The notes below the pieces were generated by a model. That model saw only the letters and a program-made list of their open reading frames with translations. It made no database searches and was not told the origin of the DNA. Source: Bacteroidota bacterium (GTDB lineage: Bacteria > Bacteroidota > Bacteroidia > Bacteroidales > VadinHA17). From it: 44,549 nt of DNA. Within the stretch, counting starts at the first letter, position 1, and every line of letters starts with the position of its first letter. The position numbers and the translations under genes are program-made. Where the stretch lies: contig DQWH01000186.1 in NCBI GenBank assembly GCA_011042635.1, positions 1 through 44,549 on the forward strand, given 5' to 3'. Positions 1 through 44,549 of this stretch are shown in pieces.

Positions 1-186
1 ATGACGGCCGATGCCTATGCCACGGCCTGTATGGTGATGGGTCTGGAGGAAGGGATACGCATGGTAAAAAAAATGCCGGAACTGGAAGGGTATTTTATTT
101 ATTCCGATGAGAAGGGGGCATTCAAAACCTCCATGACAGAAGGGTTCAGGCAATACCTGCGGGAAGATCAGACGGAGGAACCCTGA
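1..186 (+). CDS. apbE: FAD:protein FMN transferase (ApbE family), C-terminal fragment truncated by window start
   Basis: C-terminal TADAYATACMVMGLEEGIRMVKKMPELEGYFIY resembles the conserved ApbE C-terminus (TADALATALFVLG...); no upstream sequence available. Confidence 0.75.
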   Translation: MTADAYATACMVMGLEEGIRMVKKMPELEGYFIYSDEKGAFKTSMTEGFRQYLREDQTEEP

Positions 187-353
187 CAGCGATCCATACA
201 GCAGCCTCCGGAAGGATGGTGCCCGCCGGCAACGGAACGCCCGCAGCTTCCGGCGGGAGACTGTCCGTTCTTTTTCATCAGCAAGGCCGGCATGAGCCCC
301 AGGAAGGCCAGTATCATCAATACAACGGCCACGATCAGAATCTTGATGAACAT
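168..353 (-). CDS. Small single-TM Cys-rich protein, NqrM-like (candidate)
   Basis: 61 aa: N-terminal TM, LLMKKNGQ, then GSCG...GGCCMDRC with four Cys; adjacent to and convergently overlapping apbE. Confidence 0.55.
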   Translation of the reverse strand: MFIKILIVAVVLMILAFLGLMPALLMKKNGQSPAGSCGRSVAGGHHPSGGCCMDRCQGSSV

Positions 354-414
354 CGTCTCTGATTTTTTGTTTTCCGATACAGTAACAACCGTAAGCGAAG
401 AGTGGTTTAACAGG

Positions 415-630
415 TTACTGGCATCCGCAGGTTTTTCTTTTTCCGGTCCTCTGGTGGCAGATCAGTTCATCATGCCGGGGACAGGTTATCCCCCTCCGTT
501 TCAGTTCCCTGTTTTTGCCAATGGAAATGGCAGGAAACTGCCCGTTTTTTTTGAGGAGGATGCCTGCAGCCATGGCCAGAAGCGAAACGGTAAGAAGAAG
601 AAGGGAAAGAATGACCAGTTTCAGGAACAT
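415..630 (-). CDS. Small single-TM protein with Cys-containing tail, paralogous at the N-terminus to 168..353
   Basis: MFLKLVILSLLLLTVSLLAMAAGILLKKNGQFP...GITCPRHDELICHQ...CGC; internal ATG at 630 preferred over ORF-track start 675 because a TAnnTTTG promoter element lies at 651-658. Confidence 0.6.
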   Translation of the reverse strand: MFLKLVILSLLLLTVSLLAMAAGILLKKNGQFPAISIGKNRELKRRGITCPRHDELICHQRTGKRKTCGCQ

Positions 631-650
631 TTTTTCGGCGGATTTGTTTA

Positions 651-658
651 CAAATATA
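651..658 (-). promoter_or_regulatory. Candidate Bacteroidota -7 promoter element (TATATTTG)
   Basis: Minus-strand TATATTTG matches TAnnTTTG, about 20 nt upstream of the ATG at 630. Confidence 0.45.
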
Positions 659-803
659 GGTAAATTGATGAACACTTCTTAACTTTAGTTATTCGCGCGG
701 GTACTAAAAAAAGAAGTTGATGTTTAATAGAAATGTAAAATGAAATAAATAATATTAAAGTATAAATAAATAAAACTACTAATTATCGTAATATTGTTAA
801 ATA

Positions 804-3236
804 ATGGCTGAAAAAAATAAAGGGAAGAGTGATATTTCCTTTCAGGATTTTAAAAAAGAGGTTCTTGCGGATTATCACCTGGCGAATGTCAGCAGGAATC
901 TGAGTATACTGGGCCGTAAGGAAGTGCTGACCGGAAAGGCGAAATTCGGCATTTTCGGTGATGGCAAGGAAATAGTGCAGATTGCCATGGCCAAGCAGTT
1001 CCGGAACGGCGACTGGCGGTCGGGTTATTACCGCGACCAGACCTGGATGATGGCAGCAGGATTGTTTACTGCCGAGCAGTTTTTTCATCAGTTATACGGG
1101 AATACCGACGGTGAACTAAACCCGCACAACGGAGGCAGGTCGTTCAACAACCATTTCTCCACTCCCAACATAAACAGGGATGGAACATGGAAAGACCTGA
1201 CCGTACAGAAAAACTCTTCGGCCGATATCAGTCCTACTGCCGGCCAGATGCCGCGCTTACTGGGACTGGCCTGGGCATCCAAACTGTTCAGGGAAGTTCC
1301 CGAGCTCAAGGAGTTTACCACCCTTTCACGCAACGGCGATGAGGTGGCTTTCGGTTCCATCGGGGATGCCAGTACCTCGGAAGGACATTTCTGGGAAACG
1401 ATCAATGCCTCAGGCGTGTTGCAGGTGCCCCTGGCCCTTTCGGTGTATGACGACGGCTATGGTATTTCTGTACCCAAAGAATATCAAACGAACAAGGGCA
1501 GTATTTCCGAATTGCTTCGGGGTTTTGTGAAGGACGAGGAACACCCGGGCGGGATCCTGGTGTACAAGTGCAAAGGATGGGATTATCCCGGTCTGGTGAA
1601 GATGTATGAGGAAGGGATTGCCATCTGCAGAGAACAACATATCCCGGTGGTATTTCATGTTGAAGAAGTGACCCAGCCGCTGGGTCATTCCACTTCGGGT
1701 TCCCATGAGCGGTACAAATCAGAAGAGAGGCTGAAGTGGGAGGAAGAGTTTGACCCTATCAAAAAGATGAGAGAATGGATGATCGAATCGGACCTGGCTA
1801 CGGCAGAAGAATGCGACGAGATTGAGAAAAAGGCCGGGGAAGAGGCCAAACAAGCCAGAAAGAATGCGTGGAAAGCTTTTACCGATCCCATCAAACTGGA
1901 GCGTGATGCCCTGGTCAACATTATTGACAACCGTTCCTGTATCTGCAAACGGGATAAGATCGATAAAATCGGGATGATCACCAACGATCTGAAAAAAGTG
2001 ATCCATCCCATCCGGAAAGATATTTTCAGTGCGGCAAAAAAAATGCTGAGGCATGTCTGCCTCGATTGCACTCAGCGTGAAAAATTACAAGATGACCTTT
2101 CCCGGTGGCTGAAAAGAAATTACGAAAACAACCGGGAGCGTTACAACAGTTATCTGTACAATGAAACCAAAACCTCGGTGCTGAAGGTGAAAGAGGTCAG
2201 ACCGCTTTTCGATGACGATGCCCCCATGGTCACCGGGCGAGAGGTTTTAAGGGCCAATTTCGATTACCTGTTTGAGAAATATCCCAAACTGGTTACTTTC
2301 GGTGAGGATACCGGGAATATCGGGGATGTGAATCAGGCTCTGGCCGGTTTGCAGAAAAAATACGGAAAGTTGCGGATCTCTGATACCGGTATCCGGGAGA
2401 CCACTATTCTGGGTCAGGGTATCGGGCTGGCATTGCGCGGATTGAAACCGCTTACGGAAATTCAGTACTTTGATTATCTTCTGTACGCACTCCAGACCCT
2501 GAGCGACGACCTGGCCAGTACCCATTACCGCACCAGAGGGAATCAAATCGCACCGGTTATTGTAAGAACCCGCGGGCACAGGCTGGAAGGGATATGGCAT
2601 TCGGGTTCGCCCCTGAGCATGGTGATTAATTCCATCCGGGGTGTGTATGTGTGTGTGCCCAGGAATATGACACAGGCTGCCGGAATGTATAACACCTTAA
2701 TGGAAGGAGATGATGCCGCCCTGGTGATCGAGCCCCTGAACGGCTATCGGCTGAAAGAGAAAATGCCGGCCAACATTGGCGAATTCAGGGTTCCTCTTGG
2801 GAAACCCGAGATACTGAATGAGGGAACGGACATCACCCTGGTAACCTATGGATCCTGTGTTCGCATAGCGCAGGAAGCCGTGGAACAGCTGGCAGAATTT
2901 GACATATCGGTGGAACTGATCGATGTGCAAACGCTGCTTCCCTTTGATCTGGACCATACTATCCTGGAATCGGTGAAGAAAACAAACCGGGTGGTATTTT
3001 TCGACGAGGATGTGCCGGGAGGTGCCACGGCCTTCATGATGCAGAAAGTGGTTGAAGAGCAAAGGGCTTATTATTTTCTGGATGCTGAACCCAGGACCAT
3101 TACGGCTAAAGAACATCGCCCGGCCTATGCCACCGACGGGGATTATTTTTCCAATCCCAATGCTGAGGATGTATTCGAAACCCTGTATGACATGATGCAC
3201 GAAGCCGATCCGGTGAAACATCCAGCTCTGTATTAG
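804..3236 (+). CDS. Fused 2-oxoacid dehydrogenase E1 component (alpha + beta domains)
   Basis: 810 aa; thiamine-dependent E1-alpha motifs (FGSIGDASTSEGHFWETINASGVLQVPLALSVYDDGYGISVP) followed by E1-beta (VTFGEDTGNIGDVNQ...GIRETTILGQGIGLALRGLKPLTEIQYFDYL). Confidence 0.93.
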   Translation: MAEKNKGKSDISFQDFKKEVLADYHLANVSRNLSILGRKEVLTGKAKFGIFGDGKEIVQIAMAKQFRNGDWRSGYYRDQTWMMAAGLFTAEQFFHQLYGNTDGELNPHNGGRSFNNHFSTPNINRDGTWKDLTVQKNSSADISPTAGQMPRLLGLAWASKLFREVPELKEFTTLSRNGDEVAFGSIGDASTSEGHFWETINASGVLQVPLALSVYDDGYGISVPKEYQTNKGSISELLRGFVKDEEHPGGILVYKCKGWDYPGLVKMYEEGIAICREQHIPVVFHVEEVTQPLGHSTSGSHERYKSEERLKWEEEFDPIKKMREWMIESDLATAEECDEIEKKAGEEAKQARKNAWKAFTDPIKLERDALVNIIDNRSCICKRDKIDKIGMITNDLKKVIHPIRKDIFSAAKKMLRHVCLDCTQREKLQDDLSRWLKRNYENNRERYNSYLYNETKTSVLKVKEVRPLFDDDAPMVTGREVLRANFDYLFEKYPKLVTFGEDTGNIGDVNQALAGLQKKYGKLRISDTGIRETTILGQGIGLALRGLKPLTEIQYFDYLLYALQTLSDDLASTHYRTRGNQIAPVIVRTRGHRLEGIWHSGSPLSMVINSIRGVYVCVPRNMTQAAGMYNTLMEGDDAALVIEPLNGYRLKEKMPANIGEFRVPLGKPEILNEGTDITLVTYGSCVRIAQEAVEQLAEFDISVELIDVQTLLPFDLDHTILESVKKTNRVVFFDEDVPGGATAFMMQKVVEEQRAYYFLDAEPRTITAKEHRPAYATDGDYFSNPNAEDVFETLYDMMHEADPVKHPALY

Positions 3237-3245
3237 AGCGATGTG

Positions 3246-4730
3246 TCAGTAATCCAGGCGGTCTTCTTCCTTGAATTCAACATATTCAGGATCGCCTGGT
3301 TTGTATCGTCGGATGTTGATATTGAAAGCTGCCATGAATATGCTCATGAAGGGGCTGATGATATTAAAGAAGCAATAGGGCATGTAGGTCCACGTAGATA
3401 CGCCCAGGACACCGGCCTGGGTAGCCCCGCATGTATTCCAGGGAATGAGTACTGACGTGACGGTCCCTGAATCTTCCAGGGAGCGGCTCAGCACCTCGGG
3501 TTTCAGTCCCTGATCGCGGAAGGCTTTGGAAAACATGCGGCCGGGAACCACAATGGATATGTACTGATCGGAAGCGGTGATATTGAAAAACAGACATGAT
3601 CCTACCGTGGCTGCTACCAGCGAACCTGCCGAATGCACAAAACGGATGATGGATTGGGTGATCCTGACCAGAAGCCCGGCCGATTCCATAGCCCCACCAA
3701 AAACCATAGCAGAAAGGATCAGCCAGATGGTGTTCAGCATGCCGGCCATACCCCTGGTGGCAAGCAGTTCGTTTACCTGGGCATTATCGGTCACTACTCT
3801 CACCGACCCGAACATCGATTTCATAACTGCGATATAGGAATCTTTCAGATAGGTGCCGCCTGTTCCGGCCACTTCTCTGATCACTTCTGGCTGGAATATC
3901 ACAGCAAAAATGCCGCCCATCAGGGTTCCTGCCAGGAGGGAAGGGAGGGGAGCCACTTTCCTCACAATGATATAAATGAGGAATGCCGGTACAATAAACA
4001 GCCAGGGCGTGATGTGGAAATGATGATCAATGGCGGCCAGCACCTCTTCGATATTGGTGTTTCCTTCAGGCAGTTTTACCGTCAGGCCGATGATCAGAAA
4101 AATGACCAGGGTCATGAGAATGGATGGGCCGGTAGTGAATATCATATACCTGATATGGGTGAACAGGTCGGTGCCGGCCATGGCCGGCGCCAGGTTGGTG
4201 GTATCGGACATGGGCGACATTTTATCGCCGAAATAGGCTCCTGAAATGATGGCACCGGCAGTGACTCCCGCATGAAAGCCCATGGCATTTCCTATACCCA
4301 GCAGTGCAATCCCGATGGTAGCTACCGTTGACCAGGAACTTCCCGTAGCCAGTGATACAATGGCACAGATGACCACGGTGGCAAACAGAAAAATAGTGGG
4401 ATTTAGTATTTTCAGCCCGTAATAGATCAACGCCGGCACCACCCCGCTGATCATCCAGGTTCCTGCCAGCGATCCGATCAGGAACAGGATCAGGATGGAC
4501 GGCATGGCCGAACTGATGCTCTTCACCATACTGCTTCTGACCGATTTCCAGGGAAGGCCCAGACGGGTGGCTATGAACCCGGCAATGGCAGCCGACAGGA
4601 TCAATACGATCTGATTGGCACCGGCCAGGGTATCATCAAAAAATCTGACATTCAGAAACAGCAGAACAATGAGGAAAATAATGGGAATGAATGCCTGAAA
4701 AAGGGTGGGCTGTTTTTTTAATTCCTGCAT
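3246..4730 (-). CDS. nhaC: Na+/H+ antiporter, NhaC family
   Basis: Multi-TM protein; ATGSSWSTVATIGIALLGIG, GAIISGAYFGDKMSPMSDTTNLAPAMAGTDLFTHIRYM typical of NhaC. Confidence 0.9.
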   Translation of the reverse strand: MQELKKQPTLFQAFIPIIFLIVLLFLNVRFFDDTLAGANQIVLILSAAIAGFIATRLGLPWKSVRSSMVKSISSAMPSILILFLIGSLAGTWMISGVVPALIYYGLKILNPTIFLFATVVICAIVSLATGSSWSTVATIGIALLGIGNAMGFHAGVTAGAIISGAYFGDKMSPMSDTTNLAPAMAGTDLFTHIRYMIFTTGPSILMTLVIFLIIGLTVKLPEGNTNIEEVLAAIDHHFHITPWLFIVPAFLIYIIVRKVAPLPSLLAGTLMGGIFAVIFQPEVIREVAGTGGTYLKDSYIAVMKSMFGSVRVVTDNAQVNELLATRGMAGMLNTIWLILSAMVFGGAMESAGLLVRITQSIIRFVHSAGSLVAATVGSCLFFNITASDQYISIVVPGRMFSKAFRDQGLKPEVLSRSLEDSGTVTSVLIPWNTCGATQAGVLGVSTWTYMPYCFFNIISPFMSIFMAAFNINIRRYKPGDPEYVEFKEEDRLDY

Positions 4731-4777
4731 ACGGTGCCAGCTGCTTGAATTTTACCTGAATAAGGCAGGGAAGATGC

Positions 4778-4811
4778 AAAAAAAAGCCGGATTTTCAAAT
4801 ATACCCCGGCT
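4778..4811 (-). terminator. Rho-independent terminator downstream of the BY-kinase gene
   Basis: Minus strand AGCCGG-loop-CCGGCT followed by a run of T (plus strand aaaaaaaaGCCGG...CCCCGGCT). Confidence 0.8.
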
Positions 4812-4827
4812 GAGGATTGCGGTTTTA

Positions 4828-7284
4828 TCATTTCCGGTTCCGTTTTCCTGCCGACTGCAGCAACCGCCTGAACAGGCTGCCCTGTTCATTATCATCATCC
4901 GAATAATAGTCACTTCCGTATCCGTACCCGTATCCGTAATTATAGCCGTATCCGTATCCATACCCATACCCATACCCATACCCGTATCCGTAACCGTAAT
5001 AACCCTGCAGCTTAATATCATTGATCAGCAGGGAAATATTGTGAATATCTTTTCTCTTGTAGATCTCGTCAATGAACTGTATAACATTTTTATGTGAGAA
5101 ATTGTGCCGTACCACAAATATGTTGGCATGAGAATATTTGCTCACGAGAATGGCATCGGTAACCACGGCCACAGGAGGGGTATCGAGAATAACCATATCG
5201 AACTCCTTCCGGATATATTCCATGAAGGCGTCCATTCGTCCGGTTTCCAGTAATTCAGCGGGGTTCGGGGGAACAGGTCCCGACGTGATCACATACAGGT
5301 TGTCAAGGTCGGTGGGATGAATAATATCGTCCAGTTTGCTCTGGTTGATGAGGTAGGTGCTCAGGCCCGTTTCGTTTGTAATATTGAAATCTCTGTGAAT
5401 TTTGGGCTTTCTCAGATCAAGGCCTACCAGAAGGGTTTTTCTTCCCGACATGGCAACGATCACTGCCAGGTTGGTAGCAATGAACGTTTTTCCTTCCCCG
5501 CTCACCGTGGATGAAATCAGAACGATATTTTGTCCCTTCTCCCGGAGCATATATTGCAGATTGGTTCTCAGTGCCCGGAATGATTCTGCAATGGACGATT
5601 TGGGTTGCAGGAATACCGGGATTTCGGAATCGGTTTTATTATGTCCCACCGAGCCGATCACGGGCGCGCTGGTATGATCTTCAATGTCTTTCCGGTCGAC
5701 AATCCTGTTGTTGAAGAAATCGATCAGCAGAATGATTACCACCGGGATAACAAATCCCAGGATCAGGGCGATCATATAGTTCATTGATGTTTTGGGCTTT
5801 ACCCTTGCGGCATTTTCGGCACGGGCCTGATCGAGCATCCGGTTGTCGGGCAGGTTTGAAGCTTTGGCAATACCCGCTTCCATGCGCTTTTGCAGCATGT
5901 AGGTATATATCTCATCGTTTACCTGGAATTTCCGTTCAATCCCGATCAATGCCCGTTCCGTTACCGGTAACTGGTTGATCTCCTTTTCCACTTCTGCCAT
6001 ACGGCGGTCAATATCCTTCATACTCAGGGCAGCCGATTCGATTATGCTGTTCACATGTTCCAGAAGGATCTGACGTGTTTCCTCAATCTGGCGGGTATTC
6101 AGGGTGAACGAAGGATTGAAGCGCTGGGCAGAATGTTCCAGGGTGGTTCGTTCGGTATATAATTCGGTAAGCCTGGCAATGAGGTTGTTGAGAAGCGGTT
6201 CATTCACTCCCATGACAGACGGGACAATGACATCGGAGAAATCGCCTCTTTCCCGTATATAGCCAAGCAGGTAATCGTAATATTTTTGCTGCATGCCCAG
6301 CATGGTTTTTTCCTTTTGAAGGTCAATCAGTTTCTGGGCAATGGCCGAACCTTCCTGACTCAGGTCGATGATGTTGTATTTGAGACGGAATTCGAGCATT
6401 TCCTGTTCCACGGATTCCAGAGAATCGACGATCTCTTTTAGTTGTTCATCAATGAACTGGAGGGCCAGCGTAGCGTTTTTGCTTTTTTCTTCCTTGCCGT
6501 AATCAATGTAAACTTCAATGAGCTTGTTCAGGTAATCTGCTTCCTGCTGTGCCACAAACCCCTGGGTGGTCAGGGTCAGTACCGATCCTTTTTTCGGATC
6601 GTTTACCTCAACCGACAATTTCGAACGGTAGGCGTTGGTAAGCGCATTCAGGTTATTGACCACGAAATAGAACTTGTTGGATGACCAGCTTGTCGGATCG
6701 AATTCTTCAGGATTGCGCTGTTTCACTGTAAAAGCCAACGGAGGATGCACAAACGGCTCTCCAAATTTAATCACCCGGTCGATATCGAAATGTTCGTCGA
6801 TTTGCAGTCTGAATTCTTCCCGGTTCAGGAGAGTAATGTAAATTTTATGACCCGGCAGCTGCGGATAAAGGGTATCGAGTTCCACCACGAAAGGGGAACG
6901 GTTGTACAGTTTCGATTCCTTGATACCCCTTCTTCCCACCAGGACATACGAAATTTCGAAATCGTCAAGTTCTCGCAGGGCCTGGTTGGTGAGTGTGTAC
7001 GAACGGAGAATTTCCATTTCATCTTCCACATTCACCTGCCGGGTAACGATTTCCATCCCTTCGATGAAACCTTCCATGCCGGTTTTCCCTTTCTCTTCTC
7101 CCCGGGCTATCAGGGTGGCACTGACACTGTAAATGGGTTCGGAATACCGGTTGAACAGATAGGCCGCCGTAATGGCAATGAAAAGGGATATGGCAAACCA
7201 GTACCAGTTTCCCAGTATTCTGAGCAGAAACTTTTTTATGTCAATGTTCTCTTCCTGGTAAATATATTCCTGATGAGGATCCAT
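4828..7284 (-). CDS. Polysaccharide biosynthesis tyrosine autokinase (Wzc-like BY-kinase)
   Basis: Wzz/GNVR-type periplasmic domain with two TMs; Walker A SGEGKTFIATNLA, Walker A' LLVGLDLRKPK, Walker B MVILDTPP; Tyr-rich C-terminus. Confidence 0.93.
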   Translation of the reverse strand: MDPHQEYIYQEENIDIKKFLLRILGNWYWFAISLFIAITAAYLFNRYSEPIYSVSATLIARGEEKGKTGMEGFIEGMEIVTRQVNVEDEMEILRSYTLTNQALRELDDFEISYVLVGRRGIKESKLYNRSPFVVELDTLYPQLPGHKIYITLLNREEFRLQIDEHFDIDRVIKFGEPFVHPPLAFTVKQRNPEEFDPTSWSSNKFYFVVNNLNALTNAYRSKLSVEVNDPKKGSVLTLTTQGFVAQQEADYLNKLIEVYIDYGKEEKSKNATLALQFIDEQLKEIVDSLESVEQEMLEFRLKYNIIDLSQEGSAIAQKLIDLQKEKTMLGMQQKYYDYLLGYIRERGDFSDVIVPSVMGVNEPLLNNLIARLTELYTERTTLEHSAQRFNPSFTLNTRQIEETRQILLEHVNSIIESAALSMKDIDRRMAEVEKEINQLPVTERALIGIERKFQVNDEIYTYMLQKRMEAGIAKASNLPDNRMLDQARAENAARVKPKTSMNYMIALILGFVIPVVIILLIDFFNNRIVDRKDIEDHTSAPVIGSVGHNKTDSEIPVFLQPKSSIAESFRALRTNLQYMLREKGQNIVLISSTVSGEGKTFIATNLAVIVAMSGRKTLLVGLDLRKPKIHRDFNITNETGLSTYLINQSKLDDIIHPTDLDNLYVITSGPVPPNPAELLETGRMDAFMEYIRKEFDMVILDTPPVAVVTDAILVSKYSHANIFVVRHNFSHKNVIQFIDEIYKRKDIHNISLLINDIKLQGYYGYGYGYGYGYGYGYGYGYNYGYGYGYGSDYYSDDDNEQGSLFRRLLQSAGKRNRK
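4915..5004 (-). repeat. Hexanucleotide (TAYGGN)n coding repeat, (Tyr-Gly)n
   Basis: 90 nt encoding GYYGYGYGYGYGYGYGYGYGYNYGYGYGYG. Confidence 0.95.
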
Positions 7285-7288
7285 AAGC

Positions 7289-8089
7289 TTACTTGAAGTA
7301 ATTTAATACGAGTAAGACAGTTGAGAGTGATGCGAAAATAAAGGAAAGGGTGGGTATATTGATCCGTATGATTCTGTTATGCGTGGGTTTAATATAAATC
7401 ACATCATTCGGCTGAACGAAAAAGGCTTCGGATGCAAGGATATCCTTGCTCAGCAGGTTGAGGTGAAAGGTAAGGATGGAATCGGGTGTTCTGCGAACAA
7501 CCAGTATATCCTTCCGGTTCCCGAGGTCGGTAATGTCCCCGGCCATTCCAATGGCTTCAAGTATGGTGAGCTGTTTGTTATAGTTCTGATAGGTTCCGGG
7601 AACTTTTACCTCTCCCAGAATGGTGAATTTAAAGCTTAAGAGTTTTACTATGACCACCGGATCTTTGATATATTCCCGTGCTTTCCGGGTAATTCTTTCC
7701 CTGGCTTCTTCCACAGTAATTCCAAGCACCGGGACCTGGCCAATGAAGGGTACTTCCACATATCCGGAATCGTTCACCTGATATCCGTTGATGTACAGGT
7801 ATCCTTCCCCGATGGCATAGGTGCCGGTTTCGGAGATGTCGAGAAGGTTATTGAATTCCTGGTTATAGGATAATAGCCTGATGTATAGAATGTCCTGCTC
7901 CTGTATCAGATAATCGTCGGGGAGCTGCAGTGGCAGTTCCTCTCCGGCTGAGTCAAGGCCCTGTAAATACAGTAGGTCTTTCTGGGTGGTACAGGCGGAA
8001 ACAAACAAGCCGGCTGCAAGAAAAACCGGTATCCACTTGCTTTTTAGATGTTTATTACCCTGATTGACAGTGGGTATGGCTTTACTCAT
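7289..8089 (-). CDS. Polysaccharide export lipoprotein (Wza-like)
   Basis: Lipobox-like LFVSACTTQ, two SLBB/poly-export-like segments (GTYAIGEGYLYINGYQVNDSGYVEVPFIGQVPVLG...; FTILGEVKVPGTYQ), C-terminal TM; 4 nt from BY-kinase; start may be 8128. Confidence 0.9.
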   Translation of the reverse strand: MSKAIPTVNQGNKHLKSKWIPVFLAAGLFVSACTTQKDLLYLQGLDSAGEELPLQLPDDYLIQEQDILYIRLLSYNQEFNNLLDISETGTYAIGEGYLYINGYQVNDSGYVEVPFIGQVPVLGITVEEARERITRKAREYIKDPVVIVKLLSFKFTILGEVKVPGTYQNYNKQLTILEAIGMAGDITDLGNRKDILVVRRTPDSILTFHLNLLSKDILASEAFFVQPNDVIYIKPTHNRIIRINIPTLSFIFASLSTVLLVLNYFK

Positions 8090-8206
8090 GATTCTGCTTT
8101 CGGAATGTGGGAATGGAATATAAAACATGCGTCAACAATGGAATATTTTTTGATTTCCATGGTAAAAATACGTATTTTTCAAAGGAAAACAGAATAAACG
8201 GAACAG

Positions 8207-8800
8207 ATGGATCTGAATTTTGATTTTTTTCAGGTAGAGCCAAAAGACCATAGAGTGGCCAAGGGGAGGGTCCTGATTTCCGAGCCTTTCTTATCGGATC
8301 AGTATTTCAAGCGTTCCATTGTTTTTCTGGTGGAGCATAACGAAGAGGGTTCGGTAGGTTTTATTCTGAACAAGCCGGTACATATTGCCCTGTCAGAATT
8401 GCTGAAAAATTTTCCGGATATGGAAGTTTCCGTATCGCTGGGAGGGCCGGTAGGAACCAATACGGTACATTATATTCACACCCTTGGGGAACGTATCCCG
8501 AACAGCATGAGGGTTTTTCATGATATATACTGGGGCGGTGATTTTGACACCGTGAAAGAGATGCTGACCGGAGGAGTGATCCGGCCCGGGCAGATCAGGT
8601 TTTTTGTGGGTTATTCAGGATGGATGCCAAGGCAGCTTGAAAATGAAATTCACGAGAATTCATGGCTGGTTACCCGGGTAGATCCGGCTACGATCATGTC
8701 CTGTTCCGATAGGGAAGAATGGAGATCTGTTCTCAGGAAAATGAAGAATAAAAAATACCGACTCTGGGCTGATTTTCCCGAAAATCCTGCCAATAATTAA
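8207..8800 (+). CDS. YqgE/AlgH family protein
   Basis: KGRVLISEPFLSDQYFKRSIVFLVEHNEEGSVGFILNKP and FVGYSGWMPRQLENEIHENSWLV are family hallmarks. Confidence 0.93.
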   Translation: MDLNFDFFQVEPKDHRVAKGRVLISEPFLSDQYFKRSIVFLVEHNEEGSVGFILNKPVHIALSELLKNFPDMEVSVSLGGPVGTNTVHYIHTLGERIPNSMRVFHDIYWGGDFDTVKEMLTGGVIRPGQIRFFVGYSGWMPRQLENEIHENSWLVTRVDPATIMSCSDREEWRSVLRKMKNKKYRLWADFPENPANN

Positions 8801-9309
8801 TCCGTTCGGCTGTTCTGAAAGCCGGGTATTATCTGTTCCACGATCTCAGTCAGCGGCTGGTTGGGCCGTATGGTAACAGACTTGATCCCCGCTTTTATGG
8901 CTGCTTCCGCATCCCTTTCATGATCGCCGATAAAGAATGAACGAGCAGGATCAATATCGAAACGTGCCATGGCTTTTTCCAGCAGAAGGGTTCCTGGTTT
9001 CCGGCATAGGCATTTTCCCAGATCGGAATGGTGAGGGCAGTAATATATTTCGGTCAGCCGGATATCTTTTGCCATGAGTTCTTTTTCCATGAACTGGTGC
9101 AGGCGGTCAACATCCTCCCTGCTGTACATGCCTCTGGCAATGCCTCCCTGATTGGAAATCACAATCAGCAGGTATCCTGCTTCCTGAAACATCCGCAGGG
9201 CTGTGAATACTCCGTCATTGAAGCGAAAATCCTCTATCAGATAGGTATATTCCCCTCTTTCTTCATTGATTACTCCGTCACGGTCAAGAAATATGGCCTG
9301 CTGTTTCAT
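8797..9309 (-). CDS. gmhB: HAD-IIIA phosphatase, D-glycero-manno-heptose-1,7-bisphosphate 7-phosphatase-like
   Basis: FLDRDGVINEERGEY, VISNQGGIARGMYS, YYCPHHSDLGKCLCRKPGTLLLEKA, FFIGDHERDAEAAIKAGI. Confidence 0.85.
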   Translation of the reverse strand: MKQQAIFLDRDGVINEERGEYTYLIEDFRFNDGVFTALRMFQEAGYLLIVISNQGGIARGMYSREDVDRLHQFMEKELMAKDIRLTEIYYCPHHSDLGKCLCRKPGTLLLEKAMARFDIDPARSFFIGDHERDAEAAIKAGIKSVTIRPNQPLTEIVEQIIPGFQNSRTD

Positions 9310-9920
9310 GGATGCAACAGTTGCTGAAAAAAGTAACCGATGAGGGAAGGAGCGATAATGGCCGGATAGATGAATCCGGTAACGGCTCCCAGAAAATGCG
9401 CATCGTGGTTGATGTGGTCGGAAGCACGGCGGCTCATGATATGCGAATAGATCAGGTAGGCTATTCCGAAGATGATGCCCGGAATGGGAATGAAATACAA
9501 TAGCAGGGTTTGCCAGGGATCGAAGAAGATGCTGGTGAAGATAAAGGCGGAAACGGCTCCCGAGGCCCCCACCGAGTTGTATCCGGGTTCATTCCGATAT
9601 TTTTTCAATGTGGTGATGGTAGCGACGGCCATCGATCCCACAAAGAGGATCAGATAGTGTATTTCGGGCCACCGGATCATTCCGGCTTCAGCTAGTTGAT
9701 GAAAATAACTTTCCACTGCCGTACCGAAGAAAAAAAGCACCATCATATTGATTACCAGGTGCATCCAGTCGGCATGGATCAGGCCGTGTGTAAGAAAGCG
9801 GTGGAATTCGCGGTAGTGGATTACCCGGTAGGGATTAAACTGCATACGGGCAAACAGCCGCGGATTATTAAAGGCCAGGATGGATATCACCGATATGATG
9901 GCAACCAGCAGAATGGTCAT
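9306..9920 (-). CDS. Rhomboid family intramembrane serine protease
   Basis: Multi-TM; HGLIHADWMHLVINMMVLFFFG, catalytic GASGAVSAF, HDAHFLGAVTGF. Confidence 0.9.
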   Translation of the reverse strand: MTILLVAIISVISILAFNNPRLFARMQFNPYRVIHYREFHRFLTHGLIHADWMHLVINMMVLFFFGTAVESYFHQLAEAGMIRWPEIHYLILFVGSMAVATITTLKKYRNEPGYNSVGASGAVSAFIFTSIFFDPWQTLLLYFIPIPGIIFGIAYLIYSHIMSRRASDHINHDAHFLGAVTGFIYPAIIAPSLIGYFFQQLLHP

Positions 9921-9927
9921 GATGAAT

Positions 9928-10935
9928 TCAGTGTAATATTTTATAGATCAATTCCTTTAACAGGTCTCCCTCTTCGGTGGATACAGGAATGAATCCCTTT
10001 GATTTTACATCGTATTTGCGTAACATTCCGATAATCTGCTTCAGCTTTTCCGGGCTGTAGTTCCTGGCTGCCGTTTCGTATTCCTTCATGAAAAAAGGAC
10101 GGACCCTCAGGGCCGGGGCAGCCTGGTTTCTTGACTTGTTGGGAAGATAGTGGTAGGCAAGGACCTTGCTGAAGAAAAAGTAGATGGCCGAGAGGGTGAC
10201 GATGAAGGGATTGTTTTTCGGATTGTTCCCGAAATGCTTCACGATGCGGTTCGATTTCAGAATATCTTTTCTGGCCAGTGCATTGGTCAGTTCAAAGTTA
10301 TTGTATTCCTTGCTGATGCCAATATACTCTTCAATATGTGATGCCGTAACGGTTTTTTCATTTTCCGGAAGAACGATCATCAGTTTGTCCAGTTCACCGG
10401 CAATCCGGTTCAGGTCGTTTCCCAGGTGTTCGGTCAGCATCATTCCCACCCCGGCATTCATGGAATATCCTTTGCTTTTTAAATAATTCTCGATCCACAG
10501 CGGAATCTTGTCTTCATACAGTTTTTTTGATTCAAAATATATCCCGTTTTTTTCCAGAGCTTTGTAAACCTTCAGACGTTTGCTGAGGATTTTGTATTTA
10601 TAATTGATCACCAGAATGGTTGATTTCATGGGGGAATTGAAATAATGTTCAAAAGCCTCAAGTGACGGCAGATCCTGTGCTTCCCTGACAATAACCACCA
10701 TGTGGCTGGACATCATGGGGAATCTGCGGGAGAGGTCAACTATTTCATGGGCACTGGTATCCTTGCCATACACAATCATCTGGTTAAAAGACCGGGCTTC
10801 TTCAGGAAGCGCATGAGATGCTATGTATTCTGTAATCTTGTCGATAAAATAGGGTTCCTGACCCGCCAGAAAATATACGGACCGGTAGACCTTGTTTTTC
10901 AGATCCTTCATGATCTGTTCATAGGACATTTCCAT
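9928..10935 (-). CDS. holA: DNA polymerase III subunit delta
   Basis: VYFLAGQEPYFIDKI, HLGNDLNRIAGELDKLMIVL, EYIGISKEYNNFELTNALARKD. Confidence 0.92.
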   Translation of the reverse strand: MEMSYEQIMKDLKNKVYRSVYFLAGQEPYFIDKITEYIASHALPEEARSFNQMIVYGKDTSAHEIVDLSRRFPMMSSHMVVIVREAQDLPSLEAFEHYFNSPMKSTILVINYKYKILSKRLKVYKALEKNGIYFESKKLYEDKIPLWIENYLKSKGYSMNAGVGMMLTEHLGNDLNRIAGELDKLMIVLPENEKTVTASHIEEYIGISKEYNNFELTNALARKDILKSNRIVKHFGNNPKNNPFIVTLSAIYFFFSKVLAYHYLPNKSRNQAAPALRVRPFFMKEYETAARNYSPEKLKQIIGMLRKYDVKSKGFIPVSTEEGDLLKELIYKILH

Positions 10936-10939
10936 GGGT

Positions 10940-11710
10940 TCAGAATCTGAGGTGTTTTACCGACATGCCTTCGTTTTTTATTTCCATCAGGGCATCAATG
11001 CCGATTTTCAGATGAATTTCGGTGAATTTTCCGGTCACCAGTTTGTCGCTTTGCTGTGTTTTTATGCCGGCACTGATCATGGGTTGATCTGAAACGAGCA
11101 ACAATGCGCCTGAAGGAATTTCATTGGCAAACCCCACGGTAAAAATAGTGGCGGTTTCCATATCAATGGCCATGCACCGGGTTTTTCTGAGGTATTTTTT
11201 AAATTTCTGGTCATATTCCCATACCCGGCGGTTTGTGGTGTACACAGTGCCTGTCCAGTAATCGTGCTGGTGGTTCCGTATGCTGGTTGAAACGGCTCGC
11301 TGCAGGCTGAAAGCAGGAAGAGCCGGAATTTCAGGAGGCAGATAATCGGCCGAGGTTCCTTCTCCACGGATGGCGGCAATGGGCAGAATAAAATCACCCA
11401 GCTGGTTTTTCTTCTTTAGGCCACCGCATTTTCCAAGAAACAGAACCGCCTGTGGCTGAACCGCTCCCAGCAGATCCATAATGGTTGCCGCGTTGGCACT
11501 TCCCATTCCGAAATGGATCATGGTAATTCCTTTTCCTGTTAGAGCAGGCATGTTCACCGTTTTGTCGGGCAAGGGCAAATGGTGCATGTCTGCAAACATT
11601 TCCATATAATTCATGAAATTGGTCAGCAGAATATATTTCCCGAAATTTTCAATGGGAATACCTGTATATCGCGGGAGCCAGTCCTTTACTATTTCGGCTT
11701 TTGTTTTCAT
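10940..11710 (-). CDS. amn: AMP nucleosidase (short Bacteroidota-type)
   Basis: TKAEIVKDWLPRYTGIPIENFGKYILLTNF, MIHFGMGSANAATIMDLLGAVQPQAVLFLGKCGGL, AIDMETATIFTVGFANEIPSGALLLVSDQP. Confidence 0.92.
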   Translation of the reverse strand: MKTKAEIVKDWLPRYTGIPIENFGKYILLTNFMNYMEMFADMHHLPLPDKTVNMPALTGKGITMIHFGMGSANAATIMDLLGAVQPQAVLFLGKCGGLKKKNQLGDFILPIAAIRGEGTSADYLPPEIPALPAFSLQRAVSTSIRNHQHDYWTGTVYTTNRRVWEYDQKFKKYLRKTRCMAIDMETATIFTVGFANEIPSGALLLVSDQPMISAGIKTQQSDKLVTGKFTEIHLKIGIDALMEIKNEGMSVKHLRF

Positions 11711-11735
11711 AGAGGATATTGTTCGCTGTTCTTGT

Positions 11736-11743
11736 TACCTTTG
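11736..11743 (+). promoter_or_regulatory. Candidate -7 promoter element (TACCTTTG)
   Basis: Exact TAnnTTTG match 22 nt upstream of a GTG start at 11766 of the HsdR-N-like gene. Confidence 0.45.
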
Positions 11744-11765
11744 TCCCTGTGTAAAAATTCACTTT

Positions 11766-12227
11766 GTGGAGCAGCTAAATTTACCAACTTATTCTTTCAA
11801 TATAAAATCAAAAGAAGGGAGGGATTACATCTTCGACCCCGTAAGGAAGAAGTATGTGGTGCTGACCCCCGAGGAATGGGTGCGGCAGCATTTTGTCAGT
11901 TACATGATCCGGGAGAAAAATTATCCGGCCTCGCTTACCCGGGTAGAGATGTATCTGGAAGTGAACCGGATGGGTAAACGGTGTGATGTCGTTTTTTTCG
12001 ACAGAAACGGTATTCCCCGAATGATTGTGGAATGCAAGGCCCCGGAGGTCAGGATCAGCCAGAAAACCTTTGACCAGGTGGCTGCCTATAACCTGAAGTT
12101 AAAGGTAGATTACCTGGTTGTCACCAACGGATTGAAACATTATGCCTGTGCCATGGATTACCGGACGAACAGCTATATTTTTCTGAAAGAAATACCCGAT
12201 TATCATTCTCTTAAGTTGACAGATTGA
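11766..12227 (+). CDS. Type I restriction enzyme HsdR N-terminal domain-like protein (stand-alone nuclease-like domain)
   Basis: VEQLNLPTYSFNIKSKEGRDYIFDPVRKKYVVLTPEEWVRQHFVSYM...RCDVVFFDRNGIPRMIVECKAPEV (PD-(D/E)xK-like D...ExK); GTG start at 11766 is in frame with ORF 11613..12227. Confidence 0.82.
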   Translation: MEQLNLPTYSFNIKSKEGRDYIFDPVRKKYVVLTPEEWVRQHFVSYMIREKNYPASLTRVEMYLEVNRMGKRCDVVFFDRNGIPRMIVECKAPEVRISQKTFDQVAAYNLKLKVDYLVVTNGLKHYACAMDYRTNSYIFLKEIPDYHSLKLTD

Positions 12228-12747
12228 TGCATTGCAGCATCCATTCGCCGGAAAACCCTTTCCCGTTGAATAACCAGTCTTTTTTTTCGCCGATAACGGT
12301 GAATCCGTTCCTGGTGAACAAACGCAGGCTGGCCTGGTTGTCAGTAGCGATATGGCAGTAAAGTTGATGGAGTTTCAGGTGCTCGAAACAGTATTCCTTG
12401 AACAGTTGGAGGGCTTCGGAAGCATATCCCTTGTTCCGGTCGTTTTCGTTATGTATCAGAATGCCTACCCCGCCCCGCTTGTGGTAGGGATCAAAATCGA
12501 ACAGATCGATTGCTCCAAGCGGATGGCCGTCGTTCCTGCGAATGATCATCAGTCTGAATTGCCGGGTGGCATACAGATCGCTGGTGGATTGTTTGATGAA
12601 CTGTTTCAGGGTAAATTTTGAAAAGGGGATGAGGGTCTGGCTTACTGTCCAGTGACGGGGATCATTTTCCCACAGGTACAGTACTTCCAGGTCTTCGGGC
12701 TCCATGGCCCTGAGCCTGATTCGTTTATTTTCCAGCAGAGTATTCAT
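12211..12747 (-). CDS. GNAT family N-acetyltransferase
   Basis: RIRLRAMEPEDLEVLYLWENDP...GGVGILIHNENDRNKGYASEALQLFKEYCFEHLKLHQLYCHIATDNQASLRLFTRNGFTVIGE; ATG at 12747 (MNTLLENKRIRL) preferred. Confidence 0.92.
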   Translation of the reverse strand: MNTLLENKRIRLRAMEPEDLEVLYLWENDPRHWTVSQTLIPFSKFTLKQFIKQSTSDLYATRQFRLMIIRRNDGHPLGAIDLFDFDPYHKRGGVGILIHNENDRNKGYASEALQLFKEYCFEHLKLHQLYCHIATDNQASLRLFTRNGFTVIGEKKDWLFNGKGFSGEWMLQCINLST

Positions 12748-12788
12748 GAAATGCAGCGATCGTTCTCCGGATAAGCTCTTGCAGGGGG

Positions 12789-14711
12789 TCAATCGGATTC
12801 CTGATAAACTTTCTTAACCCACAGATCTTCATGATAGCCTTTATCAACCAGTTGCTGCCTTACTTTTTCTGCTTCTTCCTGGGTGTCAAATTCGCCGTAG
12901 GTATACCGGTAAAAGCCGTCTTTTCCCAGGATGACCCTTACATTTTCGAGGGGGGCGAAATAGGAAACATCCACCGGCCGGACTTTCAAAGCCATTAATT
13001 GAACGGTATAATACAGCACTTCCCTTTCATGATCAATGATTTCAAGGTCCTGGATGTCAAGGCCTGTAATAACCATTGCCGAATCGAGCGGCCTGGCCTG
13101 GCTGATATCGATGCTGTCTTTCAGCCATTTTTCCCGGACGGGTTTTTTGGAAGGTTCTGCAGGGGTCAGTTCCACATCAATAATAAACTCCGATTTTCTG
13201 GCATATTCATCGATCCGTATTTCTTCCCGGTGGGGAAGGTATCCGTTTCCGGTATAAATCATATCATAATTGCCTGATTTGGTGATGAAAGAGTATTGTC
13301 CCGATTGCCGGTTCGGGAATCCCACGTCTACCGTATCCATCGATTCCCTGTCGATCATGAAGATCTGAAAATCCCAACCGAACTCCCGGGTGGTGTCTGC
13401 CAGTGACAATTGTCCCCTGATGGTGAAGTCACGGGTTATTCCTTCAGGAAGTATTTCAATGCGGTACAGGTTCATTTCCTTGTATCCGTCAAGCATGGAT
13501 ATATATGCGGCCTTGCCGTTCTGCACCGGATTGAAAAACAGGTCATCGTCGGTGGTATTCAGGGGATATCCGATATTCACGGGTTTGCTCCAGGATCCAT
13601 CAGGCATTCGCTGTGAGTAGAATATGTCGTATCCCCCCATGTTGTAATGGCCTTCCGAAGAAAAATATAACAGGGAATCATTTTCCGTAATAAAGGGATA
13701 ATTCTCATTGAACGGGGTATTGATATTATTTCCTATGTTTTCCGCAGGTCCCCAGTTACCGCGTTTGTCCTTTTTTGAAACGTATATGTCCAGTTCTCCC
13801 AGTCCCCCTGTCCGGTTGCTTGTAAAATACAGAGTATTTCCGTCGCTTGAGACACAGGCATGCGATTCGTAATAACGGGTGTTAATGTTCCGGTTCAGCT
13901 TCCGGGCTCTGGTCCATTCTCCATTTTTTCTTGAACTGACATAAATATTTCCGTCTTCCATATCGGATTTATACAGATACAGTTCCGTTCCGTCAAATGA
14001 GAGGGAAGAGGACATCCCGTCCCGGTCAGAATGGACCAGCCGGGTGATGTCTTCGGCCGGACTCCATACCCCGCCGGTGGTACGGGAAGTTTGATAAAGG
14101 ACATCCTCATCCCCGTATTTGGCGGTAAATACCAGGGTATTTTCATCTCCCGATACGGCCGGGTGAATATTCATGGATACCACATTGACCTGATTGCCCA
14201 GATTTTGCGGGATATAGCTCACAGGATTCTTTTTCAATTCTTTTGCGATTTCACATGCCCTGATTTGCTGGTTAATGAATTCATCATTCTCCATGGGATT
14301 ATTTTGCCTGATCAGTTCCCTGAAGTGCTGGTAGGTGGCGATGGCTTTGTCGAGCTGATTGGTGATCCTGTAAGCATTGCCCAGATAAAAGTATGCATCG
14401 AGGGGGGCACGGGTTTCGGTAGGAAGATGATCCCGGGCATCGTAAGCGGCATTTTTTACTGCTTTTTCGAGGTATGGAATGGCCTTTTCCTTTTCGTTGG
14501 GAATATGCAGATAACATACCCCGATCTTGTACAGGATATTGGCGTTATCATCATCTTCCAGCAGAAGGTAAAGCAATATAGCATCTTCATATTCCCGGTA
14601 AAGGTAATGTGATTCGGCCTCGACGAAAATCTCCCGCATTTCAGACCTTGTCTGGCCCATGATCCTCCCCGACAGAAATAAGCAGCACAGAATTATCAGG
14701 CATTTGTGCAT
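12789..14711 (-). CDS. PorE-like TPR/PD40 protein with CRD-like and C-terminal SPOR domain (paralogue E)
   Basis: Signal peptide; YEDAILLYLLLEDDDNANILYKIGVCYLHIPNEKEKAIPYLEKAV; PD40 blades (NTLYFTSNRTGGLGELDIYVSKKD); C-term YTVQLMALKVRPVDVSYFAPLENVRVILGKDGFYRYTYGEFDTQEEAEKVRQQL is SPOR-like. Confidence 0.85.
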   Translation of the reverse strand: MHKCLIILCCLFLSGRIMGQTRSEMREIFVEAESHYLYREYEDAILLYLLLEDDDNANILYKIGVCYLHIPNEKEKAIPYLEKAVKNAAYDARDHLPTETRAPLDAYFYLGNAYRITNQLDKAIATYQHFRELIRQNNPMENDEFINQQIRACEIAKELKKNPVSYIPQNLGNQVNVVSMNIHPAVSGDENTLVFTAKYGDEDVLYQTSRTTGGVWSPAEDITRLVHSDRDGMSSSLSFDGTELYLYKSDMEDGNIYVSSRKNGEWTRARKLNRNINTRYYESHACVSSDGNTLYFTSNRTGGLGELDIYVSKKDKRGNWGPAENIGNNINTPFNENYPFITENDSLLYFSSEGHYNMGGYDIFYSQRMPDGSWSKPVNIGYPLNTTDDDLFFNPVQNGKAAYISMLDGYKEMNLYRIEILPEGITRDFTIRGQLSLADTTREFGWDFQIFMIDRESMDTVDVGFPNRQSGQYSFITKSGNYDMIYTGNGYLPHREEIRIDEYARKSEFIIDVELTPAEPSKKPVREKWLKDSIDISQARPLDSAMVITGLDIQDLEIIDHEREVLYYTVQLMALKVRPVDVSYFAPLENVRVILGKDGFYRYTYGEFDTQEEAEKVRQQLVDKGYHEDLWVKKVYQESD

Positions 14712-14736
14712 GAGGTATGTGCTATTAACATATTGA

Positions 14737-14766
14737 CAAATCTAAAAATTCAATTGTTTTTTTCAA
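14737..14766 (-). promoter_or_regulatory. Candidate Bacteroidota promoter (TTG-N19-TAGATTTG) for paralogue E
   Basis: Minus strand TAGATTTG at 14744-14737 with TTG at 14766-14764, spacing 19 nt; lies over the 3' end of the upstream paralogue. Confidence 0.5.
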
Positions 14767-16219
14767 TGAGTACTTTCAGATTTTTGTTACTTGATTTGCA
14801 GGTAATTTTTTTTGATTCAGGATCAAAAATGAATTCGGTCAGTATTTCTTCCGTATTCCGGTTGATCAGTCTGATGATGAAGGGTGTTTTACAATCCCAC
14901 TCCGTATCCAGCTCTCCTGAGAACGGCATAGTGCCGGCGGTTTCTTCCGGGATAATTTCTATGCTGTAAATATCCTGCTGCCCGAATCCCTCCGGCATAT
15001 TTCTGGAAAGATACATGAACTTACCGTTTCTGACGGGATAGAAAAAGGTTTCATCGGAAGTAGTATTAACGGGGTATCCAATATTTATCGGATCTTCCCA
15101 TTGCCCTGATGGGCCCCTAGTGGAATAAAAGATGTCGTATCCCCCCATGTTGTAATGTCCCTCCGATGCAAAATACAGTGTGTTCCCGTCTTCTGACAGA
15201 TGTGGACTGGCCTCGTTGAAGGGGGTGTTGATCACATCTCCCAGATTTTCCGGCTCTGACCACTGTCCGGATTGGTCAAGTACTGAACGGTAAATATCGA
15301 ATTCGCCTATCCCTCCCCTCCGGTTACTTGAAAAATAAAGGGTTTTTTCATCGGCTGACAGGGAAGCAAAGGATTCGGCCCGGTTCGAATTAACCGGACC
15401 CGGAAAAGGCTCCATTCTGGACCAGGATCCGTTGCTGTAGGTGCTGATGTAGATATCACGGTTATTCCCTGTGCCTTTTATGAGCAGCAATTTTTCCCCT
15501 TCCGGTGAAACCCATACCGGGATAGCATCTCCGTCCGATTCCACCTGGGGGGTAATATTTACGGGTTCAGTCCATATGCCGGCCAGTTTGTTACTCATGA
15601 AGAGGGCATTATAAAACTTTAAATCAGTCATATATACCAGTGTCTGTTCATCGGCAGATATGACAGGTTGGTAATTGTCTGAGGCATCATTGACAGGCGA
15701 CCCCAGGTTTACGATATTCACATTCAGGGGAATATCCTTTATGATTTTTGCGATTTCACAGGTACGGATTTCGTTCTCCACGATCCTGATATTGTAATTC
15801 CTGTCAAAGCCCGGAACTTCCCTGAAAGCATAAAAGGCATCCAGGGCTTTTTCCAGTTCGTTGTTGATCCGGTATGCCCTGCCCAGGTAAAACCAGGTAT
15901 GGTAGGGAGCTTTTGTTTCTTTTGTAGACCTTGCCGAGTATTTTCCGGTTATATCCCCGAGTGCTTTCTCAAAGTAGGGGATGGCTTTGTATTCTTCTCC
16001 AGGAATGTGTAAATAACACATCCCGATCCTGAATTGTACATTGGCATTGAAATAGGGTGTATCTTCGAGTCGTAGCAGATAATATATAGCTTCTTCATAA
16101 TCTTCTTCCTGGAAAAAGAAGAACCCGTTATCAAGCAATTCTTCGGGGCTCTGATCTTCCTGTGCCACGGCAGGAGTGCAAATGAACAATAAACTAAAAA
16201 GAAAAAGGACGTTTCTCAT
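14750..16219 (-). CDS. PorE-like TPR/PD40 protein, short C-terminus (paralogue D)
   Basis: MRNVLFLFSLLFICTPAVAQ signal peptide from ATG at 16219; same TPR core (FNANVQFRIGMCYLHIPGEEYKAIPYFEKAL) and PD40 blades; no OmpA/SPOR domain. Confidence 0.83.
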   Translation of the reverse strand: MRNVLFLFSLLFICTPAVAQEDQSPEELLDNGFFFFQEEDYEEAIYYLLRLEDTPYFNANVQFRIGMCYLHIPGEEYKAIPYFEKALGDITGKYSARSTKETKAPYHTWFYLGRAYRINNELEKALDAFYAFREVPGFDRNYNIRIVENEIRTCEIAKIIKDIPLNVNIVNLGSPVNDASDNYQPVISADEQTLVYMTDLKFYNALFMSNKLAGIWTEPVNITPQVESDGDAIPVWVSPEGEKLLLIKGTGNNRDIYISTYSNGSWSRMEPFPGPVNSNRAESFASLSADEKTLYFSSNRRGGIGEFDIYRSVLDQSGQWSEPENLGDVINTPFNEASPHLSEDGNTLYFASEGHYNMGGYDIFYSTRGPSGQWEDPINIGYPVNTTSDETFFYPVRNGKFMYLSRNMPEGFGQQDIYSIEIIPEETAGTMPFSGELDTEWDCKTPFIIRLINRNTEEILTEFIFDPESKKITCKSSNKNLKVLIEKNN

Positions 16220-16334
16220 TTGGAGTAATTTTTGCCAGCCACTAGAAAAGAAAGATAATAAAAAATTTTGTATTACGAACCCCGACTTCACACAGTATGG
16301 TGTGTACTGATTAACCCGGCGGGAATATTGTTGC

Positions 16335-18299
16335 CTAAAAGACAGGTTTTTCCGGTTGAATAAAGGAGTACGTGTTTTCTGGAACGGCAAAATCCACTCT
16401 GCGGTTGAATTTCCTTCCTTCCGGGTTGTCCGATCCGTCAGGCCGGTGGTTAGGAGCAATGGGACAGCTTTCTCCCAGTGCCTTAATTTCCAGCCTGTTT
16501 TGCGGAATGCCCTGCTTTACCAGGTAGTTTTTAACAGTCTGTGCCCGGCGTTCCGACAAGCGTAAATTGTAATCTTCCGCTCCAATGGCATCGGTATGGC
16601 CCCGGATCTCAATTTTTAAATCGGGAAATCGTTCCAGAATCGCGACCAGCCCTCCGAGTGCGCTTTCCGATGAAGGAAGCGGGTCAGATCTGTCGAAACC
16701 GAAATAAATATTCCTGAGTGTGATGGTTCCCCTGATTTTTCCCCTGGCGGAAATGTCGAGGGAGTGGCTGTCTTCCCTGTCGGTGATATGAATACGTTGA
16801 GTAAATGTTTCTAAACTACTGTCTTGCAGGGTTACTTCATATATGGCCGGGGGGAGGTGGAACATAAAATGGCCTGTACTATCCGTTGTTACAAGAAGGG
16901 TGTCACCGTTTTCCATGCTGGTCACCGTCAGCGTGGTTTCAACGGGATAAACCCTGCCGGTTGGGCTGGAAACATTTACATTCCCTGAAACCATAACCTG
17001 AGCAGGTTGAACTGCCTGGGGCGGCATGAACCAGGCTAACTGGCTCGTTCCGGGTTCTTTGTGTCTTGTCAGAATAAAATCAGCATTACCCGGGGCAGGA
17101 GAGAAGGCCTGGTCGTTCAGGGTTGAATTGACAGGATATCCAGGGTTTTGTGGTACTGTCCATGTATCTCCGGACCTGACGGAACGAACAATATCAAGCC
17201 CGCCCATGGTTACGTGACCGTCGGAGGCAAAAAACAGGGTGTCGGGATGCTTCAGGTAAGGCGAGGTTTCTTCGTAGGGTGTGTTGATGCGACTGTCCAG
17301 TAATTGCAGTCCGGTAGCCACAAACTCTTCATCCAGCTTCGCTGTGTACAGATCCAGTCCTCCGTATCCCCCTGGCCTGTCGCTGGAAAAATATAGGGTA
17401 TTTCCGTCATCTGTCAGAAATGCGGTAGTTTCATTCCATCGTGTATTCACACTTTCAAGAGGTTTTGCGGAACTCCAGCGCCCATCTTTAATTCTGGAAT
17501 AATACAGATCGTACTGCTCATCCTGTTTTCTGGTCAGGAAAAGCACCTTTCCGTTTCCTGAAAGGGATACACATTCAAAATAACCGTCAGATTCAATGGA
17601 AGCGGTGATGTTCCGGGGTTCCTGCCAGGTGTTGCCGTATTTTTCCGAAAGCATCACTGCCCGGTAATAATCTTTCCGGTGCATAAATGCCAGCGCCGAA
17701 CCATCGGGGGCCAGACAGGGATTATAAACATAGGTGGCGGTATTGATCGCGGGGACTTCAACAGGAGGTGCAGAAACTGGAGCAGAAAAAAATCTTTTTG
17801 CGGTTTCACACATTTTTATCTGCCGTTCGGCTTCCATTGTTTCTGGATCATTCTGCCCGAACCATCTACGGTATCTGGCAAAATGTTCCAGGGCGGCATC
17901 GAGATCTCCGTTCATCCGGCAGGCTATACCCAGGTACAGAAATGCCTCGCGCGGTGCTGACATTTCTCTGTGGAAGTCATCCCTGTAACGTTTTTTCACA
18001 TGGTTTGTAGCCTTTTCAAGGTAAGGAACGGCCAGGGATTCGTAACCCGGAATGTGCAGCAGGCACATCCCGGTTTTATAATTCAGGTTAGCATTGTCAG
18101 GATATTTTTTAACCAAACCGGTAAAATAGGGTAAGGCTTTTTCATATTCTTCATAGAGGTAATGAAAATTCCCCTCATAGAATGTTTTCTGGTAATCCCT
18201 ACCCGACTGGGCTGTTGCGAATGACCAGGCAAGGAGGAGGATGGCTCCGGTCATTTTCAAGCCGGGTGCTTTCTTATACATTTCGTTGTAACAGCTCAT
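16335..18299 (-). CDS. PorE-like TPR/PD40/CRD/OmpA protein (paralogue C)
   Basis: TPR core, PD40 blades, carboxypeptidase-regulatory-like segment, C-term LKIEIRGHTDAIGAEDYNLRLSERRAQTVKNYLVKQGIPQNRLEIKALGE...NRRVDF (OmpA-like). Confidence 0.9.
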   Translation of the reverse strand: MSCYNEMYKKAPGLKMTGAILLLAWSFATAQSGRDYQKTFYEGNFHYLYEEYEKALPYFTGLVKKYPDNANLNYKTGMCLLHIPGYESLAVPYLEKATNHVKKRYRDDFHREMSAPREAFLYLGIACRMNGDLDAALEHFARYRRWFGQNDPETMEAERQIKMCETAKRFFSAPVSAPPVEVPAINTATYVYNPCLAPDGSALAFMHRKDYYRAVMLSEKYGNTWQEPRNITASIESDGYFECVSLSGNGKVLFLTRKQDEQYDLYYSRIKDGRWSSAKPLESVNTRWNETTAFLTDDGNTLYFSSDRPGGYGGLDLYTAKLDEEFVATGLQLLDSRINTPYEETSPYLKHPDTLFFASDGHVTMGGLDIVRSVRSGDTWTVPQNPGYPVNSTLNDQAFSPAPGNADFILTRHKEPGTSQLAWFMPPQAVQPAQVMVSGNVNVSSPTGRVYPVETTLTVTSMENGDTLLVTTDSTGHFMFHLPPAIYEVTLQDSSLETFTQRIHITDREDSHSLDISARGKIRGTITLRNIYFGFDRSDPLPSSESALGGLVAILERFPDLKIEIRGHTDAIGAEDYNLRLSERRAQTVKNYLVKQGIPQNRLEIKALGESCPIAPNHRPDGSDNPEGRKFNRRVDFAVPENTYSFIQPEKPVF

Positions 18300-18306
18300 G
18301 GATACG

Positions 18307-20289
18307 TTACCGGATTTTGATCGCGGCCGGCATATCGATCGGTTCGTATTCCACGACCAGATCACCTGATTCAGGAATACGAATTTCTGCCCTTCTGTTC
18401 AGCGCTCGTCCCTCGGGACAATCGGCACCGTTTTCGTAACGGTTTCGGGCTATTGGGTTGTTTTCACCTTCTCCCGATAAACTAATTCTTGCCTTCCCAA
18501 TCCCTTTCGATATGAGGTAATCACGGACGGCACCAGCACGGCGTTCGGAAAGTTTCTGATTGTATGCCGCCGGGCCAATGGCATCGGTATGTCCGATAAT
18601 TTCAATATTCAATCCGGTGTGTTCCTCCAGGATTTTTACCAGTTCGTCAAGTTTAGTCTGTTCTTCTGTGGTGATGGTTGCCTTGTCAAAAGCGAAATAG
18701 ATATGTTTCAGGGTAATGACTTCGGGGGGAACCGCAACCAGTGTGGCATCTACCTTTACTTCCGACAGCGAATAATCGGATGGAAGATGAGCTTCCCTGA
18801 CTAGGGGTTCGAAGCCTTCACACTCGAATGTGAGTGTATAGGTGCCGGGCACCTTGCTGGTGTACTGAAACTCTCCGGTTGAAGGATGGACCGGCAGTAT
18901 CGAGGGCTGAGTGCCTGAGGGGCCGGATATATTTACCTTTATATCGGCTTCTTCCGGTACAGTTACATCCTCAAGGGTTACTTTTCCGGTAATCAGTACG
19001 GGTCTTGGGTTTTTATCAGAATAAATCTCATACCGGTAAATGTCTTCTTGCCCGTAACCATCTTCGGTATATCTGGCAAAGTAGGCGTTTATGCCGTCAT
19101 TCACAGGCATGAAGAAAATATCCTCGTCGGCGGTGTTAATGGGATAACCCAGGTTGACCGGTGTGCTCCAGTTCCCTTCTTCGTCAAGGGAGGAAGTAAA
19201 AACATCGTAGCCTCCCATGGTTTCGTGCCCCTGAGAACTGAAATAAATGGTTTTTCCGTTATTCACCAGGAAAGGGGTTTCTTCATTGAAAGGGGTATTG
19301 ATTACCGGACCCATATTTTCAGCGGGACCCCAGTCGCCGGTGGTTTCATCCCAGCGGGAAAGGTACAGGTCAAAACCGCCGTATCCGCCGGGTTTGTTGC
19401 TGGTAAAAATCAGGACGGACCCGTCCTCTGAGACGCAGGCATGGTTTTCCCAGTATTTGGTATTGATATTTTTTCCGAGTTTCTCTGCCGGTTGCCATTC
19501 TCCGTCTATTTTCCGGCTGAGGTAGATTTCGCTGTTGAAATCATCGTCTTTTGACAGAAGCAAACAGTTGCCGTCTGAGGAAAGGCATGTGGGATACATG
19601 TCACCGTCGGACAGGATTTCCGGGCTCAGATTGACCGGATCGCTCCACTGGTCGCCTGATTTTTCTGTATAAAAAATCGCATCATAAAATTTCAGGCCGG
19701 TAACGTAAACCAGGGTTTTTTCATCGGGTGTGGTAACCGGTTTGAAATTGGGAAAATGATCATTGATGGGCGGCCCCAGATTGACTGCATCGAACGGGAC
19801 GGGGTTTTTTATATATTTCCTGGCATTCTCACAAGCATCAATCTGTTGGAGGATAAAATTGCGATTAATGGTATCAGCGTTTTCTATCAGAGACAGATAA
19901 TGGTCAAAAATCTGAGCGGCTTCATCAAATCGTTTCTGTATCCGGTAGGCGGCTCCCAGATAATAATAGGCTTCCAGAGGTGCTCTGTTTTCCCTGTGAT
20001 TCGCTTCCCTGTAACTGGTGGTGGTATTTTTAACGGCTTTTTCAAGATAGGGAATGGCTTCCTCTTTTTGTCCCGGCAGATTGATATAACACATGCCGAT
20101 GCGGTAACAGATGTTGGCATTATTGGGGTCCATTTCATATAGTTCGAGAAAGAAGGGCAGGGCATCGGCATATTCTTCGTATAGTAAGAAATAATCTCCG
20201 TCAAGAAAGGTTTCCTTGAAATTGGTTTCCTGTGCGAATGTGGAGGAAAATAATAGACAGGAAAACAGAAATACCAGAGCTTTTTTCAT
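18307..20289 (-). CDS. PorE-like TPR/PD40/CRD/OmpA protein (paralogue B)
   Basis: Same architecture; C-term LNIEIIGHTDAIGPAAYNQKLSERRAGAVRDYLISKGIGKARISLSGEGENNPIARNR...NRRAEI. Confidence 0.92.
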   Translation of the reverse strand: MKKALVFLFSCLLFSSTFAQETNFKETFLDGDYFLLYEEYADALPFFLELYEMDPNNANICYRIGMCYINLPGQKEEAIPYLEKAVKNTTTSYREANHRENRAPLEAYYYLGAAYRIQKRFDEAAQIFDHYLSLIENADTINRNFILQQIDACENARKYIKNPVPFDAVNLGPPINDHFPNFKPVTTPDEKTLVYVTGLKFYDAIFYTEKSGDQWSDPVNLSPEILSDGDMYPTCLSSDGNCLLLSKDDDFNSEIYLSRKIDGEWQPAEKLGKNINTKYWENHACVSEDGSVLIFTSNKPGGYGGFDLYLSRWDETTGDWGPAENMGPVINTPFNEETPFLVNNGKTIYFSSQGHETMGGYDVFTSSLDEEGNWSTPVNLGYPINTADEDIFFMPVNDGINAYFARYTEDGYGQEDIYRYEIYSDKNPRPVLITGKVTLEDVTVPEEADIKVNISGPSGTQPSILPVHPSTGEFQYTSKVPGTYTLTFECEGFEPLVREAHLPSDYSLSEVKVDATLVAVPPEVITLKHIYFAFDKATITTEEQTKLDELVKILEEHTGLNIEIIGHTDAIGPAAYNQKLSERRAGAVRDYLISKGIGKARISLSGEGENNPIARNRYENGADCPEGRALNRRAEIRIPESGDLVVEYEPIDMPAAIKIR

Positions 20290-20346
20290 TGGCCTTGGGA
20301 TTTGAAACTTAACAAATTTAATAATTTAATTCACATGAGGAAAGAA

Positions 20347-20380
20347 ATGAAGGGATTGTTCATTTGATCAATCCCTTCAT
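20347..20380 (-). terminator. Perfect 12-bp inverted repeat, probable terminator hairpin after paralogue A
   Basis: ATGAAGGGATTG-ttcatttgat-CAATCCCTTCAT, 26 nt past the stop of 20407..23235(-); followed on the minus strand by a moderately T-rich stretch (TTCTTTCC). Confidence 0.6.
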
Positions 20381-20406
20381 GAAGCCATTCGGTCCGTTAG
20401 ACCTTT

Positions 20407-23235
20407 TTATTCTCTGATGTCACGGTTTTCTCTGTTCTCTTTCTTTTTTCTGGTCAGAATAAAAAGCAGAATAAGCAGGAACAATATAGCGCCGCTGATC
20501 AACCATGCCATCCATATTCTGCCCGGAGCCTTTTCTTCCGACAATTTTTCAATTACCTCGTCGGCCAGCTCGCTGTGTTTATCCATCAGTCGGAAGAGGA
20601 GGTCCCAAACCTGGTCGGCAGTATATGGATAATTAACCGATTGTTGCAATATATATTCCAGCAATTGTTCCGGTGTCATTTCCCGGACCATTTCATGGTC
20701 AAGGCCTGTGAGGAAATCTTTCAAAGCTCCATCTGATGAATTTGTCAGGTTTTCAAGGAATACCAGCACATCTATCTTTCCCCCTGAAGCCAGGGCGGAC
20801 ACGAGTCTGAAGACTTCTTCTTTCTCGTATCCGAAGAATTCGGCTTTTCCAATGAGGTATTCTACGAGTTCCTGGTTGTTTGTAATCCCTTCGCGGTCAG
20901 GTTCAAGATGTTCAATGGATGATTTCAGTGTGCCTTCGGCCATTTCTTCCATTTTCCCCATCAGTTCCCTGACTTTTTGTTCCTCAGCGGCCGGTGAGAT
21001 CATCATGATCCTGCGGATATCTTTTTCACTGAAGGCATAGTTTTCCGAAAGGGTGTTCAGGTGTTCGATAAGTCGGAAGGAGGTGCTGTCAGTCCATATC
21101 TCACTGTCGATACGGCTGATGGCTATCTTCATTTCACCGCGGGCATATCTCTTCAGTTTTTCCAGTATGCCGGTGGTATTCATGGAAGCCACCTGGTCGC
21201 GGTACATGAAAAGGGTATCGACCTCAGCCGGCTGATTGCTCTCATCTACCAGGTACTTCCGCAGATCACGGATAGAATACAATTTCGACTGCTGAGGATC
21301 AGTATTTTCAATGATCCTTCTCCATTCCTTCCCGGAAATGGCTTTCAGTTCTTCCATGGCGCTCAACACTTCCCCGGGAATCGGTTTGACTTTCGTACGC
21401 GGAGGTTCGTAAGTAACCACCGTTTCTTTTACGGTACGGTTGCCTGCCTGATCTGTCAGTGTAAAACGCAGGATGGTTTCACCGGGCAGGGGATCGAAGG
21501 TATACCGGGTTTCCGTTTTTCTGATATCGAACTCTTCGCGGTTCACTACCACACTATCCCTGATGGTTTCTACTACCAGTGTGGCATTCTTTTCAGTGTC
21601 CAGATCAATCCTGACTTTCCCTTTTGTAATGTAAACGGTCGTATCAGAAACTTCAAGTTCGGCAATCAGATCGGCTTCTTCAAGGGTTTTGTTCAGGATA
21701 AAAGTATCTTTTCGTTCGTAAGGTTCAATCACCAGTCGGCCTGTGGCAGGAATGAAACTGTCTGCCTCAAAAACTACATGATAAATGCCCTGAACCAGGT
21801 CGGTCTGATAACTCCCCGATGCATCGGCTGTAACCACGGAAGCCGTATCGCCGGTTTCCGTGTTGATGAAACGAACCGTAATGTCCTCTGGCGAATAGCC
21901 CTGGGTGGTTCTCAGTTCAACCATTCCGGTGATAAGGTATTTCTTCGGATGTTCTTCGGAATATATTTCGAGTTCAAAAATATCCTGTTCCCCGAAACCC
22001 TCTTCACTGTATACAGCATAATAGGCAAGGTGCCCCTCACCGATGGGACAGTAGAAAAGATTGTCGTCAGGGGTGTTTACCGGGTACCCCATGTTCACCG
22101 GAGCCGACCAGGTGCTGTCGCTCAGCAGGTTGGAATAAAAAATATCGTACCCGCCGATGTTGAAATGGCCGTAGGAACTGAAATAGAGTGTTTTTCCGTC
22201 ATGTGATATGAACGGGGCATCTTCATTATAAGGAGTATTGATTTTATCTCCCAGGTTTACGGGAGGACCCCATTCACCACCCACGCTGTCGCGTGTGGAA
22301 ACATAGATATCCAGGTCTCCGTAACCCCCTTTCCGGTTGCTGGTAAAATACAGGGATTTTCCGTCGGCCGAAATGGAGGCATGTGATTCCCAGTATTTTG
22401 TGTTGATATGATCGTTCAGCCTTTTTACGCGGGACCATACCTGACCGTCATAATAACTTACGTATATATTCCCGTCGTAACCATCAACTTTGTATAGGTA
22501 TAGTTCTTTTCCGTCGGCAGAAAGTGAACTGGTATAGAGGTCTTCGTCTTCTCCCAGCTGAAATGTGAGGTTTTCAGGCTCGGTCCATTTCCCGTCTATT
22601 TTTTTGGAGAAGAAAACGGCATCATAGAACTGAAGCTTCCGCATGAAAAGCATTATGGTCCTGTCGGCCGAAACAACCGGATTATAGTCGGAAAACCTGG
22701 AATTGACCACTTCGCCCATATTTCTTATATTCAGGAACATAGGGTTTTGCATGATCTTTTTGGCATTTTCACAGGCACGGATCTGTTCATCTACCAGATC
22801 CAGGTCATACTTCTTTTCGTCGACAGAATTTTTAAATCGCCGGTAAGCTTCCAGCGCCTCGTCAAGGCGGTTATTTACACGGTAGGCGTCGCCCAGGCGG
22901 AACAGGGCTTCGGGCGGGGCGTGGGTTTTCCTGATATTTTCACCTTTGTATTTATCCGAAGTATGCCGGGAAGCTCTTTCCAGGTAATCAATGGCTTTGT
23001 CTTTCTGTCCGGGCATATTCAGATAACATACTCCGATACGGTACCTGATATTGTGGTTGTTGGGGAACTCCCGCAACATCTGAAGGTAAATGGGGAGTGC
23101 CTCGTTGTATTCTTCGTACAGAAAATAGGCATTGGCTTCTTTAAACCGTTCTCGCCAGTCAATTTCTTCCTGAGAAGAACCATTATACGTGAAAAGCAGT
23201 GATACAAGAAGGATCAGGAGTGTATACCGCTTCAT
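20407..23235 (-). CDS. PorE-like TPR/PD40/CRD protein with Ig-like domain, four-repeat helical domain and C-terminal TM anchor (paralogue A)
   Basis: Signal peptide; TPR core PNNHNIRYRIGVCYLNMPGQKDKAIDYLERA; PD40 blades; C-term WMAWLISGAILFLLILLFILTRKKKENRENRDIRE; ATG at 23235 (ORF-track start 23241 is TTG). Confidence 0.85.
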   Translation of the reverse strand: MKRYTLLILLVSLLFTYNGSSQEEIDWRERFKEANAYFLYEEYNEALPIYLQMLREFPNNHNIRYRIGVCYLNMPGQKDKAIDYLERASRHTSDKYKGENIRKTHAPPEALFRLGDAYRVNNRLDEALEAYRRFKNSVDEKKYDLDLVDEQIRACENAKKIMQNPMFLNIRNMGEVVNSRFSDYNPVVSADRTIMLFMRKLQFYDAVFFSKKIDGKWTEPENLTFQLGEDEDLYTSSLSADGKELYLYKVDGYDGNIYVSYYDGQVWSRVKRLNDHINTKYWESHASISADGKSLYFTSNRKGGYGDLDIYVSTRDSVGGEWGPPVNLGDKINTPYNEDAPFISHDGKTLYFSSYGHFNIGGYDIFYSNLLSDSTWSAPVNMGYPVNTPDDNLFYCPIGEGHLAYYAVYSEEGFGEQDIFELEIYSEEHPKKYLITGMVELRTTQGYSPEDITVRFINTETGDTASVVTADASGSYQTDLVQGIYHVVFEADSFIPATGRLVIEPYERKDTFILNKTLEEADLIAELEVSDTTVYITKGKVRIDLDTEKNATLVVETIRDSVVVNREEFDIRKTETRYTFDPLPGETILRFTLTDQAGNRTVKETVVTYEPPRTKVKPIPGEVLSAMEELKAISGKEWRRIIENTDPQQSKLYSIRDLRKYLVDESNQPAEVDTLFMYRDQVASMNTTGILEKLKRYARGEMKIAISRIDSEIWTDSTSFRLIEHLNTLSENYAFSEKDIRRIMMISPAAEEQKVRELMGKMEEMAEGTLKSSIEHLEPDREGITNNQELVEYLIGKAEFFGYEKEEVFRLVSALASGGKIDVLVFLENLTNSSDGALKDFLTGLDHEMVREMTPEQLLEYILQQSVNYPYTADQVWDLLFRLMDKHSELADEVIEKLSEEKAPGRIWMAWLISGAILFLLILLFILTRKKKENRENRDIRE
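20578..21375 (-). repeat. Four degenerate ~66-aa protein repeats in paralogue A
   Basis: Units begin GEVLSAMEEL, TTGILEKLKR, QKVRELMGKM, KIDVLVFLEN; shared G-x-[LMW]-[KR]..[IL]..[LI][DE]...L.[EK][YH]L pattern. Confidence 0.65.
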
Positions 23236-23368
23236 GGGCAATTGGTTTATACGAAAATAATAATTTTAAGTGAAACTCTTTATTAAATTTTCGATTTCCG
23301 CCAAAATAAGTAGAAAACTGCATGTAAAAAATGGAGGGCAATATCCCCTTTATGCACATAGCAAAAGC

Positions 23369-23397
23369 AGGACGTAAGGGTCGGATATTTCCGTCCT
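23369..23397 (-). terminator. Weak hairpin downstream of the E2 gene
   Basis: AGGACG...CGTCCT inverted repeat between E2 stop (23439) and paralogue A; poor T-tract. Confidence 0.25.
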
Positions 23398-23438
23398 TCA
23401 TGGAATATATATGGTCGAAAAATGTTTGGAGGGAAAAT

Positions 23439-24818
23439 TCAGATCACCCTGGTGGTATCGAAGTTTTTAAGGTATTCCGCCACCTTTTTCAGGTACATGC
23501 CAGCCAGTGCTCCGTCAACTACCCGGTGATCGTAGGAAAGTGAAAGGATCATGATGTGCCTGATCCCGAGGGCATCGCCTGCGGGGGTTTCAATAACGGC
23601 GGGTTTCTTCCTTATGGCTCCGATTCCCAGAATGGCCACCTCCGGCTGATTAATGATGGGAGTTCCTGTCAGGCTGTCAAAAGTACCGAAATTGGTGATG
23701 GTAAAAGTGCCTCCGGTGATCTCATCAGGTTTCAGCTGGTTACTGCGGGCCCTTCTGGCCAGATCATTTACCGTTTTTGCCAGTCCGATGAGATTCTTTT
23801 CATCCGCATTTTTAATCACCGGCACAATCAGGTTCCCGTTGGGCAGGGCCGTGGCTATTCCGATATGGATGTTTTTCTTTTTAATGATACGGTCGCCGTC
23901 CACCGAAACGTTAACCATGGGAAAATCACGCAGGGCATGGGCTACTGCCTCAATGAATACGGGCATGAATGTGAATTTTTGGCCTTCGCGCTGCAGGAAA
24001 GTATCCTTGACCCGGTTCCTCCATTCAACTACTGCTGTCATGTCCACTTCTATAAAGGACGTAACATGAGGAGAAGTCTGCTTGGAACGAACCATATGTT
24101 CAGCAATAAGCTTTCTCATACGGTCCATTTGAATGATCTCATCCTCGCCTGACGATGCTTTTACGGCGCCGGCTGCGGCCTGCTTCTTCAGGTCCGGTTT
24201 TCGGGCAGTAGTTTCAGTTGCAGCCTGTTCGGGCTGTTTCACCTTTCCGGTTTTTTTCTGTTCCAGATACTGCAATACGTCGTTTTTGGTAAGCCGGTTA
24301 TTTAATCCTGTGCCCTGAATGCTGTCCAGTTCTTCGGCGTTGAGGTTTTCTTTTTCCGCAATACGACGGATAAGAGGTGAAAGAAATCTTCCCGAAGGGG
24401 TATGACTTGTTTGTTCAGGGGGAAAAGGGACCTCTTCAGCTTCAGCCTTCTTTTCCGACGGCTTTCCCGGTACCGGAGATTCTTTTTTCTCTGCTTCTGT
24501 TTTCTCTCCGGAAGGAGTGCTTCTGATCCTTTCCACCTCTTTCATGACTTCTTCCGTATCGGAACTTTCCATTTCCTTTTCGGTTTCCAGTCGGGCAATG
24601 GCCTGCCCTACCTGAGGGGTCTCACCTTCCCGGAAAAGAATCTCCTTGACCACGCCGGAGTGTGGGGATGGGACCTCCGAGTCAACTTTGTCTGTGGCAA
24701 TTTCTACCAGCGAATCGTCTTCGTTTACATGGTCGCCTTCCTTAACCAGCCATTTGGTAATGGTTGCTTCAATTACTCCTTCTCCCATGGCAGGGAGCAT
24801 TATTTCTACTTGAGCCAT
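23439..24818 (-). CDS. 2-oxoacid dehydrogenase dihydrolipoyl acyltransferase (E2)
   Basis: Lipoyl domain (LVEIATDKVDSEVPSPHSGVV), E3-binding domain (SPLIRRIAEKENLNAEELDSIQGTGLNNRLTKNDV), catalytic SLSYDHRVVDGALAGMYLK. Confidence 0.95.
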   Translation of the reverse strand: MAQVEIMLPAMGEGVIEATITKWLVKEGDHVNEDDSLVEIATDKVDSEVPSPHSGVVKEILFREGETPQVGQAIARLETEKEMESSDTEEVMKEVERIRSTPSGEKTEAEKKESPVPGKPSEKKAEAEEVPFPPEQTSHTPSGRFLSPLIRRIAEKENLNAEELDSIQGTGLNNRLTKNDVLQYLEQKKTGKVKQPEQAATETTARKPDLKKQAAAGAVKASSGEDEIIQMDRMRKLIAEHMVRSKQTSPHVTSFIEVDMTAVVEWRNRVKDTFLQREGQKFTFMPVFIEAVAHALRDFPMVNVSVDGDRIIKKKNIHIGIATALPNGNLIVPVIKNADEKNLIGLAKTVNDLARRARSNQLKPDEITGGTFTITNFGTFDSLTGTPIINQPEVAILGIGAIRKKPAVIETPAGDALGIRHIMILSLSYDHRVVDGALAGMYLKKVAEYLKNFDTTRVI

Positions 24819-24913
24819 GAATAGTAATGATTGAAATGTATGTAAAATTTATCCTGCTAATGATCAATAAAATCAGAATATTTAAATATAAAAATACTAA
24901 AATAATAACAGAA

Positions 24914-26857
24914 TTACCTGTCCAAATGTTTACGGGCCTTCCAAATAATTTTTATATCTGTGGCCGGACTGTAATCTCTTGCATAAACAAGATTCCCTTT
25001 ATCGATCACATCTTTTTGTTCCGTATCGGGGGGCAGGGTATACAATATCCCCGGCCGGATATCGGGAAGGGACTGATCCTTTGCGTCGTGAAGAGGATAA
25101 AACCCTACCCAGCTGCATTTTCCTGATAGAACCAGGACAATATTTCTGAGCAGTCGAAGCGGTTTGCGGAAAAGGAAAAAAGTAATCGGGAAACAAACCA
25201 GAAACAGGACGGAAAGGGTCAGATCCAGCAACCGTTTGTTCCTTCTGGAAGAGGGCTGTGTAATGGTATTGAAATGGAGCAGGAAGAGCTCCCCTGGGGT
25301 ATGGATGGAGTGACTGCCTATGACCGACGCACTTTCGGGAGGGGCTATTTTATACTCCACCGGAAACCGGTTCAGCCGGTTCATGCATTGAATGATTAAA
25401 CCGGCAGGGATATCCCGGGCACAGAAAATCACTTCGCCGGCCTGGTGAACCCTGATCATCTCTTCCAGGTCGGCTATCAGGCCAGATGCATCAGAAAAAC
25501 CGCCCGGGGGTGTAGCCACACCGGCCAGTTCACAGGATGTTCCGGAAAGGTTCAACAGTTCGTAAACCCGCCGGGCTTCTTTTTCACTTCCGGCAATGAG
25601 TATTCTTTTCTTTCTGTCACCGGCCAGTCTGAACTGTGTCCAAGGCAGCCAGTGCATTCCCAGCCTGAAAATCAGGAGAGTTCCCAGGGTCCACCCACTT
25701 CCGGCCAGGATCAGCATGCGGGAATACCTGAAATGCTCCGGAAGGAGGGCATAGATTATGAGGATTATAACGGTTCCGGCCAACCAGCCTGATGTTATAC
25801 GCGAAAGGCGTACCGGGGGGTCGTATCCTCCGGCCAGGAGAAGGCTGATCAACCAGATTATGATCATGCCGGGAGCCAGATACAGGTAGAAGCCATCAGG
25901 ATAATTGCCTCCTTCAGGGAACCGGATCTTTTCCCAGAGCGGGGTCAGTATCATGAAACCGGCCAGAATCAGCAAGACATCCACCGCCGGGAACAGAATC
26001 CTCTTAAAAAAACGCCTGAGGATCGATAGCCCTGCACGGCAGTAAATGGCTCCTTTGATCAGAAAGGAAAACAGGCGGGCATGGGTGGACGTCAGGTGCT
26101 TTTCTGCAAAGATCAACATGGCCCGGTAGAACAGGATCACATACTGAATACTCGTCTTTTTTGTGCTTTCTCCCTTGTAATGTATGATAGAGGTCTCGGG
26201 GAAGTAAACCACCCGGTAACCTGCCTGCAGTATCCGATACGAAAGATCAATATCTTCGCCGTACATAAAGTAGTCCTCATCCAGCAATCCCACTTTGTCC
26301 AGCACCGTTTTTCTGATCATCATGAAGGCTCCGGTAAGGACTTCAATATCCGTTGTTTCAAATTCGTTGAGGTGTCCCAGATAATATTTGCCCAGCGTAT
26401 TTGATCTTGGAAACAGCCGGGTAAGTCCCGATAATTTGAAAAATGCCACCGTAGGAGTAGGCAGGGCTCGTTTTGATTCGGGTAAAAATCTTCCTTTTCC
26501 GTCTACCATCCTTACGCCCAGTGCCCCGGCATCAGGATGCTGATCAAGGTATCCTATACATTTTTCCAGCGTATACTCTCCAACCACGGTATCGGGATTC
26601 AGGAGGAGCACATATTCGCCTGACGAATGCCGGATGCCCTGATTGCAGGCATGAGAAAACCCTGTGTTGCTCTTGTTTTCAATGAGGATAACTCCGGGGA
26701 ATTTTTCCCTGACCATTCGGCAGGAGCCGTCCACCGAATGATTGTCAATAACAATGATTTCCGCCTGTATTTTCCCGGCTGCTTTCTGAACAGAATGCAG
26801 ACATTGTTCCAGGAAGAACTTGACGTTGTAATTGACAATGACAACGGATAGCTTCAT
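24914..26857 (-). CDS. GT2 glycosyltransferase fused to TM region and degenerate sugar-transferase-like domain
   Basis: N-term MKLSVVIVNYNVKFFLEQCLHSV...LLNPDTVVG...YFMYGEDIDLSYRILQAGY; central TMs; nucleotide-binding-like KKRILIAGSEKEARRVYELL; C-term RRNKRLLDLTLSVLFLV...GKCSWVGFYP. Confidence 0.85.
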   Translation of the reverse strand: MKLSVVIVNYNVKFFLEQCLHSVQKAAGKIQAEIIVIDNHSVDGSCRMVREKFPGVILIENKSNTGFSHACNQGIRHSSGEYVLLLNPDTVVGEYTLEKCIGYLDQHPDAGALGVRMVDGKGRFLPESKRALPTPTVAFFKLSGLTRLFPRSNTLGKYYLGHLNEFETTDIEVLTGAFMMIRKTVLDKVGLLDEDYFMYGEDIDLSYRILQAGYRVVYFPETSIIHYKGESTKKTSIQYVILFYRAMLIFAEKHLTSTHARLFSFLIKGAIYCRAGLSILRRFFKRILFPAVDVLLILAGFMILTPLWEKIRFPEGGNYPDGFYLYLAPGMIIIWLISLLLAGGYDPPVRLSRITSGWLAGTVIILIIYALLPEHFRYSRMLILAGSGWTLGTLLIFRLGMHWLPWTQFRLAGDRKKRILIAGSEKEARRVYELLNLSGTSCELAGVATPPGGFSDASGLIADLEEMIRVHQAGEVIFCARDIPAGLIIQCMNRLNRFPVEYKIAPPESASVIGSHSIHTPGELFLLHFNTITQPSSRRNKRLLDLTLSVLFLVCFPITFFLFRKPLRLLRNIVLVLSGKCSWVGFYPLHDAKDQSLPDIRPGILYTLPPDTEQKDVIDKGNLVYARDYSPATDIKIIWKARKHLDR

Positions 26858-26924
26858 CGGGATCAAAAATAGGTACTACCCCTGTCATTTCAAACGAAGC
26901 AACCGGATGGACCCCATATTTTAT

Positions 26925-28142
26925 TCAGGCGTTCTCTTCCAGGGCTTCCCTGATTACGCCGGCCAGGCGTTTTACCCCTTCCACATTTTGTTCCTTCGAA
27001 GCATACGAGAAATTGATGCGCATGGTATTTTTACCTGTTTCATTGCAGTGGAATACCGAACCGATAACGAATGCCACATTTTTTTCCACCGCTTTCAGGA
27101 ACAGCTTTTGTGCATCGAGGTGGGGGGGGAGGGTCAGGAACAGGAACAGCCCCCCTTCGGGTTCTGTCCAGGAGACTCCCTCCGGCATATATTTCCGGAA
27201 GCTTTCCAGCATCAGATCCCGTTTTTCCCGGTATGAGGCGATGATTTTTTTCAGGTTCTTTTCAAACAGGCCTTTTTCCAGGTACCTGGCGGCAATTTTC
27301 TGCACAAAGGTAGGGGTGCACAGATCGGCCGATTGCTTGGCCATGACAAACTTATCAATGATGGCCGGATGAGCAATGACCCAGCCGATGCGGAAACCGG
27401 GAACAAATGTTTTGGAGAAAGTACCCAGGGTAATCACCTGCCCTTTGCCGTCAAGCCCGTAGATCATTGGCTGGTGCTCCCCTTCGAAACGGATTTCGCG
27501 ATAGGGACTGTCCTCGATGATGAGCACATCGAATTCATGGGCAAGACTGATGATTTCTTTTCTACGGAATTCGGGCATGGTAATGCCGGCAGGGTTCTGG
27601 AAATCGGGAATGATATAAATGAATTTGGGCTTTTTCCCCTCATTCTTCATTTCCGACAGCACCCGCCTGAGTTCATCACTGCGCATACCATGCTTATCAA
27701 ACGGGATACCTGCCATTCTGGCTCCGTAGGCAGCAAAAGCGCTGATCCCTCCCAGATAGCTAGGTAATCCGCAGATGATGGGATCGCCCGGATCAATAAA
27801 AATTTTACCCAGTAAATCCAGGCCCTGCTGGGAGGCTGTAGTGATGACCAGGTTTTCCAGACCTATATCCAGTCCGTAGCTGCGGTACCTTTTTATCAAC
27901 TGTTCCCTTAGCAGGTTATCCCCTTCGGTGGTACTGTATTGCAGGGCGGCGGCACCGTCTTTTTCGAGAATCTCGTTACATATTTTTTTCAGTTCTTCAA
28001 TGGGAAAGGAATCGGGAGAAGGCAAACCGCCGGCAAATGAAATTAAACCGGGTTTCTGGGTTAATTTCAACAGTTCTCTGATTTCCGATTTTTTCATATT
28101 CCGGGCAACCATTGAAAATGTCCCTTCAAGATCTGAAATCAT
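26925..28142 (-). CDS. PLP-dependent aminotransferase, MocR/LysN-like (2-aminoadipate transaminase-like)
   Basis: ISFAGGLPSPDSFP, LQYSTTEGDNLLREQL, TTASQQGLDLLGKIFIDPGDPI, YIIPDFQNPAGITM, LGTFSKTFVPGFRIGWV. Confidence 0.92.
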   Translation of the reverse strand: MISDLEGTFSMVARNMKKSEIRELLKLTQKPGLISFAGGLPSPDSFPIEELKKICNEILEKDGAAALQYSTTEGDNLLREQLIKRYRSYGLDIGLENLVITTASQQGLDLLGKIFIDPGDPIICGLPSYLGGISAFAAYGARMAGIPFDKHGMRSDELRRVLSEMKNEGKKPKFIYIIPDFQNPAGITMPEFRRKEIISLAHEFDVLIIEDSPYREIRFEGEHQPMIYGLDGKGQVITLGTFSKTFVPGFRIGWVIAHPAIIDKFVMAKQSADLCTPTFVQKIAARYLEKGLFEKNLKKIIASYREKRDLMLESFRKYMPEGVSWTEPEGGLFLFLTLPPHLDAQKLFLKAVEKNVAFVIGSVFHCNETGKNTMRINFSYASKEQNVEGVKRLAGVIREALEENA

Positions 28143-28220
28143 GGCAGGTAGATTTTAATGTGGGTTGGTTATTCTGTTGGATTTAGTGTATGCTAAATTC
28201 CGAATTGTTTTCATGAAGAC

Positions 28221-28252
28221 AAAAAAAACCGACCTGTTATATACCATGTCGG
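28221..28252 (-). terminator. Rho-independent terminator downstream of recR
   Basis: Minus strand CCGACATG-gtatataa-CAGGTCGG (one mismatch) followed by eight T. Confidence 0.75.
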
Positions 28253-28291
28253 GACGGAGGAAGGGGGAAAACAGAAGAATATCGGAGTATA

Positions 28292-28915
28292 TCAGCGGGA
28301 AATATCTCCCCGGAAAGGCTGACGGTTAATGATGGATCTTCCCAGTGTGATCTCATCGGCATATTCCAGTTCATCACCGATGGATACTCCTCGGGCCAGT
28401 ATGCTGATCTCCACATCGTAGTTATGGAATTTTCTGTAGAGGTAAAAATTGGTGGTATCTCCTTCCATGGTGGTGCTCAGGGCCAGTATGATCTCTTTTA
28501 CTTCTCCTCGTTTGACTTTTTCTTCCAGCTTGATGGTTTCAAGGTCTCCTGGGCCTACCCCGTCCATGGGAGAAATGATCCCGCCCAGCACGTGGTACAA
28601 TCCGTTATATTGCTGGGTGTTCTCAATCGATATCACATCCCTGATACTTTCCACCACGCACACAATATGATGGTCGCGACGTGGATTGGCGCATATTTCG
28701 CAGATATCGGTATCGGAAATGTTGTTACACTCCCTGCAATGTTTGATCTCTTTCCTGAGCCGGATCATGCTTTCCCCGAAACGGGTCACTTCTTCCCTGT
28801 CCTGTCTTAGCAGGTACAATACCAGCCTGAGGGCGGTTTTTTTGCCGATGCCGGGGAGCTTCGAGAATTCCCTCACAGCTTCATCCAGCAGTTTCGATGA
28901 ATATTGTTGCAACAC
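28292..28915 (-). CDS. recR: Recombination mediator RecR
   Basis: [28 protein letters not shown], zinc finger [30 protein letters not shown], Toprim; start codon appears GTG. Confidence 0.95.
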
Positions 28916-29043
28916 CTGAATCTGTTTTTCACGATCTCCAAAAATAATGAATTAATGGGTGATACGGCAATTTTTTCTTTCGCATGTTTTTAGTATTCTT
29001 GCAGCATTTAATGAATATCCGGGTATAACATCCCGACCGGCTT

Positions 29044-30498
29044 ATGAAACCCATTGGTGTCATTCTTATAATACTTCTGTATTTCCTGGTCCTGCTCATT
29101 ATTTCTTATTTCACGGGCAGAAAAACTGACTCCGCAGGATTTTTTATCGGGAACAGACAATCGCCGTGGTATGTGGTGGCCTTTGGCATGGTTGGAGCTT
29201 CTCTTTCGGGAGTGACTTTTATTTCAGTGCCGGGCTGGGTGGGCGATAGCCAGCTGTCGTACATGCAAATGGTGCTGGGTTACCTGGCAGGATATGCCGT
29301 TATAGCGGAAGTACTGATGCCCCTGTATTACCGGTTAAAGCTGACCTCTATTTATACCTATCTGGAGGGGAGATTCGGGTTCTGGTCATACAAAACCGGC
29401 GCTTCTTTTTTTCTGTTATCCCGTATTATAGGGGCATCGTTTCGTTTGTTTTTGATAGCCAATGTGTTGCATATCAGTGTTTTCGGTCAGTGGGGGATTC
29501 CTTTTTCCGTGACGGTAACGGTCACCATCCTGTTTATCTGGCTGTATACTTTCCGGGGAGGGATCAGGACCATTATCTGGACCGATATCCTGCAAACCCT
29601 CTTGATGCTGACTGCGGTGGGTTTCAGTGTTTACTATATCAGCCAGGCTCTGCACCTTGATGTGCAGGGTATTTTCGGAACGGTGAAACGGAGTGAATTG
29701 TCGCAGGTGTTCTTTTTTGGCGACTGGAATGATGAAAGGCATTTTCTGAAGCAGTTTTTCAGCGGGGCTTTTATTACCATTGTTATGACCGGGCTTGACC
29801 AGGATATGATGCAGAAGAATCTCAGCTGCCGGAATATCCGGGAAGCAAAAAAGAATATGTACTGGTTCAGCATTATTTTGGTCCCGGTGAACCTTTTATT
29901 CCTATCGCTGGGGGTTTTGATCTATTCCTATGCTGCGCGGACGGGTATGGACCTTCCGGCGCATCCCGACGATCTATTCCCCTTGGTGGCCCTGCAGCAG
30001 GGACTGGGGCCCGCCCTGGCGGTGCTTTTCATCCTCGGGCTGATTGCCGCTGCCTATTCCAGTGCCGACAGTGCCCTGACAGCCCTCACCACTTCCTTCA
30101 CAGTGGATATTCTGAATCCGGGGGATATACCCGAAAACAGGATGCGCCGACTGAGAACCCGTGTACATATCGGAATTTCTTTCGTGCTTTTTGCCGTAAT
30201 CATGATTTTCAGGCTGGTCAATGACCAGAGCGTAATCAGTGCCCTGTTTACGGCAGCCGGGTATACTTACGGTCCCATCCTGGGTCTTTATGCATTCGGG
30301 TTATTGACCAGGCGCAAGGTGCGCGACAGATGGGTCCCGGTTGTAGCCCTGTTATCACCGGTTTTGTGCGGAGTCCTTTCCGCATTTTCTGAAGAATGGT
30401 TCCGGGGTTACCGTTTCGGTTTCGAGATCCTTATTGTGAACGGGTTCATTTCATTTCTTGGATTGTGGCTGATCAGCCTGAGATCCCGCACACAATGA
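29044..30498 (+). CDS. Sodium:solute symporter (SSS family)
   Basis: FTGRKTDSAGFFIGNRQSPWYVVAFGMVGASLSGVTFISVPG, multi-TM, AAAYSSADSALTALTTSFTVDI. Confidence 0.92.
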   Translation: MKPIGVILIILLYFLVLLIISYFTGRKTDSAGFFIGNRQSPWYVVAFGMVGASLSGVTFISVPGWVGDSQLSYMQMVLGYLAGYAVIAEVLMPLYYRLKLTSIYTYLEGRFGFWSYKTGASFFLLSRIIGASFRLFLIANVLHISVFGQWGIPFSVTVTVTILFIWLYTFRGGIRTIIWTDILQTLLMLTAVGFSVYYISQALHLDVQGIFGTVKRSELSQVFFFGDWNDERHFLKQFFSGAFITIVMTGLDQDMMQKNLSCRNIREAKKNMYWFSIILVPVNLLFLSLGVLIYSYAARTGMDLPAHPDDLFPLVALQQGLGPALAVLFILGLIAAAYSSADSALTALTTSFTVDILNPGDIPENRMRRLRTRVHIGISFVLFAVIMIFRLVNDQSVISALFTAAGYTYGPILGLYAFGLLTRRKVRDRWVPVVALLSPVLCGVLSAFSEEWFRGYRFGFEILIVNGFISFLGLWLISLRSRTQ

Positions 30499-30543
30499 AA
30501 ATCCTTATTTCAGCCTGACGGGAAAAGGAACGGGACGTACCGG

Positions 30544-32352
30544 TCAGTGATTTTTTTCCGCCCGATTCTTTTCCCCGTTAGTATAGGAATAAATTTCCCG
30601 GAGAAGGGGTTCGTATTTCTGGTAAATATTTTTACGTTTCAGCTTCAATACATTGGATAATTCACCGGTGGCAATGGACCATTCTTCGTGTACCAGCCTG
30701 AACCGCTTGATCTGTTCATGAAAAGCCAGTTTTTGATTGATCTCGTTCACTTCCTTCTGGTACCGGGCCACTACTTCGGGGATTTCGATCAGTTCTTTGT
30801 TGTTCCTGAACTTGATTTTGTGCAGATAACACCAGTTGTGCAGGAATTCAAAATTCGGCACGATCAGCGCACTGGCAAACTTTTCGTTTTCGCCTACCAC
30901 CATGATCTGTTCAATGAAAAACGACTCCTTGAATTTGTTCTCGATCACCTGCGGTGCCACGTATTTACCGCTGGAAAGCTTGAATATTTCCTTTTTCCGG
31001 TCGGTAATTTTCAGGTATTTGCCGTCAATGAGCTGACCCACATCTCCCGTATGGAACCAGCCTTCACTGTCAATGGCCTCTTCGGTCATTTTCTCATCTT
31101 TGTAATAACCCAGCATGACATTGGGCCCCTTACACAGGATTTCCCCGTCTTCGGCTATTTTGACATTTGCTTCTTCAATGACCGGTCCCACGGTACCGAT
31201 CATGATCTCATTGGTGTTGTAATTGTTTACTGCAATGACAGGTGAGGTTTCGGTCAGGCCGTATCCTTCCAGTACCTTGATACCTGCTGCCCAGAAAATG
31301 GTGGCAATGCGGGGCTGAAGGGCTGCACTGCCCGACACGATAATTTTGATGTTTCCGCCAAGGGCTTCTCTCCACTTGCTGAAGATCAGCTTGTCGGCTA
31401 TTTTCAGTTGAAGCCTGTAAAACCAGGAGTTCTGGTTATGCAGTTTGTACCGCAGGCCCAGGTTTACCGCCCAGAAAAAGATGCGTTTTTTGATGCCGGG
31501 AAGATCCTTGCCTTTTCCGATGATCTTGTTGTATACGGTTTCCAGCAACCGGGGTACCGTGGTGAAGATATCGGGTTTGATATTTCTCAGGTCATCCACG
31601 ATGGTTCCCAGGTTTTCCGCGTAGTATATGCTGATGCCCTTGTACTGGTAATGGTAATTCAGCATCCTTTCGTATATGTGGCAGAGCGGAAGAAAACTCA
31701 GGCTTTTCGATTCGGGCCCGAAAGGATGGACCTTGATGGTCCCCATCACATTACTCACCAGATTCCGGTGACTCAGCGCCACTCCTTTGGGAAGCCCGGT
31801 GGTGCCCGAGGTGTAGATCAGAGTAACCATATCGTTTTCCCGGATACTGTCTCTGATCTTCTTCAGTTTATCCTTGAATTTCTCTTCATTTTTCCTTCCC
31901 AGTTCAATCAATTCCTTCCAGTTTCTGGCCCCTTCCACTTCGTTGAACGTGTAAATGTCCTTCAGGCTGGGAGCCTTTTCCATCAGCGGACGGATCTTTT
32001 TATACAGAGCCTGGTCGGATACGATGATCAGTCTAGGTTCGGCATGATTGAAAATATATTCATACTCTTCGTTACTCAGGGTAGGGTAAACCGGTACATG
32101 AATAATACCGGCCTGGCTCATGCCCATATCGGCAAAATTCCATTCCGGCCGGTTATTGGAGATCATCGCCACCTTATCTCCGGGCTGCATTCCCAGGGCC
32201 AGCAACCCGTAGCTGAACAGGGTGGCTTTTTCGAGATATTCACGGGAGCTGTAAGTTACCCAGTGTTTGTTGACCTTCCCCGCCAAGGCTACCTCTTTTT
32301 CATAGCTCTCAAGGGCATGATTCAGAATGTCGAAGGTGCGTGTTACTTCCAT
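30544..32352 (-). CDS. Long-chain fatty acid--CoA ligase / AMP-dependent synthetase
   Basis: LIYTSGTTGLPKGVALSHRNL, LEGYGLTETSPVIAVN, GWFHTGDVGQLIDGKYLKITDRKKEIFKLSSGKYVAPQ; ATG at 32352 preferred (32373 is TTG). Confidence 0.93.
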   Translation of the reverse strand: MEVTRTFDILNHALESYEKEVALAGKVNKHWVTYSSREYLEKATLFSYGLLALGMQPGDKVAMISNNRPEWNFADMGMSQAGIIHVPVYPTLSNEEYEYIFNHAEPRLIIVSDQALYKKIRPLMEKAPSLKDIYTFNEVEGARNWKELIELGRKNEEKFKDKLKKIRDSIRENDMVTLIYTSGTTGLPKGVALSHRNLVSNVMGTIKVHPFGPESKSLSFLPLCHIYERMLNYHYQYKGISIYYAENLGTIVDDLRNIKPDIFTTVPRLLETVYNKIIGKGKDLPGIKKRIFFWAVNLGLRYKLHNQNSWFYRLQLKIADKLIFSKWREALGGNIKIIVSGSAALQPRIATIFWAAGIKVLEGYGLTETSPVIAVNNYNTNEIMIGTVGPVIEEANVKIAEDGEILCKGPNVMLGYYKDEKMTEEAIDSEGWFHTGDVGQLIDGKYLKITDRKKEIFKLSSGKYVAPQVIENKFKESFFIEQIMVVGENEKFASALIVPNFEFLHNWCYLHKIKFRNNKELIEIPEVVARYQKEVNEINQKLAFHEQIKRFRLVHEEWSIATGELSNVLKLKRKNIYQKYEPLLREIYSYTNGEKNRAEKNH

Positions 32353-32370
32353 ATCGGGTGGTTTTACGCC

Positions 32371-32378
32371 CAAATATA
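32371..32378 (-). promoter_or_regulatory. Candidate -7 promoter element (TATATTTG) for the acyl-CoA ligase
   Basis: Minus-strand TATATTTG matches TAnnTTTG, 18 nt upstream of ATG 32352. Confidence 0.45.
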
Positions 32379-32511
32379 GAAAATATTTTTACCGGAATTC
32401 GACCGGTTGTTTTTTATTTGGAATAAAATATAAATTATTAGCCTGTAACCGGATGATAAACAACTCGGTAAGCCTAAGTAAAAAAATAATAATTTTCGAC
32501 TGCTTTTCGAA

Positions 32512-34281
32512 TCAGAAAAGACTTTCGATTTCCCTTCGGTATTTCTCGTGAAGAATATCGCGTTTTAACTTCATGCTCAGGGTGATCTCCCCTGTTTTGA
32601 TTCCCCAGCTATCGGAAAGAAGCGCATATTTTTTAATTCTTTCGGTCTCTCCCAGCTGTCGGTTTTGTTTTTCCACTTCCCGGTCTATCATGTTTATGAC
32701 TGAAGGATGGGAGATCAGTCTGTTCAGGCTGTCGGGAACCTGAAGCTGATTTTCTTTAAGCCAGTTTTTCAGCCGGGCGGTATTCGGACAGATCAGGGCT
32801 GCCACATATTTTTTCCCTTCGCCTACTACTAGGATATGATCGATGAAGGGCGATTCCCTGAATACATCCTCAATGCGCTGCGGACTGATGTATTTTCCGT
32901 AGGAGGTTTTAAAAATTTCTTTTTTTCTTCCGGAGATGATCAGAAAACCGTCTTCCGTCAGCATGCCCATATCCCCCGTATGGAACCATCCGCCGGGATC
33001 AATGGCCTTGCGGGTGGCGGCTTCGTCGTGCAGGTAGCCTTTCATCACATGAGGCCCCCGGCACAGGATTTCCCCGTCGGGGGCGATCTTGACCTTTACC
33101 CCGGGAATGGGAGGACCTACCGTTCCCAGGCGGTGTTGCCGGGGAGGATACCGGTTCAGACTGATCAGGGGAGAGGTTTCGGTCAGGCCGTAACCCTGAC
33201 AGGTTTTCAGTCCGGCTGTCCACATGAACCGTTCGATTTTCAGGGAGCAGGAAGCACCACCTACTCCGATAAAGCGTATCCTGCCCCCCAGAAAATTCCT
33301 GATCTGCCTGTAAACAAACAGATCGTAAAATTTCCTCCTGATCTTGAATTCCAGGGTCTTTCGATGGTCGGGCGGGTATTCCGCTGTCAGGGCCAGGGCC
33401 CTGCGGTAGATTAGATCGCTCAATCCCTTTTTCCGGGTGGCTTTCGTGACAAAGCCCTCGTATATCTTTTCCAGAACACGCGGTACGGCCACAAAACCGT
33501 CTGCCCGTATTTCTCTCAGATTATCGACTATCGTGCCAAATCCTTCGGCGTAGCAAATGGTGGTGCGGCAAACCTGAAACTGATAATTGGAAGTACGCTC
33601 ATAGATATGGCACAGAGGCAGAAAACTCAGTATCCTGTCAGCTGGTCCGAGGGGATGCAGGGTGGAGGAGGTGAGGATATTGCTTACCAGGTTCCTGTGG
33701 GTGAGAAGTACTCCTTTCGGATTCCCGGTGGTGCCCGAGGTATAGATCAGGGTGGCCACATCTTCCTCTGTTATTCCCTCCCTGATGCGTTGCAGTTCTG
33801 CCTCCTGTTTTCCTCCGGTTTTCATTCCCAGTCCGGTAATTTCCTGCAGGGAATGCGGGGTGCCCGGTTGCGGGGAGAAAGAGTATATCACGGCGCCGGA
33901 GCGTATCTTCTGAAGAACGGGCTGAATGCGGGCTATGATGGTCTCATCTTCAACGAAAACCAGCGAGGGAATAGACTGGGATAAAATATATTCCAAATCC
34001 GCTTCTCCAAGGTATGCATACACCGGCACATGAATTGCCCCGATCTGCCCCAGCCCCATATCCAGAAAATTCCATTCGGGGAAACTGTGCACCGTGATGC
34101 TGACCACGGTGTTACCTTTGCGTATGCCCATGGCCAGCAGACCCAGACTGACCAGATCCGACTGTTCCACATATTCCCGGCTGCTTACGTATTTCCAGCT
34201 CCCGTTCCGTTTTACTCCGAATACATCGGGTTTGTGCCCCTGCTCTTCGTACTGTTTCAGAATGTCGAATACTCTTTTCAT
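32512..34281 (-). CDS. Second long-chain fatty acid--CoA ligase / AMP-dependent synthetase paralogue
   Basis: LIYTSGTTGNPKGVLLTHRNL, CQGYGLTETSPLISLN, GWFHTGDMGMLTEDGFLIISGRKKEIFKTSYGKYISPQ; ATG 34281 (MKRVFDILKQY) preferred. Confidence 0.92.
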   Translation of the reverse strand: MKRVFDILKQYEEQGHKPDVFGVKRNGSWKYVSSREYVEQSDLVSLGLLAMGIRKGNTVVSITVHSFPEWNFLDMGLGQIGAIHVPVYAYLGEADLEYILSQSIPSLVFVEDETIIARIQPVLQKIRSGAVIYSFSPQPGTPHSLQEITGLGMKTGGKQEAELQRIREGITEEDVATLIYTSGTTGNPKGVLLTHRNLVSNILTSSTLHPLGPADRILSFLPLCHIYERTSNYQFQVCRTTICYAEGFGTIVDNLREIRADGFVAVPRVLEKIYEGFVTKATRKKGLSDLIYRRALALTAEYPPDHRKTLEFKIRRKFYDLFVYRQIRNFLGGRIRFIGVGGASCSLKIERFMWTAGLKTCQGYGLTETSPLISLNRYPPRQHRLGTVGPPIPGVKVKIAPDGEILCRGPHVMKGYLHDEAATRKAIDPGGWFHTGDMGMLTEDGFLIISGRKKEIFKTSYGKYISPQRIEDVFRESPFIDHILVVGEGKKYVAALICPNTARLKNWLKENQLQVPDSLNRLISHPSVINMIDREVEKQNRQLGETERIKKYALLSDSWGIKTGEITLSMKLKRDILHEKYRREIESLF

Positions 34282-34350
34282 CCGGTGAGTCCTGATGCTT
34301 AAATATACGAAAATTTGCACCTCAGATGAACGGCCCGGAAGAATATTGTG

Positions 34351-34358
34351 TAGATTTG
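34351..34358 (+). promoter_or_regulatory. Candidate -7 promoter element (TAGATTTG)
   Basis: Exact TAnnTTTG 25 nt upstream of ATG 34384. Confidence 0.45.
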
Positions 34359-34383
34359 AACAAACAAACAATCTGTGATAAAA

Positions 34384-35250
34384 ATGAAAAAAATAGGCTT
34401 GACAGGAATTCTCCTTGCCGGCTGTATCTGGGTACAGGCCTCCGGGAAACCCGCCTACCGCCTGTTCACTGCTCATGGCGTGGAGGTGGAATATTCGCTT
34501 ATGTTACAGGAAATGACCGGGGCAGATCTGGTCTTTTTCGGGGAATTGCACAACAATCCCATCGCCCACTGGCTGGAAATTGAAATGGTAACGGACCTTT
34601 ACCGCGAAGTGGCAAACCGGCTGATGTTGGCTGCCGAAATGTTCGAAGCTGACAACCAGTTACTGCTTGATGAATACCTCCATGGGTGGATCAGTACCGG
34701 ACGGTTTGAAGAAGAGGCCAAATTATGGAAGAATTATTCAACCGATTACAAACCCCTGGTTGAATTTGCCAGGGAACATCAACTTCGGTTTATTGCCTCT
34801 AACGTTCCCAGAAGATATGCTTCCATGGTGGCGGCCGGAGGTTTTGAAGCACTGGAGAATATCTCTTCCGAAGCCCGGGCCTGGATCGCTCCCCTGCCGG
34901 TTCCCTACGATCCGCAGGTGGGTTCGTACAGAAGAATGTTGGAAATGGATCACGGGGGAGGAATGACAAGTGTTCATCTGCCGAAGGCCCAGGCATTGAA
35001 AGATGCTACCATGGCACATTTTATCCTCGATGCCTGGGAGCCCGGACAGCTGGTTTTCCATGTGAACGGCTCCTATCATTCCGAGAACCATGAAGGAATT
35101 CTCTGGTACCTTGAACACTACCGTCCGGGACTCACGATAGTGACTGTTGCCACCGTACTGCAGGAGAATATGGATGAGCTGGACGAAGAACACCGTGGGA
35201 AGGCTGATTACCTGATTGTGGTGCCTGCAAATATGACCACAACCTACTGA
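34384..35250 (+). CDS. ChaN family (DUF399-type) lipoprotein-like protein
   Basis: LVFFGELHNNPIAHWLEIEMV, LAAEMFEADNQLLLDEYL, IASNVPRRYASMVAAGGFEAL, FHVNGSYHSENHEGILWYL. Confidence 0.88.
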   Translation: MKKIGLTGILLAGCIWVQASGKPAYRLFTAHGVEVEYSLMLQEMTGADLVFFGELHNNPIAHWLEIEMVTDLYREVANRLMLAAEMFEADNQLLLDEYLHGWISTGRFEEEAKLWKNYSTDYKPLVEFAREHQLRFIASNVPRRYASMVAAGGFEALENISSEARAWIAPLPVPYDPQVGSYRRMLEMDHGGGMTSVHLPKAQALKDATMAHFILDAWEPGQLVFHVNGSYHSENHEGILWYLEHYRPGLTIVTVATVLQENMDELDEEHRGKADYLIVVPANMTTTY

Positions 35251-35272
35251 TTGATCGGCTCATATTGCTCAG

Positions 35273-37900
35273 TTATGCCGATGTAACCATCGAAAGGGCT
35301 TTTTCCAGGGCACGGTCCAGCCCGGCCGGATCTTTTCCTCCCGCCGTGGCGAAGAAAGGCTGCCCGCCGCCGCCACCCTGTATTTCCCGTGCCATTTCCC
35401 TGATCATGTTACCGGCATGAAATCCACGGTCTTTAACCAGATCGTCGGAGATCATGACCGAGAGAAGGGCTTTTCCCCCTGATTCGGCGCCAAGCACCAG
35501 GAAAAGAGGGGAAATTTCCTGTCTTAACTGAAAAGAAAGATCGCGGAGTTGTCCCGCATCCTCCACATCAATACGTTCGGCAATGAGGTAAATACCGTCT
35601 ATTTCACGTGCCGAGATCTTGAGCCTTTTTTTGATCTCCTGCAGGCTTTCCCGGTGCAGGCTGGCTGTTTTCTTCCTCAGTTCCTGTAATTCTTCCTGAA
35701 GTTTTTTCACTGACTGTACCAGTTGGCCGGATTTTACCCGCAGTAAGTGCTGGAGTTCTTTCTGGGTATTTTCCAGTTCCCTGAAATACTCTTCGGCTTT
35801 CTCCCCGGTAACGGCTTCAATCCTCCGAATGCCTGCAGCCACAGCTGATTCGGACACGATCTTGAAAATGCCGATCTGACCGGTGGAATGCACATGGGTG
35901 CCTCCGCAAAGCTCGATTGAATCGCCGAATTTCACCACGCGCACCTTATCTGCGTATTTCTCCCCGAAAAGGGCCAGGGCCCCCATGTTTTTTGCTTTTT
36001 CCATTTCCATCCGGGCATGTACTTCCGAACGGATATCCTGCCTGATCATCCGGTTTACCCGTTTTTCGATCTCTGTCAGTTCCTCGTCCGTTACCTTTCT
36101 GAAATGGGAGAAGTCGAACCGGAGGTAATCGGGATGAACCAGCGAACCCTTTTGTTCTACATGCTTGCCCAGCACTTCGCGCAGGACATGATGTAGCAGG
36201 TGGGTGGCTGAATGGTTCCTGGCGGTATTTTCCCTGAGTTTCCGGTCGACGGTGGCGCGGAACAGCGCGGCAGGTTCCGCGGGCAGGGTATCGGTGATGT
36301 GCACCACCAGCTCATTCTCTTTCTGGGTGTCGACAATCCGTATTTTTTCCCCTTCGGAGGAAATGAATCCCGTATCGCCAACCTGGCCCCCCGATTCGGC
36401 ATAAAAGGGCGTGCTGTTGAATACCAGCTGGTACCGGGTTTCCCCTTTTTTCCGGATTTTCCGGTACCGCGTGATCAAAACATCGGAAGCCAAATCGTCA
36501 TACCCGGTGAATTCCGCTTCTTTCTCATCGCGTACCCTGACCCAGTCTCCTGTTTCCACCGAAGCAGCGTTCCGGGAGCGTTCTTTCTGGGCTTTCATTT
36601 CCCGGTCAAACTCTTCCCTGCGTACCGAAAGCTGATGCTCCCTCAGAATGAGATCGGTGAGATCCAGGGGGAAACCGTACGTGTCGTATAATTCGAAAGC
36701 CGCTTTTCCGCTGATCGTATTATCTCCGGCAGCCAGGGTTTCACGCACCTGCTCGTCCAGTTTGCGGATGCCTGTTTCCAAGGTGCGCAAGAAGGATGAT
36801 TCTTCCTCTTTGATCACTTTCATGATAAGTTCCTGCTGCTTTACCAGTTCAGGATAATCGTTTCCCATGGTTTCGACCAGCGTGGGAACCAGACTATAAA
36901 TAACCGGATGTTCCTGTTTCAGGAAGGAAAAACAGTATCGTACGGCCCGGCGCAAGATCCTTCTGATCACATATCCTGCGCCGGTGTTCGAAGGGATCTG
37001 TCCGTCGGCAATGGAAAAGGAAATGGCCCTGAGGTGGTCGGCCACCACCCGCATGGCCGTGTCGGTTTTCGGATCCTCTCCGTAGGAATGACCGGTGCGG
37101 AATCCGATCTCACGGATGATGGGCTTGAAAAGATCGGTATCATAGTTCGATGCTTTATTCTGCACAATCCGGCACAGCCTCTCAAAGCCCATGCCGGTAT
37201 CCACATGCCTGGCGGGAAGCTGCTCCAGCTTTCCGCCGGTTTTTCTGTTGAATTGTATGAATACCAGGTTCCATATTTCAATCACCCTCGGGTCGCCGGC
37301 ATTCACCAGTTCACGGCCCGGTATTTCCGCCTTCTCACGGTCGGTTCTGAGGTCTACATGAATTTCCGAACAGGGGCCGCAGGGCCCGGTTTCCCCCATT
37401 TCCCAGAAATTGTCCTTTTTTGATCCCGTCAGAATATGGTCCCCGGGCAGGTGGTCATGCCAGAATTTCATGGCTTCCTCATCCATGGGGATGCCTTCCG
37501 CCCGGTCTCCTTCAAATACCGTGGCATACAGGTCCCCGGCCGGGATTTTCAACACACCGGTCAGGAATTCCATGGCCCAGGCAATGGCTTCCTTCTTGAA
37601 ATAATCGCCGAATGACCAGTTCCCCAGCATTTCGAACATGGTATGGTGATAGGTATCATGCCCTACCTCTTCCAGATCATTGTGTTTACCCGAAACGCGG
37701 AGGCATTTCTGGGAGTTGGCCACCCGGCTCGATGGATGGGAACGGTTCCCCAGAAAAATGTCCTTGAACTGGTTCATCCCGGCATTGGTAAACATCAGCG
37801 TGGGATCATTTTTTACTACCATGGGTGCCGAAGGGACGATCTCATGGTCCTTTTCGGCAAAAAAATCAAAAAATGCCTTTCTTATCTCACTTGCTGTCAT
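35273..37900 (-). CDS. alaS: Alanine--tRNA ligase
   Basis: EIRKAFFDFFAEKDHEIVPSAPMVVKNDPTLMFTNAGMNQFKDIFLG; HSATHLLHHVLREVLGKHVEQKGSLV; ELCGGTHVHSTGQIG; C-terminal DHHA1 region. Confidence 0.98.
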   Translation of the reverse strand: MTASEIRKAFFDFFAEKDHEIVPSAPMVVKNDPTLMFTNAGMNQFKDIFLGNRSHPSSRVANSQKCLRVSGKHNDLEEVGHDTYHHTMFEMLGNWSFGDYFKKEAIAWAMEFLTGVLKIPAGDLYATVFEGDRAEGIPMDEEAMKFWHDHLPGDHILTGSKKDNFWEMGETGPCGPCSEIHVDLRTDREKAEIPGRELVNAGDPRVIEIWNLVFIQFNRKTGGKLEQLPARHVDTGMGFERLCRIVQNKASNYDTDLFKPIIREIGFRTGHSYGEDPKTDTAMRVVADHLRAISFSIADGQIPSNTGAGYVIRRILRRAVRYCFSFLKQEHPVIYSLVPTLVETMGNDYPELVKQQELIMKVIKEEESSFLRTLETGIRKLDEQVRETLAAGDNTISGKAAFELYDTYGFPLDLTDLILREHQLSVRREEFDREMKAQKERSRNAASVETGDWVRVRDEKEAEFTGYDDLASDVLITRYRKIRKKGETRYQLVFNSTPFYAESGGQVGDTGFISSEGEKIRIVDTQKENELVVHITDTLPAEPAALFRATVDRKLRENTARNHSATHLLHHVLREVLGKHVEQKGSLVHPDYLRFDFSHFRKVTDEELTEIEKRVNRMIRQDIRSEVHARMEMEKAKNMGALALFGEKYADKVRVVKFGDSIELCGGTHVHSTGQIGIFKIVSESAVAAGIRRIEAVTGEKAEEYFRELENTQKELQHLLRVKSGQLVQSVKKLQEELQELRKKTASLHRESLQEIKKRLKISAREIDGIYLIAERIDVEDAGQLRDLSFQLRQEISPLFLVLGAESGGKALLSVMISDDLVKDRGFHAGNMIREMAREIQGGGGGQPFFATAGGKDPAGLDRALEKALSMVTSA

Positions 37901-38050
37901 ATCAAACTGTGTGTAAGGCGAATGGAATACATTATTTAATACAGGAATTTATGCATTTTCCGATCAAGGTTGTAAAATTAATTTATTTAAATTAGTTTTG
38001 CTCTTTTTAAAATAGTTTTTTATTAATTTTAAAAACAAATAAGCAATTGT

Positions 38051-39022
38051 ATGCCAAAGCAAAGGTACAGGTATAATCCTGAATTGCTCACCTATGAAAA
38101 GGTATCTCCTTCGGTGAGGCAAAAATTTTTCCGGTTTATTACCTACTTCATTGGCAGCATCCTGATTGCTATTGTATACGGCCTGCTTTTTACCACATTT
38201 TTCGATTCACCCGAGGAAAGACTCCTGAAGAAGGAGAATGAACAGCTGGTATTGCAGTATGAGATCATGAATGAAAGGCTCAGCCAGATGGAAAAGGTGC
38301 TGGCTGACATTCAGCAGCGGGATGACAATATTTACCGGACGATCTTCGGGGCCGATCCCATTCCGACTTCCATCAGGGAAGCCGGATTTGGCGGGACGAA
38401 CCGGTATGCCAGTCTGGAAGGGTACCAGAATTCCGACATTGTGATTGAAACGGCTGCCAGGCTTGATAAAATCACCAAAAAGCTCTATGTACAATCGAAA
38501 TCTTATGATGAGGTGATTGACCTGGCACGGAACAAAGAGCTGATGCTGTCCCATATTCCGGCCATTCAGCCCATTTCGAACAAGGATCTGACACGCACCG
38601 CCTCGGGCTGGGGATACCGGATCCATCCCATTTACAAGATCAAAAAATTCCATTACGGCATCGATTTCACCGCTCCCACGGGTGCCGAAATCTATGCCAC
38701 CGGTGACGGCGTGGTGAAAGAAGTCATCTCCTCCCGGCGGGGATATGGAAATCATGTCGTCATTGATCACGGTTTCGGGTACGCTACACTGTATGCCCAC
38801 ATGAGCCGGTTCAATGTGAAAAAGGGACAGGAAGTAAAACGGGGCGACGTGATCGGTTTTGTGGGAAGTACAGGAACCAGTACCGCTCCCCATCTGCATT
38901 ATGAAGTGCACGAGAAAGGGAAGAAAGTGAATCCCATCAATTATTTCTTCAACGACCTGTCCCCTGATGAATATGACAGAATGATCGAAATATCCATGAA
39001 TTCAGGACAAACGTTTGATTGA
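38051..39022 (+). CDS. M23 family metallopeptidase (membrane-anchored, coiled-coil)
   Basis: N-terminal TM, HYGIDFTAPTGAEIYATGDGVV, YATLYAHMSRFNVKKGQEVKRGDVIGFVGSTGTSTAPHLHYEV. Confidence 0.95.
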   Translation: MPKQRYRYNPELLTYEKVSPSVRQKFFRFITYFIGSILIAIVYGLLFTTFFDSPEERLLKKENEQLVLQYEIMNERLSQMEKVLADIQQRDDNIYRTIFGADPIPTSIREAGFGGTNRYASLEGYQNSDIVIETAARLDKITKKLYVQSKSYDEVIDLARNKELMLSHIPAIQPISNKDLTRTASGWGYRIHPIYKIKKFHYGIDFTAPTGAEIYATGDGVVKEVISSRRGYGNHVVIDHGFGYATLYAHMSRFNVKKGQEVKRGDVIGFVGSTGTSTAPHLHYEVHEKGKKVNPINYFFNDLSPDEYDRMIEISMNSGQTFD

Positions 39023-39049
39023 TCTGAATGCCATGGAACAAAGATACAC

Positions 39050-39085
39050 GGCAGGAAGGGGCTCAGTCTTTTCCTGCCTTTTTTC
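39050..39085 (+). terminator. Rho-independent terminator after M23 peptidase gene
   Basis: GGCAGGAA-ggggctcagtctt-TTCCTGCC followed by TTTTTT. Confidence 0.88.
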
Positions 39086-39089
39086 TTAG

Positions 39090-40295
39090 ATGATGAAACT
39101 GCTTCGTTCCGGGTTGCTATTGTGCCTGCTCCTGTGGGCTGTCCGGCTGTCGGCAGGTGTGCCTGATACACTCCGCGTCGGGGTGGCCGATACCCTGCGG
39201 CTATACTCGGCCGACACGATCACCATTATCAGGACGGACGATACCTTGCATGTTGCTTCCGGCGATACCCTGGTGGTCACCGGGCCGGGTGAACCAACAG
39301 CTGCCGTTCCTCCCGACACACTGGTTATTGCCGGAGTGGGAGATATTATGCTGGGAACCGATTATCCTTCTGAACGGTATCTTCCTCCCGGAAAAGACTG
39401 CATTCCGCTGATGCAGGAAGTAAAATTATGGCTTGAAGAAGCCGATGTGGCGGCAGGAAACCTGGAAGGGACTTTTGCCGGCAAATGCGGCGAACCGAAA
39501 TTCTGCCGCGATACACTGAACTGCTATGTGTTCAGAATGCCCGAAGAATTTGTGCACTGTCTGGTGGATGCGGGATTTGACCTGATCAGTGTGGCCAATA
39601 ACCATTCCAATGATTTCGGCCTTGCCGGAAGGGAAAATACGGAAAAAGTTTTAACGGAAGCCGGCCTTGCCTGGGCAGGGTTTGATCATGTCCCCTGTAC
39701 TGTTTGGGAAAAGGACAGTGTCCGGTACGGGTTCTGTGCCTTTTCCACTTCTGCCGGAACACCCCTCATTCAGGATCTGAAAACGGCTGCCAGCCTGGTG
39801 GCACGTATGGACAGTCTGAGCGATGTGGTAATCGTATCCTTTCACGGAGGAGCCGAAGGGAAAGATCATGAGCATGTTCCCCGTACCACGGAAGAATTTC
39901 TGGGAACGGACCGGGGTGATGTATATGCTTTTGCCCATGCGGTGGTGGATGCGGGAGCAGATGTGGTGTTTGGCCATGGTCCGCATGTGACCAGAAGCGT
40001 GGACCTGTACCGCGACCGTTTTATCATTTACAGCCTGGGGAATTTCTGTACCTGGGGACGGTTCAACCTCAGAGGACCCAACGGGATTGCCCCCATTGTT
40101 CGGGTGAAAGTCAACCGCCGGGGAGAATTTCTGGAAGCTCAGGTGGTACCGGTATACCAGCCGGGATGGATTGGCACCTTCCCCGATCCGGGAAAAAGAG
40201 TGATCAGGAAACTGCAGGAGTTGCTTGAGCAGGATTTTCCCGAAGTCCCCCTGATGATCGATGAGGAAGGAATGATACGGAAAACCGGAGGGTAA
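39090..40295 (+). CDS. CapA family protein (poly-gamma-glutamate capsule biosynthesis-like metallophosphatase)
   Basis: VIAGVGDIMLGTDYP, AAGNLEGTFAG, VANNHSNDFGLAG, VIVSFHGGAEG, ADVVFGHGPHVTRSVDLYRDRFIIYSLGNF. Confidence 0.92.
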   Translation: MMKLLRSGLLLCLLLWAVRLSAGVPDTLRVGVADTLRLYSADTITIIRTDDTLHVASGDTLVVTGPGEPTAAVPPDTLVIAGVGDIMLGTDYPSERYLPPGKDCIPLMQEVKLWLEEADVAAGNLEGTFAGKCGEPKFCRDTLNCYVFRMPEEFVHCLVDAGFDLISVANNHSNDFGLAGRENTEKVLTEAGLAWAGFDHVPCTVWEKDSVRYGFCAFSTSAGTPLIQDLKTAASLVARMDSLSDVVIVSFHGGAEGKDHEHVPRTTEEFLGTDRGDVYAFAHAVVDAGADVVFGHGPHVTRSVDLYRDRFIIYSLGNFCTWGRFNLRGPNGIAPIVRVKVNRRGEFLEAQVVPVYQPGWIGTFPDPGKRVIRKLQELLEQDFPEVPLMIDEEGMIRKTGG

Positions 40296-40380
40296 CCGGA
40301 TTTTTTCTGTCGGGTTTCTTTCCTGCATTGAATTGTCAGAGATTTTTTATTACATTTATATCCCTTATCTGAACAGCGGA

Positions 40381-40716
40381 ATGCCCTATAAGGAACCCAA
40401 GGTTGAAAAAGTATTTTACACCATCGGAGAGGTGGCCGAAATGTTCCATGTAAACACCTCGCTTATCCGGTACTGGGAGAAGGAATTCGATATTATCAAA
40501 CCAAAAAAGAATAAAAAGGGAAACCGCCTGTTTACCCCGCAGGATGTGGAGAATTTCCATCTTATCTACCACCTTGTAAAGGAGAAAGGGATGACCCTGA
40601 AAGGTGCCAGAAAGAAACTGCGTGAAAACCGCGAGGATACCGTAAACAATTTTCAGGCGATCGAAAGCCTCCAGAATATCCGGAAAATCCTGATCGATAT
40701 CCGCGATTCCCTCTGA
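40381..40716 (+). CDS. MerR family transcriptional regulator
   Basis: VFYTIGEVAEMFHVNTSLIRYWEKEFDIIKPKKNKKGNRLFTPQDVENFHLIYHLVKEKGMTLKGARKKL. Confidence 0.92.
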   Translation: MPYKEPKVEKVFYTIGEVAEMFHVNTSLIRYWEKEFDIIKPKKNKKGNRLFTPQDVENFHLIYHLVKEKGMTLKGARKKLRENREDTVNNFQAIESLQNIRKILIDIRDSL

Positions 40717-40755
40717 GTGCTTGCTGATCGCATGTAAAAAACAACATCAATATCC

Positions 40756-41850
40756 ATGAAGGTAATCGAGCTGGTGGAATTCCTGGATGCATTTGCCCCT
40801 CCGGGTTTGCGGGAATCCTATGATAACGCCGGACTGCTTCTGGGTGATCCGGGAGCAACCCTGTCGGGAGCCCTGATATCGGTCGATGTGACCGAAGAGG
40901 TAATCAGGGAAGCGGTAAAGAAAAAAATGAACCTGGTGGTGGCACATCACCCCCTGATCTTTCATCCGCTGAAGAAGATAACGGGATCCGGCCCTGTGGA
41001 AAGAACCGTGGTGACGGCCCTTCGTGAAGGAGTGGCGGTGTATGCCGCCCATACCAATCTCGACGCTGTGCACGGGGGCGTGAACGGACGTATATGCCGC
41101 AAGATCGGCCTGCAAAACTGCACCGTTTTAAAACCTGAACACGGCAGACTCAAAAAACTGGTGTGTTTTATCCCGTCCGATCACCTGGAGTCAGTTAGCA
41201 GGGCAGTGTTTGATGCCGGTGCCGGCCATATTGGGAATTACGACCGATGCGGATACCGGACAAAAGGAGAGGGGACCTTCCGGGCTCTCGAAGGAGCCGA
41301 TCCTTATGTGGGTAAAGCCGGTGAGGTACATACCGAACCCGAGGTCAGGTGGGAAACTGTTTTCCCTTTCTTCCTGCAGAACAGGGTGGTGAAGGCCATG
41401 CTCGATGCACATCCCTATGAGGAGGTGGCGTACGATATCTACCCCCTGGAAAACGAATGGCCGGGGGCAGGACAGGGAATGACCGGCTCACTGGAAAAGG
41501 AAATGACGGAAAAAGATTTTCTGAAGTTCCTGAAGGATGTTTTTGATATCCCCTGTATCCGGCATTCCCCGTTCAGGGGGAAAAAGGTGAAAAAAGTGGC
41601 CGTATGCGGCGGCAGTGGAAGCCACCTCACAGGGCATGCCATTGGTGCCGGAGCCGATGCCTTTCTTACGGCAGATATCAGCTATCACCGGTTTTTTGAT
41701 GCCGACGGGAAAATTTTACTGGCCGATATTGGCCATTATGAAAGCGAACAGTTCACAAAAGAGATATTTTATGAATTAATAAGTAAAAAATTCCCTAATT
41801 TTGCAGTTCAATTTTCTGAAACCAATACGAATCCGGTAAATTATCTCTAA
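40756..41850 (+). CDS. Nif3-like dinuclear metal center hexameric protein
   Basis: ESYDNAGLLLGDPGATLSGALISVDVTEEVI, VVAHHPLIFHPLKKI, AHTNLDAVHGGVNGRI, GHYESEQFTKEIFYELI. Confidence 0.95.
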   Translation: MKVIELVEFLDAFAPPGLRESYDNAGLLLGDPGATLSGALISVDVTEEVIREAVKKKMNLVVAHHPLIFHPLKKITGSGPVERTVVTALREGVAVYAAHTNLDAVHGGVNGRICRKIGLQNCTVLKPEHGRLKKLVCFIPSDHLESVSRAVFDAGAGHIGNYDRCGYRTKGEGTFRALEGADPYVGKAGEVHTEPEVRWETVFPFFLQNRVVKAMLDAHPYEEVAYDIYPLENEWPGAGQGMTGSLEKEMTEKDFLKFLKDVFDIPCIRHSPFRGKKVKKVAVCGGSGSHLTGHAIGAGADAFLTADISYHRFFDADGKILLADIGHYESEQFTKEIFYELISKKFPNFAVQFSETNTNPVNYL

Positions 41851-41853
41851 ACC

Positions 41854-42636
41854 ATGGCGAAAGAGAAAAATCCAACATCCACAAAGGAAATGACAGTTGA
41901 AGAAAAACTGAAAGCCATTTATGAATTGCAGCAGATAGATTCATCCATCGACCGAATAAAAACCCTCCGCGGGGAGCTTCCCCTGGAAGTACAGGACCTG
42001 GAAGATGAGATTGCAGGCCTGGAAACCAGGATCAGGAATTATGAAGATGAAATCAAGCAACTGGATGCGGCCATTGCAGGGAAAAAGAATGAGATCGAGG
42101 AGGCCCGGACCCTGATCAAAAAGTACGAAGAACAGCAGATGAACGTGCGGAATAACCGCGAGTTCGATTCCATTTCCAAAGAGATTGAATACCAGACCCT
42201 TGAAATTGAGCTGTGTGAGAAGCGGATCAGGGAATATGACGCCCAGGTAAAAGAAAAAACCGAAACCATCGAAGAATCAAAGCAGATTCTCGATGAGCGG
42301 AAAGTCGACCTGGAAAATAAAAAGAAGGACCTGGAGGATATTACTAACGATACCAGAAAGGAAGAAGAAGAGCTGATCAGGCGTTCAGAAGAGTACCAGA
42401 AAATCATCGAACCCCGTTTGCTTTCCGCCTATAAACGTATCCGGGCAAATGCCCGGAACGGCCTGGCTGTGGTAACCATCGAAAGGGATGCCTGCGGTGG
42501 ATGTTTTAACAAGATCCCACCCCAGCGCCAGCTGGATATCCAGTCGGGGAAGAAGATCATCGTATGTGAATACTGCGGACGAATTCTTGTGGATATCAAA
42601 AAACCGGAACCTGCAGAAAAAACCGGGAAAAAATAA
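41854..42636 (+). CDS. Coiled-coil C4-type zinc ribbon protein (CT398/DUF164-like)
   Basis: Long coiled coil then CGGCFNKIPPQRQLDIQSGKKIIVCEYCGRILV. Confidence 0.92.
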   Translation: MAKEKNPTSTKEMTVEEKLKAIYELQQIDSSIDRIKTLRGELPLEVQDLEDEIAGLETRIRNYEDEIKQLDAAIAGKKNEIEEARTLIKKYEEQQMNVRNNREFDSISKEIEYQTLEIELCEKRIREYDAQVKEKTETIEESKQILDERKVDLENKKKDLEDITNDTRKEEEELIRRSEEYQKIIEPRLLSAYKRIRANARNGLAVVTIERDACGGCFNKIPPQRQLDIQSGKKIIVCEYCGRILVDIKKPEPAEKTGKK

Positions 42637-42709
42637 CATCCTTTTCCTGCCCGCTCTTTTTTTAACCGGGAAGAGTCATGACCCTTCCGGAAGAAAACGC
42701 AGGCTGCCG

Positions 42710-44212
42710 GTGTCTGCCGGTTCACCCTTTCTGCGACTCCCTGCCGGGACACTGTTTAATACGGTCTTTTCTGTAATTTTCATTTTCAGCTATACTTTCC
42801 TGCCATGGAAAGCCACCTGTCAGGATAGCTTTTTAACGGAAGAGGAAATGCTCCGGACAGTGCTTCATCCGGGAAAGGAAAGAAGGGTGTTCGGTCGTTC
42901 CCTGCATGATCCGTCGCTTTCTCCGGTTTATTACACGCATTATTCTCTGGCCGTGCAAACGGTGTTATGGCAGGACCCTGTGGATTATGATTTTTTTCGG
43001 AAAGGGGAGGGCGAAAGGCTGGAACCCTTTGTGAGTAATGCCAACCGTTCTGCCGGTTCCGCCCTCCAGCTCAGTGCCATGTACCTGCAGTCGGCCCTGG
43101 TGTATCTTTGTTTCGGGGAAGAAATAATGGCTGCCCGGCGTATTTTGCAGGCCTTCCGTACCTTCACGGATATTCCCGCAGCTCCTGCCGATCCGCAATA
43201 TCTGAAGATAAAAGGGGTGTTTATTTTTCTTGCCGGAAACATCCCCCGTCCACTGCTGTCTCTTGTTCCGGGCCTGTCTTTTTCTCCGGAGGGGTATACC
43301 CCCCACCTGGAAAAGGCTGCGTCTATGTATCCGGAAAACAGTATCTTCCGCCTGGAGATACATCTGCTTCATGCCCTGTGCCTCCTGGCAGATGACCGGC
43401 CGTTGATAGCCGGTTCCCTGCTGGCATCTGCCGGAGGTACGGAAAGCTTACCTGCCCTGATCAGGCTGGTTTCTTTGAAAAAAGCCGGAAAAAATGAAGA
43501 GGTGATCCGGGGAAGCGGTTACTGGAACATCCGGTCGGATATTCCCTGGTTTGAGTATTTGCTGGGAGAGGCCTGGCTCAGGAAGGGCAGTGAAAAAGCG
43601 GGTGCCTGCCTGGACAGATTCCTGGAGAGGTACCGGGGACGTCACTACAGGAAGTCGGCCCTGCTGAAACGGGCATGGGTTGCCTTGCTGGCTGGAAGGG
43701 ACAATGAGTACCTGCATTTCCTCGACCGGGTGAAAACCAAAGGATATCAGATGACGGAAGCAGACCGGCAGGCTGTGGTTGAGGCGGGTTATTCCATGGG
43801 TATTCATCGCGGATTGCTTCATGCCAGGTTATTGTTTGACGGGGGATATCATTACGAGGCTCTGCAGGTGATGCAACAGATAAGGCCGGAAGAGATTACG
43901 AGATCGGGACGTTCTGTACTCGAATACACGTACCGTATGGGTCGTATTCTTCAGAAACTGGGCAGGGATGAGGCCGCACTGAAAAGTTTTGACCAGACCA
44001 TTAAACTGGGTATGGAAGCTCCCTGGTATTATCCGGCCTATGCTGCCTGGCAGGCCGGACAGATCTGCGAAAAAAGCGGGAATACCCCAAAGGCCGGAGA
44101 ATATTACCGGCTTTGTTTGCAGATGAAAACCCTGGAATACCGTGCCTCAATCCGCAGAAAGGCCCGCCGGTCGCTTCGGTCACTGGGAACGCCGGATGCC
44201 GGAAACAACTGA
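42710..44212 (+). CDS. Tetratricopeptide-repeat protein, function unknown; start uncertain
   Basis: ORF 42488..44212 overlaps the zinc-ribbon gene; no in-frame ATG before the putative signal peptide (FNTVFSVIFIFSYTFLPWKATCQDS); GTG at 42710 is in frame; C-term helical repeats YRMGRILQKLGRDEAALKSFDQTIKLG. Confidence 0.65.
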   Translation: MSAGSPFLRLPAGTLFNTVFSVIFIFSYTFLPWKATCQDSFLTEEEMLRTVLHPGKERRVFGRSLHDPSLSPVYYTHYSLAVQTVLWQDPVDYDFFRKGEGERLEPFVSNANRSAGSALQLSAMYLQSALVYLCFGEEIMAARRILQAFRTFTDIPAAPADPQYLKIKGVFIFLAGNIPRPLLSLVPGLSFSPEGYTPHLEKAASMYPENSIFRLEIHLLHALCLLADDRPLIAGSLLASAGGTESLPALIRLVSLKKAGKNEEVIRGSGYWNIRSDIPWFEYLLGEAWLRKGSEKAGACLDRFLERYRGRHYRKSALLKRAWVALLAGRDNEYLHFLDRVKTKGYQMTEADRQAVVEAGYSMGIHRGLLHARLLFDGGYHYEALQVMQQIRPEEITRSGRSVLEYTYRMGRILQKLGRDEAALKSFDQTIKLGMEAPWYYPAYAAWQAGQICEKSGNTPKAGEYYRLCLQMKTLEYRASIRRKARRSLRSLGTPDAGNN

Positions 44213-44549
44213 TTACCAGCTTCCGCCGGCACCGCCTCCGCCGAAGCTTCCGCCACCGAAACCACCGAAACCGCCTCCTCCGAATCCGCCAGAACCCGAG
44301 CTGAAGTTGCCGAAATGTCCGCTGTGCGATCGTCCGGAGCTTCCCAGCAGGAAGAGCGCAGCCCAGAAGGGCAGGTTGCCTCCCATGGTGTGGTAGCGGC
44401 TTTTTCGGGTTCTCAGGATAAATACGATGAAAATGATGAGAAACAGGAGAAGTCCCCAGCCGGCACCTCTGCCTTCCGTTTGTTCCATGTATTCCGTGGG
44501 GGTAAATTTTCCTTCGGTGAGGGAGATCAGAATGTCCACTCCCCGTTTG
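44213..44549 (-). CDS. C-terminal part of a TPM-domain (YgcG-like) membrane protein, truncated by window end
   Basis: TM plus Gly/Phe-rich tail SGSGGFGGGGFGGFGGGSFGGGGAGGSW typical of TPM_phosphatase proteins; upstream part outside window. Confidence 0.7.
   Translation of the reverse strand, partial: KRGVDILISLTEGKFTPTEYMEQTEGRGAGWGLLLFLIIFIVFILRTRKSRYHTMGGNLPFWAALFLLGSSGRSHSGHFGNFSSGSGGFGGGGFGGFGGGSFGGGGAGGSW

Follow-up and report, generated by a model that had tools for sequence, protein, structure and literature searches.

A conserved array of TPR-propeller genes with differing C-terminal ends in Bacteroidales: a possible multi-anchor tether of the cell envelope

Why should a bacterium of the order Bacteroidales keep, side by side, five genes for proteins with the same head and differing ends, and what could such proteins hold together? 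This question is raised by positions 12789–23235 of the stretch of DNA analysed here (the window, 44,549 nucleotides), which is contig C7 of a draft genome of 2.64 Mb, 81% complete. The five genes, designated A, B, C, D and E, follow each other in that order, all on the minus strand, and are separated by 117 bp (A–B), 25 bp (B–C), 115 bp (C–D) and 38 bp (D–E). A preliminary description of this DNA considered them to be a tandem of paralogues with a common TPR/PD40 head and different C-termini, and both points were confirmed. Pfam found PD40 in all five genes and TPR also in all five, weakly in D, and the heads (TPR plus PD40 propeller) are 34.5–45.3% identical in pairs over about 406–427 residues. 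The ends, according to Pfam and the analysis of transmembrane (TM) helices, are SPOR in E, OmpA in B and C and a TM helix in A, with none in D. A weak match to CarboxypepD_reg (CRD) was found in A, B and C. Likely starts are the ATG codons at 23235 (A), 18281 (C) and 16219 (D); the longest open reading frames of these three genes extend further upstream.

The upstream flank consists of genes for the E2 component of a 2-oxoacid dehydrogenase (E2odh, 23439–24818, minus strand) and a family 2 glycosyltransferase (GT2, 24914–26866, minus strand), both of them conserved borders of the locus, and the gene of a GNAT acetyltransferase (12211–12747, minus strand) lies downstream. The array may be co-transcribed. 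A search for the Bacteroidota-type promoter TAnnTTTG gave one match upstream of B and one upstream of E, and none upstream of A.

The product of gene A (942 aa, 20407–23235, minus strand) starts with a signal peptide, continues through TPR, PD40 propeller, CRD and Ig-like domains and closes with four helical repeats, a TM helix at the C-terminus and a basic tail; the mean pLDDT of its AF2 model is 86.4. The helical region (20536–21327, minus strand) was resolved with an iterated HMM into four tandem units of about 67 residues, which begin at residues 637, 701, 769 and 837 and have the consensus LKEILESLDLEKEGIKTPEDLIEYLLENAEKGGYTEEDVDKLLAKI. Among 92 A-like proteins the same procedure found from 0 to 11 copies, mostly spaced by 66–69 residues, and the number of copies tracks the length of the protein (Spearman 0.82), length and count not being independent of each other. 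Pfam gave no consistent family for these repeats, and Foldseek gave no convincing counterpart among the 50 matches listed. Calmodulin-like similarity was considered and rejected, the PDB matches being weak (E 0.005 or worse) and taken as chance. The TM helix, at about residues 909–927, and the K/R-rich tail occupy 20410–20511 (minus strand); the helix is kept in all 67 aligned orthologues of A and a net positive tail in 61 of them. Because a signal peptide is combined with a C-terminal helix and a basic tail, the positive-inside rule suggests that A is anchored in the inner membrane and exposes its head to the periplasm.

Genes B (660 aa, 18307–20289) and C (648 aa, 16335–18281), both on the minus strand, have the same composition in Pfam terms: signal peptide, TPR, PD40, CRD and OmpA domain. 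The peptidoglycan-binding OmpA domains of B (18430–18699, minus strand, PF00691 E 2.9e-24) and C (16434–16706, minus strand, E 2e-20) pass the PF00691 threshold, and both contain the Asp, Asn and Arg residues of the D-x7-N-x6-R pattern, which hold the stem peptide in the OmpA domain of PorE (PMC7192894). These contact residues are kept in 64 of 79 OmpA members. The head of C is fast-evolving and forms a long branch in the head tree. The product of gene D (489 aa, 14750–16219, minus strand) has a signal peptide, TPR, PD40 and a short CRD-like end, without any anchor.

SPOR domains mark the division septum in other bacteria, and one of them terminates the product of gene E (640 aa, 12789–14711, minus strand; AF2 model with a mean pLDDT of 85.8), after a signal peptide, TPR, PD40 and a beta domain. 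This SPOR domain (12801–13034, minus strand) has beta-alpha-beta-beta-alpha-beta topology in the model. It scores 24.5 bits against PF05036 in the whole protein and 30 bits as the tail alone, with a gathering threshold of 21, and its alignment matches the SPOR structures of CwlC (1x60, E 4e-4) and FtsN (1uta, E 0.012). The Pfam SPOR model was matched by 26 of 31 tails at E≤0.01. The glutamine equivalent to RlpA Q270, a residue contacting denuded glycan (PMC6895207), is invariant in 31 sequences. FtsN, DamX and RlpA share with E the SPOR domain and its glycan-contact glutamine, but not the TPR-propeller head. Reading of the N-termini gave no lipobox with a cleavage cysteine in A–E, so none of the five proteins is a predicted lipoprotein, and a link to the outer membrane would need a further partner.

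Is this arrangement peculiar to one genome? Conserved clustering, on which the preliminary description made its reading depend, survived a genome survey, in which one site recurred in dozens of Bacteroidales MAGs. Within the family to which this genome belongs, 76 of 117 genomes contain the C-terminal region of A, and they cover 14 of 15 genera. Eighty loci were retrieved by similarity to A, and A itself was present in 79; 51 loci had enough room downstream and 69 upstream. At least two head genes on the same strand were found in 50 of the 51, a GNAT gene downstream of the array in 47, and A together with one or more members bearing OmpA or SPOR in 49; a conserved upstream gene was found in 62 of the 69. 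Gaps between array genes have a median of 50 bp (at most 150 bp in 130 of 145 cases), and the arrays comprise from 1 to 6 members.

At the level of the order, a profile of the C-terminal part of A matched 20 of 198 genomes, belonging to 11 family codes. Eighteen regions were retrieved from these matches: GT2, E2odh or recR stand upstream in 17 and GNAT downstream in 14, and two of the four regions without GNAT run off the end of the contig. The array stands at one fixed locus, GT2–E2odh/array/GNAT, in 11 sampled families. The same profile matched none of 392 other genomes of the phylum, with at most four candidates scored per genome, so that this zero is not a proof of absence. Twenty genomes without a match were inspected at the GNAT gene, where six have other head genes, two a lone OmpA-domain gene and 12 no head gene; two of the six have a TM helix without a recognised stalk, which brings the families with TM-bearing heads to 13. 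Such a patchy spread (20 of 198 genomes) speaks against a general replacement of Tol-Pal by the array. No description of the array was found in the open-access literature.

To follow the history of heads and tails, 127 heads were placed in one tree. The TM-bearing heads of A group together in it (32 rows, SH-aLRT 86), and their tail type requires only one change; A constitutes a single, deep lineage of orthologues. Gene D falls in a clade of 20 unanchored rows from many families (SH-aLRT 99) and gene E in a clade of 12 rows (SH-aLRT 100). All tail types together require 14 changes on this tree, the minimum being 4 and the mean for shuffled tails 73.7, which indicates that tails mostly descend with their heads. 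In this respect the word "interchangeable", applied to the tails earlier, was too strong; one clean replacement of OmpA by SPOR does stand behind it. In genome G018 (locus L050, 9128–11017) B has a tandem duplicate next to it, with a head 84% identical over 514 residues, which carries in place of OmpA an E-like SPOR tail resembling that of E from the same array. Moreover, in genus g12 the gene in the place of B has lost OmpA and encodes a head alone, about 424 residues long, and a paralogue with both OmpA and SPOR (830–890 residues) is the last in the array.

A head of this double type, 860 aa with OmpA and SPOR, is also encoded in the genome under study on contig C37 (L067, 15308–17890); in other genera such genes lie within the array and adjoin GNAT. 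To this C37 gene a 557-aa head gene on contig C95 (L068, 3241–5852) is closest; behind it, OmpA/SPOR-like sequence continues in other reading frames, which may reflect a damaged copy or a fault of the assembly.

What do these proteins resemble among known systems? The closest well-described architecture is that of PorE. In PG1058 of P. gingivalis, a protein of type IX secretion, TPR, propeller, CRD and OmpA are ordered as in B and C, with conserved peptidoglycan-contact residues, whereas A, D and E have no OmpA; PorE as so far known is a lipoprotein without TM or SPOR variants and stands outside any array. Scores against the NCBIfam PorE model (NF052230) are 252 bits for B, 207 for C, 159 for E, 144 for A and 131 for D, so that none reaches the cut-off of 600. 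Nothing else in the genome exceeds it either, the best being a gene on contig C58 (L069, 4375–6989; 317 bits). The latter is the likely porE orthologue: it adjoins a queE-like gene, in the same pairing as pg1057–pg1058 of P. gingivalis, and likewise has no lipobox. The queE synteny, which is not ubiquitous for PorE (PMC5053529), is absent from the array, the queE-like gene being a neighbour of the C58 gene instead. The identification of the five genes with PorE itself, suggested by their architecture, was rejected on both the cut-off and the synteny. The related statement that PorE is usually single does not always hold either, for F. johnsoniae has several porE-like genes, and six porP-like genes adjoin porE-like genes there (PMC9143113). 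The array resembles that case in the number of paralogues per genome but differs in having no porP-like genes at its loci. The absence of a porP/sprF-like partner from the window, pointed out earlier, was verified: six PorP-family genes lie on other contigs of the genome, and among the array loci searched none had an open reading frame matching a profile made from the PorP sequences of this genome. On contig C20 (L071, 6282–12817) a PorE-like gene, a PorP-family gene and a gene for a 1381-aa secreted-looking protein, which may be type B cargo, stand in series.

A second comparison concerns CHU_0125 of Cytophaga hutchinsonii, which likewise combines TPR, PD40 and OmpA but is a single OmpA-type protein. 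All five genes match its family (NF053607) with 159–221 bits, below the cut-off of 620. After deletion of CHU_0125 hypervesiculation was seen, and the outer membrane lost its integrity (PMC5891637); mutants of P. gingivalis in PorE, by contrast, retained an intact outer-membrane barrier (PMC5053529). Recognisable tol-pal loci are missing from Bacteroidetes, and a published proposal regards PorE as a fused CpoB-TolB-Pal, which may be septal (PMC12204202). The TolB family model found nothing over its cut-off in this 81%-complete genome (best 75.6 of 343 bits). In Foldseek searches the best 18 matches of the E model were all TolB structures, as were 9 of the best 10 matches of the A model, with modest TM-scores of about 0.4 of the target; PD40 propellers in general are prone to match TolB. 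As compared with Tol-Pal (TolA, TolB, Pal and CpoB), the propeller, TPR, peptidoglycan-binding and inner-membrane parts are all present as folds, but here they are fused and spread over five proteins, and the locus has neither a lipoprotein Pal nor TolQR. The likeness is one at the level of folds.

In our opinion, there is about an even chance that the array is a multi-anchor trans-envelope tether, extending from the inner membrane to peptidoglycan and possibly to the outer membrane, with one septum-biased member. The proteins would have a common interaction head (TPR and TolB-like propeller) and different feet. A would be fixed to the inner membrane through the helix near its C-terminus and carry its head on a stalk, the length of which may depend on how many ~67-residue repeats it contains; B and C would bind stem-peptide peptidoglycan through OmpA; E would bind stripped glycan through SPOR and might be recruited to septal glycan, and D would be free. 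The heads probably bind one another or a common outer-membrane partner. Formation of a complex, contact with the outer membrane, septal placement and a role in envelope integrity are what we infer from this scheme, and the multi-subunit scaffold with different sub-localisations, put forward earlier, would be of the same kind. The conserved locus with its short gaps, the TM helix and basic tail of A, the regular company of A and an OmpA- or SPOR-bearing member, the ligand residues, the TolB-like folds, the lack of tol-pal loci and the phenotype of CHU_0125 favour the tether. Counted against it are the narrow spread, the 12 headless loci among 20 A-less genomes, the lack of a lipoprotein, the intact barrier of PorE mutants and the modest TolB TM-scores.

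Two other explanations should be weighed against the tether. The array may serve type IX secretion, its heads binding PorP/SprF-like barrels as in PorE–PorP and its tails fastening the barrels, together with their type B cargo, to the wall or to the inner membrane. A PorE-PorP-PG1035 complex is known in P. gingivalis (PMC9143113), and SprA occurs in this genome, besides the six PorP-family genes mentioned, and in each of the 20 order-level genomes that carry A. The latter co-occurrence was discarded as uninformative, since SprA is found in 188 of the 198 genomes and the overlap is expected by chance. The array loci, as noted, are devoid of PorP-like genes, whereas on C20 the PorE-like gene directly adjoins one, and we know of no requirement of type IX secretion for an inner-membrane-anchored or SPOR-bearing PorE. 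This explanation is fairly unlikely.

The five genes may also be duplicated paralogues linked by operon inertia, each working by itself, as ordinary wall-binding or inner-membrane proteins do, with a separate partner. The variation from 1 to 6 members, the loci with other head genes or none and the dispersed relatives in the same genome agree with such an origin; preservation of order and lineage identity over deep divergence, the short gaps and the nearly constant company of A and a peptidoglycan-binding member speak against it, and we regard it as quite unlikely.

A bolder form of the tether, that of a previously undescribed trans-envelope machine of Bacteroidales, in which an inner-membrane propeller on a stalk of variable length and propellers with OmpA or SPOR feet join the inner membrane to the wall and the outer membrane at the septum and take over part of the Tol-Pal role, is in our estimate rather improbable. 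The tether as such bears on how Bacteroidota without Tol-Pal join the outer membrane, wall and inner membrane. To the proposal of PorE as CpoB-TolB-Pal the array adds a predicted inner-membrane-anchored member and a SPOR member, both missing there; candidates for the inner-membrane and septal-targeting parts are linked in one conserved locus, which makes the idea directly testable.

One more gene of the window deserves mention. It encodes a single-domain HSDR_N protein (11613–12227) and is oriented opposite to its neighbours; no HsdM or HsdS was found among the window genes scanned. The HSDR_N gene is kept at the same position in many Bacteroidales loci.
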